Positions 1-64,000 of a DNA stretch of 64,000 bases are shown in pieces. The position numbers were made by a program, and so were the translations under genes. The notes beneath the pieces are model-generated. The model was not told the origin of the DNA. It saw only the letters and a program-made list of their open reading frames with translations, and made no database searches. Origin of the DNA: Mesorhizobium sp. 131-2-1 (GTDB taxonomy: Bacteria; Pseudomonadota; Alphaproteobacteria; Rhizobiales; Rhizobiaceae); contig NZ_AP023247.1 of NCBI RefSeq assembly GCF_016756535.1, positions 5,766,501 through 5,830,500 of the forward strand, given 5' to 3'. Every line of letters starts with the position of its first letter. Positions within the stretch are counted from its first letter, which is position 1.

Positions 1-1275
1 ATAGCCATACAGAAGGCTGTAGACGTAGGCCAAGCCGACGTAGGCCCGCGCCATCTGCGGATCGAGTTCGATGGCCTTGCGGAACAACTTCTCTCCTTCG
101 ATCAGCCCATCCTTGGTGACACCCCCAACCGGGGTTAAGGCCACCGCATCGGCCATCAAATAGGTGTCATAGGCCGTCAGACTGTTGGGCGGCTTGTGCT
201 GGGCAACCTTAACTTGGGAATTGCGAATGACACCGACCTGGGACCCCAAGGTATTTGCGATTTTCGCAGTGACATCGCTCTGCACCGCGAAAATATCCTG
301 TGCCGGCCGATCGTAGCGCTCGGACCAAAGGTCGGCACCTGTTGCAGCTTCAATAAGCTGGGCCCTGATGCGAACGCGATCGCCGATCGCCTGCAGGCTA
401 CCCTTGAGAACATAACGCACGCCCAGATCCGCGCCGACCTGGCGGACGTCCACGGCCTTGCCCTTGTAAGCCTCGGTCGAGTTGCGAGCGATGACGAGAA
501 CTTGGTCCGCCTGAGACAGGTCGGTGATGATGTCTTCAGTTGTTCCGTCCGCGATCCGTTGCCATTTGGGGTCGTCGTCGAGGTTCTCGAACGGCAGGAC
601 GGCAATCAACGCTTCATCGACAGCCGTGCCCGATGATTTCCACCAGCCCTGGATGCCAAGAACGGCGCCGGCGGTCACCGCCACAACAGCAGCCAATCCC
701 GCCGGCACCAGCCATCTATTGCGCAAGCGACCAGCCTTGAGCAGGCGGCGCCGAGGCTGCCCCTGCAGGGTCACGCGGTAGACCGGCACAGGCTCGGCGA
801 TGTTCTTCACCCGCTGCTCGCCGATGGCCTCGAAGCCGAAGGCAAGCTTCTTCTCTACCTCTTTGGCCACCTTGCCGGACACGTAGACGCCGCCAGGCTC
901 CGCGATCTGCTCGAGGCGCGCGGCTATGTTGACCCCTTCGCCGTAGCGGTCGTCGCCCTCGACGATCACCTCGCCGAGATTGATGCCTATACGCACCTGG
1001 AAGCGCTGATCCTCGGGAACTGCTGCGTTGCGCTCCGCTAGCCCTTTTTGCAGCGCCACGGCGCACTCAACGGCGTCCACAACACTGGAGAACTCAGCCA
1101 GCAGACCGTCGCCCATGAGCTTGAAGATCTGGCCATGGTGGTGGGTAATTTCGGGTTCGAACAGCTCTTTGCGGCCGGCCCTGAGGCGCTCGAACGTACC
1201 CTGTTCGTCCTGCTCCATCAATGCGGAGTAGCCGACGACGTCCGCGGCAACAATGGCAGCTAGCTTTCGCTCCAT
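1..1275 (-). CDS. Class III adenylate cyclase with TolB-like/TPR C-terminus (partial, runs off window)
   Basis: The frame opens at an ATG at 1275 (MERKLAAIVAADVVGYSALM) and stays open to base 1, so the 3' end lies outside the window. Residues 1-170 form a class III nucleotide cyclase catalytic domain: the metal-binding Asp is in AADVVGYS, followed by KLMGDGLLAEF and GINLGEVIVEGDDRYGEGVN. Near residues 190-210 there is one membrane segment (WLVPAGLAAVVAVTAGAVLG). Next comes a TolB-like stretch starting VLPFENLDDDPKW, then the first TPR-like helices (KLFRKAIELDPQMARAYVG) at the window edge. It should convert ATP to cAMP at the inner membrane. Rhizobia carry many such cyclases; the specific signal is unknown. 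Confidence 0.9.
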   Translation of the reverse strand, partial: MERKLAAIVAADVVGYSALMEQDEQGTFERLRAGRKELFEPEITHHHGQIFKLMGDGLLAEFSSVVDAVECAVALQKGLAERNAAVPEDQRFQVRIGINLGEVIVEGDDRYGEGVNIAARLEQIAEPGGVYVSGKVAKEVEKKLAFGFEAIGEQRVKNIAEPVPVYRVTLQGQPRRRLLKAGRLRNRWLVPAGLAAVVAVTAGAVLGIQGWWKSSGTAVDEALIAVLPFENLDDDPKWQRIADGTTEDIITDLSQADQVLVIARNSTEAYKGKAVDVRQVGADLGVRYVLKGSLQAIGDRVRIRAQLIEAATGADLWSERYDRPAQDIFAVQSDVTAKIANTLGSQVGVIRNSQVKVAQHKPPNSLTAYDTYLMADAVALTPVGGVTKDGLIEGEKLFRKAIELDPQMARAYVGLAYVYSLLYGY

Positions 1276-1500
1276 GACCGCCCCCATTTGGATAATCACA
1301 CTGCGCGACTGATAGTACCACAAAGCATGGAAAATCGTATTGGGGACGCCGGCATCGCTGATTTGCCCAATTTTTGGGAGCGCTTGTACCAAAACATGCA
1401 CTCGGCCGTGGACTCATAAACGCTGGTCCGGTTCTCGAGTGTCCGCTATCCGGAAGTCGCGAAGCGTCGGGGTGGACTTCCGAAATGCGCCAATAACGGA

Positions 1501-1800
1501 CACCGCGATCTGCCGGAGGCCTGCGGCCCGCACACCACTTGCTACAATCGCTTTGTTCACTGGCGGCGGGCAGGTGTCTGGGACCGGATCATGGAGGCGC
1601 TGGCCGCCTCTCTCATAATGTGGCCGCGCAGATGATTGACACGTCCATTGTGCGTGTCCACCAGCACGGAGCCTGCATCGCCGGCAAAAGACAGCAAGAT
1701 ATGGGTCACTCGCGAGGCTGACTGACGAGCAGAATTCACGCTGTAATGGACGCCAATGGTTTGCCGGTGCGCCTTGGAGCATCTGCAGCTAGCTCACCGG
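1501..1800 (+). pseudogene. IS5-family (IS427-like) transposase remnant
   Basis: Translated pieces in successive frames match an IS5-type transposase: DLPEACGPHTTCYNRF then VHWRRAGVWDRIMEALA in the frame starting at 1507, then MIDTSIVRVHQHGAC from 1632, then LTSRIHAVMDANGLPVRLG after a further shift near 1722. At least two frameshifts and missing ends make it non-functional. No terminal repeats were found. Confidence 0.7.
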
Positions 1801-2480
1801 GTTGGCTGGACATAGGTCGGAGCGCATCATGATCTTTCAGCCCAGTTCTTTCCAAGCGCGTTGATCCGTCCACGCATCGCCTGCGTATACCGGACGTGAA
1901 AGAGAGGCGAACCATTATGCCGGTTACGGAAGTCGAACTGATCGCAAAGCTTCGCGATGCTATCGAGGCGATCCGGGACCACCTGTGGAATTGAATGATT
2001 TCAGACTTCGCGCCATTGAGGCTAGTCTGCCAAGAGATGCTCCAGCCGGCAGCGCGGAAATGGTGGCGCTAATCCTGATCTATCGAAAGACAGACAAGCG
2101 CAATGCCCAGACGTCCCGGTAGACGCTGCACGGCTTGACGACGCACTTCTCTGCAGTGATCGCGCCTTAGCTTTGGCCCGGAAACTTGCAGCAGCGTGCC
2201 GCAGGACTTCTTCGACACGCATGTGCTTCACATATACGATAAGCCCGGCTTGAGCCTTTGTCTGGCAGGCCGCTTCATGCCCCTCGGCGCCCTCCCGCGT
2301 GCTCCTGGACGTCCGCCAAAGCCGGATTGCGTATCTCCGGACTCAGGAATTTAACCGGGGCCCAGATAGCGTCCAGCGCTGCCGGGCACGTTTATGGAAA
2401 TCCACTTGTGCAGCAAAGTTGGTGCAGCGAGTGCTCATGCTACGTCAGCATATTAAACTGCCTGCTATGTAGTCTTGAGG
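1801..2480. other. Gene-poor stretch, no convincing gene
   Basis: The longest frames here are short and have no recognisable domain. A 25-codon ORF (1917-1994, beginning MPVTEVELIAKLRDAIEAIR) and an open frame ending at 2465 are visible but unsupported. The stretch separates the transposase remnant from the photolyase operon promoter. Confidence 0.5.
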
Positions 2481-2509
2481 TGATCCATACGCTTGATCGC
2501 GACGTAGAA
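2481..2509 (+). promoter_or_regulatory. RpoE/ChrR-type ECF sigma promoter for the DUF2147-photolyase-DUF2177 operon
   Basis: TGATCC at 2481-2486 and TAGAA at 2505-2509 are separated by exactly 18 bases. The same TGATCC-N18-TARAA arrangement precedes both divergent operons at the rpoE-chrR locus in this window. It resembles the Rhodobacter sphaeroides RpoE consensus (TGATCC, then TAAGA). The -10 lies 30 bases before the ATG at 2539. Confidence 0.75.
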
Positions 2510-2538
2510 TGATAAATTGTTGTGCGGAGAACTATTCG

Positions 2539-2913
2539 ATGAGAAGGATGACCGCGCTAGCGTTAACAGTGCTTGTTTCGACGACCGCGCAAGCTGATGC
2601 CTTGTCTGACGCCGGCGGTGTCTGGATGAGAGATGATGGCAATGCCCGTGTCAGAATAGCTCCATGCGGGCAAAAGCTGTGCGCAACCAATTTGTGGATT
2701 GGTGACACCAGCAAAGGCGAGGAAGTTGGCGACAGACTGGTTATGACTTTGAAGCCGAACTCCGCCAACGCCGCCAAAGGAAGTGCCTATGATCCGAAGC
2801 GAAAGCTGACTTTCTCAATGACCCTTCAGGTCGCCAGAAAAGGGTTGACGACGCGCGGTTGCATAGCCGGCGGATTGATTTGCAAGAGCACTCGTTGGAC
2901 GCCGGCACAATGA
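2539..2913 (+). CDS. DUF2147-family secreted protein
   Basis: A 124-residue protein with a clear signal peptide (MRRMTALALTVLVSTTAQA). The mature part has the DUF2147 pattern: GGVWMRDDGNARVRI near the start, a Cys pair in APCGQKLCATN, and a C-terminal CIAGGLICKSTRW. The upstream in-frame ATG at 2509 overlaps the -10 of the promoter, so the ATG at 2539 was chosen; it follows GGAGAAC. It is the first gene of an operon with photolyase (13-base gap). DUF2147 proteins are periplasmic or outer-membrane associated with unknown biochemical function. Confidence 0.85.
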   Translation: MRRMTALALTVLVSTTAQADALSDAGGVWMRDDGNARVRIAPCGQKLCATNLWIGDTSKGEEVGDRLVMTLKPNSANAAKGSAYDPKRKLTFSMTLQVARKGLTTRGCIAGGLICKSTRWTPAQ

Positions 2914-2925
2914 ACCGGCCACCCA

Positions 2926-4398
2926 ATGACCGGTAGATTAGGTTCGGCGCCGACGATCGTGCTATTCAGGCGCGACCTTCGCTTGAGCGACAACGCTGCG
3001 CTTGCGGCAGCGGTCGATCTGGGCGTGCCTCTCCTGGCGCTTTTTGTTCTCGACGAGGAGAGCGCCAATACCAGGCCTTTGGGTGCAGCAAGTCGCTGGT
3101 GGCTGCACCATTCGCTAAGCTCCCTCGCGCAAAGGCTGCAAGATTCCGGTGCAAAGCTTTTAATTGCTCGGGGCAGAACGCGCGATCTTGTCGCGAAGGC
3201 CATTGCGGCGAGCGGTGCCAATCGTGTGTTCTGGAACCGCCGATATGAGCCGGCCGCGGCGGCAGTCGACTCGGTTCTGAAGGCCGATGTTCGCGAAGCC
3301 GGACTGATCGCGCAAAGCTTCGATGGCGCGCTGCTCCACGAGCCCTCCCGGCTCAAGACTGGCTCGGGCGGCTACTACAAGGTCTACACGCCGTTTTGGA
3401 ACGCGCTGAATAGCGTGGGCGATCTGCGTGATCCGATCGATGCCCCGAAATCAATCAATGGCTGGGAGGGCAAATTCGACGGCCTGCCACTGGACCATCT
3501 CGACCTCCTTCCCAAAGCGCCCAATTGGGCAGAAGGGCTTGCAGATCGATGGACCCCTGGCGAAGCCGGCGCTCTGCAACGATTGCAGGCTTTTGAGAAT
3601 GAGGATTTGGCCGACTACGAAAACCAGCGCGATATACCCTCCGTTCAGGGCACCTCGCGCCTCTCAGCCTATTTAGCGTTCGGCGAAATCACGCCAGTTC
3701 AAATATTTGCCGCTCTGCGGCGGTCGCACAAAGCTGGGGCGGCGAAATTCCGCAAGGAAATCGGCTGGCGAGAATTCTCCTATCATCTCCTTTTTCACAA
3801 TCCTGACCTGCACGAGCAGAGCTTCCGCCCGGAATTCGAGGGTTTCACTTGGCGCCGCGACCGCCAGGCGTCGAAGGCCTGGCAAACCGGGATGACGGGT
3901 TACCCCATCGTGGATGCAGGCATGCGCGAGCTTTGGCAAACTGGGTGGATGCACAACCGCGTGCGCATGATCACTGCCTCCTTTCTCATCAAGGATCTGA
4001 TGATTGACTGGCGCGAAGGCGAGAGATGGTTCTGGGACACTCTTGTCGATGCGGACCCGGCGAACAATGCCGCAAGTTGGCAGTGGATAGCCGGATCAGG
4101 TGCGGATGCCGCGCCCTTTTTTCGAATCTTCAACCCTGTCCTTCAGGGCGAAAAGTTCGACCCGCAAGGCGACTATGTGCGCCGCTACGTCCCGGAGATC
4201 GCCGCGTTGCCCGACCGCTACATCCACCGGCCGTGGGAGGCCCCAGCGACGCTGCTAACAAATGCGAAAATCGAGCTTGGCAAGACGTACCCAAAACCCA
4301 TCGTCGATCACCGCGCTGCACGAGACAGGGCATTGATCCTCTATCAGTCAATGAAGGACAAGGCGAAAGTCTCAAGCCACGAGGAAGCAGCTTCATGA
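2926..4398 (+). CDS. phrB: Deoxyribodipyrimidine photolyase (class I CPD photolyase)
   Basis: A 490-residue photolyase/cryptochrome family protein of normal length. The N-terminal alpha/beta antenna domain opens with TIVLFRRDLRLSDNAAL. The C-terminal FAD domain contains WREFSYHLLFHNPD, TGYPIVDAGMRELWQTGWMH, NRVRMITASFLIKDL and DADPANNAASWQWIAGSGAD, the usual FAD and DNA-binding stretches. It uses blue light to split cyclobutane pyrimidine dimers. It lies second in an operon preceded by an RpoE-type promoter and overlaps the next gene by 4 bases (ATGA). Photolyase in the RpoE regulon is known from Rhodobacter, which fits this context. Confidence 0.95.
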   Translation: MTGRLGSAPTIVLFRRDLRLSDNAALAAAVDLGVPLLALFVLDEESANTRPLGAASRWWLHHSLSSLAQRLQDSGAKLLIARGRTRDLVAKAIAASGANRVFWNRRYEPAAAAVDSVLKADVREAGLIAQSFDGALLHEPSRLKTGSGGYYKVYTPFWNALNSVGDLRDPIDAPKSINGWEGKFDGLPLDHLDLLPKAPNWAEGLADRWTPGEAGALQRLQAFENEDLADYENQRDIPSVQGTSRLSAYLAFGEITPVQIFAALRRSHKAGAAKFRKEIGWREFSYHLLFHNPDLHEQSFRPEFEGFTWRRDRQASKAWQTGMTGYPIVDAGMRELWQTGWMHNRVRMITASFLIKDLMIDWREGERWFWDTLVDADPANNAASWQWIAGSGADAAPFFRIFNPVLQGEKFDPQGDYVRRYVPEIAALPDRYIHRPWEAPATLLTNAKIELGKTYPKPIVDHRAARDRALILYQSMKDKAKVSSHEEAAS

Positions 4399-4805
4399 TC
4401 CGATATGCTGTGGCCTATGCCACCACCCTGATAGTCTTCCTGGCCATCGACGCGGTCTGGCTGACGACGATGTCGCAGCGGCTCTACCGTCGCTATCTCG
4501 CGGACATATTGCTAGACAGCGTCAATCTCGTGCCGGCCGCCCTGTTCTATCTGATCTACATAGCGGGCATCATTGTCTTCGCGACCGCTCCCGCCTTATC
4601 GACCGGCAAGTGGACGACGGCGGTCGTCTTTGGCGCGCTCTATGGGTTCTTCGCCTACGCGACTTACGACCTCACCAACCAGGCCACTGTACGCGGCTGG
4701 CCGACGATCATTACGGTGGCTGATATCTGCTGGGGTTCGCTGCTCAGCGCGGTGGCGGCGGTTCTGGGGTTTCTGCTGACCCGCTATTTTCTGCGCGATT
4801 TTTGA
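4395..4805 (+). CDS. DUF2177 family membrane protein
   Basis: A 136-residue protein with four predicted membrane helices (AYATTLIVFLAIDAVWL, LVPAALFYLIYIAGIIVF, VFGALYGFFAYATYDLTN, SLLSAVAAVLGFLLTRYF). The DLTNQATVRGWP stretch and AIDAVWLTTM are typical of DUF2177. The ATG overlaps the photolyase stop by 4 bases, implying translational coupling. The 3' end overlaps the convergent membrane-protein gene by 62 bases. DUF2177 genes often sit beside photolyase and ECF sigma genes; the biochemical role is unknown. Confidence 0.9.
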   Translation: MIRYAVAYATTLIVFLAIDAVWLTTMSQRLYRRYLADILLDSVNLVPAALFYLIYIAGIIVFATAPALSTGKWTTAVVFGALYGFFAYATYDLTNQATVRGWPTIITVADICWGSLLSAVAAVLGFLLTRYFLRDF

Positions 4806-5376
4806 TTCCACGTTCCTCCGAAGTCGCGACGACGCCTGAAAGAAGCAGCCCGACAAATACGATCAATGTCGCCGCGCTCAAGGCGTTGAGCCCGACCATA
4901 CCATTGTTGTCGGAAGCGCTGTAGTCAGCCAGTGGCAGGCCGAAGAGGCGTTCAGGTATGAAGTAGGCAGCAGCGCAGAGCGCGACGACTAATAGGCCGA
5001 TTGCCCGTTCGGAAGGCCTGAACAAGGCAGCACCGATCAACGCGCATGGGACGAGGAATATCTCGACCCCCGACCCGATACCAAAGACCTTGGTGCTGAG
5101 GATGCCGTTGGCGATGCCGGTCAGAGGCAGCATGAGGCGCCCTGCTAGCGCATGCCGCCTCGCAACTGCTGGAACGGCGAGAAAGAAGGGTGTTGACAGA
5201 AATGTCAGAAAGGACGGCGCAACCTTATCGGCGCCGACAACCGCCCAGAGATAGAGCGGGTAGAATGGCTGGTTCCAGGCGACGACCAGCGCAATCCAGT
5301 TGGCGGCGCTCGTCAGAGGATCGTCGTGCGCGGCATAGACGGCGACCCGCCGCCAAAGGCGCGCGAGGCCCGCCAT
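4744..5376 (-). CDS. Hypothetical membrane protein, last gene of the rpoE-chrR operon
   Basis: A 210-residue protein with about six hydrophobic segments (for example WIALVVAWNQPFYPLYLWAV, VEIFLVPCALIGAALF, AIGLLVVALCAAAYFIP and LSAATLIVFVGLLLSGVV). I do not recognise a named family. Its ATG starts one base after the stop of the fatty acid methyltransferase, so it is probably co-transcribed with it and translationally coupled. The C-terminus (EPPPPR) reads into the end of the convergent DUF2177 gene. Context suggests a membrane stress or lipid role, which is inference only. Confidence 0.8.
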   Translation of the reverse strand: MAGLARLWRRVAVYAAHDDPLTSAANWIALVVAWNQPFYPLYLWAVVGADKVAPSFLTFLSTPFFLAVPAVARRHALAGRLMLPLTGIANGILSTKVFGIGSGVEIFLVPCALIGAALFRPSERAIGLLVVALCAAAYFIPERLFGLPLADYSASDNNGMVGLNALSAATLIVFVGLLLSGVVATSEERGIKNRAENSGSAETPEPPPPR

Positions 5377-5377
5377 G

Positions 5378-6403
5378 TCAGCTGGCCGGTCGCATCAGGT
5401 AGTGGCTGACGCCCCACTCCTTGCCCTCGGCATGGCCGAACAGGCCTTCGGTGGCGAAGTAGAACAACCGCCAGCGCCGACGCCAGAGCGACGCATCCCG
5501 GCCATAGACAGCCGAAAGGATTGCGTCGATGTGGCCGCGGTCCTCGTCGAAGCGCGCGAGCCAATCGCGCGCGGTGCGGGCGTAGTGCAGGCCGTTCCAC
5601 CGCCAGTCGCGCTCGATCGAGAAGCAATCCGGGAATTGGCTGATGAGGCCGTGGCTTGGCATTATGCCGCCAGTGAAGAAGTGTTGAGCGATCCAGTCAG
5701 CGTCATCGCGATGGTCAAAGCGATAGGGGCTATGGCGATGGCTGAAGACATGGACGAACAGCCGGCCTTCGGGCTCGAGCCAGGTTCGGATACGGGCGAG
5801 CAGGTCGCGCCAGTTGGACATGTGCTCGAACATCTCAACCGACACCACGCGATCGAACCGCGCTGACGGCTCGAATTCGTTCATGTCGGCGGTGATGACC
5901 TCAAGGTTGCCCAACCCGAGTGCTGCCGCCTCCCCCTGAATGTAAAGTCGCTGCGGAGTCGAATTCGACACCGCAACGATTCGGGCCGACGGGAAACGCC
6001 TCGCCATGTACAGCGTCAGCGAACCCCAGCCGCAGCCGAGCTCGAGGATCGACTGGCCATCGCGAAGTCCTGCGTGGTCAACGGTCTGCTCCAGCGCGGC
6101 GGTTTCCGCCTCGGCCAATGTCTCGCTGCCAGTCGCATAAAGGCAGCAGGAATACTTGCGGCGGGGACCGAGCGTCAGCGCGAAAAACTCAGGCGGCAGT
6201 TCGTAATGCTGCTCGTTGGCAGCTGCCGTATGCTCGGCTATGGAGCGGCCGGCCATGTCCTTGGCAAACCGCCCGAGATCGACCGTCGCCCCCGCCAGCC
6301 GCCGCCGTGTCCGACCAACAAGAGCCTCGATGCCGCAGCGGGTAGCGGAGTCTGGCAGCGGGACGCGCTCAACAGCGCGAATTGCGGATGCGATCAGGCT
6401 CAC
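5378..6403 (-). CDS. SAM-dependent fatty acid methyltransferase (cyclopropane-fatty-acyl-phospholipid synthase family)
   Basis: 341 residues. SAM-binding motif ILELGCGWGSLTLYMARR, followed by the family signatures RIVAVSNSTPQR, FDRVVSVEMFEHMSNW and FVHVFSHRHSPYRF. AAANEQHYELPPEFF and KYSCCLY are the usual substrate-side motifs. A TTG lies at 6418, but GTG at 6403 has AAGGAG 7 bases upstream and is the better start. It transfers a methyl or methylene group from SAM to unsaturated phospholipid acyl chains. Homologues in RpoE-ChrR regulons have been linked to cyclopropane or furan fatty acid synthesis; which product forms here cannot be told. Confidence 0.9.
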   Translation of the reverse strand: MSLIASAIRAVERVPLPDSATRCGIEALVGRTRRRLAGATVDLGRFAKDMAGRSIAEHTAAANEQHYELPPEFFALTLGPRRKYSCCLYATGSETLAEAETAALEQTVDHAGLRDGQSILELGCGWGSLTLYMARRFPSARIVAVSNSTPQRLYIQGEAAALGLGNLEVITADMNEFEPSARFDRVVSVEMFEHMSNWRDLLARIRTWLEPEGRLFVHVFSHRHSPYRFDHRDDADWIAQHFFTGGIMPSHGLISQFPDCFSIERDWRWNGLHYARTARDWLARFDEDRGHIDAILSAVYGRDASLWRRRWRLFYFATEGLFGHAEGKEWGVSHYLMRPAS

Positions 6404-6414
6404 CTTTATCTCCT

Positions 6415-7230
6415 TCAATTCGCGGCTGTCGCCTTGGACGGGCCTGGCCAGAACGCATTGACGCGCGCCTGATAGCGGCGAAATTGCTCGCCACGCGAGC
6501 GCAGCATATGAGCCTCAAGCGGTGGGATGCCCGAGACATGGACAAGCAACCAATACATCAGCACAGGGCCGGCCAGCGTGATCCATCCCCATGCATAGCG
6601 ACCCGAAGGATCGATGCCGATCACCACATAGGCAAGCCAAGCCAGCCATTCGAAGAAATAGTTGGGGTGGCGCGACAGACGCCAAAGGCCCGCATCGCAG
6701 ACCTCGCCTTTGTTGGCAGGGTTAGCACGAAATGCCGTCAGTTGCCGGTCGGCCATCGCCTCGCCGCCGATCGCCAACAGCATCAGTGCGATACCGGCCC
6801 AGTCGTTGAGTACCAAGGCCGGAGCGGGATTGTGGGCAGCCGCCCTAATCGACAGCACCAGCAGGAACGCGGCACCTGCCTGGATCTGCAGGAACCAGAA
6901 CAACCGAGCACGGAATCCGGCACCCCACTCTTGCTTGAGTTGGGCGTAGCGCGGATCGTCCTGGCCGCCGCCGGCGGTCCTCATCGCAATATGGAGTCCG
7001 AGCCTCAGCGACCAGGCGATCGCGAGAATGGCCACCAGCCACTGGCGCTGCTCGGAGTCGCCGGTCGCCGATACGGGTAGTGCCGCCAAAGCGCCGAAGA
7101 TGCCGACGGCGAATGACCAGATCGCGTCGATCCACCCGGATCGACCCGTCTTCACCGCAATATACCAGGCCGCCGCCATGGTGACCGACAAACCGACCGC
7201 GGTAAGAACTAGAGCCGAAGCGACGCTCAT
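6415..7230 (-). CDS. DUF1295 / steroid 5-alpha-reductase-like membrane protein
   Basis: 271 residues from the ATG at 7230, eight bases after the chrR stop. Multiple membrane helices. The C-terminal half carries the DUF1295 (isoprenylcysteine methyltransferase / 5-alpha reductase-like) signatures GEVCDAGLWRLSRHPNYFFE and EWLAWLAYVVIG. LGLHIAMRTAGGGQDDPRY lies upstream of it. In-frame starts further upstream lie inside chrR and were rejected. Members are frequent neighbours of CFA-type methyltransferases and may act on lipids; no reaction is established. It is in the middle of the sigma-anti-sigma operon. Confidence 0.88.
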   Translation of the reverse strand: MSVASALVLTAVGLSVTMAAAWYIAVKTGRSGWIDAIWSFAVGIFGALAALPVSATGDSEQRQWLVAILAIAWSLRLGLHIAMRTAGGGQDDPRYAQLKQEWGAGFRARLFWFLQIQAGAAFLLVLSIRAAAHNPAPALVLNDWAGIALMLLAIGGEAMADRQLTAFRANPANKGEVCDAGLWRLSRHPNYFFEWLAWLAYVVIGIDPSGRYAWGWITLAGPVLMYWLLVHVSGIPPLEAHMLRSRGEQFRRYQARVNAFWPGPSKATAAN

Positions 7231-7238
7231 GGGACGTC

Positions 7239-7883
7239 TCAGCTGCCAAGCAGAGGCTGGATCAATCGCCCGAGGAAGCCTCGCAGCCTCGTCTGCCCCT
7301 CGAGGGCGGCAATACATATGCACTCGCCGCTCTCATCGACGACTGGCTGATGCTGAACTTCGTCGTCGGCCTCATCCAGATCGCCAGGGCCGTAGCTGCC
7401 ACGCGCGTCGGAAAGCCAGCCCTTGAGCACTTGAGTGTACTCGTAGCCGGAATGTGTATGCTCGGGCATCCTGCGCCCGGCCGCCACCTTCAACAGCATG
7501 ACATTTGCGCCAGCATCTTGGGGAACCGTCACGCGACTCCAACGCACTCCGGGACCAATCCAGCGCCACGGGCCAACACCGCATCCATCCAGAGCCTCCG
7601 GCAGGGCAATGCCGATATCGGCGCGTGCCGGCCTTGCAGGTTCCTCGCGGCGTTCACCGTCCACCTCAATCCTCGCCATCAGTCGGTCCAGGGCATCTCC
7701 GCCCATTGCCTGGGGTTCCATTTCATCGAGGAGCGAGCCGCCCGTAGCTTCGAACTCCGCAATCCGTCCGGCGCAGGCTGGGCAACCGTCGATATGAACG
7801 GCCACGACGATGCGCGGTCCGGCCCCCAGGGAGCCACTGGCTTGGCGGAGCAACGTCTCGTCGCTTGGATGATGATTGATCAT
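7239..7883 (-). CDS. chrR: ChrR-family zinc anti-sigma factor
   Basis: 214 residues. The N-terminal zinc-dependent anti-sigma domain has HPSDETLLRQASGSL and HIDGCPAC, the His-Cys-Cys zinc ligands. The C-terminal half is a cupin (PEHTHSGYEYTQVLKGW, then GPGDLDEADDEVQHQP). The ATG overlaps the sigma gene stop by 4 bases (ATGA). In Rhodobacter, ChrR holds RpoE inactive until singlet oxygen or related stress triggers its release and breakdown. The gene order sigma, chrR, DUF1295, CFA methyltransferase matches that system. Confidence 0.93.
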   Translation of the reverse strand: MINHHPSDETLLRQASGSLGAGPRIVVAVHIDGCPACAGRIAEFEATGGSLLDEMEPQAMGGDALDRLMARIEVDGERREEPARPARADIGIALPEALDGCGVGPWRWIGPGVRWSRVTVPQDAGANVMLLKVAAGRRMPEHTHSGYEYTQVLKGWLSDARGSYGPGDLDEADDEVQHQPVVDESGECICIAALEGQTRLRGFLGRLIQPLLGS

Positions 7884-8461
7884 TTGAGGTCGTCCAGGAT
7901 CTGGCGAAGGCGGCTGAGAGCCAGCCGCACGCGCGATTTAACGGTGCCAAGCGGGATCCGGAGTTGGCTCGCTATTTCCGATTGAGGTTTGTCGGCGAAG
8001 AAGGATAGCCGCAAGATATCGGCCTGTTCGGGTGACAAAAGGGCAACCGCAGAGCGCACCCGTTCTTCGCGCTCTGCGGCCATCACGGCCGCCTCACCCG
8101 AAACCGGGCTTTCGGGCTCGTCCGAGGGGTCGAAGGCGCTGGCAACTGCCGCGGGCCGGCTTTCCCGGCGCAGCCGATCGATCCGCACGTTGCGGCCGAT
8201 CGTGAATATCCAAGTCGACACCCCTGCGCGCGCCGGATCGAAGTATGAGGCCTTCTTCCACACCAGCAGCATGGTTTCCTGAGCGATGTCCTCGGCGGTG
8301 GAAGCCGCCATGCCGGAGCGCATCATAAAAGCCTTCAGTCGCGGCGCGTAGAACCCGAAAAGCGTGGCAAAGGCTGCGCGATCGCGTCCCTGCGCTACCG
8401 CCGCAAGCAGACGCCTGGCTTCCTCAGCCGATAGCGCTCCCGTATCCGTGCTCATGGTCAT
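7880..8461 (-). CDS. rpoE: ECF sigma factor, RpoE/ChrR-partnered type
   Basis: 193 residues from the ATG at 8461. Region 2: AAFATLFGFYAPRLKAFMMR and AEDIAQETMLLVWKKASYFD. Region 4: LSPEQADILRLSFFADKPQS followed by EIASQLRIPLGTVKSRVRLA. A short linker of about 40 residues lies between. In-frame GTG/ATG codons upstream of 8461 overlap the promoter and were rejected. A promoter of the type this sigma group recognises (TGATCC-N18-TAAAA) lies about 80 bases upstream, so the gene probably regulates itself. The partner anti-sigma is the overlapping chrR. Confidence 0.93.
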   Translation of the reverse strand: MTMSTDTGALSAEEARRLLAAVAQGRDRAAFATLFGFYAPRLKAFMMRSGMAASTAEDIAQETMLLVWKKASYFDPARAGVSTWIFTIGRNVRIDRLRRESRPAAVASAFDPSDEPESPVSGEAAVMAAEREERVRSAVALLSPEQADILRLSFFADKPQSEIASQLRIPLGTVKSRVRLALSRLRQILDDLK

Positions 8462-8542
8462 CGCTACTTCGATCCTCGTGGGATCGAACGTCTGCGAAAC
8501 CCTGCCGGCACTGAATTCGTATCCCGATGCATCCATGCGCCT

Positions 8543-8571
8543 TTTTACGCGCGATCTGTCAGTTCGGATCA
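8543..8571 (-). promoter_or_regulatory. RpoE-type promoter of the rpoE-chrR operon
   Basis: Read on the - strand: TGATCC at 8571-8566, 18-base spacer, TAAAA at 8547-8543. It faces the sigma gene start at 8461 and would give autoregulation. Confidence 0.75.
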
Positions 8572-8597
8572 CAGCCGCGCGGCATTCCGCCTAACTG

Positions 8598-8626
8598 TGA
8601 TCCATGCCGTCCGCGGCCGCGTAGAA
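8598..8626 (+). promoter_or_regulatory. RpoE-type promoter of the FAD oxidoreductase-DUF1365 operon
   Basis: TGATCC at 8598-8603, 18-base spacer, TAGAA at 8622-8626, on the + strand, 54 bases before the ATG at 8680. It is divergent from the sigma-gene promoter, whose -35 lies 27 bases away. Confidence 0.75.
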
Positions 8627-8679
8627 GTTGAAGTTAGGGTAGAGGGGCAACCCCTTCCACTGGAAACTGGAGCATGCGC

Positions 8680-10029
8680 ATGTCGACAGCAGGCAAACGC
8701 CTGGTCACGGATCGGTCGATGGACATAGCAGTCATCGGCAGTGGGATTTCCGGACTGTCGGCGGCATGGCTGCTCGCGCAGCGCCACAACGTATCATTGT
8801 TCGAGGCGGATAACCGCCTTGGCGGCCACAGCAACACCGTCGATGCCGGCGGGACGCAGGTAGACACCGGATTCATCGTCTACAACGAGGTCACATATCC
8901 CAATCTGACGGCTCTTTTTGCCCATATTGGTGTCCGCACCAAGCCCTCCGAGATGTCCTTTGCAGTTTCGCTGGATCGCGGTCGCCTGGAATATTCCGGG
9001 ACCGGTCTGGGTGGACTTCTCGCACAGCCCGGCAATGTCGCGCGGCTCCGGTTCTGGAGCATGCTGAGGGAGTTGCTGCGCTTCTATCGCGAAGCGCCTT
9101 ATGACATTTCGCGCATCGGGGAGAGCAGCCTTGCCGAATATCTCGATGCCAAGGGCTATGGCCCAGCGTTTCGCGAGGACCATCTCTATCCGATGGCGGC
9201 CGCAATCTGGTCGACGCCGGCAGCGGAGGTCGGCAATTATCCGGCCGCGGCCTTCATTCGGTTCTGCGAAAATCACGGGCTGCTGAAGCTCGCCGGGCGC
9301 GCCGTGTGGCGCACGGTCGATGGCGGAAGCCGCAACTACGTCGACAATTTGGCTCGCCGGTTCACCGGCCGGATATTCCGTGGGCGTGGCGTGCGGTCCA
9401 TTGCGCGCCACTCTGGAGCGGCATGGCTCACCGATGTCGACGGCGTCGAACAGCGCTTCGACCAGGTGGTGGTCGCCACCCATGCCAACCAGGCGCTACG
9501 CATGCTGGCCGACGCAAGCCACGAGGAACACCAATTGCTGGGCAGTTTCGGCTACAGCCGCAACGAGGCCGTGCTGCATTCGGATCCCCGCCTCATGCCA
9601 CGCAGGAGGCGGGCCTGGTCGAGCTGGAACTACCTTGCCGAGACACGCGGTGAAACCCGCAAGCTCTCCGTGACGTATTGGATGAACAGGCTGCAGTCCC
9701 TGCCTGACCAGCAGCCGCTGTTCGTTACGCTCAACCCTGCCATTGAACCCGAGGCCCGTACCGTGAGACATAGCGAGATCTACGAGCACCCGATATTCGA
9801 CGGGGTCGCGATGCGCGCCCAGAAGAATCTCTGGTCGCTGCAAGGGGTCCGCAACACCTGGTTCTGCGGCGCATATTTCGGCGCCGGCTTTCACGAGGAC
9901 GGGCTGCAGTCCGGCCTTGCTGTCGCCGAAACACTGGGCGGTGTCCGGCGCGCTTGGGACGTTCCGGACGAATCGGGCCGCATCCATCTCCCGGCCGCTG
10001 TCGAGCGGCCTCATTACGCGGCCGCGTGA
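8680..10029 (+). CDS. FAD/NAD-binding amine-oxidase-like oxidoreductase (COG2907 type)
   Basis: 449 residues. An N-terminal dinucleotide-binding motif DIAVIGSGISGLSAAWLLAQ is followed by LFEADNRLGGHSNTV and the C-terminal GAYFGAGFHEDGLQSGLAVA. An ATG at 8674 is also in frame, but GGAG at 8668-8671 is well spaced only for 8680. First gene of the second RpoE-type operon; its stop overlaps the DUF1365 ATG by one base. Homologues beside DUF1365 and CFA genes in RpoE-ChrR regulons are thought to oxidise or desaturate phospholipid acyl chains (a desaturase of furan fatty acid synthesis was reported in Rhodobacter); the reaction here is inferred from context. Confidence 0.88.
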   Translation: MSTAGKRLVTDRSMDIAVIGSGISGLSAAWLLAQRHNVSLFEADNRLGGHSNTVDAGGTQVDTGFIVYNEVTYPNLTALFAHIGVRTKPSEMSFAVSLDRGRLEYSGTGLGGLLAQPGNVARLRFWSMLRELLRFYREAPYDISRIGESSLAEYLDAKGYGPAFREDHLYPMAAAIWSTPAAEVGNYPAAAFIRFCENHGLLKLAGRAVWRTVDGGSRNYVDNLARRFTGRIFRGRGVRSIARHSGAAWLTDVDGVEQRFDQVVVATHANQALRMLADASHEEHQLLGSFGYSRNEAVLHSDPRLMPRRRRAWSSWNYLAETRGETRKLSVTYWMNRLQSLPDQQPLFVTLNPAIEPEARTVRHSEIYEHPIFDGVAMRAQKNLWSLQGVRNTWFCGAYFGAGFHEDGLQSGLAVAETLGGVRRAWDVPDESGRIHLPAAVERPHYAAA

Positions 10030-10853
10030 TGCTCCATCCGCAATCAGCCCTTTATGCCGGCAAGGTCATGCACCAACGGCTGAAGCCGCGCCGGCACAGG
10101 CTGTCCTACCGCATGTTCTTCCTGCTGCTCGACCTCGACGAGATCGACAATCTGGCGGCGAGGCTGCGGCTCTTTTCGCGCAATCGATTCAATTTCTTCG
10201 GTTTTGTCGACCGTGACCATGGCGATGGCTCCGGCGGGTCGCTCAAGGCCTATGTCGAACGTCAGCTCGATCTGGCCGGTATCGAAACGGACGGTGGACC
10301 TGTGCGGCTGCTGGCGATGCCGCGGATGCTCGGATATGCCTTCAATCCGCTAAGCATATATTTCTGCTACCGCCGCCAGGGCGGGCTCGCCGCCATCTTG
10401 TACGAGGTCAACAATACATTTGGCGAGCGTCACACCTATCTAATCCCTGTCGAGGATTGCGAAGGCAAAGGCCCCGTCGAGCAGCATTGCGCCAAGCGCC
10501 TCTACGTCTCGCCCTTCATCGGCATGAGCATGCAATATCGTTTTCGGATTGGCCCGCCCGAGGAGAGCGTATCGCTCCACATAACCGGCAGCGACGGCCA
10601 GGGGCCGCTGATCGTCGCCAGCTTCTCTGGTAGGCGGCGTGCGCTCACCGACGCAACGCTGGCGGGCGCCTTCCTGGCCTATCCGCTGCTGACGGTGAAA
10701 GTCATCGCCGGCATTCATTGGGAGGCGCTGCGCCTCTGGGCGAAAGGCATGCGGCTGTATGAGCGTCCAGCCCCGCCTGACCGTCCTGTCGCCCATGTCG
10801 CCATGCACAAACGTTCTCAGAGGAAGACCGAATCAGATGTCATCGGATACTGA
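10029..10853 (+). CDS. DUF1365 family protein
   Basis: 274 residues starting MLHPQSALYAGKVMHQRLKP, with the family signatures RLSYRMFFLLLDLDEID, MPRMLGYAFNPLSIYFCYR and KRLYVSPFIGMSMQYRF. The ATG overlaps the stop of the FAD oxidoreductase (TGATG), so the two are co-translated. DUF1365 proteins accompany COG2907 oxidoreductases and CFA-type methyltransferases in stress-controlled lipid operons, but no activity is assigned. It overlaps the decayed methyltransferase start by 17 bases. Confidence 0.9.
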   Translation: MLHPQSALYAGKVMHQRLKPRRHRLSYRMFFLLLDLDEIDNLAARLRLFSRNRFNFFGFVDRDHGDGSGGSLKAYVERQLDLAGIETDGGPVRLLAMPRMLGYAFNPLSIYFCYRRQGGLAAILYEVNNTFGERHTYLIPVEDCEGKGPVEQHCAKRLYVSPFIGMSMQYRFRIGPPEESVSLHITGSDGQGPLIVASFSGRRRALTDATLAGAFLAYPLLTVKVIAGIHWEALRLWAKGMRLYERPAPPDRPVAHVAMHKRSQRKTESDVIGY

Positions 10854-11219
10854 AAGCGGGGCCAAAGCCGACCTTCGGAAGGGCATTTTCGTTGGCCCGA
10901 TCCTGAAGCCGCTGCTCAGCTGCCTGAAGACGGGCGAGATCACCGTTGGCACGCCAAATGGTGCGACACTCGATTATCAGACCGGCAGGCCTGGCCACCG
11001 AAGCGGCGTCGCTTTCGCCGAAGCGTATGTACATGGATCGTGACTGGTCTAGCCCCGATCTACCAGCGCTGCTCGAGCCTGCCGCATTCAACTTGTATGA
11101 GATCGAGCATACGATATCCGGGCTGATGCCGGTAAGACTGAAACCGCCGGCGCCATGTGCTGCACGCCAACAGCCGCCGCGATAGCCGGCGAGGTAGCTG
11201 GCGAAACATTGCCTATCAC
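10837..11219 (+). pseudogene. Decayed second CFA-family methyltransferase (N-terminal fragment only)
   Basis: The reading frame starts with MSSDTESGAKADLRKGIFVG after a good ribosome site (AGAGGAAG) and continues as a CFA-synthase N-terminus up to GVAFAEAYVHG, then meets a stop at 11041. Family sequence resumes in another frame as YMDRDWSSPDLPALLEPAAF, then in a third as HANSRRDSRRGSWRNIAYH, and ends there. The SAM-binding catalytic domain is entirely missing. At least two frameshifts plus a large 3' deletion. It is the third gene of the RpoE-type operon, where an intact methyltransferase is expected by comparison with related clusters. Confidence 0.8.
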
Positions 11220-11329
11220 CGAGCCTGGAAGCTCTCCTTAACTGCCTTGAAACTCGGCGCCACCAAATGCCACGAGGCAACTACGTCGAAAATCCAAGAC
11301 AATAAGCCAACGCCCGAAGGATTTAGTCG

Positions 11330-11809
11330 ATGCCGAAAGAATTAGCTGAAATGCTTCTTGCTTTCCTCCCCGTCGCGGCTGCAGCAGTTGCCGGGAGCCT
11401 AGCTACGAGACCGGGCCTCTCAACATGGTATCCCCGACTCCAGAAGCCGAGTTTCAATCCCCCGAACGCTGTATTCGCTCCAGTATGGTCACTTCTCTAC
11501 CTTCTGATGGCCTACGCTTTTTATCGTGTGCTGAAAACCGGTATATCCTGGACTAGCGAAACGGTATTGGTTTTTTTGCTACAACTATTCCTGAATTCGT
11601 CTTGGTCCGTGGTTTTTTTTGGACTTCGGTGTATTCTATGCGCATTATTTTTAGTAGAAATACTGTTAGTTTTTATTGGCATATCGATGTTTTTATTTTG
11701 GAAAGTAGATCTTACCGCTGGCGTTTTACTCATCCCATACTTTATTTGGGTGAGTTTCGCTAACATTCTCAATTTGCAGATATGGAAGCTCAACCGCGCG
11801 TATTTATAG
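11330..11809 (+). CDS. tspO: TspO/MBR family membrane protein
   Basis: 159 residues, five membrane helices, with the family pattern PGLSTWYPRLQKPSFNPPNA, VFAPVWSLLYLLMAYAFYRV and LNSSWSVVFFGL. It binds porphyrins or related ligands in the membrane; in Rhodobacter it links oxygen/porphyrin status to gene expression. AGGATT precedes the ATG. From about 11560 to 11810 the base composition is far more AT-rich than its surroundings (runs such as GGTTTTTTTTGG), and hydrophobic codons are T-rich, which suggests recent acquisition. It follows the RpoE-type operon by about 110 bases; no separate RpoE-type promoter was seen. Confidence 0.92.
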   Translation: MPKELAEMLLAFLPVAAAAVAGSLATRPGLSTWYPRLQKPSFNPPNAVFAPVWSLLYLLMAYAFYRVLKTGISWTSETVLVFLLQLFLNSSWSVVFFGLRCILCALFLVEILLVFIGISMFLFWKVDLTAGVLLIPYFIWVSFANILNLQIWKLNRAYL

Positions 11810-11989
11810 GCGAGTGTCCGCCCCGATGTAATTTTTCATCAGAGACGACTTTACCACAGCGGCTAGGATGACTCCTGGCTGCTACTTCCCAACTTGTTCG
11901 GCCCGCTTCGGTTCGCGTCGAGGCGGGGGGGGGTCTGTTCGATGAACTAACTAGCCTGCCAACCATGCGGGAGCGACCTTGGGAATCAT

Positions 11990-12322
11990 CATGAATGAGG
12001 GCGCCGTTTTGATTGTCGAAGACGAGGCGGTGATCCTGCTCGACCTCGAGTCGGACTTTGAAGAAGGTCAGGGATGCTGAGGAGGCAATAGCGGCATTCG
12101 ATGCCGACCCCTTCAAGGCCCGCACGGCGGAATTGAGCGAATCGCTGGCAGCAGCAGACGGCAACGGCGGATGTTCTGAAGGCGATCAGCCGTTCCACAT
12201 TCGACCTGCAGCCGGTTCTCGACACGCTGGCAGAATCAGCGGCCAAGCTGTGCGACGCGGACACGAGCGTCATCTTCAAGCGCGACGGCGATCTCTACCG
12301 ATGGTCGGCCAACTACGGCAAT
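11990..12322 (+). pseudogene. Decayed receiver and broken 5' end of the following histidine kinase
   Basis: MNEGAVLIVEDEAVILLDLE is the start of a response-regulator receiver and stops at 12078. The next pieces, DAEEAIAAFDADPFKARTAE and LSESLA, are in a second frame, and [20 protein letters not shown] (a typical kinase linker before a GAF domain) is in a third. A stop at 12134 closes the kinase frame upstream, and no ATG or GTG occurs between it and the TTG at 12323. The kinase therefore lost its original start. Confidence 0.6.
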
Positions 12323-13525
12323 TTGCCTGAAGCCGCGGCTTTCGCCAAAGCCAATCCCTTCGCCGCCGGTCGCGACAGCGTCACCGGAAGGGTGGCCCTC
12401 GAAGCCCGCGCCGTCCACGTTTCGGACGTGCTCGCCGACCCGGACTACGGGGCAACGCAGCTCCAGAAGCTCGGCGGCTACCGAACCATTCTATGCGTTC
12501 CGATCTTACGCGAAGGCGCGCCGGTCGGAGTGTTCGCGCTGACGCGGTCACAGGTGCGGGACTTCACGCCGAGGCAGATCGAGCTTGTCGAGACGTTTGC
12601 CGACCAGTCCGGCATAGCGATCGAGAACGTACGGCTGTTCGACGAGGTGCAGGCGCGTACCCGCGAATTGTCACGCTCGCTCGACGATCTGAGGACCGCG
12701 CAGGACCGCCTCGTGCAAACGGAGAAGCTCGCCTCACTCGGCCAGTTGACCGCCGGTATCGCCCACGAGATCAAGAACCCGCTCAACTTCGTCAACAACT
12801 TCTCAGCGCTCTCCAGCGAACTCATCGATGATTTGAGCAGTGTGCTGGACGGAGCGCCTTTGGAGGCATCCGTGCGCGAAGAGGTCGCCGAGCTGACAGC
12901 CATGCTCAAGAGCAATCTCGACAAGGTGGGCCAGCACGGCAAGCGGGCCGATTCCATCGTCAGGAACATGCTCCTGCATTCGCGCGCGGGTTCAGGAGAG
13001 CATCGTCCGATCGAGATCAATGCCGTCGTGGAGGAGAGCCTGAACCTTGCCTATCACGGGGCGCGCGCCGAAAAGCCGGGATTCAACGTCACGCTGACGC
13101 GGAATTTCGACCCGCAGGCGGGGGATGTCGATCTCTACCCGCAGGAGATCACGCGGGTGCTTCTCAACCTCATCTCCAACGGCTTTTATGCAACAGCCAA
13201 GCGCGGCGCCGCGGCGAATGGCGCGGGCTATGAGCCGACGCTCTGCGCCACCACCATGAGTCTCGGCGACCGTGTCGAAATCAGGATCCGCGACAACGGC
13301 ACCGGCATTCCGCCGGAGGTGAAGGAGAAGATGTTCAATCCATTCTTCACGACCAAGCCAGCCGGCGAGGGTACTGGGCTCGGCCTGTCGCTCAGCCACG
13401 ACATCGTCGTCAAACAGCATGCTGGCACGATCGACGTCATCAGCCAGCCAGGCGAGTTCACCGAGTTTCGGATTGTGCTGCCGCGCGCTGCGGCTTCGCT
13501 CGCAAAATCGGGAGGTGAAGAATGA
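12323..13525 (+). CDS. GAF-domain histidine kinase, N-terminus truncated
   Basis: 400 residues if translation begins at the TTG at 12323; the frame is open from 12137. A GAF domain (about residues 1-100, with [20 protein letters not shown]) is cut at its N-terminus. The HisKA site is [20 protein letters not shown] (phospho-acceptor His in AHEIKNP). The ATPase domain has [21 protein letters not shown] and [20 protein letters not shown]. The stop overlaps the next receiver gene by 4 bases. Partner regulators are the two downstream receivers. Whether it is still translated is uncertain because the natural start is lost. Confidence 0.75.
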
Positions 13526-13911
13526 GCCTCCTCATCCTGGTCGTCGACGACGAGCCCGACGTCGAGCCGCTGTTTCGCCAGCAGTTCCGCCGCGACATCC
13601 GAGCCAGCCGCTTCACCATGGAGTTCGCGCAATCGGCGGTAGATGCGTTGGAGCAGATAGACCACGCCGAAGGGGTGACACTGATCCTGGTGCTGTCCGA
13701 CATCAACATGCCCGGCATGAGCGGGCTCGAGCTCCTGCCGAAGATCAAGGTGCAGCGGCCGGACGTCCCGGTCATCATGATCACCGCTTATGGCGACGCC
13801 GAAACCAAGCGCAAGGTGTTGGAGGACGGCGCCGAAGCACTGCTGACCAAGCCGATCGACTTTGCGGCGCTCAGGCAACAGATCGAAACGCGGCTGGGAA
13901 TGGTAGCGTGA
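13522..13911 (+). CDS. Single-domain response regulator
   Basis: 129 residues, one receiver domain: acidic pocket VVDDEPDVE, phospho-acceptor Asp in [13 protein letters not shown], switch region IMITAYGD and conserved Lys in LLTKPIDF. There is no output domain. It overlaps the kinase stop (ATGA) and the downstream receiver-cyclase start (GTGA), so the three genes form a tightly coupled module. It probably acts as a phosphate relay or sink between the kinase and the cyclase. Confidence 0.9.
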
Positions 13912-15161
13912 CGGCGCGCATCCTCGTGGTCGACGACGAGCCCGACCTTGAGGTCTTGATCGTCCAGAAGTTCCGGCGTCAGATCCGTGACGGCGCGGTC
14001 ATTTTCCTGTTTGCCAGCGATGGTGTGGACGCCCTGTCCGTCATCGACGGCAACAGCGACATCGACATGGTGCTGTGCGACATCAACATGCCCCGTATGG
14101 ACGGCCTTTCGCTGCTGGAGAAGCTGCAGCAGGCCGAGGGGCAGCAGCTTTCGACGGTCATCGTCTCCGCTTACGGTGACATGGCCAACATCCGCACTGC
14201 GATGAACCGCGGCGCCTTCGACTTCATTACTAAGCCGATCGACTTTGCCGACCTGGAGACCACGATCGCCAAGACCTTGAAGCATCGCGAGGTGCTGCAC
14301 GAGGCGCATAGGCGGCAAGCGGTCGCGGAGCGCGCTCATGCATCGCTGTCGCGCTACTTCTCGCCCAATCTGGCCGAGCGGCTGGCCGGCGACGCCGACG
14401 GGTCGGCGCTAGCCGGGCAGTGGCGTGAGGTCGCCTCGCTGTTCACCGACATTACCAGCTTCACCACGCTGGTGGAAACGATCGACCCTGCCACGCTAGG
14501 CGCGCTCCTCAACGACTATTTGGCCAGCATGACCAACGTCGTGTTCGCGCATGAAGGCACCGTCGCCAAGATCGTCGGCGATGCGCTGCATGTGCTGTTC
14601 GGCGCGCCTGGCGAGCAGCAGGACCATGCGGCGCGTGCGGTTGCCTGCGCGCTCGAGCTCGACGCGCTGTCGCAATCGTTCCGCGATAGCTGGCGCGACA
14701 AGGGCGTCGCGGTCGGTACGACCCGCATCGGTGTCCATGCAGGTCCGGCGCTGGTCGGAAATTTCGGCGGAGGCCGCTTCTTCGACTACACGGCCTATGG
14801 CGACACCATCAATATAGCGGCGCGGCTGGAAAGCGCCAACAAGCAGCTGGGCACGCGTATCTGCGTCAGCGCGAGCGCCGCTGCAAGGGTCGACGGCTTC
14901 CGCGGACGGCCGGTCGGCGATCTGATGCTGCGCGGCAGGGCCGAGGCGCTGCGCGCGTTCGAGCCTTTGTCGTCAAAGCAGTATGATGATCCTTCGACGG
15001 CCAGCTATCTTGAAGCCTTCGGCAGATTGGAGGCCGGCGATGCAAACGCGCTTACGGCTTTCGCCGCGCAGATCGGCAAATGTCCGGACGACCAGCTCGC
15101 CAGCTTCCATCTCAAGCGGCTGCTCAACGGCGCCAAGGGAACGCGGATCAGCCTCGACTGA
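13908..15161 (+). CDS. Receiver-adenylate/guanylate cyclase fusion
   Basis: 417 residues from GTG 13908, which overlaps the preceding stop by 4 bases. Receiver domain (1-120): VVDDEPDLE, VLCDINMPRMDG, VSAYGD, FITKPIDF. A linker near ASLSRYFSPNLAERLAG leads to a class III cyclase domain (about 160-330): VASLFTDITSFTTLVE, VAKIVGDALHVLFGAPGEQQ, RIGVHAGPALVGNFGGGRFF and YGDTINIAARLESANKQLG. Phosphorylation by the upstream kinase likely sets cyclic nucleotide synthesis. Substrate choice (ATP versus GTP) is not settled by eye. Confidence 0.92.
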   Translation: MTARILVVDDEPDLEVLIVQKFRRQIRDGAVIFLFASDGVDALSVIDGNSDIDMVLCDINMPRMDGLSLLEKLQQAEGQQLSTVIVSAYGDMANIRTAMNRGAFDFITKPIDFADLETTIAKTLKHREVLHEAHRRQAVAERAHASLSRYFSPNLAERLAGDADGSALAGQWREVASLFTDITSFTTLVETIDPATLGALLNDYLASMTNVVFAHEGTVAKIVGDALHVLFGAPGEQQDHAARAVACALELDALSQSFRDSWRDKGVAVGTTRIGVHAGPALVGNFGGGRFFDYTAYGDTINIAARLESANKQLGTRICVSASAAARVDGFRGRPVGDLMLRGRAEALRAFEPLSSKQYDDPSTASYLEAFGRLEAGDANALTAFAAQIGKCPDDQLASFHLKRLLNGAKGTRISLD

Positions 15162-15296
15162 TCTTTGCGCCAGTCGCGACCGCGACCGCCAAGCCTCGTC
15201 GCCGGCAATGTCTGCTTTCACGAGTTGGCAAAGGTGCCCTCAACGGCCGACAATCGCAGGCTGCAAGGCGCTTTAGAGTCGCTTCCAGCGGGGCCC

Positions 15297-15440
15297 ATGG
15301 CAACCGAAGAAGCAATTCGAGCCCTGGCGCTTGAGACTGGGTTAACCGCGGAGCAAATTCGCGAAATCATATTGCTGATCGGGAGCGACCGCGCCTCAAT
15401 TTTGAGAGAAGCGCGCCTGTTGAAGAAAGGCCAAGCCTAG
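15297..15440 (+). CDS. Small DUF3606-like protein
   Basis: 47 residues, MATEEAIRALALETGLTAEQ then IREIILLIGSDRASILREAR. It is clearly paralogous to the 55-residue protein at 51691-51858 (same ALxxETGxxxxQIRxII and DRxSILREARxLKK pattern). An in-frame start at 15165 would add an unconserved extension and was rejected. Function unknown; the family is widespread in rhizobia. Confidence 0.65.
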   Translation: MATEEAIRALALETGLTAEQIREIILLIGSDRASILREARLLKKGQA

Positions 15441-15568
15441 TGTGTGTGAACCATTTCGGGCCGCAAAGACTTGCGCCTTCGGCAGAGTACCAGTCAACAA
15501 TCACCCGCCCCAGATGCTAACCTGGCCGCCGGCGCGTCCGGTGCTACCGCGATCTGCCAGTCGAATCT

Positions 15569-15599
15569 CCCGGCAGCCGCCGCATGCATGGCTGCCGGG
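15569..15599 (+). terminator. Perfect 10-bp inverted repeat, possible terminator
   Basis: CCCGGCAGCC (15569-15578) pairs with GGCTGCCGGG (15590-15599) across an 11-base loop. No T-run follows, so it may be a structured intergenic element rather than an intrinsic terminator. The rest of 15441-15708 holds nothing recognised. Confidence 0.35.
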
Positions 15600-15708
15600 C
15601 TGAGCGCTTTGCCGGTGCGATCTCGGTCTACGGCATTCGTATTTTAGCAATTGCGAAACTAACCGACACCCTGCGCGTTGACGATTGCCACAATGGAGAA
15701 CTTAGAGA

Positions 15709-16002
15709 ATGGATCCGGCAGCCTCGGCAGTGATGATGTTGCTTTCGTGTAGCCCGGGACCCGCTTCCGTCTGCCGACCGATCGATACGCCGCCCACCCT
15801 CTACGCTTCGGTCGACGAATGCAGGGCGTCATTGAGGGAACGTCTTGCCAGATCTCCCAACGGCGACATCGTCGGCCGGTGCAGTGGGGTCGACCCGACT
15901 GTGACGGGTTCGCTGCCGGCCGGGTATACGACGGTAGTGGTGATGCGTGGTGTGGGGAACAAGAATGTCACTAGATATGTCGTACCCCACAAAGCCGACT
16001 AG
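15709..16002 (+). CDS. Small secreted hypothetical protein
   Basis: 97 residues. A short hydrophobic N-terminus ending VMMLLSCSPGPASVC could be a weak signal or lipoprotein signal; DECRASLRERLA and GYTTVVVMRGVGNKNVTRYV follow. GGAGAAC precedes the ATG at a proper distance. No named domain recognised. It is followed by a strong convergent terminator. Confidence 0.55.
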   Translation: MDPAASAVMMLLSCSPGPASVCRPIDTPPTLYASVDECRASLRERLARSPNGDIVGRCSGVDPTVTGSLPAGYTTVVVMRGVGNKNVTRYVVPHKAD

Positions 16003-16077
16003 GGTGGCGCGGCATGCACTCGCGAGGAGTATTTCAATCCTTCAGGAATATGGGCAGGTAGCTCGTGCATGGCTTAA

Positions 16078-16110
16078 GGGCTCCAGCGCCATCGCTGGAG
16101 CCCTTGTCGT
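16078..16110. terminator. Intrinsic terminator between convergent genes
   Basis: GGGCTCCAGC (16078-16087) and GCTGGAGCCC (16094-16103) form a perfect 10-bp stem with a 6-base loop, followed by TTGTCGTTT. It lies between the + strand gene ending at 16002 and the - strand gene ending at 16125, so it can serve both. Confidence 0.7.
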
Positions 16111-16124
16111 TTCAGCCAATGCGA

Positions 16125-16388
16125 TCAGCCGCCGCTGGCCGGTGCAGCTGGTGCTGGTGCTGCGGGCTTCGGTTCAGCCGCCGGCGCCTCCACCCTCGGG
16201 GAAGATGCGGGAGCCTCCACTTTCGGGACATCAACTTTGACGTTTATGTCCTTAGCTTCGCCGCCACCACCGATGTTAATAACCACGGTGAATAACAGCA
16301 GAATAAAGACCGCAATGATGGCAAGAACGACTGCAACAGCCGTACCTCCACCGCCGCCTGAATTTACAACGGTCGGCCCGTCAGGCAT
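16125..16388 (-). CDS. Single-pass membrane hypothetical protein with Pro/Ala-rich tail
   Basis: 87 residues from the ATG at 16388: MPDGPTVVNSGGGGGTAVAV, one membrane helix (VVLAIIAVFILLLFTVVINI), then DINVKVDVPKVEAP and a tail of Pro-Ala-Glu repeats. The glycine-rich N-terminus, single helix and INVKVDVPKVE motif recur in rhizobial proteins of unknown function. An upstream ATG at 16409 adds seven residues. Confidence 0.65.
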   Translation of the reverse strand: MPDGPTVVNSGGGGGTAVAVVLAIIAVFILLLFTVVINIGGGGEAKDINVKVDVPKVEAPASSPRVEAPAAEPKPAAPAPAAPASGG

Positions 16389-16609
16389 GACTACGGCAGG
16401 AGACAGCATTTCGTTCCGCCTTTGGGACTACAGTCCGGGTCTCCTGCGACTGAAGTCTCGGCGCTCGAGGCAAAGGGCGGAGCCGTCGCAACCAACACCT
16501 TGCCAAGGCATTTGGTTAGAGCTGCCGAGCAAGTCAGTTCGTCGGCGGTCAAACCGAGTGCCCCGCCCCGCGCCCCAGCGTTGGAGGGAAACTCTCCCAC
16601 GGAGCACCG

Positions 16610-16843
16610 ATGCGCTTAAGTGACATGATAGCGAACACGTTTGCCCTTTTGCTTCTCGCGGGCGTCGTCGGTGGAATGTTCCTTGCCTTCGCAAAACCAC
16701 CCTGGCGCGGTGCGGCTGCCCGGATCGTGTTGATTCTTCCGGCCGCATTCACCGCCGCATCGGTGTGCCCTTTCTGTCGGCAAGCCTGCCTGCCAGAGCG
16801 TTTTGGCCTGCGGCTCGCCCCGCCGAGGCCGAAGTCGATCTGA
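16610..16843 (+). CDS. Small membrane hypothetical protein
   Basis: 77 residues, beginning MRLSDMIANTFALLLLAGVV, with two hydrophobic segments (TFALLLLAGVVGGMFLAFA, ARIVLILPAAFTAASVCPFC). GGAG sits 6 bases before the ATG. The tail (PERFGLRLAPPRPKSI) looks unstructured and may be out of frame. Not recognised. Confidence 0.4.
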   Translation: MRLSDMIANTFALLLLAGVVGGMFLAFAKPPWRGAAARIVLILPAAFTAASVCPFCRQACLPERFGLRLAPPRPKSI

Positions 16844-16904
16844 TGCGGTGACGAAACATGTAGCCGACCGTGGATTGGCAGTGGGCGTACGTAAGAGGCA
16901 GCAA

Positions 16905-17087
16905 ATGGCGGAGTTGAACCGCAGGAAGAGTGAGAAGACCAAGCTGTCGCCGAAACCATTGGCGGCGGTGGTGAACTTCGCCCGCCTAAACGGCATAACC
17001 GTCGATGAGGTACCTACCGTCATCACGCGCGATTGTACGGCCGATGGCCTTAGCGACGAAGACCAACTCGGTACATCACGTCCTTGA
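16905..17087 (+). CDS. Small hypothetical protein
   Basis: 60 residues starting MAELNRRKSEKTKLSPKPLA, preceded by AAGAGGCAGC. No domain recognised; coding potential is uncertain because the opposite strand is also open here. Confidence 0.3.
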   Translation: MAELNRRKSEKTKLSPKPLAAVVNFARLNGITVDEVPTVITRDCTADGLSDEDQLGTSRP

Positions 17088-17134
17088 GGACGCGCATCCT
17101 GTGAAGCCGGCTCATTAGGGAGAGCGTTACCGCA

Positions 17135-17329
17135 ATGTCCTACACGGTGATTTGGTACGGGAAACAGGGCATCGTTGAAAAGACACCATTCGATGCCGAG
17201 AAAGCCGCAAGAGATCACGCGCTGGCGACATTCGCTGCTCGAAAACAGAATGACGGCATCGTGGCGGTGGAAGTACGCAAAGACGACGGCACGGTTGTAT
17301 TCAGTCAAGCGGGTGCGCGGTCCCACTGA
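17135..17329 (+). CDS. Small conserved rhizobial hypothetical protein
   Basis: 64 residues: MSYTVIWYGKQGIVEKTPFD then EKAARDHALATFAARKQNDG and VEVRKDDGTVVFSQ. The pattern (YTVxWxGxxGI, a helical middle, VEVRxxxGxxVFS) matches short proteins common in rhizobia, function unknown. It is followed at once by a deaminase relic. Confidence 0.6.
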   Translation: MSYTVIWYGKQGIVEKTPFDAEKAARDHALATFAARKQNDGIVAVEVRKDDGTVVFSQAGARSH

Positions 17330-17387
17330 AAACGCGGACACGGGTCCGCCGCATCGCAATTCGGCCGGAGGGGCTAGTTTCAGACCT

Positions 17388-17611
17388 TCTTTGCCATGCC
17401 GAAACCGAACTCGCTCGACGCGCGCGGTGGCCTATGAGCCAGAGTTTCTGTGGCAATGCACTTGGTCTCAACCGGTGAGTCCTGTGCTACGTGCACCGGA
17501 ACGCTCTATCGGCCGAAAATCGGCCGGCTGGTCTACGCCTTCGAGGAGACCAAGCGCCTAGCGCTGGCCGGCGCCAGCAGCCTCGCGTTTCGGGTCAGCC
17601 AAATAGTCTGA
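17388..17611 (+). pseudogene. CMP/dCMP (nucleoside) deaminase relic
   Basis: Fragments in several frames line up with a zinc nucleoside deaminase: CHAETELARRA (the zinc His and catalytic Glu), AYEPEFLWQCTW, then ESCATCTGTLYRPKIGRLVY (the PCxxC-like zinc Cys pair is CATC) and AFEETKRLALAGA, ending at 17611. Frameshifts fall near 17418 and 17478, and there is no start region. The best relatives are tRNA/guanine/cytosine-type deaminases in which WANIGR replaces RPKIGR. Confidence 0.6.
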
Positions 17612-17942
17612 CCAGATCCTGGTGCCTATAGCTTGTGCAGCGCGGGGAACATCGGTTGCCACAGTGGCCGGTGTCGTAACCCCAAGCAGCACCCCGGCTG
17701 CACTGGCGATTGCCTACGGACGGCCCTCGTCGGGTAGGATCCGTCAAATGTACGATTTGCTAAAATGTGGCCCGCTGCCAGGACAAGCAGCGGGCCATTC
17801 ACGGAGTAGGCTGGAGTTTGAAGGGGACACCGGCCAGCACAACAACGGCGCCCGTTAGGGTTTGTTCCCATGAAGATCGCAAATATTAGCAACAGCTTTA
17901 CTAAGCCCTCACTCGCCCCAGAATCCTACCAGGGTGTGGAAA
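17612..17942. other. Intergenic stretch with one hairpin
   Basis: No gene is supported. GGCCCGCTGC (17769-17778) and GCAGCGGGCC (17787-17796) form a perfect 10-bp stem. Read on the - strand it is followed by ACATTTTA, a weak terminator-like tail. Confidence 0.5.
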
Positions 17943-18296
17943 ATGGCATCGGACAGCCCGTCGGTCATAGCAGGCTGTGAAATGTTGGCGGAACCTTCCG
18001 CTCAGTCCGCTGTTGGTCGGCAGGAGGTCCGTGAAGTGCGAAACCTGACGGCAGAGCAGTCGCGAGCAGCGCGCGCGCTATTGAACTGGTCCCGCGTGCG
18101 GCTTGGCGCCAAGTCCAATCTCAGCGAAGACACGATCCGCGAGTTTGAGAGCGGCCGAAGAATTCCGGGTGCGGGCAACCTCACCCGCATACGACAAGCA
18201 TTGGAAGCAGCCGGTGTTGTCTTTACCCTCGGAGCACCCTCGCTAACCAATTTGTCTGAGGGGGAGGCTGGTGTAATCGGCTCCAATGAGATGTAG
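17943..18296 (+). CDS. XRE-family helix-turn-helix regulator
   Basis: 117 residues. A helix-turn-helix domain spans LTAEQSRAARALLNWSRVRL, then SEDTIREFESGRRIPGAGNL and LTRIRQALEAAGVVF, the usual Cro/C1-type layout seen in short rhizobial regulators that begin LTxxQxRAARALL. The ATG at 17943 follows GTGTGGAAA; GTG 17934 or ATG 17982 are alternatives. It lies next to an IS630 element and a hairpin terminator; target unknown. Confidence 0.75.
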   Translation: MASDSPSVIAGCEMLAEPSAQSAVGRQEVREVRNLTAEQSRAARALLNWSRVRLGAKSNLSEDTIREFESGRRIPGAGNLTRIRQALEAAGVVFTLGAPSLTNLSEGEAGVIGSNEM

Positions 18297-18315
18297 CCGC
18301 CTGAATGAAAAAACG

Positions 18316-18343
18316 CCCGCCGAGCCGACCGCCAGCGGGTTTT
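18316..18343 (+). terminator. Terminator after the XRE regulator
   Basis: CCCGC (18316-18320) and GCGGG (18335-18339) flank a loop and are followed by TTTT. An A-run on the left side gives some terminator character on the other strand too. Confidence 0.5.
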
Positions 18344-18523
18344 CCGGCGCTGCGCACTTCGCCTAAGCGCCTCACGCCCAGTGGCTTGCTAGCTGTTCAC
18401 CAGGCCGCCTTTTCGGGAATCTGATCAATTGTTAAGGCGCGTCGGAACCTTTCCTCACCGATGCACTTCATGTGCATGTCCCAGAAGGTTGAGCCCCCAA
18501 TCCTGCCAACGAACAGCCGCGAT

Positions 18524-19573
18524 TAGAGTCTTTCACGTTTTGACGGAAGCGCATCCAGCGTTTTCGAAGTAGTTCCTGCATTCGGCCGCCTCAATGGTTT
18601 CGACGAGGTGTCCGATATGGCGCCAAGTGTCCTCGACGGTTCGTTTCTGAGCTTGGCGCATTCAGTGTTTGATCTTGGCGAAGGCCTGCTCGATGGGATT
18701 GAGGTCCGGAGAGTATGGTGGCAGGTACCAAAGCCTGGCGCCAGCCGCCTTGATCATCTGCCTGATGGCGGTCGACTTATGACTTCCCAAATTATCCATG
18801 ACGACGATGTCGCCGGGCTTAAGCACGGTGATAAGCTGCTGCTCGACATAAGCACGGAAGCATTGGCCGTTGATCGGTCCGTCAAAGACGCAAGGTGCCG
18901 CGAGCCGATCGCAGCGCAGTGCGCCGAGGAAGGTCAGTGTGCGCCAGTGGCCGTGCAGAGCGAGGCCGCGCAGCCGCTTGCCCTTCGGCCCACAGCCTCG
19001 CAGTGGGGCCATGTTGGTCTTGATCCAGGTCTCGTCGATGAAGACCAGGCACTGCGGGTCGAGGCCGGCCTGCCAAAAACGCCATCGCTGGCGCCTGCGG
19101 GCAATATCAGCGCGCGCCTGCTCGAGGGCGAACAGCGTTTTTTTGAAGCTCAGCCCCTCGCGGCGCAGGAACGACCAAACTGCGTTGTGCGAGACCTTGA
19201 CGCCGCGACTGGCCAACTCATCCTTCAGGCCGTGCAGCGTCAGATGCGGCGTCTCACCTATACGCGCCGCGATGAAGGCACGGTGCGGCTCCAGCACCCT
19301 CTTGCGATGTCCACCCATCTTGCCGGGCGCAACCGAGCCCGTCGCCTGATGGCGCTGCAACAACTTCACTGCTGCAGAAATCGAAATGCCGAACCGTTTG
19401 GCGGCCGAGCGGCGGCTCTCGCCGCCTAAAACCGCTGCCACCACCCGTTCGCGAAGATCATTGGAAAGAGGTCGGGTCATCAGATGCTGGGCTCCACTCC
19501 AGCCAGCATCTTGAATCACAAAATCCACAAATCGGGAATCCCATTCGATTCCATCAACGCGTGAAACGCTCTA
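18524..19573. mobile_element. IS630-family insertion sequence
   Basis: Imperfect terminal inverted repeats of about 28 bases were found: the left end starts TAGAGTCTTTCACG at 18524 and the right end, read inward, starts TAGAGCGTTTCACG from 19573. Both ends are bounded by TA, the dinucleotide target used by IS630 elements. The single transposase gene lies inside on the - strand. Length about 1050 bases. Confidence 0.8.
18533..19480 (-). pseudogene. IS630-family transposase with an in-frame stop
   Basis: From the ATG at 19480 (MTRPLSNDLRERVVAAVLGG) the frame encodes an HTH domain (SRRSAAKRFGISISAAVKLL) and a DDE nuclease: Asp in CLVFIDETWIKTNM, Asp in DIVVMDNLGSHKS, Glu in PYSPDLNPIEQAFAKIKH. 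TGA at 18662-18664 then interrupts. Reading on in the same frame gives MRQAQKRTVEDTWRHIGHLV and a normal family C-terminus ending at 18533, so the stop replaces a codon (Trp in relatives). All catalytic residues lie before the stop, so residual activity cannot be excluded. Confidence 0.8.
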
Positions 19574-19622
19574 GCGTAGGCGCGGCGATTGCTCCCTCGC
19601 CTGCAGGTGCGGAGGAGTTGAA

Positions 19623-19655
19623 CGGATACGGGCGTGTGTGCAACGCCCGTATCCG
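19623..19655. terminator. Strong hairpin downstream of the kinase operon
   Basis: CGGATACGGGCG (19623-19634) and CGCCCGTATCCG (19644-19655) form a perfect 12-bp stem with a 9-base loop. It lies 66 bases past the stop of the - strand hybrid kinase gene. No long T-run follows. Confidence 0.5.
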
Positions 19656-19720
19656 CGCGCAATCGCATGCAAAGCGAGCCATCTTACGTCGATCGGCTCT
19701 AGTCGCACCCAATCGGCTGC

Positions 19721-21790
19721 CTATCCTGTCTTGATAGCCTTCGCGCTGGCGTAGGCGATCGCATGGAAGATGCTCTCGATGAGATCCTTTTCGCGGAACG
19801 GCTTATTGAGCAGCGGGACATCTGATGGGCGATCTGCAATCGCGTCCGCGTCAGCATATCCGGTAATAATTACGGCGGGCCATTCGGAGCGGAGATTGCG
19901 CGCAAAGCGAATGACCTCAACCCCGGATACGAGCGGCATGGCGAAATCAGTGACTATCACGTCGAAATCGTGGGGCGCTCGCTCGATAATTGCCAGCGCT
20001 TCGGCGCCCCCTGCTGCGCAGGTCACCACGAAACCACGCTGCCGAAGCGACTGCGCGGTCAGTTGCCGCAACACGCTGCTGTCGTCGATCAAAAGAATGG
20101 ACGGGAGTTCCTTGCCAGCATCGACCCTGTCCAGATCGGGTTCAGCTAGGTCGCCGGTTGGCTGCTCAACCGAACGCGGCAACCACAATTCCATGGCAGT
20201 TCCGCGACCGACCGTACTGTCTATGCGGAGCGAACCGCCGGACTGCTTCATGAACCCGTAAACCGTGCTGAGACCCAGGCCCGTTCCTTTGCCGACGGGC
20301 TTTGTGGTGAAGAAGGGTTCGACCACTTTGGCCAGAATGTCCTGTGGGATGCCGGCACCGGTGTCCTTGACGGTGACAACTACATAGGCGCCCGGCGAAA
20401 GATCTTCGGACGACGTTTCAATCGTCCGATTTTGCGCGTGCACTGTCATTGTTCCACCCGACGGCATGGCGTCGCGTGCATTGAAAACCAGATTCATCAA
20501 GGCCAGCTCCAGTTGGCCGACATCGACGTGCGCGGGCCAAACGGAATCGTCGACCTTCCATTCAAAGCGGATCCGGCCCCCCAACACGGGTGCCACGAGG
20601 CCGTTCATCGTGTCTCCCAGAGCCGCGAGACGCACGGCTGCCGGCTTCAGGTTCTGACGCCGCGAGAATGCGAGCATGCGGTTGACAAGTTCCGCGCCTT
20701 GTTTCGCCGAGCGCCGGGTTAGGTCAACGACCTGTTTCGCTTGTTCGTCGAGCGTCACGTGCCGCTCAAGCAATCCCAGGCCACTGAGAATCGCGGCGAG
20801 CAGATTGTTGAAATCATGCGCCAGTCCACCTGTTAGCTTGCCGACTGCGTCGAGGCGCTGCGATTGAAGAAGCTGATCTTCGAGTTCACGCCGCTCGGTC
20901 ACGTCAAGCAATGTGCCGAGGATTTCAGGTCGACGTCTGTCGGCGCCCCTCGATAGGATGCCCTGATCCAGAAAGATGCGGTATTTGCCATCGGCGCATT
21001 GCCAGCGGAACTCGCACGTATAGGATCCAGTAGTCTTTGCGGCCAGCAACGCTTCCCGCACTCTAGGCAGATCATCAGGATGCACACGGCTCAGGCCAAA
21101 GCGCGGATCGGACGTCAGTCGCTCCGGTGGAAATCCCGTCAAGCGTTCGACACCTTTGGTGACAAAGCGGGCTGCAAAGGGCGGCTCGGCGGCTCTCGCG
21201 TGAAAGCAGACAGGCAAGGAGCCTAGAATGGCTTCCTGACGTTCCTCCGCGCTGCGAAGCGACCGCTCGACCTCTAGCTTTTCTTTTTCGGCCTGCAAGG
21301 CCTTTGCCAGCAACGCCTGCTCGGCGATCGCCTTGCGCTGGATTTCGAGCGTCTTTTGGTGGAGCTCGACGAAGACAGCCACTTTGGAGCGCAGCATGAC
21401 CGGGTCGAACGGCTTGAATACGAAGTCCACTGCACCGGCGTCATAGCCCCGCAACATGTGAGCATCTTCCTTGTTGATGGCCGTGAGGAAGATGAGAGGC
21501 GTGCGCTTCGACTGTTCACGCTGGCGGATCAGTGCGGCCGTCTCGTAGCCGTCGAGACCCGGCATTAACACGTCCAGCAAAATAACAGCGAAATCCTGCT
21601 TCAACAGGCAGCGCAGGGCCTCCTCGCCGGATTGCACGGCGACGACCTCCGCAATTGGGGCCAAGACCTCCTGGATCGCCAACAGATTGCGTTCGTCATC
21701 ATCGACGGCAAGTACGCGTGCCTTTGCCGGGCCATCGGCGAGTTGAACGATCTCCAATTTCTTCGAATGTGTCCGCGAAGGTTTTTGCAT
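19721..21790 (-). CDS. Hybrid histidine kinase (receiver-PAS-kinase-receiver)
   Basis: 689 residues from the ATG at 21790, ten bases after the stop of the giant kinase. Domains: receiver (about 25-140; AVDDDERNLLAIQ, VILLDVLMPGLDG, FKPFDP), coiled coil, PAS (about 190-310; RVHPDDLPRVREA), HisKA (LDAVGKLTGGLAHDFNNLLA), ATPase (LVFNARDAMPSGG, VKDTGAGIP, TTKPVGKGTGLGLSTVYGFM) and a C-terminal receiver (LLIDDSSVLRQ, VIVTDFAMPLVSG, LLNKPFREKDL). No membrane segment. Very likely co-transcribed with the upstream kinase and part of the same phosphorelay. Upstream in-frame starts overlap that gene and were rejected. Confidence 0.9.
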   Translation of the reverse strand: MQKPSRTHSKKLEIVQLADGPAKARVLAVDDDERNLLAIQEVLAPIAEVVAVQSGEEALRCLLKQDFAVILLDVLMPGLDGYETAALIRQREQSKRTPLIFLTAINKEDAHMLRGYDAGAVDFVFKPFDPVMLRSKVAVFVELHQKTLEIQRKAIAEQALLAKALQAEKEKLEVERSLRSAEERQEAILGSLPVCFHARAAEPPFAARFVTKGVERLTGFPPERLTSDPRFGLSRVHPDDLPRVREALLAAKTTGSYTCEFRWQCADGKYRIFLDQGILSRGADRRRPEILGTLLDVTERRELEDQLLQSQRLDAVGKLTGGLAHDFNNLLAAILSGLGLLERHVTLDEQAKQVVDLTRRSAKQGAELVNRMLAFSRRQNLKPAAVRLAALGDTMNGLVAPVLGGRIRFEWKVDDSVWPAHVDVGQLELALMNLVFNARDAMPSGGTMTVHAQNRTIETSSEDLSPGAYVVVTVKDTGAGIPQDILAKVVEPFFTTKPVGKGTGLGLSTVYGFMKQSGGSLRIDSTVGRGTAMELWLPRSVEQPTGDLAEPDLDRVDAGKELPSILLIDDSSVLRQLTAQSLRQRGFVVTCAAGGAEALAIIERAPHDFDVIVTDFAMPLVSGVEVIRFARNLRSEWPAVIITGYADADAIADRPSDVPLLNKPFREKDLIESIFHAIAYASAKAIKTG

Positions 21791-21800
21791 CGGGCACCCG

Positions 21801-24800
21801 TCAGTTTGCTGACACGAGCAGCTTTTCCGAAGTCTCGTCTCGCGCCCGGGAGCGCCCGATCCAGACCCGAAGCAGGGCCAACAAAAGATCGAGATCGACA
21901 GGCTTGGCGATATAGTCCGAAGCACCGGCGTCCAGGCATTTCTGCCGGTCGCCTTTCATTGCCTTGGCTGTTACGGAAATCAGCGGGATGTGAGCAATAG
22001 CAGGCGTGTTGCGGATCCAGCGCATTGTCTCATAGCCATCCATCTCAGGCATCATGATGTCGATCAAGGCCGCATCGACGTCCGGCACCTGTTCCAGCAA
22101 CGCGATTCCGTCCCGGCCACGCTCGGCGTGCATGACTTCGATGTCGTAAGTCTCAAGCACGCTGGTCAGCGAGTAGATGTTGCGGATGTCGTCATCGACG
22201 ATGAGAACCTTGGCGCCGGCAAGATTGGATTTGTTGTCGGCTTCTCCGGCTTCTGTCCCACTGTCCTGGCGTGCCCCGCCTGGGAGCGTTGCGGAAATAT
22301 GCAGAGCCAGTTGAGCGAAATTCTCGGCCCGCGGGACATCCCTCCAGGCCGGATTCAACGTCAGAATTTGCTCGATTGCCTCCGAGTGAGGAGCAAAGAA
22401 CAGAAGCGGCGGCAAAGCGCCCGCGAATTGACTGGCAATTTCATCGAGGGCCTGTGCATTGTCCTTGGCCGACCTCCCGAAGCCGAGCACAACCGCATCA
22501 TAGGAGGCGAGTTCTATATCGTCCGCGTTGGCCGATACACGACCGATAGCAGTGACCGAGGTGACGCCGTCACGGATCGCTTCGACCAAGGAGAGGCGGC
22601 GCTCCGGATCGGGGTCCGCGACGAGGACGCGGCGCTGGATGCGAAGCTTCCTCGAATGGATGTCCTGAAACACGTTCATCAGTTCGTCGGATGATACGGG
22701 CTTGGTGGAGATGCTCGATGCGCCCTTGCGAGCCAGATCTTCGATGTCTTCCGCGCCGGAAATCACGTGAACCGGGATGCCCCTGGTCTTCGGATCATGG
22801 CGCAGCAGATCGAAGAGCACCCATCCGTCGATGTCCGACAGCCCCAGATCCAGGGTGATGGCGTCAGGAACCAGCTTGCGGGCCAGAGCCAAAGTGCCGG
22901 AGCCCGCGGTCGAAAGCACGCCCTTCAGCCCGGCCGATCGCGCCAGGCCAAGCAGCAAGCCGCCAAAGGTCGGGTCGTCCTCGACAATCAGAACGACCCT
23001 GTCCTCCGCGGATATGGCATCGCGATCGTCCATCAATTCTGCTGACGGCAAGCTACCGGGCGATGCGGTCGTGGCGATTGCCTCCGTGGCCGGTAGCACT
23101 TCCGGCTGCGTTGTCATCGCAACCCTCGGACCATTCAAGGGTATGACGAGCGTAAATGTCGATCCTTTACCGGGGGTGCTTTCGACCCTCAGTTCGCCGC
23201 CAAGCAGGCGGGCGATCTCGCGACTGATCGAGAGCCCAAGTCCGGTGCCGCCATACTTGCGGCTGGTCGTGCCGTCAGCCTGCTGGAAGGCCTCGAAGAT
23301 CAGTTTCTGCTTGTCTTCCGGAATGCCTATGCCCGTGTCGGTCACGGCAATGGCCAGGGCTCTCTTCGGCTGTTTGGCACCATTGCGGCGGCCGGTCTTT
23401 TCGACCCGGAAATTCAGGCTGACTTCGCCCGCAGACGTGAACTTGAAGGCATTCGAAAGCAGGTTGAGGACGATCTGCTGCAGGCGCTTCTCATCCGTAC
23501 GCACAGTTTCAGGCAGTGCGGGATCGACATTGATGGTAAAGCCAAGCCCCTTGTCGGCGGCAAGCTGGCGGAATGTCCGGTCCATATGCTGTCTGAGATG
23601 CGCCACGGGCATGTCGTTGATGTCGATCGAGACCGTACCGGACTCGATCTTCGACAGGTCGAGAATGTCGTTGATTAGGCTGAGAAGGTCCGTTCCGGCG
23701 GAATTGATGGTACGCGCAAACTCGACCTGTTTTTCGTTGAGATTGCCCTGCTGGTTGGCCGCAAGCAGGTTGGACAGGATGAGCAGCGAATTCAGCGGCG
23801 TTCTGAGCTCGTGGCTCATATTGGCAAGAAACTCGGATTTGTATTTAGAGGTGAGCGCAAGCTGCTCGGCCTTCTCCTCCAGGGCCCTTCGCGCCATTTC
23901 GATTTCGAGATTTTTGTTTTCGACCTGTTTCTTCTCATTCTCGAGCAGCTGGGCCTTCTCCTGCAGCTCTTCGTTTGTGGCGTGCAGTTCCTCCTGCTTC
24001 TTGGTGAGTTCGGTCTGACGCGCCTGCAATTCGGAGGTCAGCAGTTGCGATTGCTTGAGCAAGCCTTCGGTCCGCATCGTCGCTGCGATGGTGTTGAGTA
24101 CGATGCCGACGGATTCCATCAACTGGTTGAGGAACGACTGATGCGTATCGCGAAACTCGCTGAACGATGCGAGCTCGATGACGGCTTTCACCTCGTCTTC
24201 GAACAAAGCGGGAAGAATGATGACGTTGGCCGGCGAGGCGCCACCGAGGCCGGACGTTATACGCAGAAAGTCCGGCGGGACGTTGTCGAGCATAATCGCA
24301 CGCTTGTCGGCGGCGCTCTGGCCGACCAGACCTTCGCGCAGATCGAGGCGTTGCTTTATGGCCGCCCTGCTCTCGGCACCATAGGATGCCGCCAGCTCCA
24401 GATAAGATTCCTTCTCGTCGCGATTTGTCACGTAGAAGACGCCGTACTGCGCGTTCACAAGTGGAGCGAGTTCGGACATTATAAGACGCGACACGGTGGC
24501 CAGATCGCGCTCGCCCTGCAACATGCGCGAGAAGCGGGCGAGATTGGTCTTCAACCAGTCCTGCTCGGCGTTCTTCAGCGTCTGATCCTTGAGGTTGCGG
24601 ATCATTTCGTTGATGTTGTCCTTGAGCGCTGCGACCTCACCGGAGGCCTCGACGCTGATCGAGCGAGTCAGATCGCCCTTTGTCACGGCCGTCGAGACTT
24701 CGGCGATTGCACGCACCTGCGTCGTCAGGTTGGCAGCCAGCTGATTGACGTTGTCGGTGAGGTCGCGCCAGAGACCGGCGGCGCCGGGCACGCGTGCCTG

Positions 24801-27524
24801 GCCGCCGAGTTTGCCTTCAATTCCCACTTCACGCGCGACGTTGGTCACCTGGTCGGCAAAGGTGGCGAGGGTTTCGATCATGCCATTGATGGTGTCTGCG
24901 AGAGAGGCGATTTCGCCCTTCGCGTCCACCGTCAGCTTGCGCTTCAGATTGCCTTGCGCGACCGCGGTCACAACATCGGCAATGCCACGCACCTGATTGG
25001 TCAGGTTGGTGGCCATCAGATTGACGTTGTCAGTCAAATCTTTCCACGTGCCGGCGACGCCGCGGACCTGAGCCTGTCCACCAAGTTTGCCTTCGGTGCC
25101 GACCTCGCGTGCCACGCGCGTCACCTCGCCGGCGAAAGAATTCAGCTGGTCAACCATGGTGTTGATGGTCGACTTCAGCTCGAGGATTTCGCCTTTGACG
25201 TCGACGGTGATCTTCTTCGAAAGGTCGCCGCGCGCCACCGCGGTCGTCACCTCGGCAATGTTGCGAACCTGACCGGTAAGGTTCTCGGCCATGGAATTCA
25301 CATTGTCGGTAAGGTCCTTCCACGTGCCAGCCACGCCGCGCACCTGAGCCTGGCCACCGAGCTTTCCCTCGGTTCCGACTTCGCGCGCGACACGCGTCAC
25401 CTCGCCGGCGAAGGAGTTCAGCTGGTCGACCATGGTGTTGATTGTGGATTTGAGCTCCAGAATTTCACCCTTCACATCGACGGTGATTTTCTTTGACAGG
25501 TCGCCCAGCGCCACGGCGGTGGTCACTTCCGCGATGTTGCGGACCTGACCGGTGAGGTTGGCAGCCATTGCGTTCACGTTGTCGGTCAGGTCCTTCCAGG
25601 TTCCGGCCACGCCGCGCACCTGCGCCTGGCCGCCCAGCTTGCCGTCGGAACCGACCTCGCGCGCCACGCGCGTCACCTCCGAGGCGAAGGAGTTCAACTG
25701 ATCAACCATCGTGTTGATCACGTCCTTGATTTGCAGGATCTCGCCCAACGCATCGACGGTGATTTTCTGGGTCAGATCGCCGGTCGCAATCGCCGTCGCG
25801 ACTTTGGACACGTCGCGCAACTGCACCGTCAAATTGCCCGCCATCGCATTGACGTTGTCGGTCAGGTCTTTCCACGTGCCGCCAACACCTTCTACATGCG
25901 CCTGTCCCCCAAGCTTGCCTTCCGAACCGACCTCACGTGCCACGCGCGTAACCTCGGACGCGAAAGAATTCAGCTGGTCGACCATCGTGTTGACGGTGTC
26001 CTTGAGCTCAAGGATTTCGCCTTTGACGTCGACAGTGATCTTCTTCGAAAGATCGCCTCTGGCGACAGCCGTGGTCACCTCCGCGATGTTGCGGACCTGA
26101 CCGGTGAGATTGGCCGCCATCAGGTTGACATTGTCGGTCAGGTCCTTCCAGGTGCCACCGACACCCCTCACCTCGGCCTGACCGCCGAGCTTGCCTTCCG
26201 TGCCCACCTCGCGCGCCACACGTGTGACTTCCGAAGCGAACGAGTTCAGCTGATCCACCATCGTGTTGATGGTGTCCTTGAGCTCGAGGATTTCGCCCTG
26301 TACCGCGACAGTGATCTTCTTTGACAGATCGCCAGAGGCGACCGCGGTCGTGACCTCGGCAATGTTGCGCACCTGGCCGGTCAGGTTTTCCGCCATCGAG
26401 TTGACGTTGTCGGTCAGGTCTTTCCATGTACCGGCAACCCCGCGCACTTGCGCCTGGCCGCCGAGCTTTCCCTCTGTGCCGACTTCGCGCGCCACGCGTG
26501 TGACTTCCGAGGCGAAGGAATTCAGCTGGTCGACCATCGTGTTGATAGTGTTCTTCAGCTCGAGGATTTCGCCCTTCACGTCGACGGTGATCTTCTTGGA
26601 GAGATCGCCCAACGCCACCGCCGTCGTCACCTCGGCGATGTTGCGCACTTGGCCGGTCAGGTTTTCCGCCATCGAGTTCACATTATCGGTGAGGTCCTTC
26701 CAGGTGCCTCCCACGCCTTCGACACGCGCCTGGCCGCCGAGCTTGCCTTCGGTGCCGACCTCGCGTGCGACGCGCGTCACTTCCGATGCGAAGGAATTCA
26801 GCTGATCGACCATCGTGTTGATGGTGTTCTTGAGTTCGAGGATCTCCCCTTTCACATCGACGGTGATCTTCTTCGACAAATCGCCGGAAGCGACAGCAGT
26901 GGTGACTTCGGCGATGTTGCGCACTTGGCCTGTGAGATTGGTGGCCATGGCGTTGACGTTGTCAGTAAGATCCTTCCAGGTGCCGGCCACGCCCTTCACT
27001 CGGGCCTGTCCGCCAAGCTTTCCTTCCGTGCCGACTTCGCGCGCGACACGCGTCACCTCCGACGCAAAGGAGGCCAATTGCCCGACCATGGTGTTGACGA
27101 TCTTGCCGATGCGCAGGAACTCGCCACGCAGCGGGCGACCGTCGATTTCGACCATCATCGTCTGGGAGAGGTCACCTTTCGCAACCGCGCCGATGACGCG
27201 AGCCACCTCGGCCGTCGGCTGCACCATGTCCTCGATAAGTTCATTGACCGACCTCACGCTGGATTCCCAGCTGCCCGTGGCGTTGCGGACATGGCCCCGC
27301 TCGCCGATTCTTCCATCCTTGCCGACGACCCTGCTCAGTCGTTCGAACTCCCGCGTCACCTGATCGTTCAGCTCAACGATCTGGTTGAAAGTATCGGCAA
27401 TGTCGGAGTCGAGTCCCTCGTAGACATTCTCGATGCGGACGGAGAAGTCGCCTCGCCTGAAGGCCCTCAAAGAATTCAGAATTTGTCGACGATCTAGTTG
27501 TGCTCTTGATTCCTGCACACTCAC
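21801..27524 (-). CDS. Giant soluble hybrid histidine kinase with nine tandem HAMP-type repeats
   Basis: 1907 residues, no membrane helix or signal peptide. Residues 1-152 hold divergent HAMP-like units. Residues about 153-980 are nine 92-residue repeats, each with the core [19 protein letters not shown], then [11 protein letters not shown] and [23 protein letters not shown]-like domain (about 1010-1150), a long coiled coil, HisKA ([17 protein letters not shown]), ATPase ([36 protein letters not shown]) and three receivers follow; the first ([12 protein letters not shown]) and third ([12 protein letters not shown]) are canonical, the middle one lacks the acidic site. The architecture resembles fungal group III (Nik1/Os-1) kinases, which sense osmotic stress through HAMP arrays. 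An EcfG-type promoter lies upstream. Confidence 0.93.
24590..27068 (-). repeat. Nine tandem 276-bp coding repeats
   Basis: Nine consecutive in-frame units of 92 codons inside the giant kinase. Units 1-4 and 6-7 are nearly identical at protein level, unit 5 differs ([20 protein letters not shown]), and units 8-9 diverge most ([20 protein letters not shown] and [20 protein letters not shown]). High nucleotide similarity between units makes copy-number change and assembly collapse likely. Confidence 0.9.
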
Positions 27525-27619
27525 AGTGCCACTCCCAGCCCAGCGGTTTGTGAAATGAAATTATCTGATGAGGCCCGCCCCCTTACGGCCGAACGGATAC
27601 ATCCCGCCGCAAGCTTAAA

Positions 27620-27644
27620 AACGCGGCACATCTTGATTGGTTCC
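27620..27644 (-). promoter_or_regulatory. EcfG/RpoE2-type general stress promoter for the giant kinase operon
   Basis: On the - strand GGAAC (27644-27640), 17-base spacer, GTT (27622-27620). It matches the general stress sigma consensus of alphaproteobacteria and lies about 95 bases before the kinase ATG. Confidence 0.6.
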
Positions 27645-27765
27645 GACGCGAGTACGCAGACATGCCGCGCTGCCCGTCACCCGCGAGGCGACAAGAGTCC
27701 TCTCCGGAACGGTGAGCGGCGCTGTGTTTGGGAATGTGGCAGCGCAAACAGGAGAGGAAAGTCCC

Positions 27766-27930
27766 ATGGGTCTCGGCACAATTCTAATAGTTCTGCTAAT
27801 TCTGATTTTGCTGGGCGGCTTCAGCGGCCTCGGCGGCGGTCCGTTTTACGGCACCGGCTATTACGGCGGCGGCGGCCTTGGGTTGGTATTGCTGATCGTC
27901 ATCATCCTGGTTGTTCTCGGCCGCCTCTAG
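27766..27930 (+). CDS. DUF3309 family small membrane protein
   Basis: 54 residues: MGLGTILIVLLILILLGGFS, a Gly/Tyr-rich middle (GGGPFYGTGYYGGGG), then LGLVLLIVIILVVLGRL. Two hydrophobic segments flank the glycine-rich loop, the DUF3309 layout. GGAGAGGAAA lies just upstream of the ATG at 27766; the longer frame from 27637 was rejected. Function unknown; such genes are common near stress loci in rhizobia. Confidence 0.85.
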   Translation: MGLGTILIVLLILILLGGFSGLGGGPFYGTGYYGGGGLGLVLLIVIILVVLGRL

Positions 27931-27958
27931 CGGCGCTGAAAGGCAGGCATAGCCCTTG

Positions 27959-27990
27959 CCCGCCGATCGAGCAGCGATCGGCGGGCATTT
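27959..27990 (+). terminator. Intrinsic terminator after the DUF3309 gene
   Basis: CCCGCCGATCG (27959-27969) and CGATCGGCGGG (27975-27985), a perfect 11-bp stem with a 5-base loop, followed by CATTTT. It ends five bases before the next ATG, so it may also affect that gene's leader. Confidence 0.75.
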
Positions 27991-27994
27991 TGCC

Positions 27995-29230
27995 ATGGCG
28001 ACCGCGGAGGGAGCATTGGCCCGCAAACTCGACCTCAGGAGCGGCCGGCCGGTCTGGTTCGCCTATCGCGCACCGCCCGTCCAAGTGGAAAAGCTGACTC
28101 GAGATGTAAAGACCGAGGTGCTGGTCGTCGGCATGGGCATCAGCGGCGCCATGATGGCGGAAGCGCTGGCGCGCGCCGGCCATGACGTGATGTGCATCGA
28201 TCGACGCGGCCCGAGCCTCGGATCAACCTCGGCGACGACGGCGCTGGTGCAGTTCGAACTTGATCAACCACTGGTCAAACTTTCTGCGGTCAAGGGCAGG
28301 CTCGACGCCACACGCGCATGGCAGCGCTCGCGCATGGCGGTAATCAATCTTCGCGGGCGGATCGCCGAACTCGGCATCGACTGCAACCTCGCCAGCCGGC
28401 CTTCACTCTATCTGGCGGGCAATTTGCTTGGACCGGCGGAATTGCGCGCCGAAAGCAACGCACGCCGGCAGGCCGGGATCGCCGCGACTTATCTGACCCG
28501 CCAGGTTCTGGCCGACAGGTTCGGAATCGATCGCGCGGCAGCCATCCTCAGTCACGACAACATTGCGCTCGATCCGCGCAAGCTCACGGCAGGACTGTTG
28601 CTGAGGGTGTTGGCGCTGAAGGCACGTCTTTATGCGCCGGTGCAGGCGACCGAGATCGAGCATGGTCGCGATGAGGTTGTTGTCAGAACCAGTCTCGGTC
28701 CGACGATCTCGACACGACATCTGGTGCTGGCCACTGGCTATGAGTTGACCGACATCATCCCGGCGACCGCGCACAGTATCGTTTCAACCTGGGCGATCGC
28801 CACGACCTGCCAGGCCAAAAGCCTATGGCCTGCGGCTGCCCTGCTATGGGAGGCATCGGAACCCTATCTTTACATTCGGACAACGGCAGACGGCCGGGTC
28901 ATTTGTGGCGGTGAGGACGAGGATTTCACCGATGAGGAGCATCGCGATGCATTGATCGCCGACAAGGCACAGCGCCTGGCGGTCAAACTGGGCCATCTGT
29001 TGCCAAAGCTGAACACCAGACCGGAATTTGCATGGACGGGCTCCTTCGGCACCACGACCTCCGGCCTGCCCTATATCGGCTCCCTGCCCCGCTTGCCACG
29101 CATTCACGCCGTGATGGGTTATGGCGGCAACGGTATCACCTTCTCGCAGATCGCTTCCGAGATGGTCTCATCTGCGATTGGCGGCCTCCAGGACATCGAT
29201 TCCGAGCTTTTTGCATTCCGCAGCCCCTAG
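27995..29230 (+). CDS. FAD-dependent oxidoreductase (DAO family)
   Basis: 411 residues from the ATG at 27995. FAD-binding motif TEVLVVGMGISGAMMAEALA and acidic strand end MCIDRRGPSLGSTSATTALV. C-terminal FAD contact FAWTGSFGTTTSGLPYIGSL and GYGGNGITFSQIA. D-amino-acid-oxidase-like fold; related proteins often carry a C-terminal Rieske domain, absent here (a Rieske relic occurs at 60453-60580 but is not joined). Substrate unknown. An in-frame TTG at 27956 lies within the terminator stem and was rejected. Confidence 0.88.
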   Translation: MATAEGALARKLDLRSGRPVWFAYRAPPVQVEKLTRDVKTEVLVVGMGISGAMMAEALARAGHDVMCIDRRGPSLGSTSATTALVQFELDQPLVKLSAVKGRLDATRAWQRSRMAVINLRGRIAELGIDCNLASRPSLYLAGNLLGPAELRAESNARRQAGIAATYLTRQVLADRFGIDRAAAILSHDNIALDPRKLTAGLLLRVLALKARLYAPVQATEIEHGRDEVVVRTSLGPTISTRHLVLATGYELTDIIPATAHSIVSTWAIATTCQAKSLWPAAALLWEASEPYLYIRTTADGRVICGGEDEDFTDEEHRDALIADKAQRLAVKLGHLLPKLNTRPEFAWTGSFGTTTSGLPYIGSLPRLPRIHAVMGYGGNGITFSQIASEMVSSAIGGLQDIDSELFAFRSP

Positions 29231-29301
29231 ATGGACTGTCGAAAGTGCCGACGGCCAGGACCAACCCAAACGTTTTCAGGGGACCTCCCTGGCTGTCTGA
29301 A

Positions 29302-29910
29302 CTAGGTCCACTCCGACAGGATTGTCTCCATCTCCACTGTCTCGACCTGCTGCGCAAACCGTTGATGATAGACCGTTAGCAGCGCGTCGTGGGTGGCATC
29401 GGAAGTGCTGCACAGAGCGTCCGTCACCAGCACCACCCGGTAGCCGAAATCAATGGCGCCGAGAACGGTGGCCAGCACGCAGACGTCGGTCTCGCCGCCC
29501 GTGATCACCAGCGTGTCGATCCTAACCTGCGAGAGAAAGTTCCTGAGCCTGCCCTCGAACCAGGGTGAATAGATGTGCTTGTCGAGAACGGTTGCCGGGG
29601 GAGAGTGCCGTTTCAGCGAAGGCATAAGCTCAATCATTTCCGGGTCGAGCTCGGACATGGTCATCGACGCCCAGCGGTCATAGTAGCGCTTCCACGTGCC
29701 CACCCCCTGCCCCGGCCTCTGTGCAGGCAGGAAGCGGGTAAAGATGGTTTGCGCGGCATGCCTTTCGACAAGCGTTTCGATGAGGGGCAGGACGCGGGGC
29801 ATCCAAGGCGTCGCCCAAGGCGACGGATCCGCGAACAAGCGCTGCATGTCAACGCAGAGATGGACGCAACTGCTGCCCAATGGTCCGTAGGTCAATCCAT
29901 GCGCTGACAT
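29302..29910 (-). CDS. Isochorismatase-family cysteine hydrolase
   Basis: 202 residues. Catalytic triad positions are visible: Asp in LCVDMQRLFADPS, Lys in VLDKHIYSPWFEGRLRNFL, nucleophilic Cys in VITGGETDVCVLATVLGAI. The fold (hydrolase of isochorismate, nicotinamide or related amides) is clear; the substrate is not. AAGAGGT precedes the ATG. It stands convergent to the FAD oxidoreductase and upstream of the DUF427 gene on the same strand; a 92-base gap separates it from the latter's stop. Confidence 0.9.
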   Translation of the reverse strand: MSAHGLTYGPLGSSCVHLCVDMQRLFADPSPWATPWMPRVLPLIETLVERHAAQTIFTRFLPAQRPGQGVGTWKRYYDRWASMTMSELDPEMIELMPSLKRHSPPATVLDKHIYSPWFEGRLRNFLSQVRIDTLVITGGETDVCVLATVLGAIDFGYRVVLVTDALCSTSDATHDALLTVYHQRFAQQVETVEMETILSEWT

Positions 29911-29996
29911 TCAGGACCTCTTCGGTCCAACCTCTTCCGACATGACGCCTGGTTCGCCTTGCAGGCTTGCACGCCGCTTCCCTTCCGTCACTGCAG

Positions 29997-30404
29997 TTAT
30001 TCGGGGAGGTGCGGCGTATGCTGTTTGTCCTCGGGCGGATCAGCGTCGATGCGCGCCTTGTGCGGGTCGAAACCGCCGTGTCGAGCGATGGCCAAGGCGG
30101 CTGTTTCGGGCGTCTCATAGGTCCACATGAAATTGTCTGCGGATGCACCGGCGGCATGAACGCGCCAATAGCCGGCCGTGCCCCATGGCGAGTCCGATGT
30201 GGTATTCGTTTTTTCGAAAAGCTCGAAATAGATATCCTCGAACGGGATGTAGAAGACCGGATTTTGCCCATCTTCATAAAGCAGCTTTGCTCGCTCACTG
30301 GACGCAACGATGGCGTCTGAGAACCTGACCGTCACTGTGCCGTCAAAGGGCACGATGGCAGGGGCGGTCGGAAAATGCACGGAACTCGCGGGTGAGGTTT
30401 GCAT
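29997..30404 (-). CDS. DUF427 domain protein
   Basis: 135 residues from the ATG at 30404, which has a strong AGGAGT site. The DUF427 core is IVASSERAKLLYEDGQNPVF, then YIPFEDIYFELFEKTNTTSD and SPWGTAGYWRVHAAG, the typical YFPxxDVxxxLL and KGxAxYW pattern. The C-terminal tail (DADPPEDKQHTPHLPE) is acidic and flexible. Longer upstream in-frame extension reads through the HAD relic and was rejected. Function unknown; an EcfG-type promoter directly upstream suggests stress induction. Confidence 0.88.
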   Translation of the reverse strand: MQTSPASSVHFPTAPAIVPFDGTVTVRFSDAIVASSERAKLLYEDGQNPVFYIPFEDIYFELFEKTNTTSDSPWGTAGYWRVHAAGASADNFMWTYETPETAALAIARHGGFDPHKARIDADPPEDKQHTPHLPE

Positions 30405-30434
30405 TCTTGTACTCCTTGACTGCGTGTTCATGGA

Positions 30435-30459
30435 AACGTCGCTCAGGCATGGCAGTTCC
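30435..30459 (-). promoter_or_regulatory. EcfG-type promoter for the DUF427 gene
   Basis: GGAAC (30459-30455), 17-base spacer, GTT (30437-30435) on the - strand, 31 bases before the ATG at 30404. Confidence 0.6.
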
Positions 30460-30542
30460 GGCCAAGCGCGCAATTGGCAAAACCTTTTCGACCCCCACGC
30501 GTTTGTTCCTTTCAGGCTGGGAGATAGCCATCCACGTCGAGC

Positions 30543-30990
30543 AAATGCGAGGCCCGAGCGACCGGTCGCAGACTCATCCTTGTGACGGGACGCGAATTGC
30601 CCGACCTCAAGCGGGTCTTTCCGGAGATCGCACTGTTCGACAAGGTCGTGGCCAAAAACGGAGCGCTGGTTTACACGCCCGCCAGCGAGGAAGAGCGCAC
30701 GATATCGCCTTCGCCCTCCCCCGATCTCATCGCCAAGCTTAAGAAGCGCGGGGTCAAACCGCTTTCGGTTGGGCGCTCGATCGTTGCCACCTGGTAGCCT
30801 CATCAGGCCACGGTGCTAGACAGTCATCAAGAAACTCGGCCTGGAACTGGAAATCATCTACAACAAGGGCGCCGTCATGATCGTGCCAAGCGGCGTCAAC
30901 AAGGCCACCGGCCTGGCAGCCGCTTTGGAGGATCTTCGCCTGTCGCCGCGCAATGTGCTCGCTATCGGCGATGCCGAGAACGAAACCCGA
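30543..30990 (+). pseudogene. HAD-superfamily (Cof/HAD-IIB-like) phosphatase relic
   Basis: ATGRRLILVTGRELPDLKRV and EIALFDKVVAKNGALVYTPA, then VKPLSVGRSIVATW, are in one frame and end at a TAG (30796-30798) where relatives have Glu. Family sequence resumes in another frame as KKLGLELEIIYNKGAVMIVP, SGVNKATGLAAALEDLRLSP and NVLAIGDAENE, and ends. The N-terminal DxDGT motif is missing. At least one nonsense change, one frameshift and a 5' truncation. Confidence 0.75.
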
Positions 30991-31161
30991 ATTGGTCGTC
31001 GAGGTCGTTTCGATCATGCCACCCGCGACCGCTTCCGCCACGGAACCAAATTGCTGCGCTGGCGACCCCACAAGCTGCCAAGCCAATGCACACTCCAGCA
31101 GATCGAATAGGCGGCGTTGCCCATTGAACCTTGCCGTCGACGGCGAAGCTGCAAGCCAGCT

Positions 31162-31695
31162 TCATTTATGGGCAGCAAAAGCCTTCATGCCCTTCTTGAT
31201 CGCCCTGCGGGCTTCGTCGGCGTTCTGCCAACCCTTGAACTTCACGGTCTTGCCGGTCCCAAGCACGGACGAGAGAAAGAACTGCTCGATTTCGCGCCGC
31301 AGCTTATCTGGAACATGATCCGTCGCAACCGGTTCATCGGGAGCATCCTCTTTGTGGGGGCAGAACACATATCGATCATTGCGCAAGGCCTCGCCACCTG
31401 GGTCCTTTTGCTTGACACGCAATGCGCCCAACAGGTCGCATTTGATCACTATGCCTGGAACTGATGCCGCCTGATGAATAACCAGCCCGTCCAGAGGGTC
31501 GCCGTCATCGCCCAACGTGGAGGGAATAAAGCCCCAGTCGTAGGGATAAGTCATCCCGACCGGTAGAGGACGGACATAGCCGAATGCCTTGGTTGTGGGG
31601 TCGTAGGCTATTTTCGCCGCCGCGCCACGCGGTGTTTCAATCACCACTCGGATAAGCCCATTCGTTGTCGTCGGCAGCTTCAGATAGTCGGGCAT
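31162..31695 (-). CDS. ppa: Inorganic pyrophosphatase
   Basis: 177 residues from the ATG at 31695. Family I motifs: YPYDWGFIPSTLGDDGDPLD (the metal-binding DxDxxD is DDGDPLD), KQKDPGGEALRNDRYVFCP, and FLSSVLGTGKTVKFKGWQNA near the C-terminus. Hydrolyses PPi to phosphate in the cytosol. It diverges from the housekeeping type at several positions (VIKCDLLGALRVKQKDPGG), so it may be a secondary, stress-linked copy. It shares a palindromic EcfG-type promoter with the divergent gene at 31780. Confidence 0.92.
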   Translation of the reverse strand: MPDYLKLPTTTNGLIRVVIETPRGAAAKIAYDPTTKAFGYVRPLPVGMTYPYDWGFIPSTLGDDGDPLDGLVIHQAASVPGIVIKCDLLGALRVKQKDPGGEALRNDRYVFCPHKEDAPDEPVATDHVPDKLRREIEQFFLSSVLGTGKTVKFKGWQNADEARRAIKKGMKAFAAHK

Positions 31696-31723
31696 CAATG
31701 CCTCTCTCAAGTTCGCTCTGGAT

Positions 31724-31750
31724 GGAACTTCAAGACGTCACGAATGTTCC
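31724..31750. promoter_or_regulatory. Bidirectional EcfG-type promoter
   Basis: GGAAC at 31724-31728 and GTTCC at 31746-31750 with a 17-base spacer between GGAAC and GTT. Because the two ends are reverse complements, the same 27 bases read GGAAC-N17-GTT on both strands, toward ppa (ATG 31695) and toward the membrane protein (ATG 31780). Confidence 0.6.
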
Positions 31751-31779
31751 GATGGGACACCGCGAAGGAGATTTCAGGA

Positions 31780-31989
31780 ATGACTAGAGCGTCTTTGCAT
31801 ATGCTCAAGGGCGTGGGCTATCTGATTTCAACCGTGAGTGTTGTCCTTCTGGCCATCGTAAGTTGGTCGGGCGCTTCGGAAAGCCCGCTGCTGGTCGCCT
31901 GTCTGCTTGGTGGCGCCGCGGCATCGATCGCCGGGATGTTCTGTCGCTGGCTCACGTATGACATGGAAAAACGTCGGTCAGACAAATAG
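31780..31989 (+). CDS. Small two-helix membrane protein
   Basis: 69 residues: MTRASLHMLKGVGYLISTVS begins it, with helices GYLISTVSVVLLAIVSWSG and LLVACLLGGAAASIAGMFC. A short basic tail (MEKRRSDK) follows. AGGAGATTTCAGGA precedes the ATG at 31780; the longer start at 31744 lies over the promoter. Not recognised beyond being rhizobial-type. Confidence 0.7.
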   Translation: MTRASLHMLKGVGYLISTVSVVLLAIVSWSGASESPLLVACLLGGAAASIAGMFCRWLTYDMEKRRSDK

Positions 31990-32094
31990 GCCGCTTTCCT
32001 GGTTAGCTTCGGAAGGAACGGCAGCGGCTACCTGGAAGGGAGCGGATGGGGATAGAAGGTCAAAATCCTGGCTTCAAAGCGAAAGGAACACGCA

Positions 32095-32568
32095 ATGGCA
32101 AAAAATACGATTTGCCTCTGGTACGACAAGGACGCCGAGGCTGCCGCCCGCTTCTACTCCAAGACCTTTCCTGACAGCGTGGTGGGTGCCGTGCACCGTG
32201 CACCCAGTGACTACCCAGCCGGCAAAGAGGGCGACGTGTTGACGGTCGAATTCACGGTTGCGGGCATCCCTTGTCTCGGCCTCAACGGCGGTCCCGAGTT
32301 CAAGCACAACGAAGCCTTCTCGTTCCAGATCGCCACCGACGATCAAGAGGAAACCGACCGCTACTGGAATGCCATCGTCGACAATGGCGGCCAGGAGAGC
32401 GTGTGCGGCTGGTGCAAAGACAGGTGGGGGATCTCCTGGCAAATCACTCCGCGCGTTCTGACTGACGCGCTGGCGGCTGGCGGTGGCGAAGCAAAGCGTG
32501 CGTTTGATGCCATGATGACGATGAAGAAGATAGACGTCGCCGCGATCGAGGCGGCGCGGCGCGGTTGA
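32095..32568 (+). CDS. VOC-superfamily protein (PhnB / 3-demethylubiquinone methyltransferase-like)
   Basis: 157 residues with the glyoxalase/VOC fold of the PhnB type: NTICLWYDKDAEAAARFYSK, VLTVEFTVAGIPCLGLNGGP, FQIATDDQEETDRYWNAIV and WCKDRWGISWQITPRVL. The C-terminal AAGGGEAKRAFDAMMTMKKI is also standard. AAAGGAAC precedes the ATG. Although often annotated as a methyltransferase, no SAM site is present; the biochemical role is unknown. Confidence 0.9.
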   Translation: MAKNTICLWYDKDAEAAARFYSKTFPDSVVGAVHRAPSDYPAGKEGDVLTVEFTVAGIPCLGLNGGPEFKHNEAFSFQIATDDQEETDRYWNAIVDNGGQESVCGWCKDRWGISWQITPRVLTDALAAGGGEAKRAFDAMMTMKKIDVAAIEAARRG

Positions 32569-32853
32569 CGCTCCATCACATCTTGCGGCCAAACGTTGCC
32601 TGAAGAATGCACGCTCGCCGCCTGTTGGCCTAGAAATCGACGCTGCCATCCCACGGGGACGGCTCGCACCAGGGTACCCTTGCCTTAACCGGATTTGCGG
32701 GCCTCCAGCACCCGCTCGCTGCTAACAGACATCCGCCGCCAGGTGTCGGCTACGGGACGAACGGTCACGGGCACGGTGGTCAGCGGTTCAGGCGGTTCGG
32801 AACGAATTTGTCGCTGAACAATTGATGGATGCGAGCTAGCCAAGGGCGATCGC

Positions 32854-33579
32854 ATGCCAAAATTCAATGATGAATGGAAGGTTGGGCCGCACGGTCAGCT
32901 GGAGAAATTGGACGAAGGTCTGCTGACTGTCGAAGGCGAAATCCGGATGCCGCTCGGCAATTTTCCGCGGCGAATGACCGTGGTTGGATTGACCGCCCGA
33001 CGAACCGCGATCTGGAGTGTCATTCCGCTGGCCGAGCCTGTGATGCGGGAAATAGAGGCCCTTGGCGACCCCAGTTTTCTGATAGTGCCAGGTCCCGGTC
33101 ACCGCCTAGACATAAGGCCATGGAAGGCCCGTTATCCAAAGGCGAAGGTTGTCTGTGCGCCAGGTGCGCGAGATTCGGTGCAGAAAGCCGTTAAGGTCGA
33201 TGCCACGAGCGGTATCTGGGGGGATCCGTCCGTCCAGTTGGAGACTGTACCGGGCATAGAAGGCAAGGAAGTCGCGCTTCTCGTCCGTCGCGAAAGCGGC
33301 ACGACGCTTGTGGTCAACGACCTCCTCGCAAACGTACGTCACGCTCATGGAATCGGCGCCCACATAATGGCGCGCCTATTTGGCTTCGGCGTCTCGCATC
33401 CCCAGATACCGCGCGTCGGCAAATGGATGTTTGTCAAAGATAACAAGGCACTGGCCACAGCTTTCCGTAGATGGGCAGATGAACCACACCTGAAGCGGAT
33501 CGTTGTCAGCCACGGTGATGTCATTGCCAATGAACCTGGCCAAGTACTTCAACGGGTTGCGGCCGATTTAGATGTTTGA
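32854..33579 (+). CDS. DUF4336 (metallo-beta-lactamase-like) protein
   Basis: 241 residues: LLTVEGEIRMPLGNFPRRMT, LIVPGPGHRLDIRPWKARYP and RRESGTTLVVNDLLANVRHA match DUF4336. C-terminal HLKRIVVSHGDVIANEPGQV retains an SHGD motif like the metal ligand of the lactamase fold, while the usual HxHxDH cluster is replaced by PGPGHRLDI, so hydrolase activity is doubtful. It stands alone between the VOC gene and the L,D-transpeptidase. The 285-base gap upstream (32569-32853) holds no gene I can support. Confidence 0.8.
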   Translation: MPKFNDEWKVGPHGQLEKLDEGLLTVEGEIRMPLGNFPRRMTVVGLTARRTAIWSVIPLAEPVMREIEALGDPSFLIVPGPGHRLDIRPWKARYPKAKVVCAPGARDSVQKAVKVDATSGIWGDPSVQLETVPGIEGKEVALLVRRESGTTLVVNDLLANVRHAHGIGAHIMARLFGFGVSHPQIPRVGKWMFVKDNKALATAFRRWADEPHLKRIVVSHGDVIANEPGQVLQRVAADLDV

Positions 33580-33671
33580 GAACCGATGCCGCTGGCTGAC
33601 CGGGCGGGGAGCGAACGGAACCAGATGGGCCCTGCCGCGTCATAGAAGCAGGTTCAGATGGAGTAACATCG

Positions 33672-34676
33672 ATGCTCAGGCTTGTTCTGTTCGTCGCCGT
33701 GGCGCTCACTTTCGCATGCGGAGGGACAGCGGCGGCCAAGCTGGACCTGGCCACCGTCAACCAGGCGCAGTTCCCCGCCGAAGAACCGAAAGGCTTCAGC
33801 CCGGCCGTGTTGAAGGCAGAGATTCTCTTGGATCGCGCCCGCTTCTCGCCCGGCCTGATCGAGGGCCGCGTTTCAGAAAACTTCGCAAGGGCGGTCAGTG
33901 CCTTTCAAGCGGCGAACGGATTGCCAGCCGATGGCAAGCTCACGCGGGAGACCTGGGACAGGCTGATGGCAACCTCGGCGAGCCCGGTCCTGGTGACCTA
34001 TGAGCTGATGCGCAAGGATGTGCGCGGACCCTTTACCAGGCGCATTCCGGCGCGCATGGAGAGGATGGCCCGCCTGCGGCGGCTCGGCTACCACAACACG
34101 ACCGAGAAGCTGGCGGAGCGCTTTCATATCAGCGAGCAACTGCTCAGGCGCCTCAATCCGGGCATCGGCTTCAGGAAGGCCGGCACGAAATTACTGGTGC
34201 CGGATGTTGGCCGGCAAGATTCTCCCGCCGCCATTGCCGGCGTCGAGGTCGACAAGGGCGCACGCCTAGTGCGCGTGCTTGATCCTTCCGGCAAATCGCT
34301 CGCCGTCTACCCAGCTTCCATCGGCAGCGACGAGAAGCCGGCGCCGAATGGCGACGCGGCGGTCAAACGCGTGGTGCGCAATCCCACCTATCACTACGAT
34401 CCGGACTTCGCTTTCAAGGGGGTCAAGACCAAGCGTCCGTTCACCATTGCGGCCGGACCGAACAATCCCGTGGGATCGGTCTGGATCGATCTCTCCATCG
34501 AGAGCTACGGCATTCACGGCACGCCCGAACCCGGCAAGATCGGCGCGACCTTCTCGCATGGCTGCATCAGGCTGACCAACTGGGACGCCGAGGACCTCGC
34601 CTCCATGGTGCGGAAAGGCACGAAAGTCAGCTTCAAAGACGAAATGGCGAACGCAGGCGACGAGCAGGCTCAGTAG
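33672..34676 (+). CDS. L,D-transpeptidase with peptidoglycan-binding and LysM-like regions
   Basis: 334 residues with a signal peptide (MLRLVLFVAVALTFACGGTA). Peptidoglycan-binding region about 45-100 (ILLDRARFSPGLIEGRVSEN, AFQAANGLPADGKLTRETW), LysM-like region about 140-180 (TTEKLAERFHISEQLLRRLN), and YkuD catalytic domain about 190-325 with the active-site motif IGATFSHGCIRLTNWDAEDL. It forms 3-3 cross-links or anchors proteins to peptidoglycan in the periplasm. A near-match to the EcfG promoter (GGAAC-N17-GTC, 33617-33641) lies upstream. Confidence 0.93.
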   Translation: MLRLVLFVAVALTFACGGTAAAKLDLATVNQAQFPAEEPKGFSPAVLKAEILLDRARFSPGLIEGRVSENFARAVSAFQAANGLPADGKLTRETWDRLMATSASPVLVTYELMRKDVRGPFTRRIPARMERMARLRRLGYHNTTEKLAERFHISEQLLRRLNPGIGFRKAGTKLLVPDVGRQDSPAAIAGVEVDKGARLVRVLDPSGKSLAVYPASIGSDEKPAPNGDAAVKRVVRNPTYHYDPDFAFKGVKTKRPFTIAAGPNNPVGSVWIDLSIESYGIHGTPEPGKIGATFSHGCIRLTNWDAEDLASMVRKGTKVSFKDEMANAGDEQAQ

Positions 34677-34752
34677 CGCAACAGGCTTGTGTGTTTGCAG
34701 TGCGCGCAGTCCCACAGCCGATGAGGTCATACGCCTAAAGACTCTGATCTCG

Positions 34753-35025
34753 TCAAATCGCAAGCAGCGCCTTTCCGTATTTGGCCCAAAGCTGCTCGCA
34801 ATCTCTGGCTCGAAGCGTTGGCGTTCCGAGGTCGCCATATACAACCATCGCGGCACGGACATCGTAGCCGAGGATCGGAGCATTGGCGAGGAACTGGATG
34901 GCCTCACCCAGACGGCGGATGTCGACAGCGGCATCGGTTCTATTGGCGCTATCGACCACACCCACGATCTCGGCTTCCTTGTTCCTGGCCGCCAACACAG
35001 CTGCCATAGCGTCTTCGGTCATCAT
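34753..35025 (-). CDS. Small conserved hypothetical protein
   Basis: 90 residues: MMTEDAMAAVLAARNKEAEI, VGVVDSANRTDAAVDIRRLG and FLANAPILGYDVRAAMVVYG. No named domain. Its ATG overlaps the stop of the upstream 81-residue gene (ATGA), so the two are translationally coupled. The second ATG at 35022 is an equal candidate start. Confidence 0.55.
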   Translation of the reverse strand: MMTEDAMAAVLAARNKEAEIVGVVDSANRTDAAVDIRRLGEAIQFLANAPILGYDVRAAMVVYGDLGTPTLRARDCEQLWAKYGKALLAI

Positions 35026-35267
35026 GTCGCCCGCCTACGCACACGCAAAGGAATACCGATAGGCATCGGCAAGACAGCGCTTCGCGGTGAGTCCTGAACG
35101 CGCCGCACGCTTTGCGACCTTTGTTGATTGCACTTTGCCGCGAACCATTCGGCGCCATCGCGCGTCAAGCCGATGAGGCATTGGTCCGCGAAGTCCGCCG
35201 GCACGTCCGCGATGGTGTCAAAAACAGCCCAAGTGTCGGTCGGCTCCTGCACGACCACGAATCGCAT
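35022..35267 (-). CDS. Small conserved hypothetical protein
   Basis: 81 residues from the ATG at 35267, preceded by AGGAGT: MRFVVVQEPTDTWAVFDTIA, DVPADFADQCLIGLTRDGAE. The first 50 residues resemble short rhizobial proteins that read 'VVxEPxxTWAVFDxxxxxPA'; the remainder (QRRSQSVRR onward) is low complexity. First gene of a two-gene coupled unit with the 90-residue protein. Confidence 0.55.
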   Translation of the reverse strand: MRFVVVQEPTDTWAVFDTIADVPADFADQCLIGLTRDGAEWFAAKCNQQRSQSVRRVQDSPRSAVLPMPIGIPLRVRRRAT

Positions 35268-35758
35268 ATTAGTCACTCCTAATGCATACAATGCGGGAAG
35301 TGGGCCGCTGTTCCGCACGGCGCTCAATGCCGCGCCTCGCCGGAGAGAAGGCGGATCGAGCCGTCGGCAACCTTGTCTCGCAAGGGAGAAGGCGGAAGTG
35401 AACGTCGGCGTGAAACAACCTTCCCGGTCGAGCGTCCTCAAGATGCACGCTGCAACGGAACCAAAATTACCGCAGCCGCCTTACCGGGGACCGCGGCTGC
35501 CGGGCCGGCACAAACGGAGGCAGATTTGGCTTCCGTTTCCGAGAGCAAGCATGACTAGCCGCCCCGTCGATTTAGGCACCAACAGCCAATAGCGACGGAG
35601 GCCGCCTATCAGGTCGTCGCCGGTCAGACTGGAAAATGATCCAATCAAATGCCAACACGGCCATGGTTCTACCAGGATCGGAAATTTCCAACCTGGACTG
35701 TGGTCACTAGACAGACCCAACGTCCCAAAGTCGCGTCAGCTCGTAGTAAAAGCCGATG
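35268..35758. other. Intergenic stretch without a supported gene
   Basis: Open frames on both strands lack ribosome sites and family features. No repeat or hairpin of note was found. Confidence 0.5.
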
Positions 35759-35979
35759 CTACCGCGACGTCGACTTGCCTCCCTTTTCACCGCCCTTTCG
35801 AGCAGCCGGGTGGCCGGTCCGTTTCCCCCGGCCCGAGCCTCCGGCTTTCTTGCCGCCGCCATCGTCTTTGTTGACGGTCGCCCAGGCACGACGTTCCGCT
35901 TTTTCTCATATCCCTCGGCGATGTGATCTGCCTTGCGCTCCTGCTTGCCCGTGTATTTCGATTTTTCACCGCGTGGCAT
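35759..35979 (-). pseudogene. Frameshifted copy of the MPRGEK small stress protein
   Basis: The start MPRGEKSKYTGKQERKADHI and AEGYEKK match the intact gene at 53448-53687. At that point 19 bases present in the intact copy are missing: intact GAGAAAAAG...GAGAAAGAAGCGGAAC versus here GAGAAAAAGCGGAAC. The deletion lies between two near-identical short repeats and shifts the frame. Family sequence (AERRAWATVNKDDGGGKKAG) continues in the other frame to a stop at 35759. Upstream, the EcfG-type promoter reads GGAAC-N17-GTC instead of GTT. Confidence 0.8.
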
Positions 35980-36080
35980 CGGAATTCTCCTTTCCGTCGT
36001 CCACTCGACGGAACAAAAACCCACAGGTTCCTTAACCGCGCCGGTTGATCCGGGCGACGTGGTATCTCCCACAAGCGCTG

Positions 36081-37064
36081 CTACCGCGAGTGCCAGGGTC
36101 GGACAAAAAGCGCCGTCAGCAAACTGCTGAGGACAATCCACGTAGCCACCTCGCGTCCGGATGCCCCAGGCCAGCCCCGCCTGGTGCTTGCGTCGGCCGC
36201 CATGACGGGCGCGAGGTCGGGTCGGCTTCCGTGCCTAACAGAATAGGCGCGGGTTATTTCGGCGCCGAAAAGGAAGATCTGGGCCGAATAATAGACCCAC
36301 AACAACACGATTATCAGCGCGCCAGCCGCTCCATAGGACGTCGCTATCGCACTCGTCCCGATATACCAGCCGATTAGCGCCTTGCCGATCGTGAACAAAA
36401 GCGTGGTAACGAGGGAACCGACGGCAACGTCGCGCCATTGCAAGGTCCGGTCAGGCAGGACCTTGTATATTGCCGCAAAGAGCAGCGCGATCAAGACGAA
36501 GGAAACCACCGTGTTGATGAAGCTGACGATCACCTCGCCGAACGGAAGACCCGCATTGATGAGTTCGCCGAGGGCGGAGATTGCCGTGCTCGCAGCCAGC
36601 GAAACCAGAAGCATGAAGCCGAGGGCGGCGACAAGCCCAAGGCTTGCGGCCCGCGCCCGCACCATTCGCGACAGCGACGTGACGCCGGGCTTCACCTTCC
36701 AGATTTCGTTGAGGGACAGCTGCATCTCGCCAAAGACGCCCGACGCGGTTACGAGTAGCGTCACCAGCCCCAGCAGGGCGGCAAGGGTGCTCGTTGATCC
36801 GTGCGACGCGGTCTCGATCGTCGCCTGCAGGAGGTCGGCGCTTTGCGCGCCCATGACGCCCGATATCTGCGCCGAGAGGGCGAGCCGGGCGGCGTCGTTG
36901 CCGAAGACTAGGCCAGCGATCGCCACCACGATCAGCAGGATCGGCGCCAGCGAGGTGGCGGCATAGAAGGCCATCGCCGCGCCATGGCTCAATGCGTTGT
37001 CGTTGACGAAGCCGGCGATGGCCTCTTTCAGCAGAACCCAGCCTTCCCGAATCCACGCTCGCAT
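36081..37064 (-). CDS. YihY/BrkB-family membrane protein
   Basis: 327 residues with about six membrane helices. Family signatures: HGAAMAFYAATSLAPILLIV, TLLVTASGVFGEMQLSLNEI, WKVKPG, and VLLWVYYSAQIFLFGAEITR near the C-terminus. The ATG at 37064 is used; a GTG at 37100 would lie on the predicted promoter -10 side. Once called a ribonuclease or serum-resistance factor; the actual role in the inner membrane is unsettled. An EcfG-type promoter lies 43 bases upstream, suggesting stress induction. Confidence 0.9.
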   Translation of the reverse strand: MRAWIREGWVLLKEAIAGFVNDNALSHGAAMAFYAATSLAPILLIVVAIAGLVFGNDAARLALSAQISGVMGAQSADLLQATIETASHGSTSTLAALLGLVTLLVTASGVFGEMQLSLNEIWKVKPGVTSLSRMVRARAASLGLVAALGFMLLVSLAASTAISALGELINAGLPFGEVIVSFINTVVSFVLIALLFAAIYKVLPDRTLQWRDVAVGSLVTTLLFTIGKALIGWYIGTSAIATSYGAAGALIIVLLWVYYSAQIFLFGAEITRAYSVRHGSRPDLAPVMAADASTRRGWPGASGREVATWIVLSSLLTALFVRPWHSR

Positions 37065-37106
37065 TTCGCTTTGCCGCCACACTTGGGACGCGTCCCGCAC
37101 AGGACA

Positions 37107-37131
37107 AACCCAGCATGGGCACGATGGTTCC
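37107..37131 (-). promoter_or_regulatory. EcfG-type promoter for the BrkB-like gene
   Basis: GGAAC (37131-37127), 17-base spacer, GTT (37109-37107) on the - strand, 43 bases before the ATG at 37064. Confidence 0.6.
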
Positions 37132-37181
37132 TTTTGGGGCTTTCGCCAGTGCGCTATGCTTTCGCGATGGGAACTCCTCGA

Positions 37182-38132
37182 TCAGTAACCCCCGACAATC
37201 GGCAGGATCTCGCCGGTTATGTAGCTTGAGCATTGTGGCGAGGCGAGAAAGACATAGGCCGGCGCGATCTCTTCCGGTTGGGCCGGCCGCTTCATCGGCG
37301 TCTTGGCGCCGAACTGGGAAACGTCTTCGGCCTGCTTTTCCGAGGGATTGAGCGGCGTCCAGACGGGGCCAGGCGCTACGGCGTTGACCCGGATTCCCTT
37401 GCCGATGAGATTGCCCGACAGCGCGCGCGTGAAGGCATGTATGCCGCCCTTGGTCATCGAATAGTCGACCAGCGCCTTCGACCCCTCGATGCCGGTGACA
37501 GAACCGGTATTGATGATGGCCGAGCCCGGCTTCATGTGTGGCACGGCTTCCTGAGCCATATGGAAATAGCCGTAAAGATTGGTCTTCAGCGTGGTGTCGA
37601 AATGCTCTTCCGTAAGGTCGGCGAAATCGGCGGAATGCACCTGGAAGGCGGCATTGTTGACCAATACGTCCAGGCCGCCGAGTTCCTTCACCGTGCGTGC
37701 CACCGCGCGGCGGCAAAAGGCGCGGGCGCCGACATCGCCCCGCAGCGCGAGACAGCGCCTGCCCTCGGCCTCGACGGCGCGCTTCGTCGTCTCGGCGTCG
37801 CGATCCTCGCTGAGATAGGCAATGGCGACATCGGCACCGCCACGGCGCGGCCGATACCGGAATCGCCGCCGGTGATCAGCGCCACCCTGCCGTCGATTCT
37901 TCGAGCCCTGCCAGAACGGTGCGTCAAAGAGCGGCGCCGACTCGATCGCCCATTCCTCGCCGGGCTTCGGATGATGCTGCCTGGGAAAAGGCGGCACGGG
38001 ATATTCGCGCGCGCCGGCCTGCATGGCGCCCGGCTCTTTCGCCGTGGCCTTGCGGCGGTCATCGGCGTCGACCTTGCGCTGCACGCGCCACTGCTTCGTC
38101 TTGGCCTTCGACGCATCTGATTTCGTCAGCAC
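37182..38132 (-). pseudogene. SDR-family dehydrogenase with a scrambled NAD-binding motif
   Basis: A 316-codon frame from GTG 38132 (good GGAGAG site) encodes the YghA/YhdF type: AREYPVPPFPRQHHPKPGEE, NNAAFQVHSADFADLTEEHF, GSVTGIEGSKALVDYSMTKG (catalytic Tyr and Lys) and PTQPEEIAPAYVFLAS-like C-terminus (AQPEEIAPAYVFLASPQ). Residues about 71-95 read RRQGGADHRRRFRYRPRRGG, whereas the neighbouring frame there gives RIDGRVALITGGDSGIGRAV, the expected cofactor motif. A frameshift near 37900 and a deletion near 37843 compensate each other, so the frame stays open but the NAD(P) site is destroyed. Confidence 0.8.
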
Positions 38133-38163
38133 AGGGCTCTCCTTCCTCCTCGAAGGACAATGC

Positions 38164-38433
38164 ATGTGGATCGAAAAGGTTGGCTTGCCGAGAAATGGGC
38201 CACCCTGGAGACAGATTTCGCAGGGGGAAAGCGTTGAACTGGTGTCCTGCGGTTTCAACTCGAAGCTCGACATCGACTTCGGCAATGGCATTGCGTTCGA
38301 GCAGCATCTCGACTTTCCTCGCAAGGGACCTGGAACGGTTCTCCATGGAACCTACTTGAGCCCACCCGCAGCGCCTTTGCCCTTACCGGGGCTGGATCCG
38401 TTCAAAAAGAATCCCATCGAATTCGCCTTTTAA
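38164..38433 (+). CDS. Possible small hypothetical protein
   Basis: An 89-residue frame beginning MWIEKVGLPRNGPPWRQISQ, with GAAGGA eight bases before the ATG and a beta-rich middle (LVSCGFNSKLDIDFGNGIAF). No family recognised, and the opposite strand is also open. The surrounding 38434-38749 holds nothing else recognised. Confidence 0.35.
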   Translation: MWIEKVGLPRNGPPWRQISQGESVELVSCGFNSKLDIDFGNGIAFEQHLDFPRKGPGTVLHGTYLSPPAAPLPLPGLDPFKKNPIEFAF

Positions 38434-38749
38434 ATCGGCGAAGATCATCCGGCTTAGAGCCAAAAACGGTGGATGCTCCCGCTGCTTCAAGGGATGTTGC
38501 CGAACGTATCAGCGCCTTCGGGTTCTCGCCTCTAAGAAATCACGTTGAAAGCCCGCGCCACGGCGAAACCGTTGACGCGGGCCGGCCGGATGTTTGCCCA
38601 CCGACCTGCACCGGACACCATGCGGCGGCGTCCGAAGCATCCACTCAACTATTCACAATAGCTAATGTTCCGCCACGACGCCTCCATCACTACTGCTCCC
38701 TCTTTGCAGAAGCCGCATCGGTGGGGCGATTTCTCAAAAGGAGGTCGCA

Positions 38750-38942
38750 GTGGCTAGGCGCAGCAGACCCTAACAGCTGTCCCCGGAGCAACCAGGCCAG
38801 TTTCTGGCGACAGCGGAGCACCTGCATCTAAGCATCGTTGGTCCGCTGATATCGCCACAGTGCAAGCACTACCGCTCACTTCACCGGGAAGGAAGTCGAG
38901 TTTATTCGGTGGAACGAGACAGGACCGGTGAAGCCACTTTAG
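38750..38942 (+). pseudogene. Decayed small gene, family shared with 62831-63010
   Basis: A strong ribosome site (AAAAGGAGG) precedes GTG 38750, but the frame stops after seven codons. Downstream, QLSPEQPGQFLATAEHLHLS and IVGPLISPQCKHYRSLH continue in the same frame, followed after a shift by TGKEVEFIRWNETGPVKPL and a stop at 38942. The relic at 62831-63010 contains RIVEPLISPQCDQ and KTVKDITGKDAAF, so both come from one unnamed family of about 75 residues. Confidence 0.55.
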
Positions 38943-39077
38943 CGACCGCTAGCGAACGCCCCGCCGCACGTTCCAAGAACGAAAGGGCGCCAACCTAATG
39001 GGGTTACGCCGGGCGGATCCTGAATGGTTGCCGGGTTGCGCGATTGTCGGTCGCTCCAAACCGCATAAGCTCTCGAT

Positions 39078-39105
39078 AAAAAGCCCGCCGACCGAAGCCG
39101 GCGGG
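39078..39105 (-). terminator. Intrinsic terminator downstream of the HWE kinase
   Basis: On the - strand CCCGCCG and CGGCGGG pair (39105-39084) and are followed by TTTTT (39082-39078). It lies about 115 bases after the kinase stop. Confidence 0.7.
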
Positions 39106-39219
39106 AGGAACTACCGGAGTCACCAGAGGTACGATCTGGCAAACAATCAACGGCTCGACCCGGCTTTTGTTTCAGCAATCGAAACCCGCCGCCAAGTACT
39201 AGCTTGCCATGGAAGGGCG

Positions 39220-40293
39220 CTATCCCGTAGCGGCCGATCGTTTGAAAATAATGGTGACCTTGGTCCCATTGGCGCTGGATTTGACTTCAAATTGCGCTTT
39301 GGCATTCTCGGTCAACGAACGCGCGATAAGCGCGCCGAGCTTGCCGGGCTTGGGCCATGTCTCGCCTCCCGGTAAGCCAATTCCGTCGTCGGCAATAATG
39401 ATGCGGCATCCGTCGCCATTGACTATGCTGTGGAGCGTTATTGTTCCGCCTTCTCGCCCTTTGAAGCCATGTTTGAGCGAATTGGTCAGCAGCTCGTTCA
39501 CAACAAGACCAGTCGGCATGGCGACGTTTATAGACACCGGATAGGTGTCAACCTTCATATCGAGGCGGATACCTTCGACCGCATGTGAGGCCATGACTGC
39601 GGATGCGATCTGACTCAAATAGGTACCGAGATCAACCTCATCTTTCTGATCGTCAGCCGACAGCGTCTGGTAAAGGATTGCCAGCGCGTCGACGCGGCCG
39701 GCCAACCTTTCGAACCGCTTCTGATCGGGTTCAGCTGCATTGCGGGTTTCTAGCCGGATTAATGCGGTGATCATCTGGAGATTGTTTTTCACCCGATGCT
39801 GCAGTTCGCGCAGCAGAGTATCTTTCTCGCGAACACGCTCCTCGATCGAGGGCCCCGCTTCGCCGTGAAGGGACACATCCACTAGCGCAACGAGCCGAAA
39901 ACAAATCTTGCCGTCGTCGTCCACTATCACATTTGAATAGGCGTCGACGACCGCCGGCTTGTCGATGCCGCGATCCAGGCGGAAAGTGCCCACGAAATCG
40001 GTTTCATTCAAAAGGCTATCAGCTAGCGTCTTGTCCTTGTGCTCATGGAGTCCATTTCCGGAAAGCGCTGCCCAGTTTTCGCGTGCCAGACTGACGGCCT
40101 TCAAGCCAGAGAGTTTTTCAAATTCCGGATTGGCGTAAACGACACGCTCCCTTGCGTTTAGGTCGGAAACGGCAATGGCGATAGGAACTTGGTCGAGGAA
40201 CTTCTTGAACTGTTCGCTCTCCAGCGCAGTGGCGAGTTCGGGCGTATCGAGCAATTGCTCAACCGCCTCGGCCTTTTCTGAATCCGCTGTCAT
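39220..40293 (-). CDS. PAS-HWE/HisKA_2 histidine kinase
   Basis: 357 residues, soluble. PAS domain about 30-145 (FLDQVPIAIAVSDLNARERV, VYANPEFEKLSGL), HisKA_2 phospho-acceptor LLRELQHRVKNNLQMITALI, then an HWE/HATPase_c_2 domain: GLVVNELLTNSLKHGF, IIIADDGIGLPGG and GTKVTIIFKR. Kinases of this class feed the PhyR-NepR-EcfG general stress pathway or light responses in alphaproteobacteria. Its presence beside several EcfG-type promoters fits, but no phyR, nepR or ecfG gene is in the window. The Cys of LOV domains (NCRFLQ) is absent. Confidence 0.9.
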   Translation of the reverse strand: MTADSEKAEAVEQLLDTPELATALESEQFKKFLDQVPIAIAVSDLNARERVVYANPEFEKLSGLKAVSLARENWAALSGNGLHEHKDKTLADSLLNETDFVGTFRLDRGIDKPAVVDAYSNVIVDDDGKICFRLVALVDVSLHGEAGPSIEERVREKDTLLRELQHRVKNNLQMITALIRLETRNAAEPDQKRFERLAGRVDALAILYQTLSADDQKDEVDLGTYLSQIASAVMASHAVEGIRLDMKVDTYPVSINVAMPTGLVVNELLTNSLKHGFKGREGGTITLHSIVNGDGCRIIIADDGIGLPGGETWPKPGKLGALIARSLTENAKAQFEVKSSANGTKVTIIFKRSAATG

Positions 40294-40781
40294 CTATGCG
40301 CCTATGCTGGAAGTTAAACCTCATCCCATATCAGCGATAGAGGTCATCGGCCACAACCGAAGCTGGCAGTGGCACTAGCCGAGACCAATTGGCAGGCACC
40401 AGGCCTATATAACGCAACGGCAAAGCCATGCCCGAGCGCAAAGCGTCAGATGATCGTCAACTCGACCTGACGTCGCATTCCACCGCGAAGTCGCTCAGGC
40501 CGCACCGTTTGGGCTGGTCCAACTTAAGTCCGCTCCCTGATGATCCAACGAGCAGGTCGAAAGCCTATTCGAGGCGATCTTCGAGCACATGTAGCACCGT
40601 GAAAAGCGGCCAGGACTCTGCGGTAGTTCCCTGACTTGTGCGAAAGCGTCCGGGGTCGTTTGTGCGAAGGAGGCGCTAGCTGCTTACCGTGAGACTATCG
40701 TTTTGTCAGTGTGGAAAAAGGCGAACGGCCGAAAATTGTAAAGCACAGTTTTACGTCAGCCGAAGGAGGTTCAGGTCAATT
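40294..40781. other. Intergenic stretch without a supported gene
   Basis: A frame at 40428-40634 (MPERKASDDRQLDLTSHSTA) is open but has no family match or clear ribosome site. Confidence 0.5.
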
Positions 40782-40806
40782 GGAACGATTGCCGCTGAGA
40801 AGTGTT
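40782..40806 (+). promoter_or_regulatory. EcfG-type promoter for the OmpA-like gene
   Basis: GGAAC (40782-40786), 17-base spacer, GTT (40804-40806), 40 bases before the ATG at 40846. Confidence 0.6.
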
Positions 40807-40845
40807 CTCATGGCGGTGGGACCGTCACTAAGGAATTCCGAAGCA

Positions 40846-42546
40846 ATGAAATATAACCAGCAAATAATCTCAGGGACCGCGCTTGGCTTACTGATGGCGA
40901 CTTCGCCGATAGGCGCCTACCCATTGCAAAACACCAGTGCCATCGACCCATCCCGGCAGGCGACGGCACTTATCCTCACCCAGGCCGTCTGCCGGGAGGG
41001 AGAAAGCGCCGAGGCATGTGCCGCTCGCCAAGCCAACGAGGCGCCAGCCTCTGGGCAACCGGCACCACAGGCAGAACCTGCTCCAGCAACTGTACCTGAG
41101 ACCGCACCCATGGCGCCTGCGGAAGCGGCTCCTGCAGAAGCTGCACCGCCGGCCGAGCCTACCCCCAGTCCGACAGAACAGGCGCCAGCCGAGCCAGATC
41201 AACCCAAAGCGCCTGCAACGGAACAGCCTGCCGCCACGCCTCCGGCCGCGAACGAGCCGGCTCCGCAGCCTCAAGCTCAGCCCCAAGCGCCTGCTGCGAC
41301 CGAGCAGCCTGCTACCATGCCTCCCGCCGCGACCGAGCCGACTGCACCGCACACCGAAGCTCCGGCAACCGGGGCTCCGGCCGCAACTGAGCAGCCGGCA
41401 AAAGCGGGTCAAGCACCAGCCGACGCGACTGCCGCGCCTGCGAACCCCGACGCAGCCCCTGTTTTGGATAGTCAGAAGGAATCTGCCCCTACCAATGGTC
41501 CAGCACCCGCTGCGACGGGAGAGCAGACGGCCCAACCTGCAGATGCTGCCCCCCCTCCCGCGTCGGACGCAGCAGCGACCGAGGCCGCTCAGCCTAAGGA
41601 GGTGCAGTCCGTCAAGTCAGAAAAGGGCTCGCGGCGCGACCGCTCGCCCGATGAGGAGAACGTGCGAAAGCGCGAGCGTCCGGAGGGAACCGACGTGATC
41701 CGCGAGATCGGCGATCGCGTCATTGTCCAGTTCGGCGACCATGTCACGGTCGAAAGCAACGACCGGCCGCGCATGACTCGCGGCGCCAAGGAGGTCTACT
41801 ATGAAGACCTTCCCCGCGGTCGCATCCGCGAGACCATCGTGCGCGAGAACGGCAATCAAATCGTCACCGTACGGGATCGCTATGGCAACGTCATCAGGCG
41901 CTCCCGCATCACTCCGGATGGCCGCGAGTACGTGATGGTCTATGTTGACGATCGATACTACGACCGCGACAACAGCTGGCGGGATCCGGGCCTCGATCTG
42001 GCCCCAATTCGGCTCAGGATTCCGGTGAACGAATATATCCTGGATGCGGCCGACGTTGACGATCCGCAACGATACTACACGTTCCTGGACCAGCCGCCGA
42101 TCGAGCGCATCCAGCGACTATACTCCGTTGATGAAGTTAAGCGCTCGGCTCGTATTCGTGACATTGTCCGACGTGTGGATCTCGATACACTGACCTTCGA
42201 GACGGGGTCGGCTGATATTCCTGAAGGCGAACTGGGAAAGCTGAAAAGTCTCGCCGAGGCGATGGAAAAGCTACTAGGTAAGAATCCGGCCGAAACCTTT
42301 CTGATCGAAGGTCACACCGACGCTGTCGGCTCGGACGAAGACAATCTAGCGCTGTCGGACAGACGGGCCGAGTCAGTCGCTTCCGCCCTCACCAACAGCT
42401 TTGCAATCCCGCCGGAAAACTTGGTGACCCAGGGCTACGGTGAGCAGTTTCTGAAGGTGAAGACCGAAGCAGCCACTCGTGAAAATCGCCGGGTTGGCAT
42501 CCGCCGCATCACGCCATTGGTTGCACCCGTGGCAAACGCCAACTAA
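40846..42546 (+). CDS. OmpA-family protein with long Pro/Ala-rich linker
   Basis: 566 residues from the ATG at 40846. An N-terminal hydrophobic segment (QIISGTALGLLMATSPIGAY) is a likely signal peptide. Residues about 65-250 are a low-complexity linker rich in Pro, Ala, Glu and Gln (repeated ATEQPA and PAATEP units). A charged region (RRDRSPDEENVRKRERPEGT) leads to a conserved block (VIREIGDRVIVQFGDHVTVE), then a C-terminal OmpA domain: FETGSADIPEGELGKL, LIEGHTDAVGSDEDNLALSD and RRAESVASAL, the peptidoglycan-binding signature. It probably spans the periplasm as an envelope tether. A start at 40711 would overlap the promoter. Confidence 0.88.
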   Translation: MKYNQQIISGTALGLLMATSPIGAYPLQNTSAIDPSRQATALILTQAVCREGESAEACAARQANEAPASGQPAPQAEPAPATVPETAPMAPAEAAPAEAAPPAEPTPSPTEQAPAEPDQPKAPATEQPAATPPAANEPAPQPQAQPQAPAATEQPATMPPAATEPTAPHTEAPATGAPAATEQPAKAGQAPADATAAPANPDAAPVLDSQKESAPTNGPAPAATGEQTAQPADAAPPPASDAAATEAAQPKEVQSVKSEKGSRRDRSPDEENVRKRERPEGTDVIREIGDRVIVQFGDHVTVESNDRPRMTRGAKEVYYEDLPRGRIRETIVRENGNQIVTVRDRYGNVIRRSRITPDGREYVMVYVDDRYYDRDNSWRDPGLDLAPIRLRIPVNEYILDAADVDDPQRYYTFLDQPPIERIQRLYSVDEVKRSARIRDIVRRVDLDTLTFETGSADIPEGELGKLKSLAEAMEKLLGKNPAETFLIEGHTDAVGSDEDNLALSDRRAESVASALTNSFAIPPENLVTQGYGEQFLKVKTEAATRENRRVGIRRITPLVAPVANAN

Positions 42547-42552
42547 CGCGAT

Positions 42553-42583
42553 CAGCCGGCGATTGGTCATCAATCGCCGGCTG
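42553..42583 (+). terminator. Terminator-like hairpin after the OmpA-like gene
   Basis: CAGCCGGCGATTG (42553-42565) and CAATCGCCGGCTG (42571-42583) form a perfect 13-bp stem with a 5-base loop. No T-run follows. Confidence 0.65.
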
Positions 42584-42634
42584 CAAGACGTCCCGCTTTG
42601 GGGTTCACTTTCGGCTGCTTCTGCGGCAAAGGTC

Positions 42635-43178
42635 CTAGCCGGACTGGCGCTTTAATGGCGTACTGAGGGCACCATCGTCGCTCCTCAGGGTATAGACACA
42701 GAAGAGTTCTTGCTTCCCCTTAAAAGCCATTTTGTCGAGGAGCCGCAAGCCACTGCGGCTCCCCGCGGTAACTCGAAGAAACTCTGGCTGATCAGCACCT
42801 CCCGGGGTTGGCCGTGCTGGACAACCTGGCGGTGACATTGACAACGTCGCCGAATACCGCGGCCCGCGCGCGAATGACCGCCCCGAAATGCAATCCGATA
42901 CGGGCGCTCAACGGCCCTTTCGTCAATTGTTGGCTGATTTGGCAGACGGCCCTCAGCGCCATCTCCGGGCTCTCGAACAGGCTGAGTACGTCATCGCCCT
43001 TCGAGTAGATGAAATCATCGCCGTGCTGGGCGACGATCGCTCGCATTGCGTCCAGGCAATCCGAAACCTGCTGCAGAGCGGCATCGTCGCCGAAGCGCTC
43101 ATAGAGGGGCGTGCTGCCCACGACATCAGCCAAAAGGACTGCGGCCAGAACTCTTTCCCATCGATGTCGTATCCGCAC
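42635..43178 (-). pseudogene. Short class III adenylate cyclase, frameshifted
   Basis: From GTG 43178: RVLAAVLLADVVGSTPLYER (metal Asp in LADVVGST), DDFIYSKGDDVLSLFESPEM, RIGLHFGAVIRARAAVFGDV and VNVTARLSSTANPGR, then a stop at 42792. The expected continuation, EFLRVTAGSRSGLRLLDKMA and FKGKQELFCVYTL, is in another frame ending at 42635. The core catalytic residues are all before the shift, so a truncated cyclase might still fold. Confidence 0.7.
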
Positions 43179-43222
43179 GAGAACGCAGTGTGCTCGCGCG
43201 CAGGAAAAGCCCTGAACTGAAG

Positions 43223-43522
43223 TCAGGGACCGCGCCCAGAAAGGGGCAGCTTTTGATCGGCCTCGGCCAGTGGTGAAAGATCGGATTTGGCCAGCACCCC
43301 AGCTATCCTTGCAAAGCCGACAAATGCCTGCCGCGCCTGATCGGTTGTCATCTGACCGGCGATCGCGGCGTTGCAGCTTCTCACCGCGCAACTGTATACC
43401 GGTCCCCGACGGGCCTTAGGCCATTGGTTCAAGAACACGAGCGCCTCCCGTACCGAGTTGATGTCGTGGATCACGTCGTTGGTTTTAACCTGGACGGGGG
43501 CAAGGAAAGTCAGAACCATCAT
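43223..43522 (-). CDS. DUF982 family protein
   Basis: 99 residues: MMVLTFLAPVQVKTNDVIHD, REALVFLNQWPKARRGPVYS, CNAAIAGQMTTDQARQAFVG. The W-P-x-x-R-x-G-P core and trailing helices are the DUF982 pattern, and GGGAGG precedes the ATG. Three other DUF982 genes lie at 45643, 49638 and 49984. The family is almost confined to rhizobia, often in several copies, with no known function. Confidence 0.85.
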   Translation of the reverse strand: MMVLTFLAPVQVKTNDVIHDINSVREALVFLNQWPKARRGPVYSCAVRSCNAAIAGQMTTDQARQAFVGFARIAGVLAKSDLSPLAEADQKLPLSGRGP

Positions 43523-43592
43523 TGTTACCTCCCTGTGATTGCAGTTGATTCAGCTGCATGAGGCGGCTCTTTTGTTTGGGTCTGTCGGACGG

Positions 43593-43895
43593 CTAGTCGT
43601 CCTGTTTCTCAGCGAAGGCCACTGCTGCTTCGCGGGTCGGAAAATCCAGTTGCACCTGGGTGAGTGTGTCGTCGATGACGGTCGGAGTTCGGCGTTCGAA
43701 CTCAAGGCGACAGGGCCTACACGTAACCCGCGCCGATGTGGTGGCCGGGCGGCTACGCCGAAAGATCCGTGCCGATTGGTGGGCCACTGGAGCTGGGGTG
43801 TTGAGACCGCCATTGAACCGTTGGAGTTCCTCGCCCTGCCAGGACCTTGAGGTGATCCGGCTCGATTGATTGGCTCCTGTGAGTAGCTCCGTCAT
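43593..43895 (-). CDS. ETC complex I NDUFS4-like protein, shortened
   Basis: 100 residues with AGGAAAA before the ATG. The C-terminal half (RLEFERRTPTVIDDTLTQVQ, LDFPTREAAVAFAEKQ) matches the NDUFS4-like domain, in which RxWxLEFE is followed by PLMGWTSSxDTxxQVxLxF. Here the PLMGWTSS segment is missing between VID and DTLTQV, and the protein ends at EKQDD where relatives continue with a GL-Y-V tail. In rhizobia such stand-alone domains are not part of respiratory complex I operons. It is probably reduced or non-functional. Confidence 0.65.
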   Translation of the reverse strand: MTELLTGANQSSRITSRSWQGEELQRFNGGLNTPAPVAHQSARIFRRSRPATTSARVTCRPCRLEFERRTPTVIDDTLTQVQLDFPTREAAVAFAEKQDD

Positions 43896-43919
43896 TTGAT
43901 TTTCCTCGCTTTCTGCAAA

Positions 43920-43944
43920 GGCCAGGGCTCGACGAGCCCCGGCC
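43920..43944 (-). terminator. Terminator of the hsp20 operon
   Basis: GGCCAGGGCTC (43920-43930) and GAGCCCCGGCC (43934-43944) pair with one mismatch; read on the - strand the stem is followed by TTTGC. It sits 15 bases past the stop of the hsp20 gene ending at 43959. Confidence 0.65.
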
Positions 43945-43958
43945 TTGCTTCGTCAACG

Positions 43959-44468
43959 TCATTTGCTGCCATTGATTGCAACGCGCTTGGCGTTCGCCTG
44001 GGCCTTTTTGGTCTTCGGCAGTGTCACGGTGAGCACACCGTTCTTGAACGTCGCCGTCACCTTGTCGTCTTCAACCTCACGGCCGAGACTGAAGCGCCGC
44101 TCAAAGCGCCCATAATAGCGTTCGCTGAACTGGCGGTCCTTGTCCTCGGTCTCTGCTTTCTTCTCGCCGCGAAGCGTCAGAACACCATCATCCAGCATGA
44201 CCTCGACGTCGTTTTCATCGAGGCCCGGAATTTCGGCCGTCACCCGGATTTCCTTATCGGTTTCCGAGAACTCCACGCTTGGCCAAGTGCCGTTGAGAGG
44301 TGCCATGCGGCCCAGGACCGAAGGCGTGTCAAAACCGCGGAACACCTCGTCGAATAGCCGGTTGACATTGCGGTGCAACGACAGGAACGGATCCATGTCG
44401 TCACCGCGATAAATGCTCGGTGCCTGGCTGCCGCCACGGCTCCAGGGAATCAAGTCACGTACGCTCAT
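43959..44468 (-). CDS. Small heat shock protein Hsp20, class A-like
   Basis: 169 residues from the ATG at 44468 (AAAGGAGAAGGAC upstream). Alpha-crystallin domain about 55-150: PSVEFSETDKEIRVTAEIPG, DDGVLTLRGEKKAETEDKD, RQFSERYYGRFERRFSLG, then the conserved FKNGVLTVTLPKTKKAQANA. An ATP-independent holdase that prevents aggregation. It lies 85 bases downstream of the second hsp20 on the same strand, so the pair probably forms a heat-inducible operon. A longer frame to 44609 reads into the leader and was rejected. Confidence 0.93.
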   Translation of the reverse strand: MSVRDLIPWSRGGSQAPSIYRGDDMDPFLSLHRNVNRLFDEVFRGFDTPSVLGRMAPLNGTWPSVEFSETDKEIRVTAEIPGLDENDVEVMLDDGVLTLRGEKKAETEDKDRQFSERYYGRFERRFSLGREVEDDKVTATFKNGVLTVTLPKTKKAQANAKRVAINGSK

Positions 44469-44553
44469 TTGTCCTTCTCCTTTCGTGTTTTGGGCCGCAC
44501 CCGGATCCCACCCACGACAGGACGGGTGTTGGGTGCAGGCCGACCGCCAAAGA

Positions 44554-45021
44554 TCAGGCCGCCGCGCTTTCAATGCGCTTGGACGCGGCCTTCTTGTCGG
44601 TCTCGACATTAATCGCGATGCGGCGCGGCTTCATCTCCTCGGGAATTTCCTTCTTGAGGTCGATGATGAGCAGACCGTTTTCGAGCTTTGCCCCGACGAT
44701 GGTCACATGATCGGCTAGTTCGAAGCGGCGCGCGAACGACCTTAGCGCCAGGCCATGATGGAGGTACTGAACCTCGTCGTTCTCTGTCTTGGCGCCCTCG
44801 ATCACGAGCATATTTGGCTCCTGCGTGATCGTAAGCTCGTCTTCACCGAAACCGGCGACCGCAAGGACAATGCGGTAGGTGTCTTCGCCGAGCTTGGCGA
44901 TGTCGTAGGGCGGCCAGTTGTCCGCGTTCTGCGGGGGGCTGGCGTTTTCGAGCAGGTTGAAGATGCGGTCAAAGCCGATGCTCGACCGGTAGAAGGGGGA
45001 AAAGTCCAGGTTCGTTCTCAT
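44554..45021 (-). CDS. Small heat shock protein Hsp20 (IbpA-like)
   Basis: 155 residues from the ATG at 45021: MRTNLDFSPFYRSSIGFDRI then FNLLE, the typical IbpA-type N-terminus. Alpha-crystallin domain: PPYDIAKLGEDTYRIVLAVA, GFGEDELTITQEPNMLVIEG and LHHGLALRSFARRFELADHV, then AKLENGLLIIDLKKEIPEEM. Its AAGGAGGAT ribosome site is embedded in a ROSE-like hairpin, implying RNA-thermometer control. First gene of the hsp20 pair. Confidence 0.94.
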   Translation of the reverse strand: MRTNLDFSPFYRSSIGFDRIFNLLENASPPQNADNWPPYDIAKLGEDTYRIVLAVAGFGEDELTITQEPNMLVIEGAKTENDEVQYLHHGLALRSFARRFELADHVTIVGAKLENGLLIIDLKKEIPEEMKPRRIAINVETDKKAASKRIESAAA

Positions 45022-45110
45022 AACTACATCCTCCTTGGAGCAACATAGATACGAGGGAACGCCAAGAAGCCTGGCGCTCCCTGACACATCGGCCCCTTAC
45101 GCGGCGACCG
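45022..45110 (-). ncRNA. ROSE-like RNA thermometer in the hsp20 leader
   Basis: Just upstream of the ATG at 45021 the - strand reads TTGCTCCAAGGAGGAT: the TTGCTCC stretch can pair with AAGGAGG, the ribosome site, as in ROSE elements (conserved U(U/C)GCU opposite the SD). Upstream, AGGGAGCGCCA and TTGGCGTTCCCT form a stable stem with a six-base loop, like the preceding hairpin of ROSE leaders. At low temperature this would hide the ribosome site. Confidence 0.7.
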
Positions 45111-45251
45111 ACAAGAATGAGTTGGGAATTGATTTTCGCTGCGTCAAGAGGATCGCCAATGCAGTTTCGCGACTGCCTTCGGCTGGTGGCAACTGCTCCA
45201 TCGAAAACCCATCTGCTTCGCTAGCATTTCGAACGGAGTAGAAGGACGACC

Positions 45252-45446
45252 ATGACACGCCAAGACGTTGTCTCGGTCCTCGGACCCGTGGACAACGCGA
45301 CGATTGCGGAGATCATCGCGTCCGGTGCCTCGCTTGAGGAGTTGAGAGAGGCATGGGCCTGGGCCTTTGGTGATGAGGTGTTGATAGCTAGGGACGACCG
45401 CTGCCGGCAACACGGGTGGCAGCGCTGGACGACGAAGGCGACCTGA
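45252..45446 (+). CDS. Small conserved hypothetical protein, C-terminus frameshifted
   Basis: 64 residues: MTRQDVVSVLGPVDNATIAE, IIASGASLEELREAWAWAFG, DEVLIARD. This matches a short rhizobial family with a LGPVDxxxxAEIIxxGA core. After DD the frame gives RCRQHGWQRW; the adjacent frame gives LPATRVAALDDEGDL and runs to 45481, which looks like the usual family C-terminus. A one-base shift near 45395 is therefore likely. GAAGGACGACC precedes the ATG. Confidence 0.6.
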   Translation: MTRQDVVSVLGPVDNATIAEIIASGASLEELREAWAWAFGDEVLIARDDRCRQHGWQRWTTKAT

Positions 45447-45642
45447 CAGATCCGGTCCAAGGGGACCCGGACGAAACGTGAAGGGGCCGGCGGGTCCGGC
45501 AGACGCGCTCAATCGTGCGATCCGCTTGGTAAGTTGTCTGTGTTGAAGGCATCTATGAACAGACAACGACAAGAGGCTCGGCTTTCCCCTCCCCGGTGAC
45601 GCCGCTTTGATGCTGCGGCGGTGGATTGCCGCCGCAGTGATT

Positions 45643-45957
45643 CTAGCCCTGACTATCTAAAAGATGGTCTATTTTGCTGATCTTCCGCACTGTCATCCAC
45701 TGTGGCGCTGCGGGCAGGTCCTCGATGACGGCGATCCTGCGTGCCCAGGTCGTAAAGGCCTTGTTCGCCGCCTCGACAGATTTCCGACCGTCGTACGCGG
45801 AGTAGCATGCATCAGACGCCACTGCGTGGAGGAGGCCGCGCCTTTCGACCGGCCATTCTTCCAGAAACTCTATCGCATCCATGACACAGCCGATCTTTTG
45901 GACAACACGGCCTTCGTTTCTTACGAAAACCGGCTGTTTGAACGTGGCACTTTCCAT
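45643..45957 (-). CDS. DUF982 family protein
   Basis: 104 residues: MESATFKQPVFVRNEGRVVQ, IEFLEEWPVERRGLLHAVAS, DACYSAYDGRKSVEAANKAF. The W-P-x-x-R-x-G core followed by A-x-x-x-C and a final helix (FTTWARRIAV) is the family pattern. GGGAGG precedes the ATG. Function unknown. It is one of four DUF982 genes around the chaperone region. Confidence 0.85.
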   Translation of the reverse strand: MESATFKQPVFVRNEGRVVQKIGCVMDAIEFLEEWPVERRGLLHAVASDACYSAYDGRKSVEAANKAFTTWARRIAVIEDLPAAPQWMTVRKISKIDHLLDSQG

Positions 45958-46278
45958 CGGGACCTCCCTTCAAACCGACCCTGCCTCACCGTACGCGGCG
46001 ATATCCGGCCCTGCAAACGATGCCGGCGAAATTAGCGAACGCCACCGCACAGCCACTGGGGAAACGGGATTTTCAAAGAACGTCGTTTCCATGTGATTCT
46101 TCGCTTCTTTCAACTCGACACTCGGCAAGCCGCGCTAGAGGCATAAAAAGAGATTGGAAACGATTCTTTTCAGTTCAAGGGGAGCTGGCGAGACGAACGG
46201 CACCTTTTATGAATCGGATGCCGGCAACTACAAAGGAGCCTGTCCTGTTGCCGCTTGCCGGGTCCGGCCTGGGTCCGG
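45958..46278. other. Intergenic stretch without a supported gene
   Basis: Short open frames only; no repeats or stable hairpins of note. It separates two - strand units, usg and the DUF982 gene. Confidence 0.5.
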
Positions 46279-46548
46279 CTATTGAACTGTGAAGATGCCG
46301 TCGACGGCCTTCCATTCGGAAGGCCGGATCAGGCGGTGATGGGCGATGCGCACGGAATGCAGCGCGCCTTCGAGTTCGCGCTCCCAGTAATCCAGAAACC
46401 CTTTCAGGGTTAGGAATTCCGGTGCAAGATCGTATTCCTGCCAAACGTAAAGCTGCAAAAGGCTTGGATGATCGGGAAGGTGGTAGTGGATCTCAGCAGT
46501 TGTGAGACCGTAGCCCTCCAACTGCAGTCGGAATTCCCTGCTGACCAT
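46279..46548 (-). CDS. usg: Usg-family protein
   Basis: 89 residues: MVSREFRLQLEGYGLTTAEI, HYHLPDHPSLLQLYVWQEYD, LAPEFLTLKGFLDYWERELE. This is the standard length and motif set of the Usg family (YGLTTAEIxYHxPDHPxLLQ). AGGAGA precedes the ATG. The family was named from its place near tryptophan genes; its role is unknown. In rhizobia it is often near stress genes. Confidence 0.9.
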   Translation of the reverse strand: MVSREFRLQLEGYGLTTAEIHYHLPDHPSLLQLYVWQEYDLAPEFLTLKGFLDYWERELEGALHSVRIAHHRLIRPSEWKAVDGIFTVQ

Positions 46549-46570
46549 GCGTCTCTCCTATCGCGCGCGT

Positions 46571-46918
46571 TCAGACATCAAGTCTTTGCGGGCGATCTCG
46601 GACCCGCCGCTCCTTGAGGTCACAGCCTACCTCAGCGCGACTACCGTCCAGTCGGCGAAGGGCATCCATGACGGCGTCGAACGTCACCGGTGTCGCAGCA
46701 CCTGGTGGCTTTCGCAGCGCAGGCATGGATTCGACGGCGCAAGCATCAGAAGCCCATGAGGCAAGAATGGCGCGCTTTTCCTGAATGTCGAGCGTGCGGT
46801 CGCCCACCACCTCATCGGGGTGACTAAAGTGCCGCGCCGGGAACAGCAGGCGGTCAAGCGAAGGATCAGAGGTTTCAGGGGCGATAGAGGGGATGCTTTT
46901 TGGGAAAGTTCGTTCCAT
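46571..46918 (-). CDS. Conserved rhizobial hypothetical protein
   Basis: 115 residues from the ATG at 46918: MERTFPKSIPSIAPETSDPS, RLLFPARHFSHPDEVVGDRT, LDIQEKRAILASWASDACAV, ESMPALRKPPGAATPVTFDA. The block from HPDEVV to ACAVES (a short helix that reads LxxxEKRAILASWASDACAV) is strongly conserved in Hyphomicrobiales proteins. GGAG precedes the ATG. Function unknown. It is divergent from groESL across the CIRCE region. Confidence 0.75.
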   Translation of the reverse strand: MERTFPKSIPSIAPETSDPSLDRLLFPARHFSHPDEVVGDRTLDIQEKRAILASWASDACAVESMPALRKPPGAATPVTFDAVMDALRRLDGSRAEVGCDLKERRVRDRPQRLDV

Positions 46919-47076
46919 CGACAGTCTCCGCTTCCTAACAATCTCCTTGGTATTGGTTTTGCGGTGGAGCCCCCTTTCGGGAATCCAACGCCGAAAAAAT
47001 TTCGTCCATTCCCTGCGGAATTTCAAGACCTGGAAAATGCCCCTGTGCGAAGAAATTGCTGTATGAATTCATGTTC

Positions 47077-47103
47077 CTAGCACTCTTGAATACAGAGTGC
47101 CAA
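47077..47103 (+). promoter_or_regulatory. CIRCE operator (HrcA site) of groESL
   Basis: CTAGCACTC (47077-47085), nine-base spacer, GAGTGCCAA (47095-47103), matching TTAGCACTC-N9-GAGTGCTAA in 16 of 18 positions. It lies about 155 bases upstream of groES, where HrcA would repress it. No hrcA gene is in the window. Confidence 0.9.
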
Positions 47104-47259
47104 AATTTTTCCAGCGACCCCTTGAAACCCGAAAATTGCAAAACTAGCTCGATATACGCGCGATGCCTGAAAAAGGGTCGCGGCGCCCCACCCCGGCCCG
47201 ATATTGCCGGTCCGGTGTGGAGGAACCTCAAAAATCTGTTTGTCCCGAAGGAGAACGAT

Positions 47260-47574
47260 ATGACGTTCCGTCCATTGCATGACCGTATCCTGGTCCGCCG
47301 CATCGAAGCCGAGGAGAAGACGGCCGGCGGCATCATCATCCCCGATACCGCCAAGGAGAAGCCGCAGGAGGGCGAGGTGATTGCCGTAGGCCCAGGCGCC
47401 CGCGACGAGAGCGGCAAGCTCACGCCTCTCGACGTCAAGATCGGCGATCGCATCCTGTTTGGCAAGTGGTCCGGCACTGAGATCAAGGTCAACGGCGAGG
47501 ACCTGCTGATCATGAAGGAAAGCGACGTGATGGGCGTGATCGAGCAGGCCACGGCGGTCAAGAAGGCCGCCTGA
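47260..47574 (+). CDS. groES: Co-chaperonin GroES
   Basis: 104 residues: [60 protein letters not shown], the mobile loop and roof motifs of GroES. GAAGGAGAACGAT precedes the ATG at 47260. It forms the heptameric lid of GroEL and is co-transcribed with the groEL gene 59 bases downstream, under the CIRCE operator. Confidence 0.98.
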
Positions 47575-47621
47575 CCTGCTATGGTCCAACCCCAATCCCA
47601 GTCAATGAAACTGCCTATTGA

Positions 47622-49262
<1,641 letters not shown>

Positions 49263-49274
49263 GGAAACGCAGCA

Positions 49275-49301
49275 GTGTCCGCGCCCGATGGGCGCGGACA
49301 C
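49275..49301 (+). terminator. Terminator-like hairpin after groEL
   Basis: GTGTCCGCGCCC (49275-49286) and GGGCGCGGACAC (49290-49301), a perfect 12-bp stem with a 3-base loop. No T-run follows. Confidence 0.7.
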
Positions 49302-49321
49302 CCTGACAAATGGGTAGAGCC

Positions 49322-49552
49322 ATGAACGTGATGAACTTAACCGTGATCCCGCCGCCGTCGCGCGCGGACACCGATCTGAACTACGAAGCGGACCTGAAGG
49401 TTGCGCTTGACCCGATACTGGTCGAGTTGCTCGACAGAGCGGAGGCTGCGGGTTGGGATCGGCGCAAGGCAGCATACACGGTGATGTTTCTGGCGGCGCG
49501 GAATCTTACCGACGGCAAAGGCCCTCCTGGAAACGGGAGTTCGGCAGGCTAA
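49322..49552 (+). CDS. Small hypothetical protein downstream of groEL
   Basis: 76 residues: MNVMNLTVIPPPSRADTDLN, YEADLKVALDPILVELLDRA, EAAGWDRRKAAYTVMFLAAR. A helical protein of unknown family found after groEL-type operons in rhizobia. The start ATG at 49322 was preferred over 49310, which lies 9 bases after the groEL hairpin. Confidence 0.6.
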   Translation: MNVMNLTVIPPPSRADTDLNYEADLKVALDPILVELLDRAEAAGWDRRKAAYTVMFLAARNLTDGKGPPGNGSSAG

Positions 49553-49637
49553 GGCGCGGTGTACGCCAACCTTTTGCGCGACGGGCGGTGGGAAGGCTGC
49601 CGATCGATTGAACTAAACACGTGAAACGGAGGAAAAC

Positions 49638-49958
49638 ATGGAACACAATCAGTTTCAGCATCCCGCAAGGGTGCTGGTGGGTCTTGGGTTTCCGACCGAC
49701 ATTCAAAGTGTACAGGACGCCTTCGTCCTGCTGGATGAATGGTCGCCATCGAAGCGAAACGCTGCTCATGGGATCGCGCTCAATGCCTGTCGGGCAGCCC
49801 TCGCCGGCGAGGTGGATGCCGAAACCGCTCGCAGCACTTTTGTTGCCTTCGCCCGTCGCATGGATTTGCTTGTGCCGGCCGCAGGAGACATCGTTGCGGC
49901 CAAGGCAGTTGGCACCTTCGGATTCGCTTCAGGAGGCCACTACAACAAATCGATGTAA
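49638..49958 (+). CDS. DUF982 family protein
   Basis: 106 residues: MEHNQFQHPARVLVGLGFPT, DIQSVQDAFVLLDEWSPSKR, NAAHGIALNACRAALAGEVD. DUF982 core with WSPSKRNAAH replacing the usual WPxxRGxxH. GGAGGAAAAC precedes the ATG. First of a tandem DUF982 pair with the gene at 49984. Function unknown. Confidence 0.85.
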   Translation: MEHNQFQHPARVLVGLGFPTDIQSVQDAFVLLDEWSPSKRNAAHGIALNACRAALAGEVDAETARSTFVAFARRMDLLVPAAGDIVAAKAVGTFGFASGGHYNKSM

Positions 49959-49983
49959 TCGATCTGTCGGAATGGAGAAAACC

Positions 49984-50232
49984 ATGAGGGATGTTCGATT
50001 TCCCGAACCAGTGAGACTGCGCGTGAAGCCCGCAAGGGAGCGCATCGTTGCCAGTTCCTGGGAAGCGCTCGAGTGCCTTCACGACCAATGGCCAATAGGG
50101 GCTAGAGGTCCAAGCTATCGAGCAGCCTGCCGCGCTTGTCGCGATTCTTTAGACGGTTGGCGGCCTCCTCAAAAAGCAAGAAGGGCATTCTTAAAAGCAG
50201 CCCGTCGTGCAGGTTTGGTCCAGGCCTCATAG
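49984..50232 (+). CDS. DUF982 family protein
   Basis: 82 residues: MRDVRFPEPVRLRVKPARER, IVASSWEALECLHDQWPIGA, RGPSYRAACRACRDSLDGWR. The WPxxxRGPxYxxACxxC core is DUF982. GGAG lies upstream of the ATG at 49984; an ATG at 49972 is also in frame. It lies 25 bases after the previous DUF982 gene and is probably co-transcribed. Confidence 0.82.
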   Translation: MRDVRFPEPVRLRVKPARERIVASSWEALECLHDQWPIGARGPSYRAACRACRDSLDGWRPPQKARRAFLKAARRAGLVQAS

Positions 50233-50364
50233 TGAACTCAGCACCGAGGCAAGTCTTGCTTTGTAACGGACGCAATCTGGCGGGAGTCTAGATTGGCCTG
50301 CAGCGAAAATCCAAACCCGCATATCGCGCCGATGGCAAGCTTAGCGCTCGCCATTATCAAACGG

Positions 50365-51276
50365 CTACCGGTTGGCGAGGAAGATCGCCTCCTCCTCGTC
50401 TCGCTGCCTACCACCTAATGCGGCTGCCACGCTGGCGATGAAGGCGCCCACGACCAACGACAGCGCGCCAAGCAAGGCAAAGGTTGCACTGGCCTTCCTG
50501 GCGGTGTCGGCAGCCTGCTGGGCCTTGACTTTGGCGTCCTTTAGTTTGGCGATCAGGGTATCGAGGCGTGCCTTGGCATCCGCTTGAGAAAGCCCTGTGC
50601 GAGCGGCGACAAGCTGCGTCAGATACGTACTGTCATCAGCCGCTACTTCGCCGCCGTTCGCCGCGCTGGCAAGCAGGATGCGCGAAGCCTGCGCGGTTGC
50701 CGCCGCATCGTTCTGCGGATCAACGGCAGCAAGCTTGGCCGGGTCGGCAGGACGAAAAAGCGTGTCGACGTAGTAGGAAATAGTGTCGAATGCTGCACCC
50801 TTGGTCGCGGCACCAGCCGAGGCCCCGATTGCAGTTCCTGCGGCTACCGTCGAAGCTGCCTGCACTCCAGAACCCAAGGCCGCGGAAAGCGCTGACCCGA
50901 GGACGCCCACGACAAGAAGAGTGGCGAGCGCCCAAGCCAGGAAACCGTGTGCCGTGTCACGGAAGTAAGTTTCATCGGTGTGAACCCCCACCCATTTGGT
51001 GCGGAGTCGACCGGTGAGATATCCTCCCACGCCGGAAGAAAGCCATTGCACGACCACCAACCAAGCGGCGGTAGACACCGCGAATGTAGTGACAGACGCG
51101 CCGGCACCGGACCACGGCGAAACCATGCTGAGGCCAAGCCCGGAGCCCAGCAACATCAGGATGAATGTAAGCGAAGAAGCCGCGAACGCGCCCGCGATGA
51201 TTGGCCCCCAGTTCACTGCTGAAGACGAAGATTCAGTCGGTGCAGAGTCCTCGGAAGTCATAAGTGTTGCCTGCAT
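50365..51276 (-). CDS. Multi-pass membrane hypothetical protein
   Basis: 303 residues. N-terminal hydrophobic segments (WGPIIAGAFAASSLTFILML, TFAVSTAAWLVVVQWLSSGV), a glycine-rich GGYLTGRLRTKWVGVHTDET, a third and fourth helix, a long coiled alanine-rich middle (LIAKLKDAKVKAQQAADTAR), and a final helix (TFALLGALSLVVGAFIASVA). Ends EEEAIFLANR. The layout resembles uncharacterised rhizobial membrane proteins. It follows the 25-residue peptide gene by nine bases and is probably co-transcribed with it. Confidence 0.75.
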   Translation of the reverse strand: MQATLMTSEDSAPTESSSSAVNWGPIIAGAFAASSLTFILMLLGSGLGLSMVSPWSGAGASVTTFAVSTAAWLVVVQWLSSGVGGYLTGRLRTKWVGVHTDETYFRDTAHGFLAWALATLLVVGVLGSALSAALGSGVQAASTVAAGTAIGASAGAATKGAAFDTISYYVDTLFRPADPAKLAAVDPQNDAAATAQASRILLASAANGGEVAADDSTYLTQLVAARTGLSQADAKARLDTLIAKLKDAKVKAQQAADTARKASATFALLGALSLVVGAFIASVAAALGGRQRDEEEAIFLANR

Positions 51277-51285
51277 GCCAGCCCC

Positions 51286-51363
51286 CTACCGCGCAAACAG
51301 CATGATGAGAATGATTATCGGAATTGGGATACCGAGTAGCCAGAGCAAGATACCGCGACCCAT
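51286..51363 (-). CDS. 25-residue membrane peptide
   Basis: MGRGILLWLLGIPIPIIILI then MLFAR and a stop. GGAG lies six bases before the ATG. One hydrophobic helix with a Pro kink; peptides starting MGRGILLWLLGIPIPIIIL recur in proteobacteria next to envelope genes. First gene of an operon with the membrane protein ending at 50365. Confidence 0.65.
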   Translation of the reverse strand: MGRGILLWLLGIPIPIIILIMLFAR

Positions 51364-51690
51364 GGAAGGCTCCTGTGCATTAGCATTAACTAACTAACAA
51401 TGTGGCTGGGGCTGTTCTGTTCCGTTGGGCTTTGAGCACCGCGTCTTAGATCTGGCCCCTCAGCCATACCGTAACGAACGCCACGTTTGAGGCGACAACA
51501 GAGTTGTGTCGCTGCAACTAGATTTCAAAATGTGCATTTGGGTGGATGCTGTTCGTGCTGTGGAGCCAGCCCGCGATCACGGCTATGAGAATTGTCCGAA
51601 TTCGAGGCTACTCAAACCACCCCGACCAGAGACGTCCACGTACTTCAGGACTGATGTTTGAAATCGGCAGGAAGGCGACGCCGTGCGGGC
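51364..51690. other. Intergenic stretch without a supported gene
   Basis: Short open frames only; no clear promoter or repeat was recognised. Confidence 0.5.
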
Positions 51691-51858
51691 TCATTCCTTC
51701 TCCTTTTTTAGGACGCGCGCTTCCCTCAGGATCGAAGGGCGATCCAGACCCACCATTGAGATGATGTCGCGAATTTGGGTCTCGGAGACGCCGGTTTCCG
51801 ACGCCAAAGCTCGAACCTGCTCCGGCGTCGGCTTGGGCCGCTTCGCTTCTTCAGCCAT
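51691..51858 (-). CDS. Small DUF3606-like protein
   Basis: 55 residues from the ATG at 51858 (GAGGAG site upstream): MAEEAKRPKPTPEQVRALAS then ETGVSETQIRDIISMVGLDR and PSILREARVLKKEKE. It is the intact paralogue of the 47-residue protein at 15297. Helical, basic C-terminus. Function unknown. 51859-52148 upstream holds no supported gene. Confidence 0.75.
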   Translation of the reverse strand: MAEEAKRPKPTPEQVRALASETGVSETQIRDIISMVGLDRPSILREARVLKKEKE

Positions 51859-52148
51859 CGAACATATGCTCCTCGGACTCAATGTCCTCGGAATGTGGTT
51901 GTTCCACGCTCTGAAATGGTGAAAGCGGATGCGGCGCAGGGCCGTCACGCAGATCCTATTCGCCGCACAGATACTCTATACGACCAAACAGGGCCGGATG
52001 GCTCCATTGGCTCGCCGCCGCGCGCTCCTGCACGCGCCTCCAGAGCTGATCCCGCATCTCGCGGTCTACGGGGACGAGGGGGTCCGCACAACGGCCCGTG
52101 CCGCGTTCGGCCACATACCCCATTCACAGCGTGCGAAATTGTGCGCTC

Positions 52149-53411
52149 TCATATTATCCATTGGAGCGCCAGGCCGACCACTGACAAAGCCATCGCGATG
52201 GTAGCTAGCCATCCGAGAATCCGTAGCCACCCCTGCACAGGAAATTCGCCCATAATTTCGGAGCGCCCGGTCATCAGCATCATGACGACCATCACCGGGA
52301 TCGCGCATACACCGTTGATGACAGCACTCCAATAAAGTGCCTTGATTGGATCGATCGGCGTGAACATGATGCCCATGCCGAGCACGGCCGCGGCACCCAA
52401 GGTGGCATAAAACGCCATCGCATCCTTGGGTTTGCGTTCCAGCCCTACCGGCCAACGGCACGCTTCGCCCACGGCGAACGCAGCCGAACCGGCGAGAACA
52501 GGCACCGCGAGCAGACCGGTGCCGATGATACCCATCGCGAAGACCATAAATGCGAACTTACCTGCAACCGGCTCGAGGGCTTTGGCCGCGTCAGTGGAGG
52601 AATTGATTTCGGTCACTCCCGCCTTGTGCAGAGTGGCAGCGGTTGTCACGATGATCGCAATCGCTATCAGGTTTGAAAATGCCATACCGACCACGGTATC
52701 GGCCCGAATACGCCGGAAGGCGGAAGATGCTTGCCATGGAGCCCATTTTAACGGCTTGGCTTTCGGGTCCACCTTCTCCTCCTCCACCTCCTGCGACGAT
52801 TGCCAGAAGAACAGATACGGAGAAATCGTGGTGCCAAGAATAGCCACGAGGGTTGTGAGATAAGCGCCGTTCCATTCCAGACGCGGGACGACAAGGCCTT
52901 TCAGCGCCTCGTGCCAGGGCACGTGCGCCATGAAGGCAGCCGCGACGTAGGCAAAGAGGCTGAGAGTCGTCCATTTCAGGACGGTGACATATCGGCTGTA
53001 GTCGAGAAAGACGATTGCTCCGACACATGCCATACCGAACCCGACCACGTAGAGCGAACTGGGGCCGCCCACCAGCAATCGGAGCGCTTCAGCCATCGCG
53101 CTGAGGTCTGCGCCAATGTTAATGGTATTGGCAACGAACAGCGACACGACCACAAAATTCATCAGCGCCGCTGGATAGTGTCGTGATAGGTTTCCAGAGA
53201 TGCCTCGACCTGTCGTCCGCCCAATCCGCGCTGCAATCTCCTGGATCGCGGCCATGAGCGGAAAAGTGAATATCATTGTCCAGCCGACATCGAACCCCAG
53301 TTGAGCTCCCGCCTGGCTGTATGTACCAATACCCGAAGGATCGTCGTCTGAAGCGCCCGTGATAAAACCCGGCCCGATCGTCCGCAGAAATCGCTGGAAT
53401 GGTCCCGCCAT
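52149..53411 (-). CDS. Nramp-family transporter of the DPSG type
   Basis: 420 residues, about eleven helices. The first helix reads GPGFITGASDDDPSGIGTYS, where classic Nramp proteins have DPGN, and the sixth helix region reads ILGTTISPYLFFWQSSQEVE, lacking the metal-binding Met-Pro-His. This suggests a different substrate from Mn/Fe. Downstream segments (LAGSAAFAVGEACRWPVGLE) fit the family. The ATG at 53411 was chosen; a TTG at 53426 is also in frame. It lies 36 bases after a small stress gene and may share its EcfG-type promoter. Confidence 0.88.
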   Translation of the reverse strand: MAGPFQRFLRTIGPGFITGASDDDPSGIGTYSQAGAQLGFDVGWTMIFTFPLMAAIQEIAARIGRTTGRGISGNLSRHYPAALMNFVVVSLFVANTINIGADLSAMAEALRLLVGGPSSLYVVGFGMACVGAIVFLDYSRYVTVLKWTTLSLFAYVAAAFMAHVPWHEALKGLVVPRLEWNGAYLTTLVAILGTTISPYLFFWQSSQEVEEEKVDPKAKPLKWAPWQASSAFRRIRADTVVGMAFSNLIAIAIIVTTAATLHKAGVTEINSSTDAAKALEPVAGKFAFMVFAMGIIGTGLLAVPVLAGSAAFAVGEACRWPVGLERKPKDAMAFYATLGAAAVLGMGIMFTPIDPIKALYWSAVINGVCAIPVMVVMMLMTGRSEIMGEFPVQGWLRILGWLATIAMALSVVGLALQWII

Positions 53412-53447
53412 GTAAACCCCAGTCAACGGTCGCGGCTTTTGCCTTGC

Positions 53448-53687
53448 TTAGCGTGAAGTAGCCTTGCCTCCCTTTTCACCGCCCCTTCGCGCCGCCGGAT
53501 GGCCGGTCCGCTTCCCGCGGCCCGACCCTCCGGGATTCTTGCCGCCGCCGTCGTCTTTGTTGACGGTCGCCCAGGCACGACGTTCCGCTTCTTTCTCTGA
53601 GACACCCTTTTTCTCATATCCCTCGGCGATATGATCTGCCTTGCGCTCCTGCTTGTCCGTGTATTTCAATTTTTCACCGCGTGGCAT
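53448..53687 (-). CDS. Small basic stress protein (MPRGEK family, often called plasmid stabilisation protein)
   Basis: 79 residues: MPRGEKLKYTDKQERKADHI, AEGYEKKGVSEKEAERRAWA, TVNKDDGGGKNPGGSGRGKR, TGHPAARRGGEKGG. A helical N-terminal half and a Gly/Lys-rich disordered tail, like stress-induced KGG-type proteins. No toxin-antitoxin partner is nearby, so the plasmid stabilisation label is weak. A frameshifted paralogue lies at 35759-35979. EcfG-type promoter 30 bases upstream. Confidence 0.85.
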   Translation of the reverse strand: MPRGEKLKYTDKQERKADHIAEGYEKKGVSEKEAERRAWATVNKDDGGGKNPGGSGRGKRTGHPAARRGGEKGGKATSR

Positions 53688-53716
53688 CGGATCTTCTCCT
53701 CTTTCCTTCGCGTTTC

Positions 53717-53741
53717 AACGGGACGAAACCCAACATGTTCC
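53717..53741 (-). promoter_or_regulatory. EcfG-type promoter for the MPRGEK gene
   Basis: GGAAC (53741-53737), 17-base spacer, GTT (53719-53717) on the - strand, 30 bases before the ATG at 53687. Confidence 0.65.
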
Positions 53742-53935
53742 AGCGGGCAAAAGCTGGCTGGCAATCTGGAGGCCAGGTGGACTCAGCCGAGCAGTTTTCT
53801 CAGCTCGAGACCATTGCCCAGCAATAGCCGCGAAGGCGCTGGGCATAATCTGCAAAACTTTGCGGCCCCGTCGAAATAGGGCACACGCATCGCCTCGATG
53901 GCACGGCAGATCAGCGATAAGCTGCTGTTTGGGAT

Positions 53936-53960
53936 GGAACATTAGCCTCCGCCATTGGTT
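53936..53960 (+). promoter_or_regulatory. EcfG-type promoter for the PRC-barrel gene
   Basis: GGAAC (53936-53940), 17-base spacer, GTT (53958-53960), 56 bases before the ATG at 54016. Confidence 0.6.
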
Positions 53961-54015
53961 AATTTTACGAGCGCAAGACGAACCTGCGCGCGTTCCAAAC
54001 CTTGAGAGGTCGGTC

Positions 54016-54843
54016 ATGTTTTACAAACTCCTTGCTACCACCGCACTTGCCACGCTGCTTGCAACGGGGGCCTATCCGGGCAACGTGGTCTCTCCCGCAA
54101 CCGCTGCCCAAGCTGCCACCGCCACTCAGGCTGTGCCTGATGGCAACCTGGTTTCAAAGATCATGGGTGTGGCCGTCTACAACGGCACCGGCGACAACGC
54201 CGAAAACATCGGCGAAGTAAATGACATCGTTCTGTCGAAGGATGGGGCGGCCGAGTCACTGGTTATCGGGGTCGGCGGCTTTCTCGGCATAGGTGAAAAG
54301 AATATCGCTTACGACTTCAACAAGGCCCAGTGGGCCGAGAAGGATGGCAAGCGGTGGTTGGTCATCAATGCGACCAAGGACGAACTGAAAGCCCTGCCTG
54401 AGTTCGATACGAAGGCCTACGACGCCACAGTTTCGACCGCGTCGACAAAGCCGACGCCGCCCGCTGCCACGGCACCGATGGATTCCACCGCTGCGGTCGA
54501 CAAGACGACACTCACTGAAATGCCTATCGACAAAATTCGTGCCGAGGAGCTGATTGGCACCACTGTCTATGGCGCTGACGATGCGAATGTAGGCAAGATT
54601 GGCGACGTGGTTCTGACCGGCGACAAAAAGATTGATGCCGTGATTATCGACGTCGGCGGCTTCCTCGGCGTTGGCGCCAAAGAGGTGGCGGTCGGCTTTG
54701 AAAAGCTGAAGTTCATGACCGACAAGAACGGCAACAAGTATCTCTACACCAACTTCACCAAAGACCAGCTCACCGCGCAGGCCGCCTACGACAAGGGCAC
54801 CTATGCCCAGATGAGAGAAAAGCAGCGCCTGGTCATCAAATAG
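54016..54843 (+). CDS. Secreted protein with two PRC-barrel domains
   Basis: 275 residues with a signal peptide (MFYKLLATTALATLLATGAY). Two PRC-barrel repeats: IMGVAVYNGTGDNAENIGEV, NDIVLSKDGAAESLVIGVGG, FLGIGEKNIAYDF and later ELIGTTVYGADDANVGKIGD, VVLTGDKKIDAVIIDVGGFL, GVGAKEVAVGFEKLKF. A Pro/Thr/Ala linker joins them. The longer frame from 53641 crosses the promoter and was rejected. PRC-barrel proteins of this secreted type are stress-linked in rhizobia; ligand unknown. Confidence 0.88.
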   Translation: MFYKLLATTALATLLATGAYPGNVVSPATAAQAATATQAVPDGNLVSKIMGVAVYNGTGDNAENIGEVNDIVLSKDGAAESLVIGVGGFLGIGEKNIAYDFNKAQWAEKDGKRWLVINATKDELKALPEFDTKAYDATVSTASTKPTPPAATAPMDSTAAVDKTTLTEMPIDKIRAEELIGTTVYGADDANVGKIGDVVLTGDKKIDAVIIDVGGFLGVGAKEVAVGFEKLKFMTDKNGNKYLYTNFTKDQLTAQAAYDKGTYAQMREKQRLVIK

Positions 54844-55236
54844 GTTTGCGATATGAGTTCGCGAGCTCTCGATAAGTCGCGGGTTCGCGTGCCCATCGCA
54901 AATGATTGGAGAAATGGCTTAGAAGGCGACTTGCCACCGAGAATGAACAGGACGGGGGCACCTCTGCAGGAGAGGGCGAGGGACTTCGCCCTCTCATGTT
55001 CTGCATAGCAGCATCCGCCGAGCCTCGCACTGCCCGGCAAGCAATCGCCGGATCAGAACTTCGGAAGAAAACTAGCCGGGGTGAGCGATGGCCTATCACC
55101 CGAATTGACGACCAGCAACCTGAGGAAATCGAAGCCTCGCGTTCGCAAACACTAGGGAGATTGACGTGCGGCCTTCCGGTCTCGTGGCGTTGTTGGCACG
55201 CGGGAAACCGCTCGGGTTCGATCGAAGGTTCGCACG
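54844..55236. other. Intergenic stretch with a strong hairpin
   Basis: GAGAGGGCGA (54970-54979) and TCGCCCTCTC (54986-54995) form a perfect 10-bp stem with a 6-base loop, a likely terminator of the PRC-barrel gene. No gene is supported. Confidence 0.55.
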
Positions 55237-56508
55237 ATGCTGAAGTGTCTGAGCTATGTGGCCGTTGCGGCGATCGCTGTTTTGCTCACGTTGCTTGCCA
55301 TAAACCTGAGCCCCGAACCACGCGTTTTGCGAACCATTGTGCCTCACCGTTTCGACGCGTCAGACCCCCAATTTGCCACGAGTATGAGCGGGTATTCGCA
55401 AGGCCAGGTTTCGAATTCGAATGCGGTGCAAACCCTGGTCAACGGAGATGAGATCTTTCCTTCGATGTTGCAGGCGATCGCTGCGGCCAGGTCCACCATT
55501 GATATGGAGACCTATATCTATTGGTCGGGTGCCATCGGCTACGAGTTCGCGACAGCTTTGGCTGCTAAGGCCAGAGAGGGTGTTGAAGTCCGAGTGCTCG
55601 TTGACTGGGTCGGAAGCCTTCCATTCGATGAAGAGCTGATCCACATCATGACAACAGCCGGCGTGGCGTTCGAGCGTTATCGGCCCGTCTATTGGTATAC
55701 GCTGGACCGTGTAAACAATCGGACGCATCGCAAATTGCTCATTGTCGATGGGCGCGTCGCTTTTACCGGGGGCGTCGGCATTGCAGACAACTGGCGTGGA
55801 AACGCCCGCACCCCCAATGAGTGGCGTGATACGCACTACCGGGTAGAAGGAGCAGTGGTCTCTGGTTTTCAGGCAGCGTTCGCTGAAAATTGGCTAGAGA
55901 CAACCGGCGAGACCTTGCAGGGTGAGAAATTCTACCCTCCCCTCCAACCCGCGGGTGAACTTAGCGCTCAGTTGATACTGTCATCGCAGCCGAATGGTTC
56001 GGAGAACATGCAACTGATGATGTTGGCGGCCATTGCTGCCGCCAAAGATCACTTGCGTATCGGAATGGCCTATTTCGTGCCGGACGACATCGCCCTTCAG
56101 CAGATTTTGGATGCCAGGAGGCGAGGGGTATCGGTCGAAGTTATCGTGCCCAATTCGCTAACGGATGTGCCACTGGCTCGAAAGAGCTCGCGCTACTTCT
56201 GGGGCGACTTGCTCCGAGCGGGTGTGCGGATCTTCGAGTTTCAGCCTACCATGTATCATCCCAAGCTTTTAATAGTTGACGACGTCTGGACGAGCTTTGG
56301 TTCTGCCAACCTGGACGAGCGCTCCTTACGGCTAAATGACGAAGCCACGCTGAATGTCTACGGAAAGGATTTCGCAAGGACGCAAATCGACTTGTTCAAC
56401 CAAGATCTTCAGCGATCAAGGCAGGTCAGGATGGACGAGTGGGAAGCGCGGCCCTTGCCAGAAAAAATCACGGACTGGCTTGCCAGTCGGCTACGCTCTC
56501 AACTTTGA
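55237..56508 (+). CDS. Cardiolipin-synthase-like phospholipase D family protein
   Basis: 423 residues. One N-terminal membrane helix (LSYVAVAAIAVLLTLLAINL). Two HKD motifs: NRTHRKLLIVDGRVAFTGGV (H-x-K-x4-D) and YHPKLLIVDDVWTSFGSANL. Between them AAKAREGVEVRVLVDWVGS and GIADNWRGNA. It should transfer phosphatidyl groups between phospholipids (cardiolipin from phosphatidylglycerol) or hydrolyse phosphodiesters at the membrane. It stands alone; a 5' leader with no obvious EcfG-type promoter precedes it. Confidence 0.9.
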   Translation: MLKCLSYVAVAAIAVLLTLLAINLSPEPRVLRTIVPHRFDASDPQFATSMSGYSQGQVSNSNAVQTLVNGDEIFPSMLQAIAAARSTIDMETYIYWSGAIGYEFATALAAKAREGVEVRVLVDWVGSLPFDEELIHIMTTAGVAFERYRPVYWYTLDRVNNRTHRKLLIVDGRVAFTGGVGIADNWRGNARTPNEWRDTHYRVEGAVVSGFQAAFAENWLETTGETLQGEKFYPPLQPAGELSAQLILSSQPNGSENMQLMMLAAIAAAKDHLRIGMAYFVPDDIALQQILDARRRGVSVEVIVPNSLTDVPLARKSSRYFWGDLLRAGVRIFEFQPTMYHPKLLIVDDVWTSFGSANLDERSLRLNDEATLNVYGKDFARTQIDLFNQDLQRSRQVRMDEWEARPLPEKITDWLASRLRSQL

Positions 56509-57003
56509 GGGATGTCGTGATCCTGACCACTGCGCATCCCCTCTGAGCGGCCAGATAGAACATGGCCGGATGGGGAAACTCGTCGCCCCATCCGCCAACA
56601 TCGGCTTGGTAGCCGCTCTTGAAGGCGGTGCGCGATTGTTTCAGTCCTACCGGGCTTCAGGTCGATCTCGGTTTGGTTAGAGACCGACGCACCTGCCCCA
56701 AATGCAGCCGGCGTTTTGGGCGGATTTCGGCGGCACTGTCGACGGCACACACGGGGCAGATCCTCTGCGAAGCCTGTGAAACCTTCCCCACATTCGGCGG
56801 TTAACTCGGACCTGAAAGGTGAGCCCACGCCGACGACGAGATGAAACGGGGGCAGCGCCCATGCGACCGAAGAACCCGACGAACTCTTGCGCCGGTGTGG
56901 ACACGATTGGCGTAAGAAGATGAAGCCGCCAAATCCTACAAAGACGAAAACTAAGCCCCCCATTTGTCCAGGTGACAGTCTCGTTCAAGGTGGCTGAGTT
57001 CCC
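56509..57003. other. Intergenic stretch without a supported gene
   Basis: Open frames on the - strand (for example 56499-56963) lack family features. No repeat or convincing hairpin was found. Confidence 0.5.
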
Positions 57004-57779
57004 ATGACCCGCATCGCGACCTACAACGTCAATGGCGTCAACGGCCGGCTACCCGTACTCCTGAAGTGGCTGGGCCAAACCGAATACGACATCGTGTGCC
57101 TTCAGGAGTTGAAAACGTCGGACGAGAGATTTCCTGCGGATGCTATCGGAAAGGCCGGTTACGGCGCGATCTGGCACGGCCAAAAGTCTTACAACGGTGT
57201 GGCAATCCTTGCCCGAGGAAAGGAGCCGCTGGAACGTCGACGCGGCCTGCCTGGGGATCCTGACGATACTCACAGCCGCTATATCGAGGCCGAGGTGGAT
57301 GGGCTAGTCGTTGGCTGCCTCTATTTGCCCAACGGCAACCCAGCGCCCGGTCCAAAGTTCGACTATAAGCTCAGGTGGTTCAACCGTCTGGCTAGCTATG
57401 CCCGGCTGTTGCTCAAAGATGACATCACGTGCGTTCTCTGCGGCGACTACAATGTCGTCCCCACGGCGATCGATGCGGCGGTGCCGAGACGATGGCTAGG
57501 CGACGCCGTCTACTTTCCGGAAAGTCGGCAGGCCTACGCCAACATGCTTGAGAACGGTTGGCTCGATTCGATCCGGCGCATCCATCCCGAGAAGGGCTGC
57601 GGATTCCGAGATCATCGCGCGCACCGTTCCGATTTGATCGCGCGCGGCATTCCGAAGTGATGGCGCGCAGCATTCCGAGAATTACCCGCGCGGGATTCCG
57701 ACACGATCGCGCGCAGTTCGGAGTTAGGAGAACCTGATCCTTGGGGCATGTTCCGGTCGGGCAACGACCGGAGGAATGG

Positions 57780-59327
57780 ATGCCGACGAGGAGGGTTAGG
57801 ATGCGCCACGTGCGCGAGATTTTACGTCTGAGCTTGGAAGCGGGGCTATCGACGCGGATGGCTGGCGAGCGTGCCGGGGTCGGGCCGACGACGGTCCGGG
57901 ATATGCTGAAGCGGTTTGCACGCTCCGGGCTGAACTGGCCGGTCCCGGCCGAGATGAGCGATGCCGACCTGGAAGCTTGCCTATACGGCTTACCTGGGAT
58001 GAAGCCCGGCCGGCGCAAACAGCCGGAACCGGACTGGTCGGCGGTAGCACGTGAGCTGAAGCGCAAGCATGTGACGCTGCAGGTTCTGTGGGAAGAGTAT
58101 GTCGCCGCCCACCCGGATGGCTATCGCTACAGCCGTTGGTGTGACCTGTTCCGGCGCTGGGAAGGCCGCCTGCCTCTGACGATGCGGCAGAGCCACGCGG
58201 GCGGTGAGAAGATGTTTGTCGATTACGCCGGCGACACGGTGCCGGTTGTAGTCGACCGCCGGACCGGTGAGGTGCGCGATGCCCATCTGTTTGTGGCGGT
58301 GCTCGGCGGATCGAGCTTGTCATTTGCCTGCGCGACGTGGACCGAGCAGTTCGCGGACTGGATCGAGGCGCACAATGGCGCCTTCGCCTTCTTCGGCGGC
58401 GTGGCCCATCTTCTGGTCCCGGACAACGCGAAGGTCGCGGTGATTAAGGCGTGTCACTTCGATCCGATGGTCAACCGCAGCTACACCGACATGGCGCGTC
58501 ATTACGGCACGGCGGTGCTCCCGGCAAGACCGAGGAAGCCACGCGATAAGGCGAAAGTCGAGGCCTGTGTCGGCATTGTCGAACGCTGGGTCCTGGGCCG
58601 CTTGCGCAACCGGATCTTCTACAGCCTGGCCGAGGTGAACGCGGCGGTCGCCGAATGCATCACCGATCTCAACGACACACGGGTGCTTCGCCAGTTCAGC
58701 AAAACGCGGCGCCAGCTGTTCGAGGAGATCGACGCGCCGAACCTCAAGCCGCTGCCGGCGGAACGGTGGGTCCACGCTGAGTGGAAGCGTTGCCGAGTCG
58801 GACTCGATTATCACATCGCGATTGAGCACCACCATTACTCGGTGCCCTGGCGCTTCGCCCGCCGCGAGGTCGAGGCTCGAATTACCACACGCACCGTCGA
58901 AATCTTCCTCGATGGCGAACGCATCGCCGCGCACATGCGTGGCAGCGGCAACGGGCGGCATACGACGATCCCCGAACATATGCCCTCGAGCCATCGGCGC
59001 TACCGTGAATGGACGCCCGTGAAGATCCGGGAGGAAGCGGCGCGGATCGGGCCGATGCTGTCGTTGCTGGTTGAAAAGATCATCGAGGATCGGCCGCATC
59101 CCGAGCAGGGTTACCGTTCATGCCTCGGCATCATCGGGCTAGCGAAGCGCTTCGGCGCCGAACGCCTGGAAGCGGCCGCGCGGCGCGCGCTGGAGATCCA
59201 GGCGCGCAACTATCCCTCGGTCAAATCGATCCTCGAGAAGGGGCTCGACAAGGTTCCGGCGCGCGAAGCCCCGGACCACACGCCGATCTTCCACACCAAC
59301 ATCCGGGGCTCCGGATATTACAACTGA
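57780..59327 (+). CDS. istA: IS21 transposase IstA
   Basis: 515 residues from the ATG at 57780 (GGAGG upstream). HTH region (MRHVREILRLSLEAGLSTRM, GERAGVGPTTVRDML), DDE-type integrase core: Asp in GEKMFVDYAGDTVPV, Asp in LLVPDNAKVAVIKA, Glu in DKAKVEACVGIVERWVLGRL. The TTG at 57741 is also in frame but lies before the ribosome site. It works with IstB to move the element. The protein is intact. Confidence 0.95.
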   Translation: MPTRRVRMRHVREILRLSLEAGLSTRMAGERAGVGPTTVRDMLKRFARSGLNWPVPAEMSDADLEACLYGLPGMKPGRRKQPEPDWSAVARELKRKHVTLQVLWEEYVAAHPDGYRYSRWCDLFRRWEGRLPLTMRQSHAGGEKMFVDYAGDTVPVVVDRRTGEVRDAHLFVAVLGGSSLSFACATWTEQFADWIEAHNGAFAFFGGVAHLLVPDNAKVAVIKACHFDPMVNRSYTDMARHYGTAVLPARPRKPRDKAKVEACVGIVERWVLGRLRNRIFYSLAEVNAAVAECITDLNDTRVLRQFSKTRRQLFEEIDAPNLKPLPAERWVHAEWKRCRVGLDYHIAIEHHHYSVPWRFARREVEARITTRTVEIFLDGERIAAHMRGSGNGRHTTIPEHMPSSHRRYREWTPVKIREEAARIGPMLSLLVEKIIEDRPHPEQGYRSCLGIIGLAKRFGAERLEAAARRALEIQARNYPSVKSILEKGLDKVPAREAPDHTPIFHTNIRGSGYYN

Positions 59328-59337
59328 AAGGACTACA

Positions 59338-60078
59338 ATGCTCAAACATCCGACACTCGAACTGCTGGGGCAACTCGGCCTGGCCGGCATGGCCCATGCG
59401 TTCATCGAATTGGAAAGCAACAGCGATGCCGACAACCTCAGCCACGCCGAATGGCTTGCCCTGCTGCTCGATCACGAGGCGACATACCGTAATGACCGGC
59501 GCCTTGCGCTCCGCCTTCGTCATGCGCGGCTACGCCACCATGCCGTGCCCGAGGATGTCGATTACCGTGCTGCGCGCGGTCTCGATCGCCGGCTGTTCGA
59601 CAAGCTGCTCAAGGGCGACTGGATCGCCGCCCATGAGAGCTTGGCCATCGTCGGGCCGGCCGGGGTCGGGAAGAGCTGGTTGGCCTGCGCCATCGGTCAC
59701 AAGGCCTGCCGTGACAACCGTTCGGTCCTCTACACCCGACTGCCGCGGCTCATCGATGACCTGTCCCTGGCCAAGGGCGACGGCCGCATCGCCGCGCGCA
59801 TGAAAAGCCTGGCCAGGGTCGATCTCCTTATCCTCGACGATTGGGGCCTCGAACCGCTCGACGGCAATGCCCGTCACCACCTGCTCGAAATCCTCGAAGA
59901 CCGGTACGGGCGTCGCTCAACGCTGGTGACCAGCCAACTCCCGGTGGCCCGCTGGTTCGATCTGATCGGAGATCCCACCTACGCCGATGCCATCCTCGAC
60001 CGCCTCGTTCACAACGCTCACCGGCTCGAACTCAACGGCGAATCCATGCGCAGATCCATCATCTCCGCTGCCGCTTGA
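59338..60078 (+). CDS. istB: IS21 ATP-binding helper IstB
   Basis: 246 residues, 10 bases after istA. Walker A in LAIVGPAGVGKSWLACAIGH, Walker B in RVDLLILDDWGLEPLDG, and the family C-terminus (WFDLIGDPTYADAILDRLVH). AAA+ regulator that remodels IstA and target DNA. Intact. Confidence 0.95.
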   Translation: MLKHPTLELLGQLGLAGMAHAFIELESNSDADNLSHAEWLALLLDHEATYRNDRRLALRLRHARLRHHAVPEDVDYRAARGLDRRLFDKLLKGDWIAAHESLAIVGPAGVGKSWLACAIGHKACRDNRSVLYTRLPRLIDDLSLAKGDGRIAARMKSLARVDLLILDDWGLEPLDGNARHHLLEILEDRYGRRSTLVTSQLPVARWFDLIGDPTYADAILDRLVHNAHRLELNGESMRRSIISAAA

Positions 60079-60452
60079 CCGAACCGCAAATGCAGTGACA
60101 TCTTCCCCGACGATCAGGTGCTCCACCTGCGCGCGATCAGATCGGAACGCTGCGCGGCATCAGATCGGAATACATGCGCGCCATCGTCGGAATCCGCAAA
60201 GGGCATCTACACCTACTGGAACTTCTCCTTCAGGGGCGGTTTCGATCGAAGCTCAGGCCTGCGAGTGGACCATCTCCTCATCAGCCCTTCGCTCTCAAAC
60301 AGGCTACGTGACGCCGGCGTCGATACTGAGGTGCGAGGGTGGGAAAAGCCAAGTGATCATGCGCCAGCCTGGATCCACCTCGACTGAGTGGGGGAACGCC
60401 GACTTCCAAGGATGAGCTATCGTAGCGTGATGTAGACGCCGCGTAGCTGGGG

Positions 60453-60580
60453 CTAGCTTAGCCCTCCGATCGCTGGCCCATTGAGCACCGCTCCGTCCGC
60501 CGCAAATTGGGAACGTGGCACGGACAAGGCCAGCCCTGCTCGGTAGAATTTCAGCGCGCGATACAGCCGAGATGCAGCGG
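60453..60580 (-). pseudogene. Rieske [2Fe-2S] domain relic
   Basis: On the - strand, HLGCIAR, a stop, NSTEQGWPCPCH in one frame and SQFAADGAVLNGPAIGGLS in the next. Together they give the two cluster motifs (xHLGC and CPCHGSQF) of a Rieske domain, typical of the C-terminal domain of some FAD-dependent oxidoreductases. One Trp codon has become TGA and one base is missing at CPCH-GSQF. No start or upstream domain remains. Confidence 0.6.
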
Positions 60581-60606
60581 CAAGTTCCCCTATGCAGACT
60601 TGCGAG

Positions 60607-61397
60607 TTACCTTTGCCTTGGGGCCTGCTTTGATTCCCTCCTTGGCAAGGCTCTTGCAAGGTCGACGACGTTCTCTCTAGGTCTTGGTGCCGGTTTCGGC
60701 GGCTTCTTGCCTTTGCGCTTTGCGTCGATCATTGCAACGAGGGCATCCTCGTAGGTATCCTCGAATTTCGAGGGATCGAACTTGGTCACCTTCTTGTCGA
60801 TCAACAGGCCGGCGATCTCGAGCAAATCCTGATCATATGTGGGACTCTCAGATCATCGAAGACGGTCTTTTCAGAGAGCATTTCGTCATGGTTGCGCAAC
60901 TCGGTGAGCAGCATGCCTTTGCCGAAGGGTTGGATCACCACTTCGCGGCCGCGCTGGTAGAGCACCACACAAGACCTGGCTGCGACGCGCTTTTTTGCCA
61001 TGGCCTCACGCAGCACGGAAAACGCTTCTAGAGCCGCGCCATCGGCAGGGATGACGTGGTAAGGTTTTCCAGATAGCGTGTGTCGATGTCGTCGAGAGCG
61101 ACGAATTCGTCGACCTCTAAGGTGTGGGCGGAGGTGAGCTTGAGCTTTTTGATGTTGTCGGGCGGAACTTCGATGAATTCGCCCTTTTCGACCTACCCCT
61201 TGGTCTGGTCTTCTGCCTCGACGACATTTCCCGTCTCCTCATCGACGTAGGCGCTCTTGATCGGAAGGCCGTCTGCCCGGTTGAGAATCTTGAAATGGAA
61301 TCTTCGAGGCTTCGCTGGTCGCCCCGACCAGTTTCACGCCGCAGGAGACCGAACCAACTTTCAGAAAGCCTTTCTAAACTGCCCGCGGCGCCGCCAT
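60607..61397 (-). pseudogene. ku: Non-homologous end-joining protein Ku, multiply disrupted
   Basis: From the ATG at 61397 the family order is intact in pieces: KGFLKVGSVSCGVKLVGATS, ILNRADGLPIKSAYVDEETG, VEKGEFIEVPPDNIKKLKLT, DEFVALDDIDTRYLE, AMAKKRVAARSCVVLYQRGR, FGKGMLLTELRNHDEML, LEIAGLLIDKKVTKFDPSKF and EDTYEDALVAMIDAKRKGKK. A stop at codon 8, another inside QTKG-VEKGEF, and several frameshifts interrupt it. No ligD gene is in the window. Confidence 0.85.
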
Positions 61398-61554
61398 GGT
61401 TGTTGCCTCGCATAAATGGGAGCTCTACCGAAAATACTCAGGAGCCTGAGATGTTCCAATCGACGAGTATTCGCCTTAGCAGCCTCGCGAGGACATCGAT
61501 CAAAACGCAAAAATGGAATCGGTGGGTCGACAATACGGCGTCGGCGGACTCCGC

Positions 61555-62022
61555 CTAGCAGCCTTCCGCCTTCAGGGACCGCACCATGCGCACCACAAGC
61601 GGATCGTAGGGTAGTTTTTCGGATCTGCTGTAATTGATGGTGAAAAGCGCGGCACGGTCGTTGCAGACGGCAATGGCACGGACATATCGGATCTGGCCAT
61701 TGTTGATGCCCGAGTAACTGGCCCATCTCGGCGTGACTCGCCGATAGGTCAGCTTCCAGCCGGCCTTTTCGTCCTCGACCATGCGATGCTCGATCTCAGC
61801 GCGAAAACTGGCCTTGCCGAGCCTGGCACCCCACACGGCGATAAAGGCTTCGTTTGCGCCCTGAAAAGCTGCGCCTTGGTCAGAACGCTGGGTCAAGACA
61901 AATCCTGGGGGAACATCGAATGTGAAGCCAAACTGCCTGACCCCAAAAGGCTGCCACGCTTGCGCCAGAAGAAGCGTGGTGAAAAATAGGATCGATACGA
62001 GGCTTAGCAGAAGACGTGCCAT
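61555..62022 (-). CDS. Secreted hypothetical protein
   Basis: 155 residues with a signal peptide (MARLLLSLVSILFFTTLLLA). The mature part runs FGVRQFGFTFDVPPGFVLTQ, AIAVCNDRAALFTINYSRSE and ends VVRMVRSLKAEGC. No named domain; it looks like a small periplasmic beta-rich protein. It stands alone on the - strand. Confidence 0.7.
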   Translation of the reverse strand: MARLLLSLVSILFFTTLLLAQAWQPFGVRQFGFTFDVPPGFVLTQRSDQGAAFQGANEAFIAVWGARLGKASFRAEIEHRMVEDEKAGWKLTYRRVTPRWASYSGINNGQIRYVRAIAVCNDRAALFTINYSRSEKLPYDPLVVRMVRSLKAEGC

Positions 62023-62412
62023 TGGCGTGATTTAGCGCGCCGCCTCATAGAGCGTCCAGACTGTACAAGCCCGCCGACAAGAAAAAAGGTAGCACCGATC
62101 ACAACGTGCTCGGCGAGGCTCGGCATCGATCCGTGACTGTAGCCCGGGGCTTGGCGATCTACGATTGCGTAGCGGCTCCGACTGTAGGAATGGCGCAGAC
62201 GGTAGTCCAGGTTCACTCGGTTCATCCCGGTGGAATGGCGCTGACCAGTGACCAGGCTCGAGAAAGCCCGACACCTACCGCCACTTGCCGGCGCATGCCA
62301 AACACCCCGCCCAACAGGCGCCGGCCTTTCTTCCCTCCCGTATCGCCGGAACAAAGCTGCTGCTGGCGCGTAGTCGGGTGCGGCACAACTGCTGCGATGA
62401 AGGAATATCCCA
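62023..62412. other. Intergenic stretch, possible short membrane frame
   Basis: A 40-codon - strand frame (about 62126-62004; MPSLAEHVVIGATFFLVGGL) contains one hydrophobic segment but has no clear ribosome site and overlaps the gene ending at 62022. Nothing else is supported. Confidence 0.4.
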
Positions 62413-62772
62413 ATGCAAACTCGCAAAAAGCGTCGCTCGCGAACTTTGGCTAGTGCTGGCAGTGCTTTGATGTTGGCACCGAACGTTGCGATGATGCGCC
62501 TGCCACTGATGGCGATGGATGGCATTAGTTGGAGCCTGGGGTCTGAGGCAGCTCGCGCCGTGAACGAAAAGACCATCGCCCTTGTTGAAGGGACCTTTGC
62601 AGCACAGGTCTGTCTTCTGAAGTCAGCGTTGCGGTTCTGGCCAGAAGTCTTTTCCGGGCGCACTCCTTCACTGTTCAATGGCGTGGCGGCTGAGCATTCG
62701 ATATATGCCGCGCTTGAGCCCGCAAGCCGTCGCGTGCAGATCAATTTTGACCGGTTGTCAAAAAAAGCCTGA
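62413..62772 (+). CDS. Phasin-like hypothetical protein
   Basis: 119 residues with AAGGAA before the ATG. The C-terminal half reads VEGTFAAQVCLLKSALRFWP, EVFSGRTPSLFNGVAAEHSI, YAALEPASRRVQINFDRLSK, a pattern seen in rhizobial granule-associated or phasin-like small proteins. N-terminus is basic and unusual (MQTRKKRRSRTLASAGSALM). A near-match to the EcfG promoter (GGAAC-N17-GTA) lies upstream. Confidence 0.6.
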   Translation: MQTRKKRRSRTLASAGSALMLAPNVAMMRLPLMAMDGISWSLGSEAARAVNEKTIALVEGTFAAQVCLLKSALRFWPEVFSGRTPSLFNGVAAEHSIYAALEPASRRVQINFDRLSKKA

Positions 62773-62830
62773 CCTCTCCACCTTGGCGCTCTTTACACCC
62801 AGAAACCCGCGCAGGATTGTCCTAGGCGGG

Positions 62831-63010
62831 GCGATTTCTCTCACAGGAGCTCGCATCGTTGAGCCGCTAATATCGCCGCAGTGCGATCAGCGCTCCAGGG
62901 TCTGCATGAAGCGCTGTTGAAAAAACGGTGAAGGACATCACCGGCAAGGACGCTGCTTTCCGTCCGCTGGAACGGGACCTGTTCGCCTGGTTGAAGAGAG
63001 AGCCCGGTCT
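62831..63010 (+). pseudogene. Decayed small gene, family shared with 38750-38942
   Basis: Family pieces in changing frames: RIVEPLISPQCDQ, ALQGLHEALLK, KTVKDITGKDAAF and VRWNGTCSPG. GGGGCGATTTCTC precedes it as in the other copy (38724-38736), showing that flanking DNA is shared. No open frame spans the whole. Combined with the copy at 38750, the ancestral protein ran about 75 residues and ended near an RWNxTGP motif. Confidence 0.5.
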
Positions 63011-63179
63011 GCTTTTCTATTCAGGACACAGGATTGGCAGGCCGGGCAATGCACCGGCAACGGACCGGGGCTGTCGTTATCTTGCAACCCTGGAGGTGTC
63101 CCCTGCAACTTAGCCGAACGGATGAATGGCCGACGCAGCTCCCCAAAGCCATGCCCTCGCTGCGCCGGCCGCCCCCACG

Positions 63180-63371
63180 TTACAGACGGGTGAAATCGGC
63201 AAGCCCCAGACGTCGTCGCTGGCCTTCCGCATAAGCCAGCGCGAAGGATTCAATCTCGAAGCTTCGGGTCAGTTCTTGGTCTTCCTCGATCACCCTGACG
63301 AACCATTCACCGCAGGCTTCGACCACCTCAACGCAGGGGCAAACTTTGCCGTTCAGCGTCACACCATCCAT
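63180..63371 (-). CDS. Small conserved rhizobial protein
   Basis: 63 residues: MDGVTLNGKVCPCVEVVEAC, GEWFVRVIEEDQELTRSFEI, ESFALAYAEGQRRRLGLADF. The pattern 'VRVxEExxExxxSFExESFAxAYAEGQRxRLGL' is a recurrent rhizobial small protein of unknown function. AGGGAGA precedes the ATG. Confidence 0.7.
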   Translation of the reverse strand: MDGVTLNGKVCPCVEVVEACGEWFVRVIEEDQELTRSFEIESFALAYAEGQRRRLGLADFTRL

Positions 63372-63452
63372 CGCAGCTCTCCCTTAGAAGCAATGGTAAA
63401 CGCCGATTTTTATTGACCGACGCCGAACGGCTTTCAATAACAAAAGATGTAC

Positions 63453-63720
63453 CTAGACATGTGAGTCTGGAGAGCTGCGGGTCGAACGGCGCTCAGCTTC
63501 GACTTCGAAGCTGATGGCAGCTTGCAGCACAAGGTCGCCCCCCTCACTTCGAACCTTGATCCGCAGCATGTGCCGATCGCCATCAGGGAGGCTGTCCCTG
63601 ATCATCAACAAGGGTTCGGATCGCTTCCTGCTTGACCTGATTGAAGTCGGCACACTCGATGCCCTGGTCGTCGGCAAAGATGTTCCCGTTGTCGTCGACA
63701 TCAAAGTAATACAGCGCCAT
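63453..63720 (-). pseudogene. DUF6894-like gene with a frameshift
   Basis: From the ATG at 63720: MALYYFDVDDNGNIFADDQG, IECADFNQVKQEAIRTL, then a shift and a stop at 63583. The other frame gives RDSLPDGDRHMLRIKVRSEG and GDLVLQAAISFEVEAERRST to 63453. This is the order of DUF6894 (YYFDxDxxG, LPDG, VRDExGxxVL), so one frameshift near 63612 broke the gene. Confidence 0.75.
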
Positions 63721-63727
63721 CGACCTC

Positions 63728-63752
63728 AACTTGGTTGTGGCCCAGTTGTTCC
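63728..63752 (-). promoter_or_regulatory. EcfG-type promoter match upstream of the DUF6894 relic
   Basis: GGAAC (63752-63748), 17-base spacer, GTT (63730-63728) on the - strand. The -10 is only 8 bases from the ATG, so the transcript would be nearly leaderless or the match is fortuitous. Confidence 0.35.
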
Positions 63753-64000
63753 CGGCTAGCTCTTTTCGCGGACATCCTCGTGGCACGGCCCTAGCCTTCG
63801 GCTCGGCGCGCAAAGGCAAGCGACTCGCAAACGAACCGTTGAACAGCCAGGCTGGGACTGGCGCAATTTTCGCCGACCTCGCGAGTTGCCGTGCCGGGGA
63901 GGTTGGCGGCTTTTGAGAGGGAGCGGTACCCCTAGCGGCCTCCCTTTTGCGCCTACTGGGGATGCCGAGGGGAAACTTTGAATCACGAAATATTTCCGCC
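63753..64000. other. Window edge without a supported gene
   Basis: No recognised gene in this last stretch; a - strand frame (63756-63986) is open but unremarkable. Confidence 0.5.

Follow-up and report, generated by a model that had tools for sequence, protein, structure and literature searches.

Organization of the locus

The window, a 64,000-nucleotide stretch of the Mesorhizobium sp. 131-2-1 genome, carries a photolyase operon, an rpoE-chrR operon, and a ufaD-ufaO operon, each with its own promoter site (Table 1). The gene order of the three operons matches that of a previous sequence-only reading, and the genome was rightly described there as rhizobial, as same-genus proteins bear Mesorhizobium names. 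That reading had left out the ufaM remnant, tspO, and the 62-bp tail-to-tail overlap between the DUF2177 gene (ending at 4805) and the last gene of the rpoE operon (ending at 4744).

Table 1. Genes and promoter sites of the cluster, numbered from the first base of the window
Feature	Position	Strand	Evidence or remark
ECF11 promoter TGATCC-N16-CGTAGAA of the DUF2147-phr-DUF2177 operon	2481..2509	+	TGATCC, spacer 18, and CGTA kept in 14/14 close relatives
DUF2147 protein	2539..2913	+	PF09917, 50.5 bits; signal-peptide-like N-terminus judged by eye
DNA photolyase (phr)	2926..4398	+	PF03441, 307 bits; PF00875, 156 bits
DUF2177 membrane protein	4395..4805	+	PF09945, 149 bits
Membrane protein, last gene of rpoE operon	4744..5376	-	weak PF20967 MASE7, below cut-off
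CMAS1, CMAS-type SAM methyltransferase, FufM candidate	5378..6418	-	PF02353, 145 bits
DUF1295 membrane protein	6415..7230	-	PF06966, 227 bits
ChrR anti-sigma factor, zinc anti-sigma domain and cupin	7239..7883	-	TIGR02451, 237 bits (cut-off 124.5)
RpoE, ECF11 sigma factor	7880..8536	-	similarity to 2q1z; start codon probably at 8536
rpoE-chrR promoter TGATCC-N16-CGTAAAA	8543..8571	-	ATG starts 7 nt beyond promoter end
ufaD-ufaO promoter TGATCC-N16-CGTAGAA	8598..8626	+	divergent from rpoE promoter, 26 bp between
UfaD-like FAD oxidoreductase	8674..10029	+	PF01593/PF13450; 44% to Cereibacter johrii gene adjoining rpoE-chrR
UfaO-like DUF1365 protein	10029..10853	+	PF07103, 280 bits; 38% to C. johrii neighbor
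Decayed ufaM	10837..11219	+	third gene of ufaD operon
TspO/MBR protein	11330..11809	+	PF03073, 141 bits; downstream of ufaD-ufaO

When compared with solved structures only, RpoE is most similar to R. sphaeroides RpoE (2q1z_A, E=6.6e-42; next best 1.8e-18), and ChrR matches R. sphaeroides ChrR (2z2s) with E=1.5e-31. In the alignment with 2z2s, ChrR keeps both the HxxxCxxC zinc anti-sigma motif and the cupin HxH..E..H residues, which we take to be the ligands. CMAS1 is a divergent CMAS that matches UfaM at 32% over 241 aa, and its assignment as FufM is that of a candidate only. The membrane protein encoded last in the operon is present in all 14 close relatives, in one of them (L140) as two pieces.

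Promoter sites and their conservation

The sequence-only reading placed TGATCC-N18-TARAA at 2481 (+), 8571 (-), and 8598 (+) with 18 spacer bases each, and all of these coordinates were verified. The three promoters had been called identical, which holds for TGATCC and the 18-base spacer but not strictly for the -10 half, which reads TAGAA, TAAAA, and TAGAA, respectively. Chance matches are indeed unlikely: dinucleotide shuffles of the window gave a mean of 0.04, and none of 100 shuffles contained three. Moreover, the proposed genome-wide search returned exactly three matches in 7,108,569 bases, the three sites of the window, with no exact match for the reversed-pattern control in the same genome. 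Allowing one mismatch made the genome search uninformative (77 matches versus 35 in the reversed control).

The three sites have TGATCC-N16-CGTARAA in common, and the core conserved among relatives is TGATCC-N16-CGTA. TGATCC, the spacer of 18, and CGTA are kept in 45/45 promoters of 15 Mesorhizobium loci, a count from which an identity filter left out rpoE of locus L158. In a later survey of Rhizobiaceae, the rpoE promoter was present at 40/41 loci, and no site was found at L158. The Rhodobacter-type survey used 78 of 80 loci (rpoE near chrR), and no rpoE promoter site was found at loci L268 and L276. On sequence grounds, the -10 core is CGTA, not TARAA.

Across genomes, TARAA is not selective enough unless CG precedes it. 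The exact TARAA pattern matches 121/146 genomes of the genus, 27 of the 146 having ChrR, and 110/151 genomes of the family, many of them without ChrR, so that little can be concluded from a match by itself. CGTARAA is found in 29/146 genus genomes, with 49 sites among the matches listed versus 3 for the reversed control. Specifically, TGATCC-N16-CGTARAA is found in 18/27 genus genomes with full ChrR, being absent from the other 9, versus 11/119 without, and chrR is no more than 10 kb away from 32 of the 49 listed sites.

The real -10 is less strict than TARAA, and the three sites are therefore not the full set: an extra divergent pair lies 16 kb to the left of the window (C1:5750405 / C1:5750468), one site of which faces a glyoxalase gene to the right of C1:5750468. 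Two further sites were set aside, one at 1862 (+) in the window (CGTATAC), judged a chance match with no clear gene behind it, and a lone one at C1:6626099 (TGATCC..CGTACCA), judged probably due to chance. For none of three flanking proteins of the window was a close match found next to the cluster at other loci; the only flank matches there were two weak histidine-kinase matches at 27-28%.

Decay of ufaM and the furan fatty acid branch

According to the accessible text of PMC7380195, UfaD and UfaO function in furan fatty acid synthesis. Their orthologues are adjacent here, as are the C. johrii neighbors of rpoE-chrR and, in the UfaM-UfaD-UfaO(-FufM) pathway of R. sphaeroides and Rhodopseudomonas palustris, RPA2571-2570. 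The proposed lipid modification can be narrowed to UfaD/UfaO. The decayed ufaM had been missed. This gene is kept third, as RPA2569, in 7/14 close relatives of the window. The window holds a remnant in place of an intact gene; its matches to a 421-aa relative fall within residues 1-154 and are spread over more than one frame, and the rest of the gene was not found. Further downstream, tspO has no promoter site of its own within the window, and our guess is that it is co-transcribed with ufaD-ufaO; it has a match at four related loci, with a site upstream in L133, L137, and L148 but not in L132.

An unlinked UfaM-type gene (C1:3729122-3730300), whose activity is predicted, matches both C. johrii UfaM and in-cluster UfaM at 48%. 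This paralogue scores like C. johrii UfaM, and their grouping is weakly supported (0.56); a different gene passes the cut-off for cyclopropane synthase. Among the related genomes from which the pattern was drawn, the paralogue is found in 9/9 with the cluster but without ufaM, and it is intact in 1/10 with in-cluster ufaM. Furthermore, ufaM was lost on at least three branches of the cluster tree. Neither gene was recovered from 54 other genus members, with at most 12 candidates scored per genome. We moderately favor the reading that the unlinked gene supplies the first step of the pathway.

A competing reading retains the regulon but regards its furan fatty acid branch as dead, with UfaD and UfaO left without substrate because ufaM decayed and now being lost, or acting on another lipid. 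The ufaM gene is clearly broken, and there is no TGATCC-N16-CGTANNA site near the paralogue, both of which suit a dead branch. However, in each of the 9 genomes lacking in-cluster ufaM, tblastn recovers ufaD and ufaO each as a single unbroken piece, and all 9 carry the paralogue. Furthermore, 11-methyl C18:1 w7c, the type of product made by UfaM, is listed among the major fatty acids of Mesorhizobium onobrychidis (accessible text of PMC9603459). A dead branch accordingly appears somewhat unlikely.

Start codon of rpoE

An ATG lies at +6, +7, or +8 past the -10 in 103/117 rpoE promoters versus 3/98 ufaD promoters of the same loci. In Rhizobiaceae, 30/30 of these ATGs are in frame with rpoE with no stop, as are 65/69 ATGs at +6 in the Rhodobacter-type loci. 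The rpoE mRNA is therefore likely to start at its own AUG and to be leaderless. This position and the open frames argue against an ordinary leader with translation from a downstream start and an unused AUG just past the -10, an arrangement that we consider unlikely even though it would fit C. johrii and L. azotoformans, which have no ATG at that position. It would also fit the N-terminal tails of RpoE, which show almost the same variation at each codon position and no clear coding-like bias; as this test gave no support for coding constraint, it lowers our confidence in a leaderless rpoE. We found no prior report of a leaderless rpoE in the open-access literature searched, and the main text of a study reporting 171 leaderless S. 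meliloti transcripts does not contain the word ChrR (PMC3616915). If true, a leaderless autoregulated sigma factor would have its translation tied to ribosome states favoring leaderless messages.

Proposed regulon and comparison with known systems

The locus very probably represents an ECF11 RpoE-ChrR photo-oxidative stress regulon of a Mesorhizobium. The earlier proposal of one singlet-oxygen-type regulon is well supported as regards a single RpoE/ChrR-type regulon, given the refined motif, its conservation in relatives, and the similarity of RpoE and ChrR to the R. sphaeroides pair, while the singlet oxygen part draws on ChrR anatomy and the literature. According to the accessible literature, peroxides can trigger ECF11 systems as well. 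In the accessible texts of PMC5507510, PMC5036791, and PMC4336711, TGATCC-N16-CGTA is published as the ECF11 consensus, backed by ChIP-seq and start-site mapping elsewhere. That our sites instead serve another ECF sigma factor (e.g., of the general stress EcfG type), with rpoE-chrR only incidentally close, is highly improbable given this identity with the consensus, the co-occurrence of motif and chrR, and the closeness of most listed sites to chrR, even if the genome probably encodes further ECF sigma factors and 11/119 genomes without full ChrR still have the site.

In the proposed mechanism, ChrR would keep RpoE inactive until singlet oxygen or related oxidants, by analogy with R. sphaeroides, remove it. 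Freed RpoE would transcribe its own operon in an autoactivating manner, ufaD-ufaO from the back-to-back promoter, and the photolyase operon 6 kb away, the 3' end of which overlaps the rpoE operon. The photolyase would repair DNA, and UfaD desaturase and UfaO oxygenase, with functions assigned from orthology, would convert methylated vaccenoyl chains into furan fatty acids. As the in-operon ufaM has decayed, methylation would come from the unlinked UfaM-type gene.

According to papers citing Dufour 2008, the ECF11 core regulon comprises phr, ufaD, ufaO, and ufaM (cfa); here, the first three are present under the promoter. The R. sphaeroides system resembles ours in its sigma factor and ChrR, its TGATCC-N16-CGTA promoters, its photolyase target, and, in the accessible literature, its divergent rpoE-chrR and ufaD-ufaO (RSP1091-1090), a layout that C. 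johrii shares, with sites. In contrast, its ufaM is RpoE-controlled beside phrA, whereas ours has decayed. Our rpoE operon also differs in including the genes for DUF1295, CMAS1, and the membrane protein, and the rpoE AUG directly following the promoter here is absent in the sister species C. johrii. As far as the accessible text goes, the Pseudomonas syringae PSPTO_1043 regulon has the same consensus and a photolyase-lipid operon, and its glyoxalase target PSPTO_3893, up 107-fold on sigma overexpression, parallels the glyoxalase gene near the extra pair; it differs in having more targets, including katG, and another gene order.

Collectively, the three promoter sites are confirmed and belong to an ordinary system of a known kind, and the decayed ufaM and the start-codon position are less ordinary. 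We lean slightly toward a joint proposal in which alphaproteobacterial ECF11 rpoE is typically leaderless, its AUG being the transcription start of its own RpoE promoter, and the first furan fatty acid step in Mesorhizobium has repeatedly passed from the ufaM of the regulon to an unregulated paralogue. If so, the leaderless feature would be a conserved one that went unnoticed, since the lineage of the model R. sphaeroides either lost it or never had it, and the hand-over would uncouple substrate supply from the stress switch. The locus places a testable photo-oxidative regulon with furan fatty acid enzymes in a nodulating genus, and reciprocal loss of the two methylases provides natural experiments, in the sister genomes G168 (Mesorhizobium intechi) and G216, on the source of the pathway substrate.

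Promoter motif and its distribution

The sequence-only reading had proposed three TGATCC-N18-TARAA promoters, before the photolyase (phr), rpoE-chrR and FAD oxidoreductase-DUF1365 (ufaD-ufaO) operons. A pattern search found all three at the claimed window positions, and their rarity was confirmed: shuffled windows held a mean of 0.04 matches, with three or more in 0/100 shuffles. Across the genome (7,108,569 bases, two contigs), exactly three matches occurred, all the window's, and the reversed pattern gave 0; a search allowing one mismatch was uninformative (77 matches vs 35 in the control). While the sites stood, TARAA as the definition of the -10 element did not: it omits CG at the left and is too strict at the right because the rpoE promoter ends in CGTAACA in 13 of 15 Mesorhizobium loci (the window and its close relatives L128-L141). 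In these loci, TGATCC, the spacer of 18 and CGTA are kept in 45/45 promoters before DUF2147, rpoE and ufaD, with variation confined to the final three positions of the promoter's -10 end (GAA, ACA, CAA, AGA, AAA, TAA).

Judged by sequence, this motif is the published ECF11 consensus, given in the relevant passages as TGATCC-N16-CGTA for P. syringae PSPTO_1043 (PMC5507510), as TGATCC(N15)GCGTA for R. sphaeroides (PMC5036791), and as TGATCC and CGTATT/CGTAAT with mapped transcription starts for Shewanella (PMC4336711). Of 41 Rhizobiaceae loci, 40 yielded such a promoter before rpoE (exception L158); before ufaD it is weak or missing in several outer loci (L145, L158, L160 and L162-L165). The exact TARAA pattern is unspecific, being present in 121/146 genus and 110/151 family genomes, whereas full ChrR is present in 27/146 and 68/151, respectively, and is patchy across the genus. 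The CGTARAA form occurs in 18/27 genus genomes with full ChrR vs 11/119 without (Fisher p = 1.5e-9, uncorrected for the kinship of these genomes), and 32/49 such sites lie <10 kb from chrR.

Relationship to known RpoE-ChrR systems

The best solved relative of RpoE is R. sphaeroides RpoE (2q1z, E=6.6e-42; runner-up 1.8e-18). ChrR aligns with its R. sphaeroides counterpart (2z2s, E=1.5e-31) and retains HxxxCxxC and the cupin HxH..E..H, described in the ChrR literature as zinc-binding residues. The remaining cluster genes were named by Pfam and NCBIfam. The back-to-back arrangement of rpoE-chrR and ufaD-ufaO, promoters included, is shared by two close relatives of R. sphaeroides, Cereibacter johrii and Luteovulum azotoformans. 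In the loci of the best 80 of 136 relatives of R. sphaeroides ChrR, some shortened by contig ends, tblastn found ufaD in 75 and ufaO in 73. In the synthesis of furan fatty acids, UfaD (RSP1091) acts on methylated acyl chains as a desaturase and UfaO (RSP1090, DUF1365) as an oxygenase (PMC7380195). Since PMC6852236 already describes, for phototrophs and non-phototrophs alike, a core sigmaE-ChrR regulon with ~8 members, genes for furan fatty acids among them, the window system is of a known kind. Two of its RpoE operons meet tail to tail with overlapping genes (table); on induction, each may yield RNA that is antisense to the other.

Start codon of rpoE

In 30/40 Rhizobiaceae rpoE promoters, an ATG follows the -10 element by 7 bases (26 loci) or 8 (4 loci), and 30/30 are in frame with rpoE and stop-free. 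For Rhodobacter-type promoters, the ATG lies at +6 in 69/77 (65 in frame and stop-free), +7 in 3 and +8 in 1; with both groups pooled, 103/117 loci with a site (drawn from the window, L128-L167 and L204-L283) have an ATG 6-8 nt past the -10 (the window's at 8536). As controls, ufaD promoters of the same loci carry an ATG between +6 and +8 in 0/26 and 3/72 cases, and DUF2147 promoters in 1/22. Going by these positions, rpoE translation is probably leaderless. Against this, the tails after the promoter-proximal ATG change at nearly the same rate whichever codon position is considered; this ATG is also absent from C. johrii and L. azotoformans. Two of the ten Rhizobiaceae exceptions, inspected by eye (L144 and L155, with the second ChrR type), have no ATG before +64, a distance that fits an ordinary leader.

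Decay of ufaM and the unlinked paralogue

Intact ufaM, encoding the furan-fatty-acid methylase, directly follows ufaO in 7 of the 14 close relatives. The window holds a decayed copy (table); remnants shorter than it occur in L134, L130 and L128, and no ufaM match was found at the cluster in L129, L139, L140 and L141. The ufaD-ufaO cluster is present in 19/27 ChrR-positive genomes, 10 with and 9 without intact in-cluster ufaM. A UfaM search of the 27 genomes found a paralogue of ~48% identity elsewhere in 9/9 genomes lacking an intact in-cluster ufaM and in 2/10 having one, one of the latter two copies (G216) having an in-frame stop (Fisher p = 1.2e-4 for intact copies, 7e-4 for any copy, kinship ignored). 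Genus-wide, the paralogue occurs in at least 84/146 genomes (one copy cut by a contig end) and in at least 73/127 outside the 19 cluster genomes; at most 12 candidates were scored per genome, making absences less certain than in the 27-genome search. The ufaM losses fall on at least three branches of a tree made from the cluster's own proteins. One sister pair is a clean contrast: Mesorhizobium intechi (G168) has decayed ufaM and an intact paralogue, and G216 has intact ufaM and the stop-containing paralogue.

The window genome's paralogue shares 48% identity with C. johrii UfaM, which is encoded beside phr. Both, and in-cluster UfaM, score under every NCBIfam cyclopropane-synthase cut-off, and a third gene (C1:4825 kb) passes one (684 vs 600). 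In a tree, that synthase and CMAS1, the methyltransferase of the rpoE operon, are separated from the paralogue, in-cluster UfaM and Cereibacter UfaM; the branching order among the latter three is weakly supported (0.56). Major fatty acids of M. onobrychidis include both C19:0 cyclo and 11-methyl C18:1 (PMC9603459). We infer that the paralogue would supply the 11-methylated chain.

Further sites and variant clusters

TGATCC-N16-CGTANNA has six sites in the whole genome, three being the window's (reversed control 0). The right-hand site of a divergent pair (table) faces a glyoxalase-family gene (PF00903). Because a P. syringae glyoxalase with an ECF11 promoter rose 107-fold upon sigma overexpression (PMC5507510), this gene is by analogy a credible further regulon target. 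The extra window match is probably a chance occurrence.

Coordinates of promoter sites and associated features
Feature	Position	Strand	Remarks
DUF2147-phr-DUF2177 promoter	window 2481	+	
rpoE operon promoter	window 8571	-	
ufaD-ufaO promoter	window 8598	+	
Extra TGATCC-N16-CGTATAC match	window 1862-1890	+	stretch without clear gene
Divergent ECF11-type pair	C1:5750405/5750468, span to 5750496 (L171 8406-8497)	-/+	16 kb left of window
Lone TGATCC-N16-CGTANNA site	C1:6626099		
Overlap of RpoE operons	window 4744-4805		62-bp gene overlap
Decayed ufaM	window 10837-11219		behind intact ufaD-ufaO; matches only within residues 1-154 of 421, frames broken
tspO	window 11330-11809		downstream of ufaD-ufaO
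ufaM paralogue	C1:3729122-3730300		

A match to tspO was obtained in four related loci, and in three of them the gene has its own TGATCC-N16-CGTA site upstream (L133 14844, L137 4304, L148 2682), which suggests that TspO is part of the regulon. In M. terrae, the cluster lies on a plasmid of 293,638 bases (G290:C1). This plasmid carries two copies (L146, L148), and rpoE, ufaO and CMAS1 of the second each match in two pieces. In L140 (G179, 6753-8415), the matches to CMAS1 and to the membrane-protein gene are both split into several pieces, and the two genes therefore look broken.
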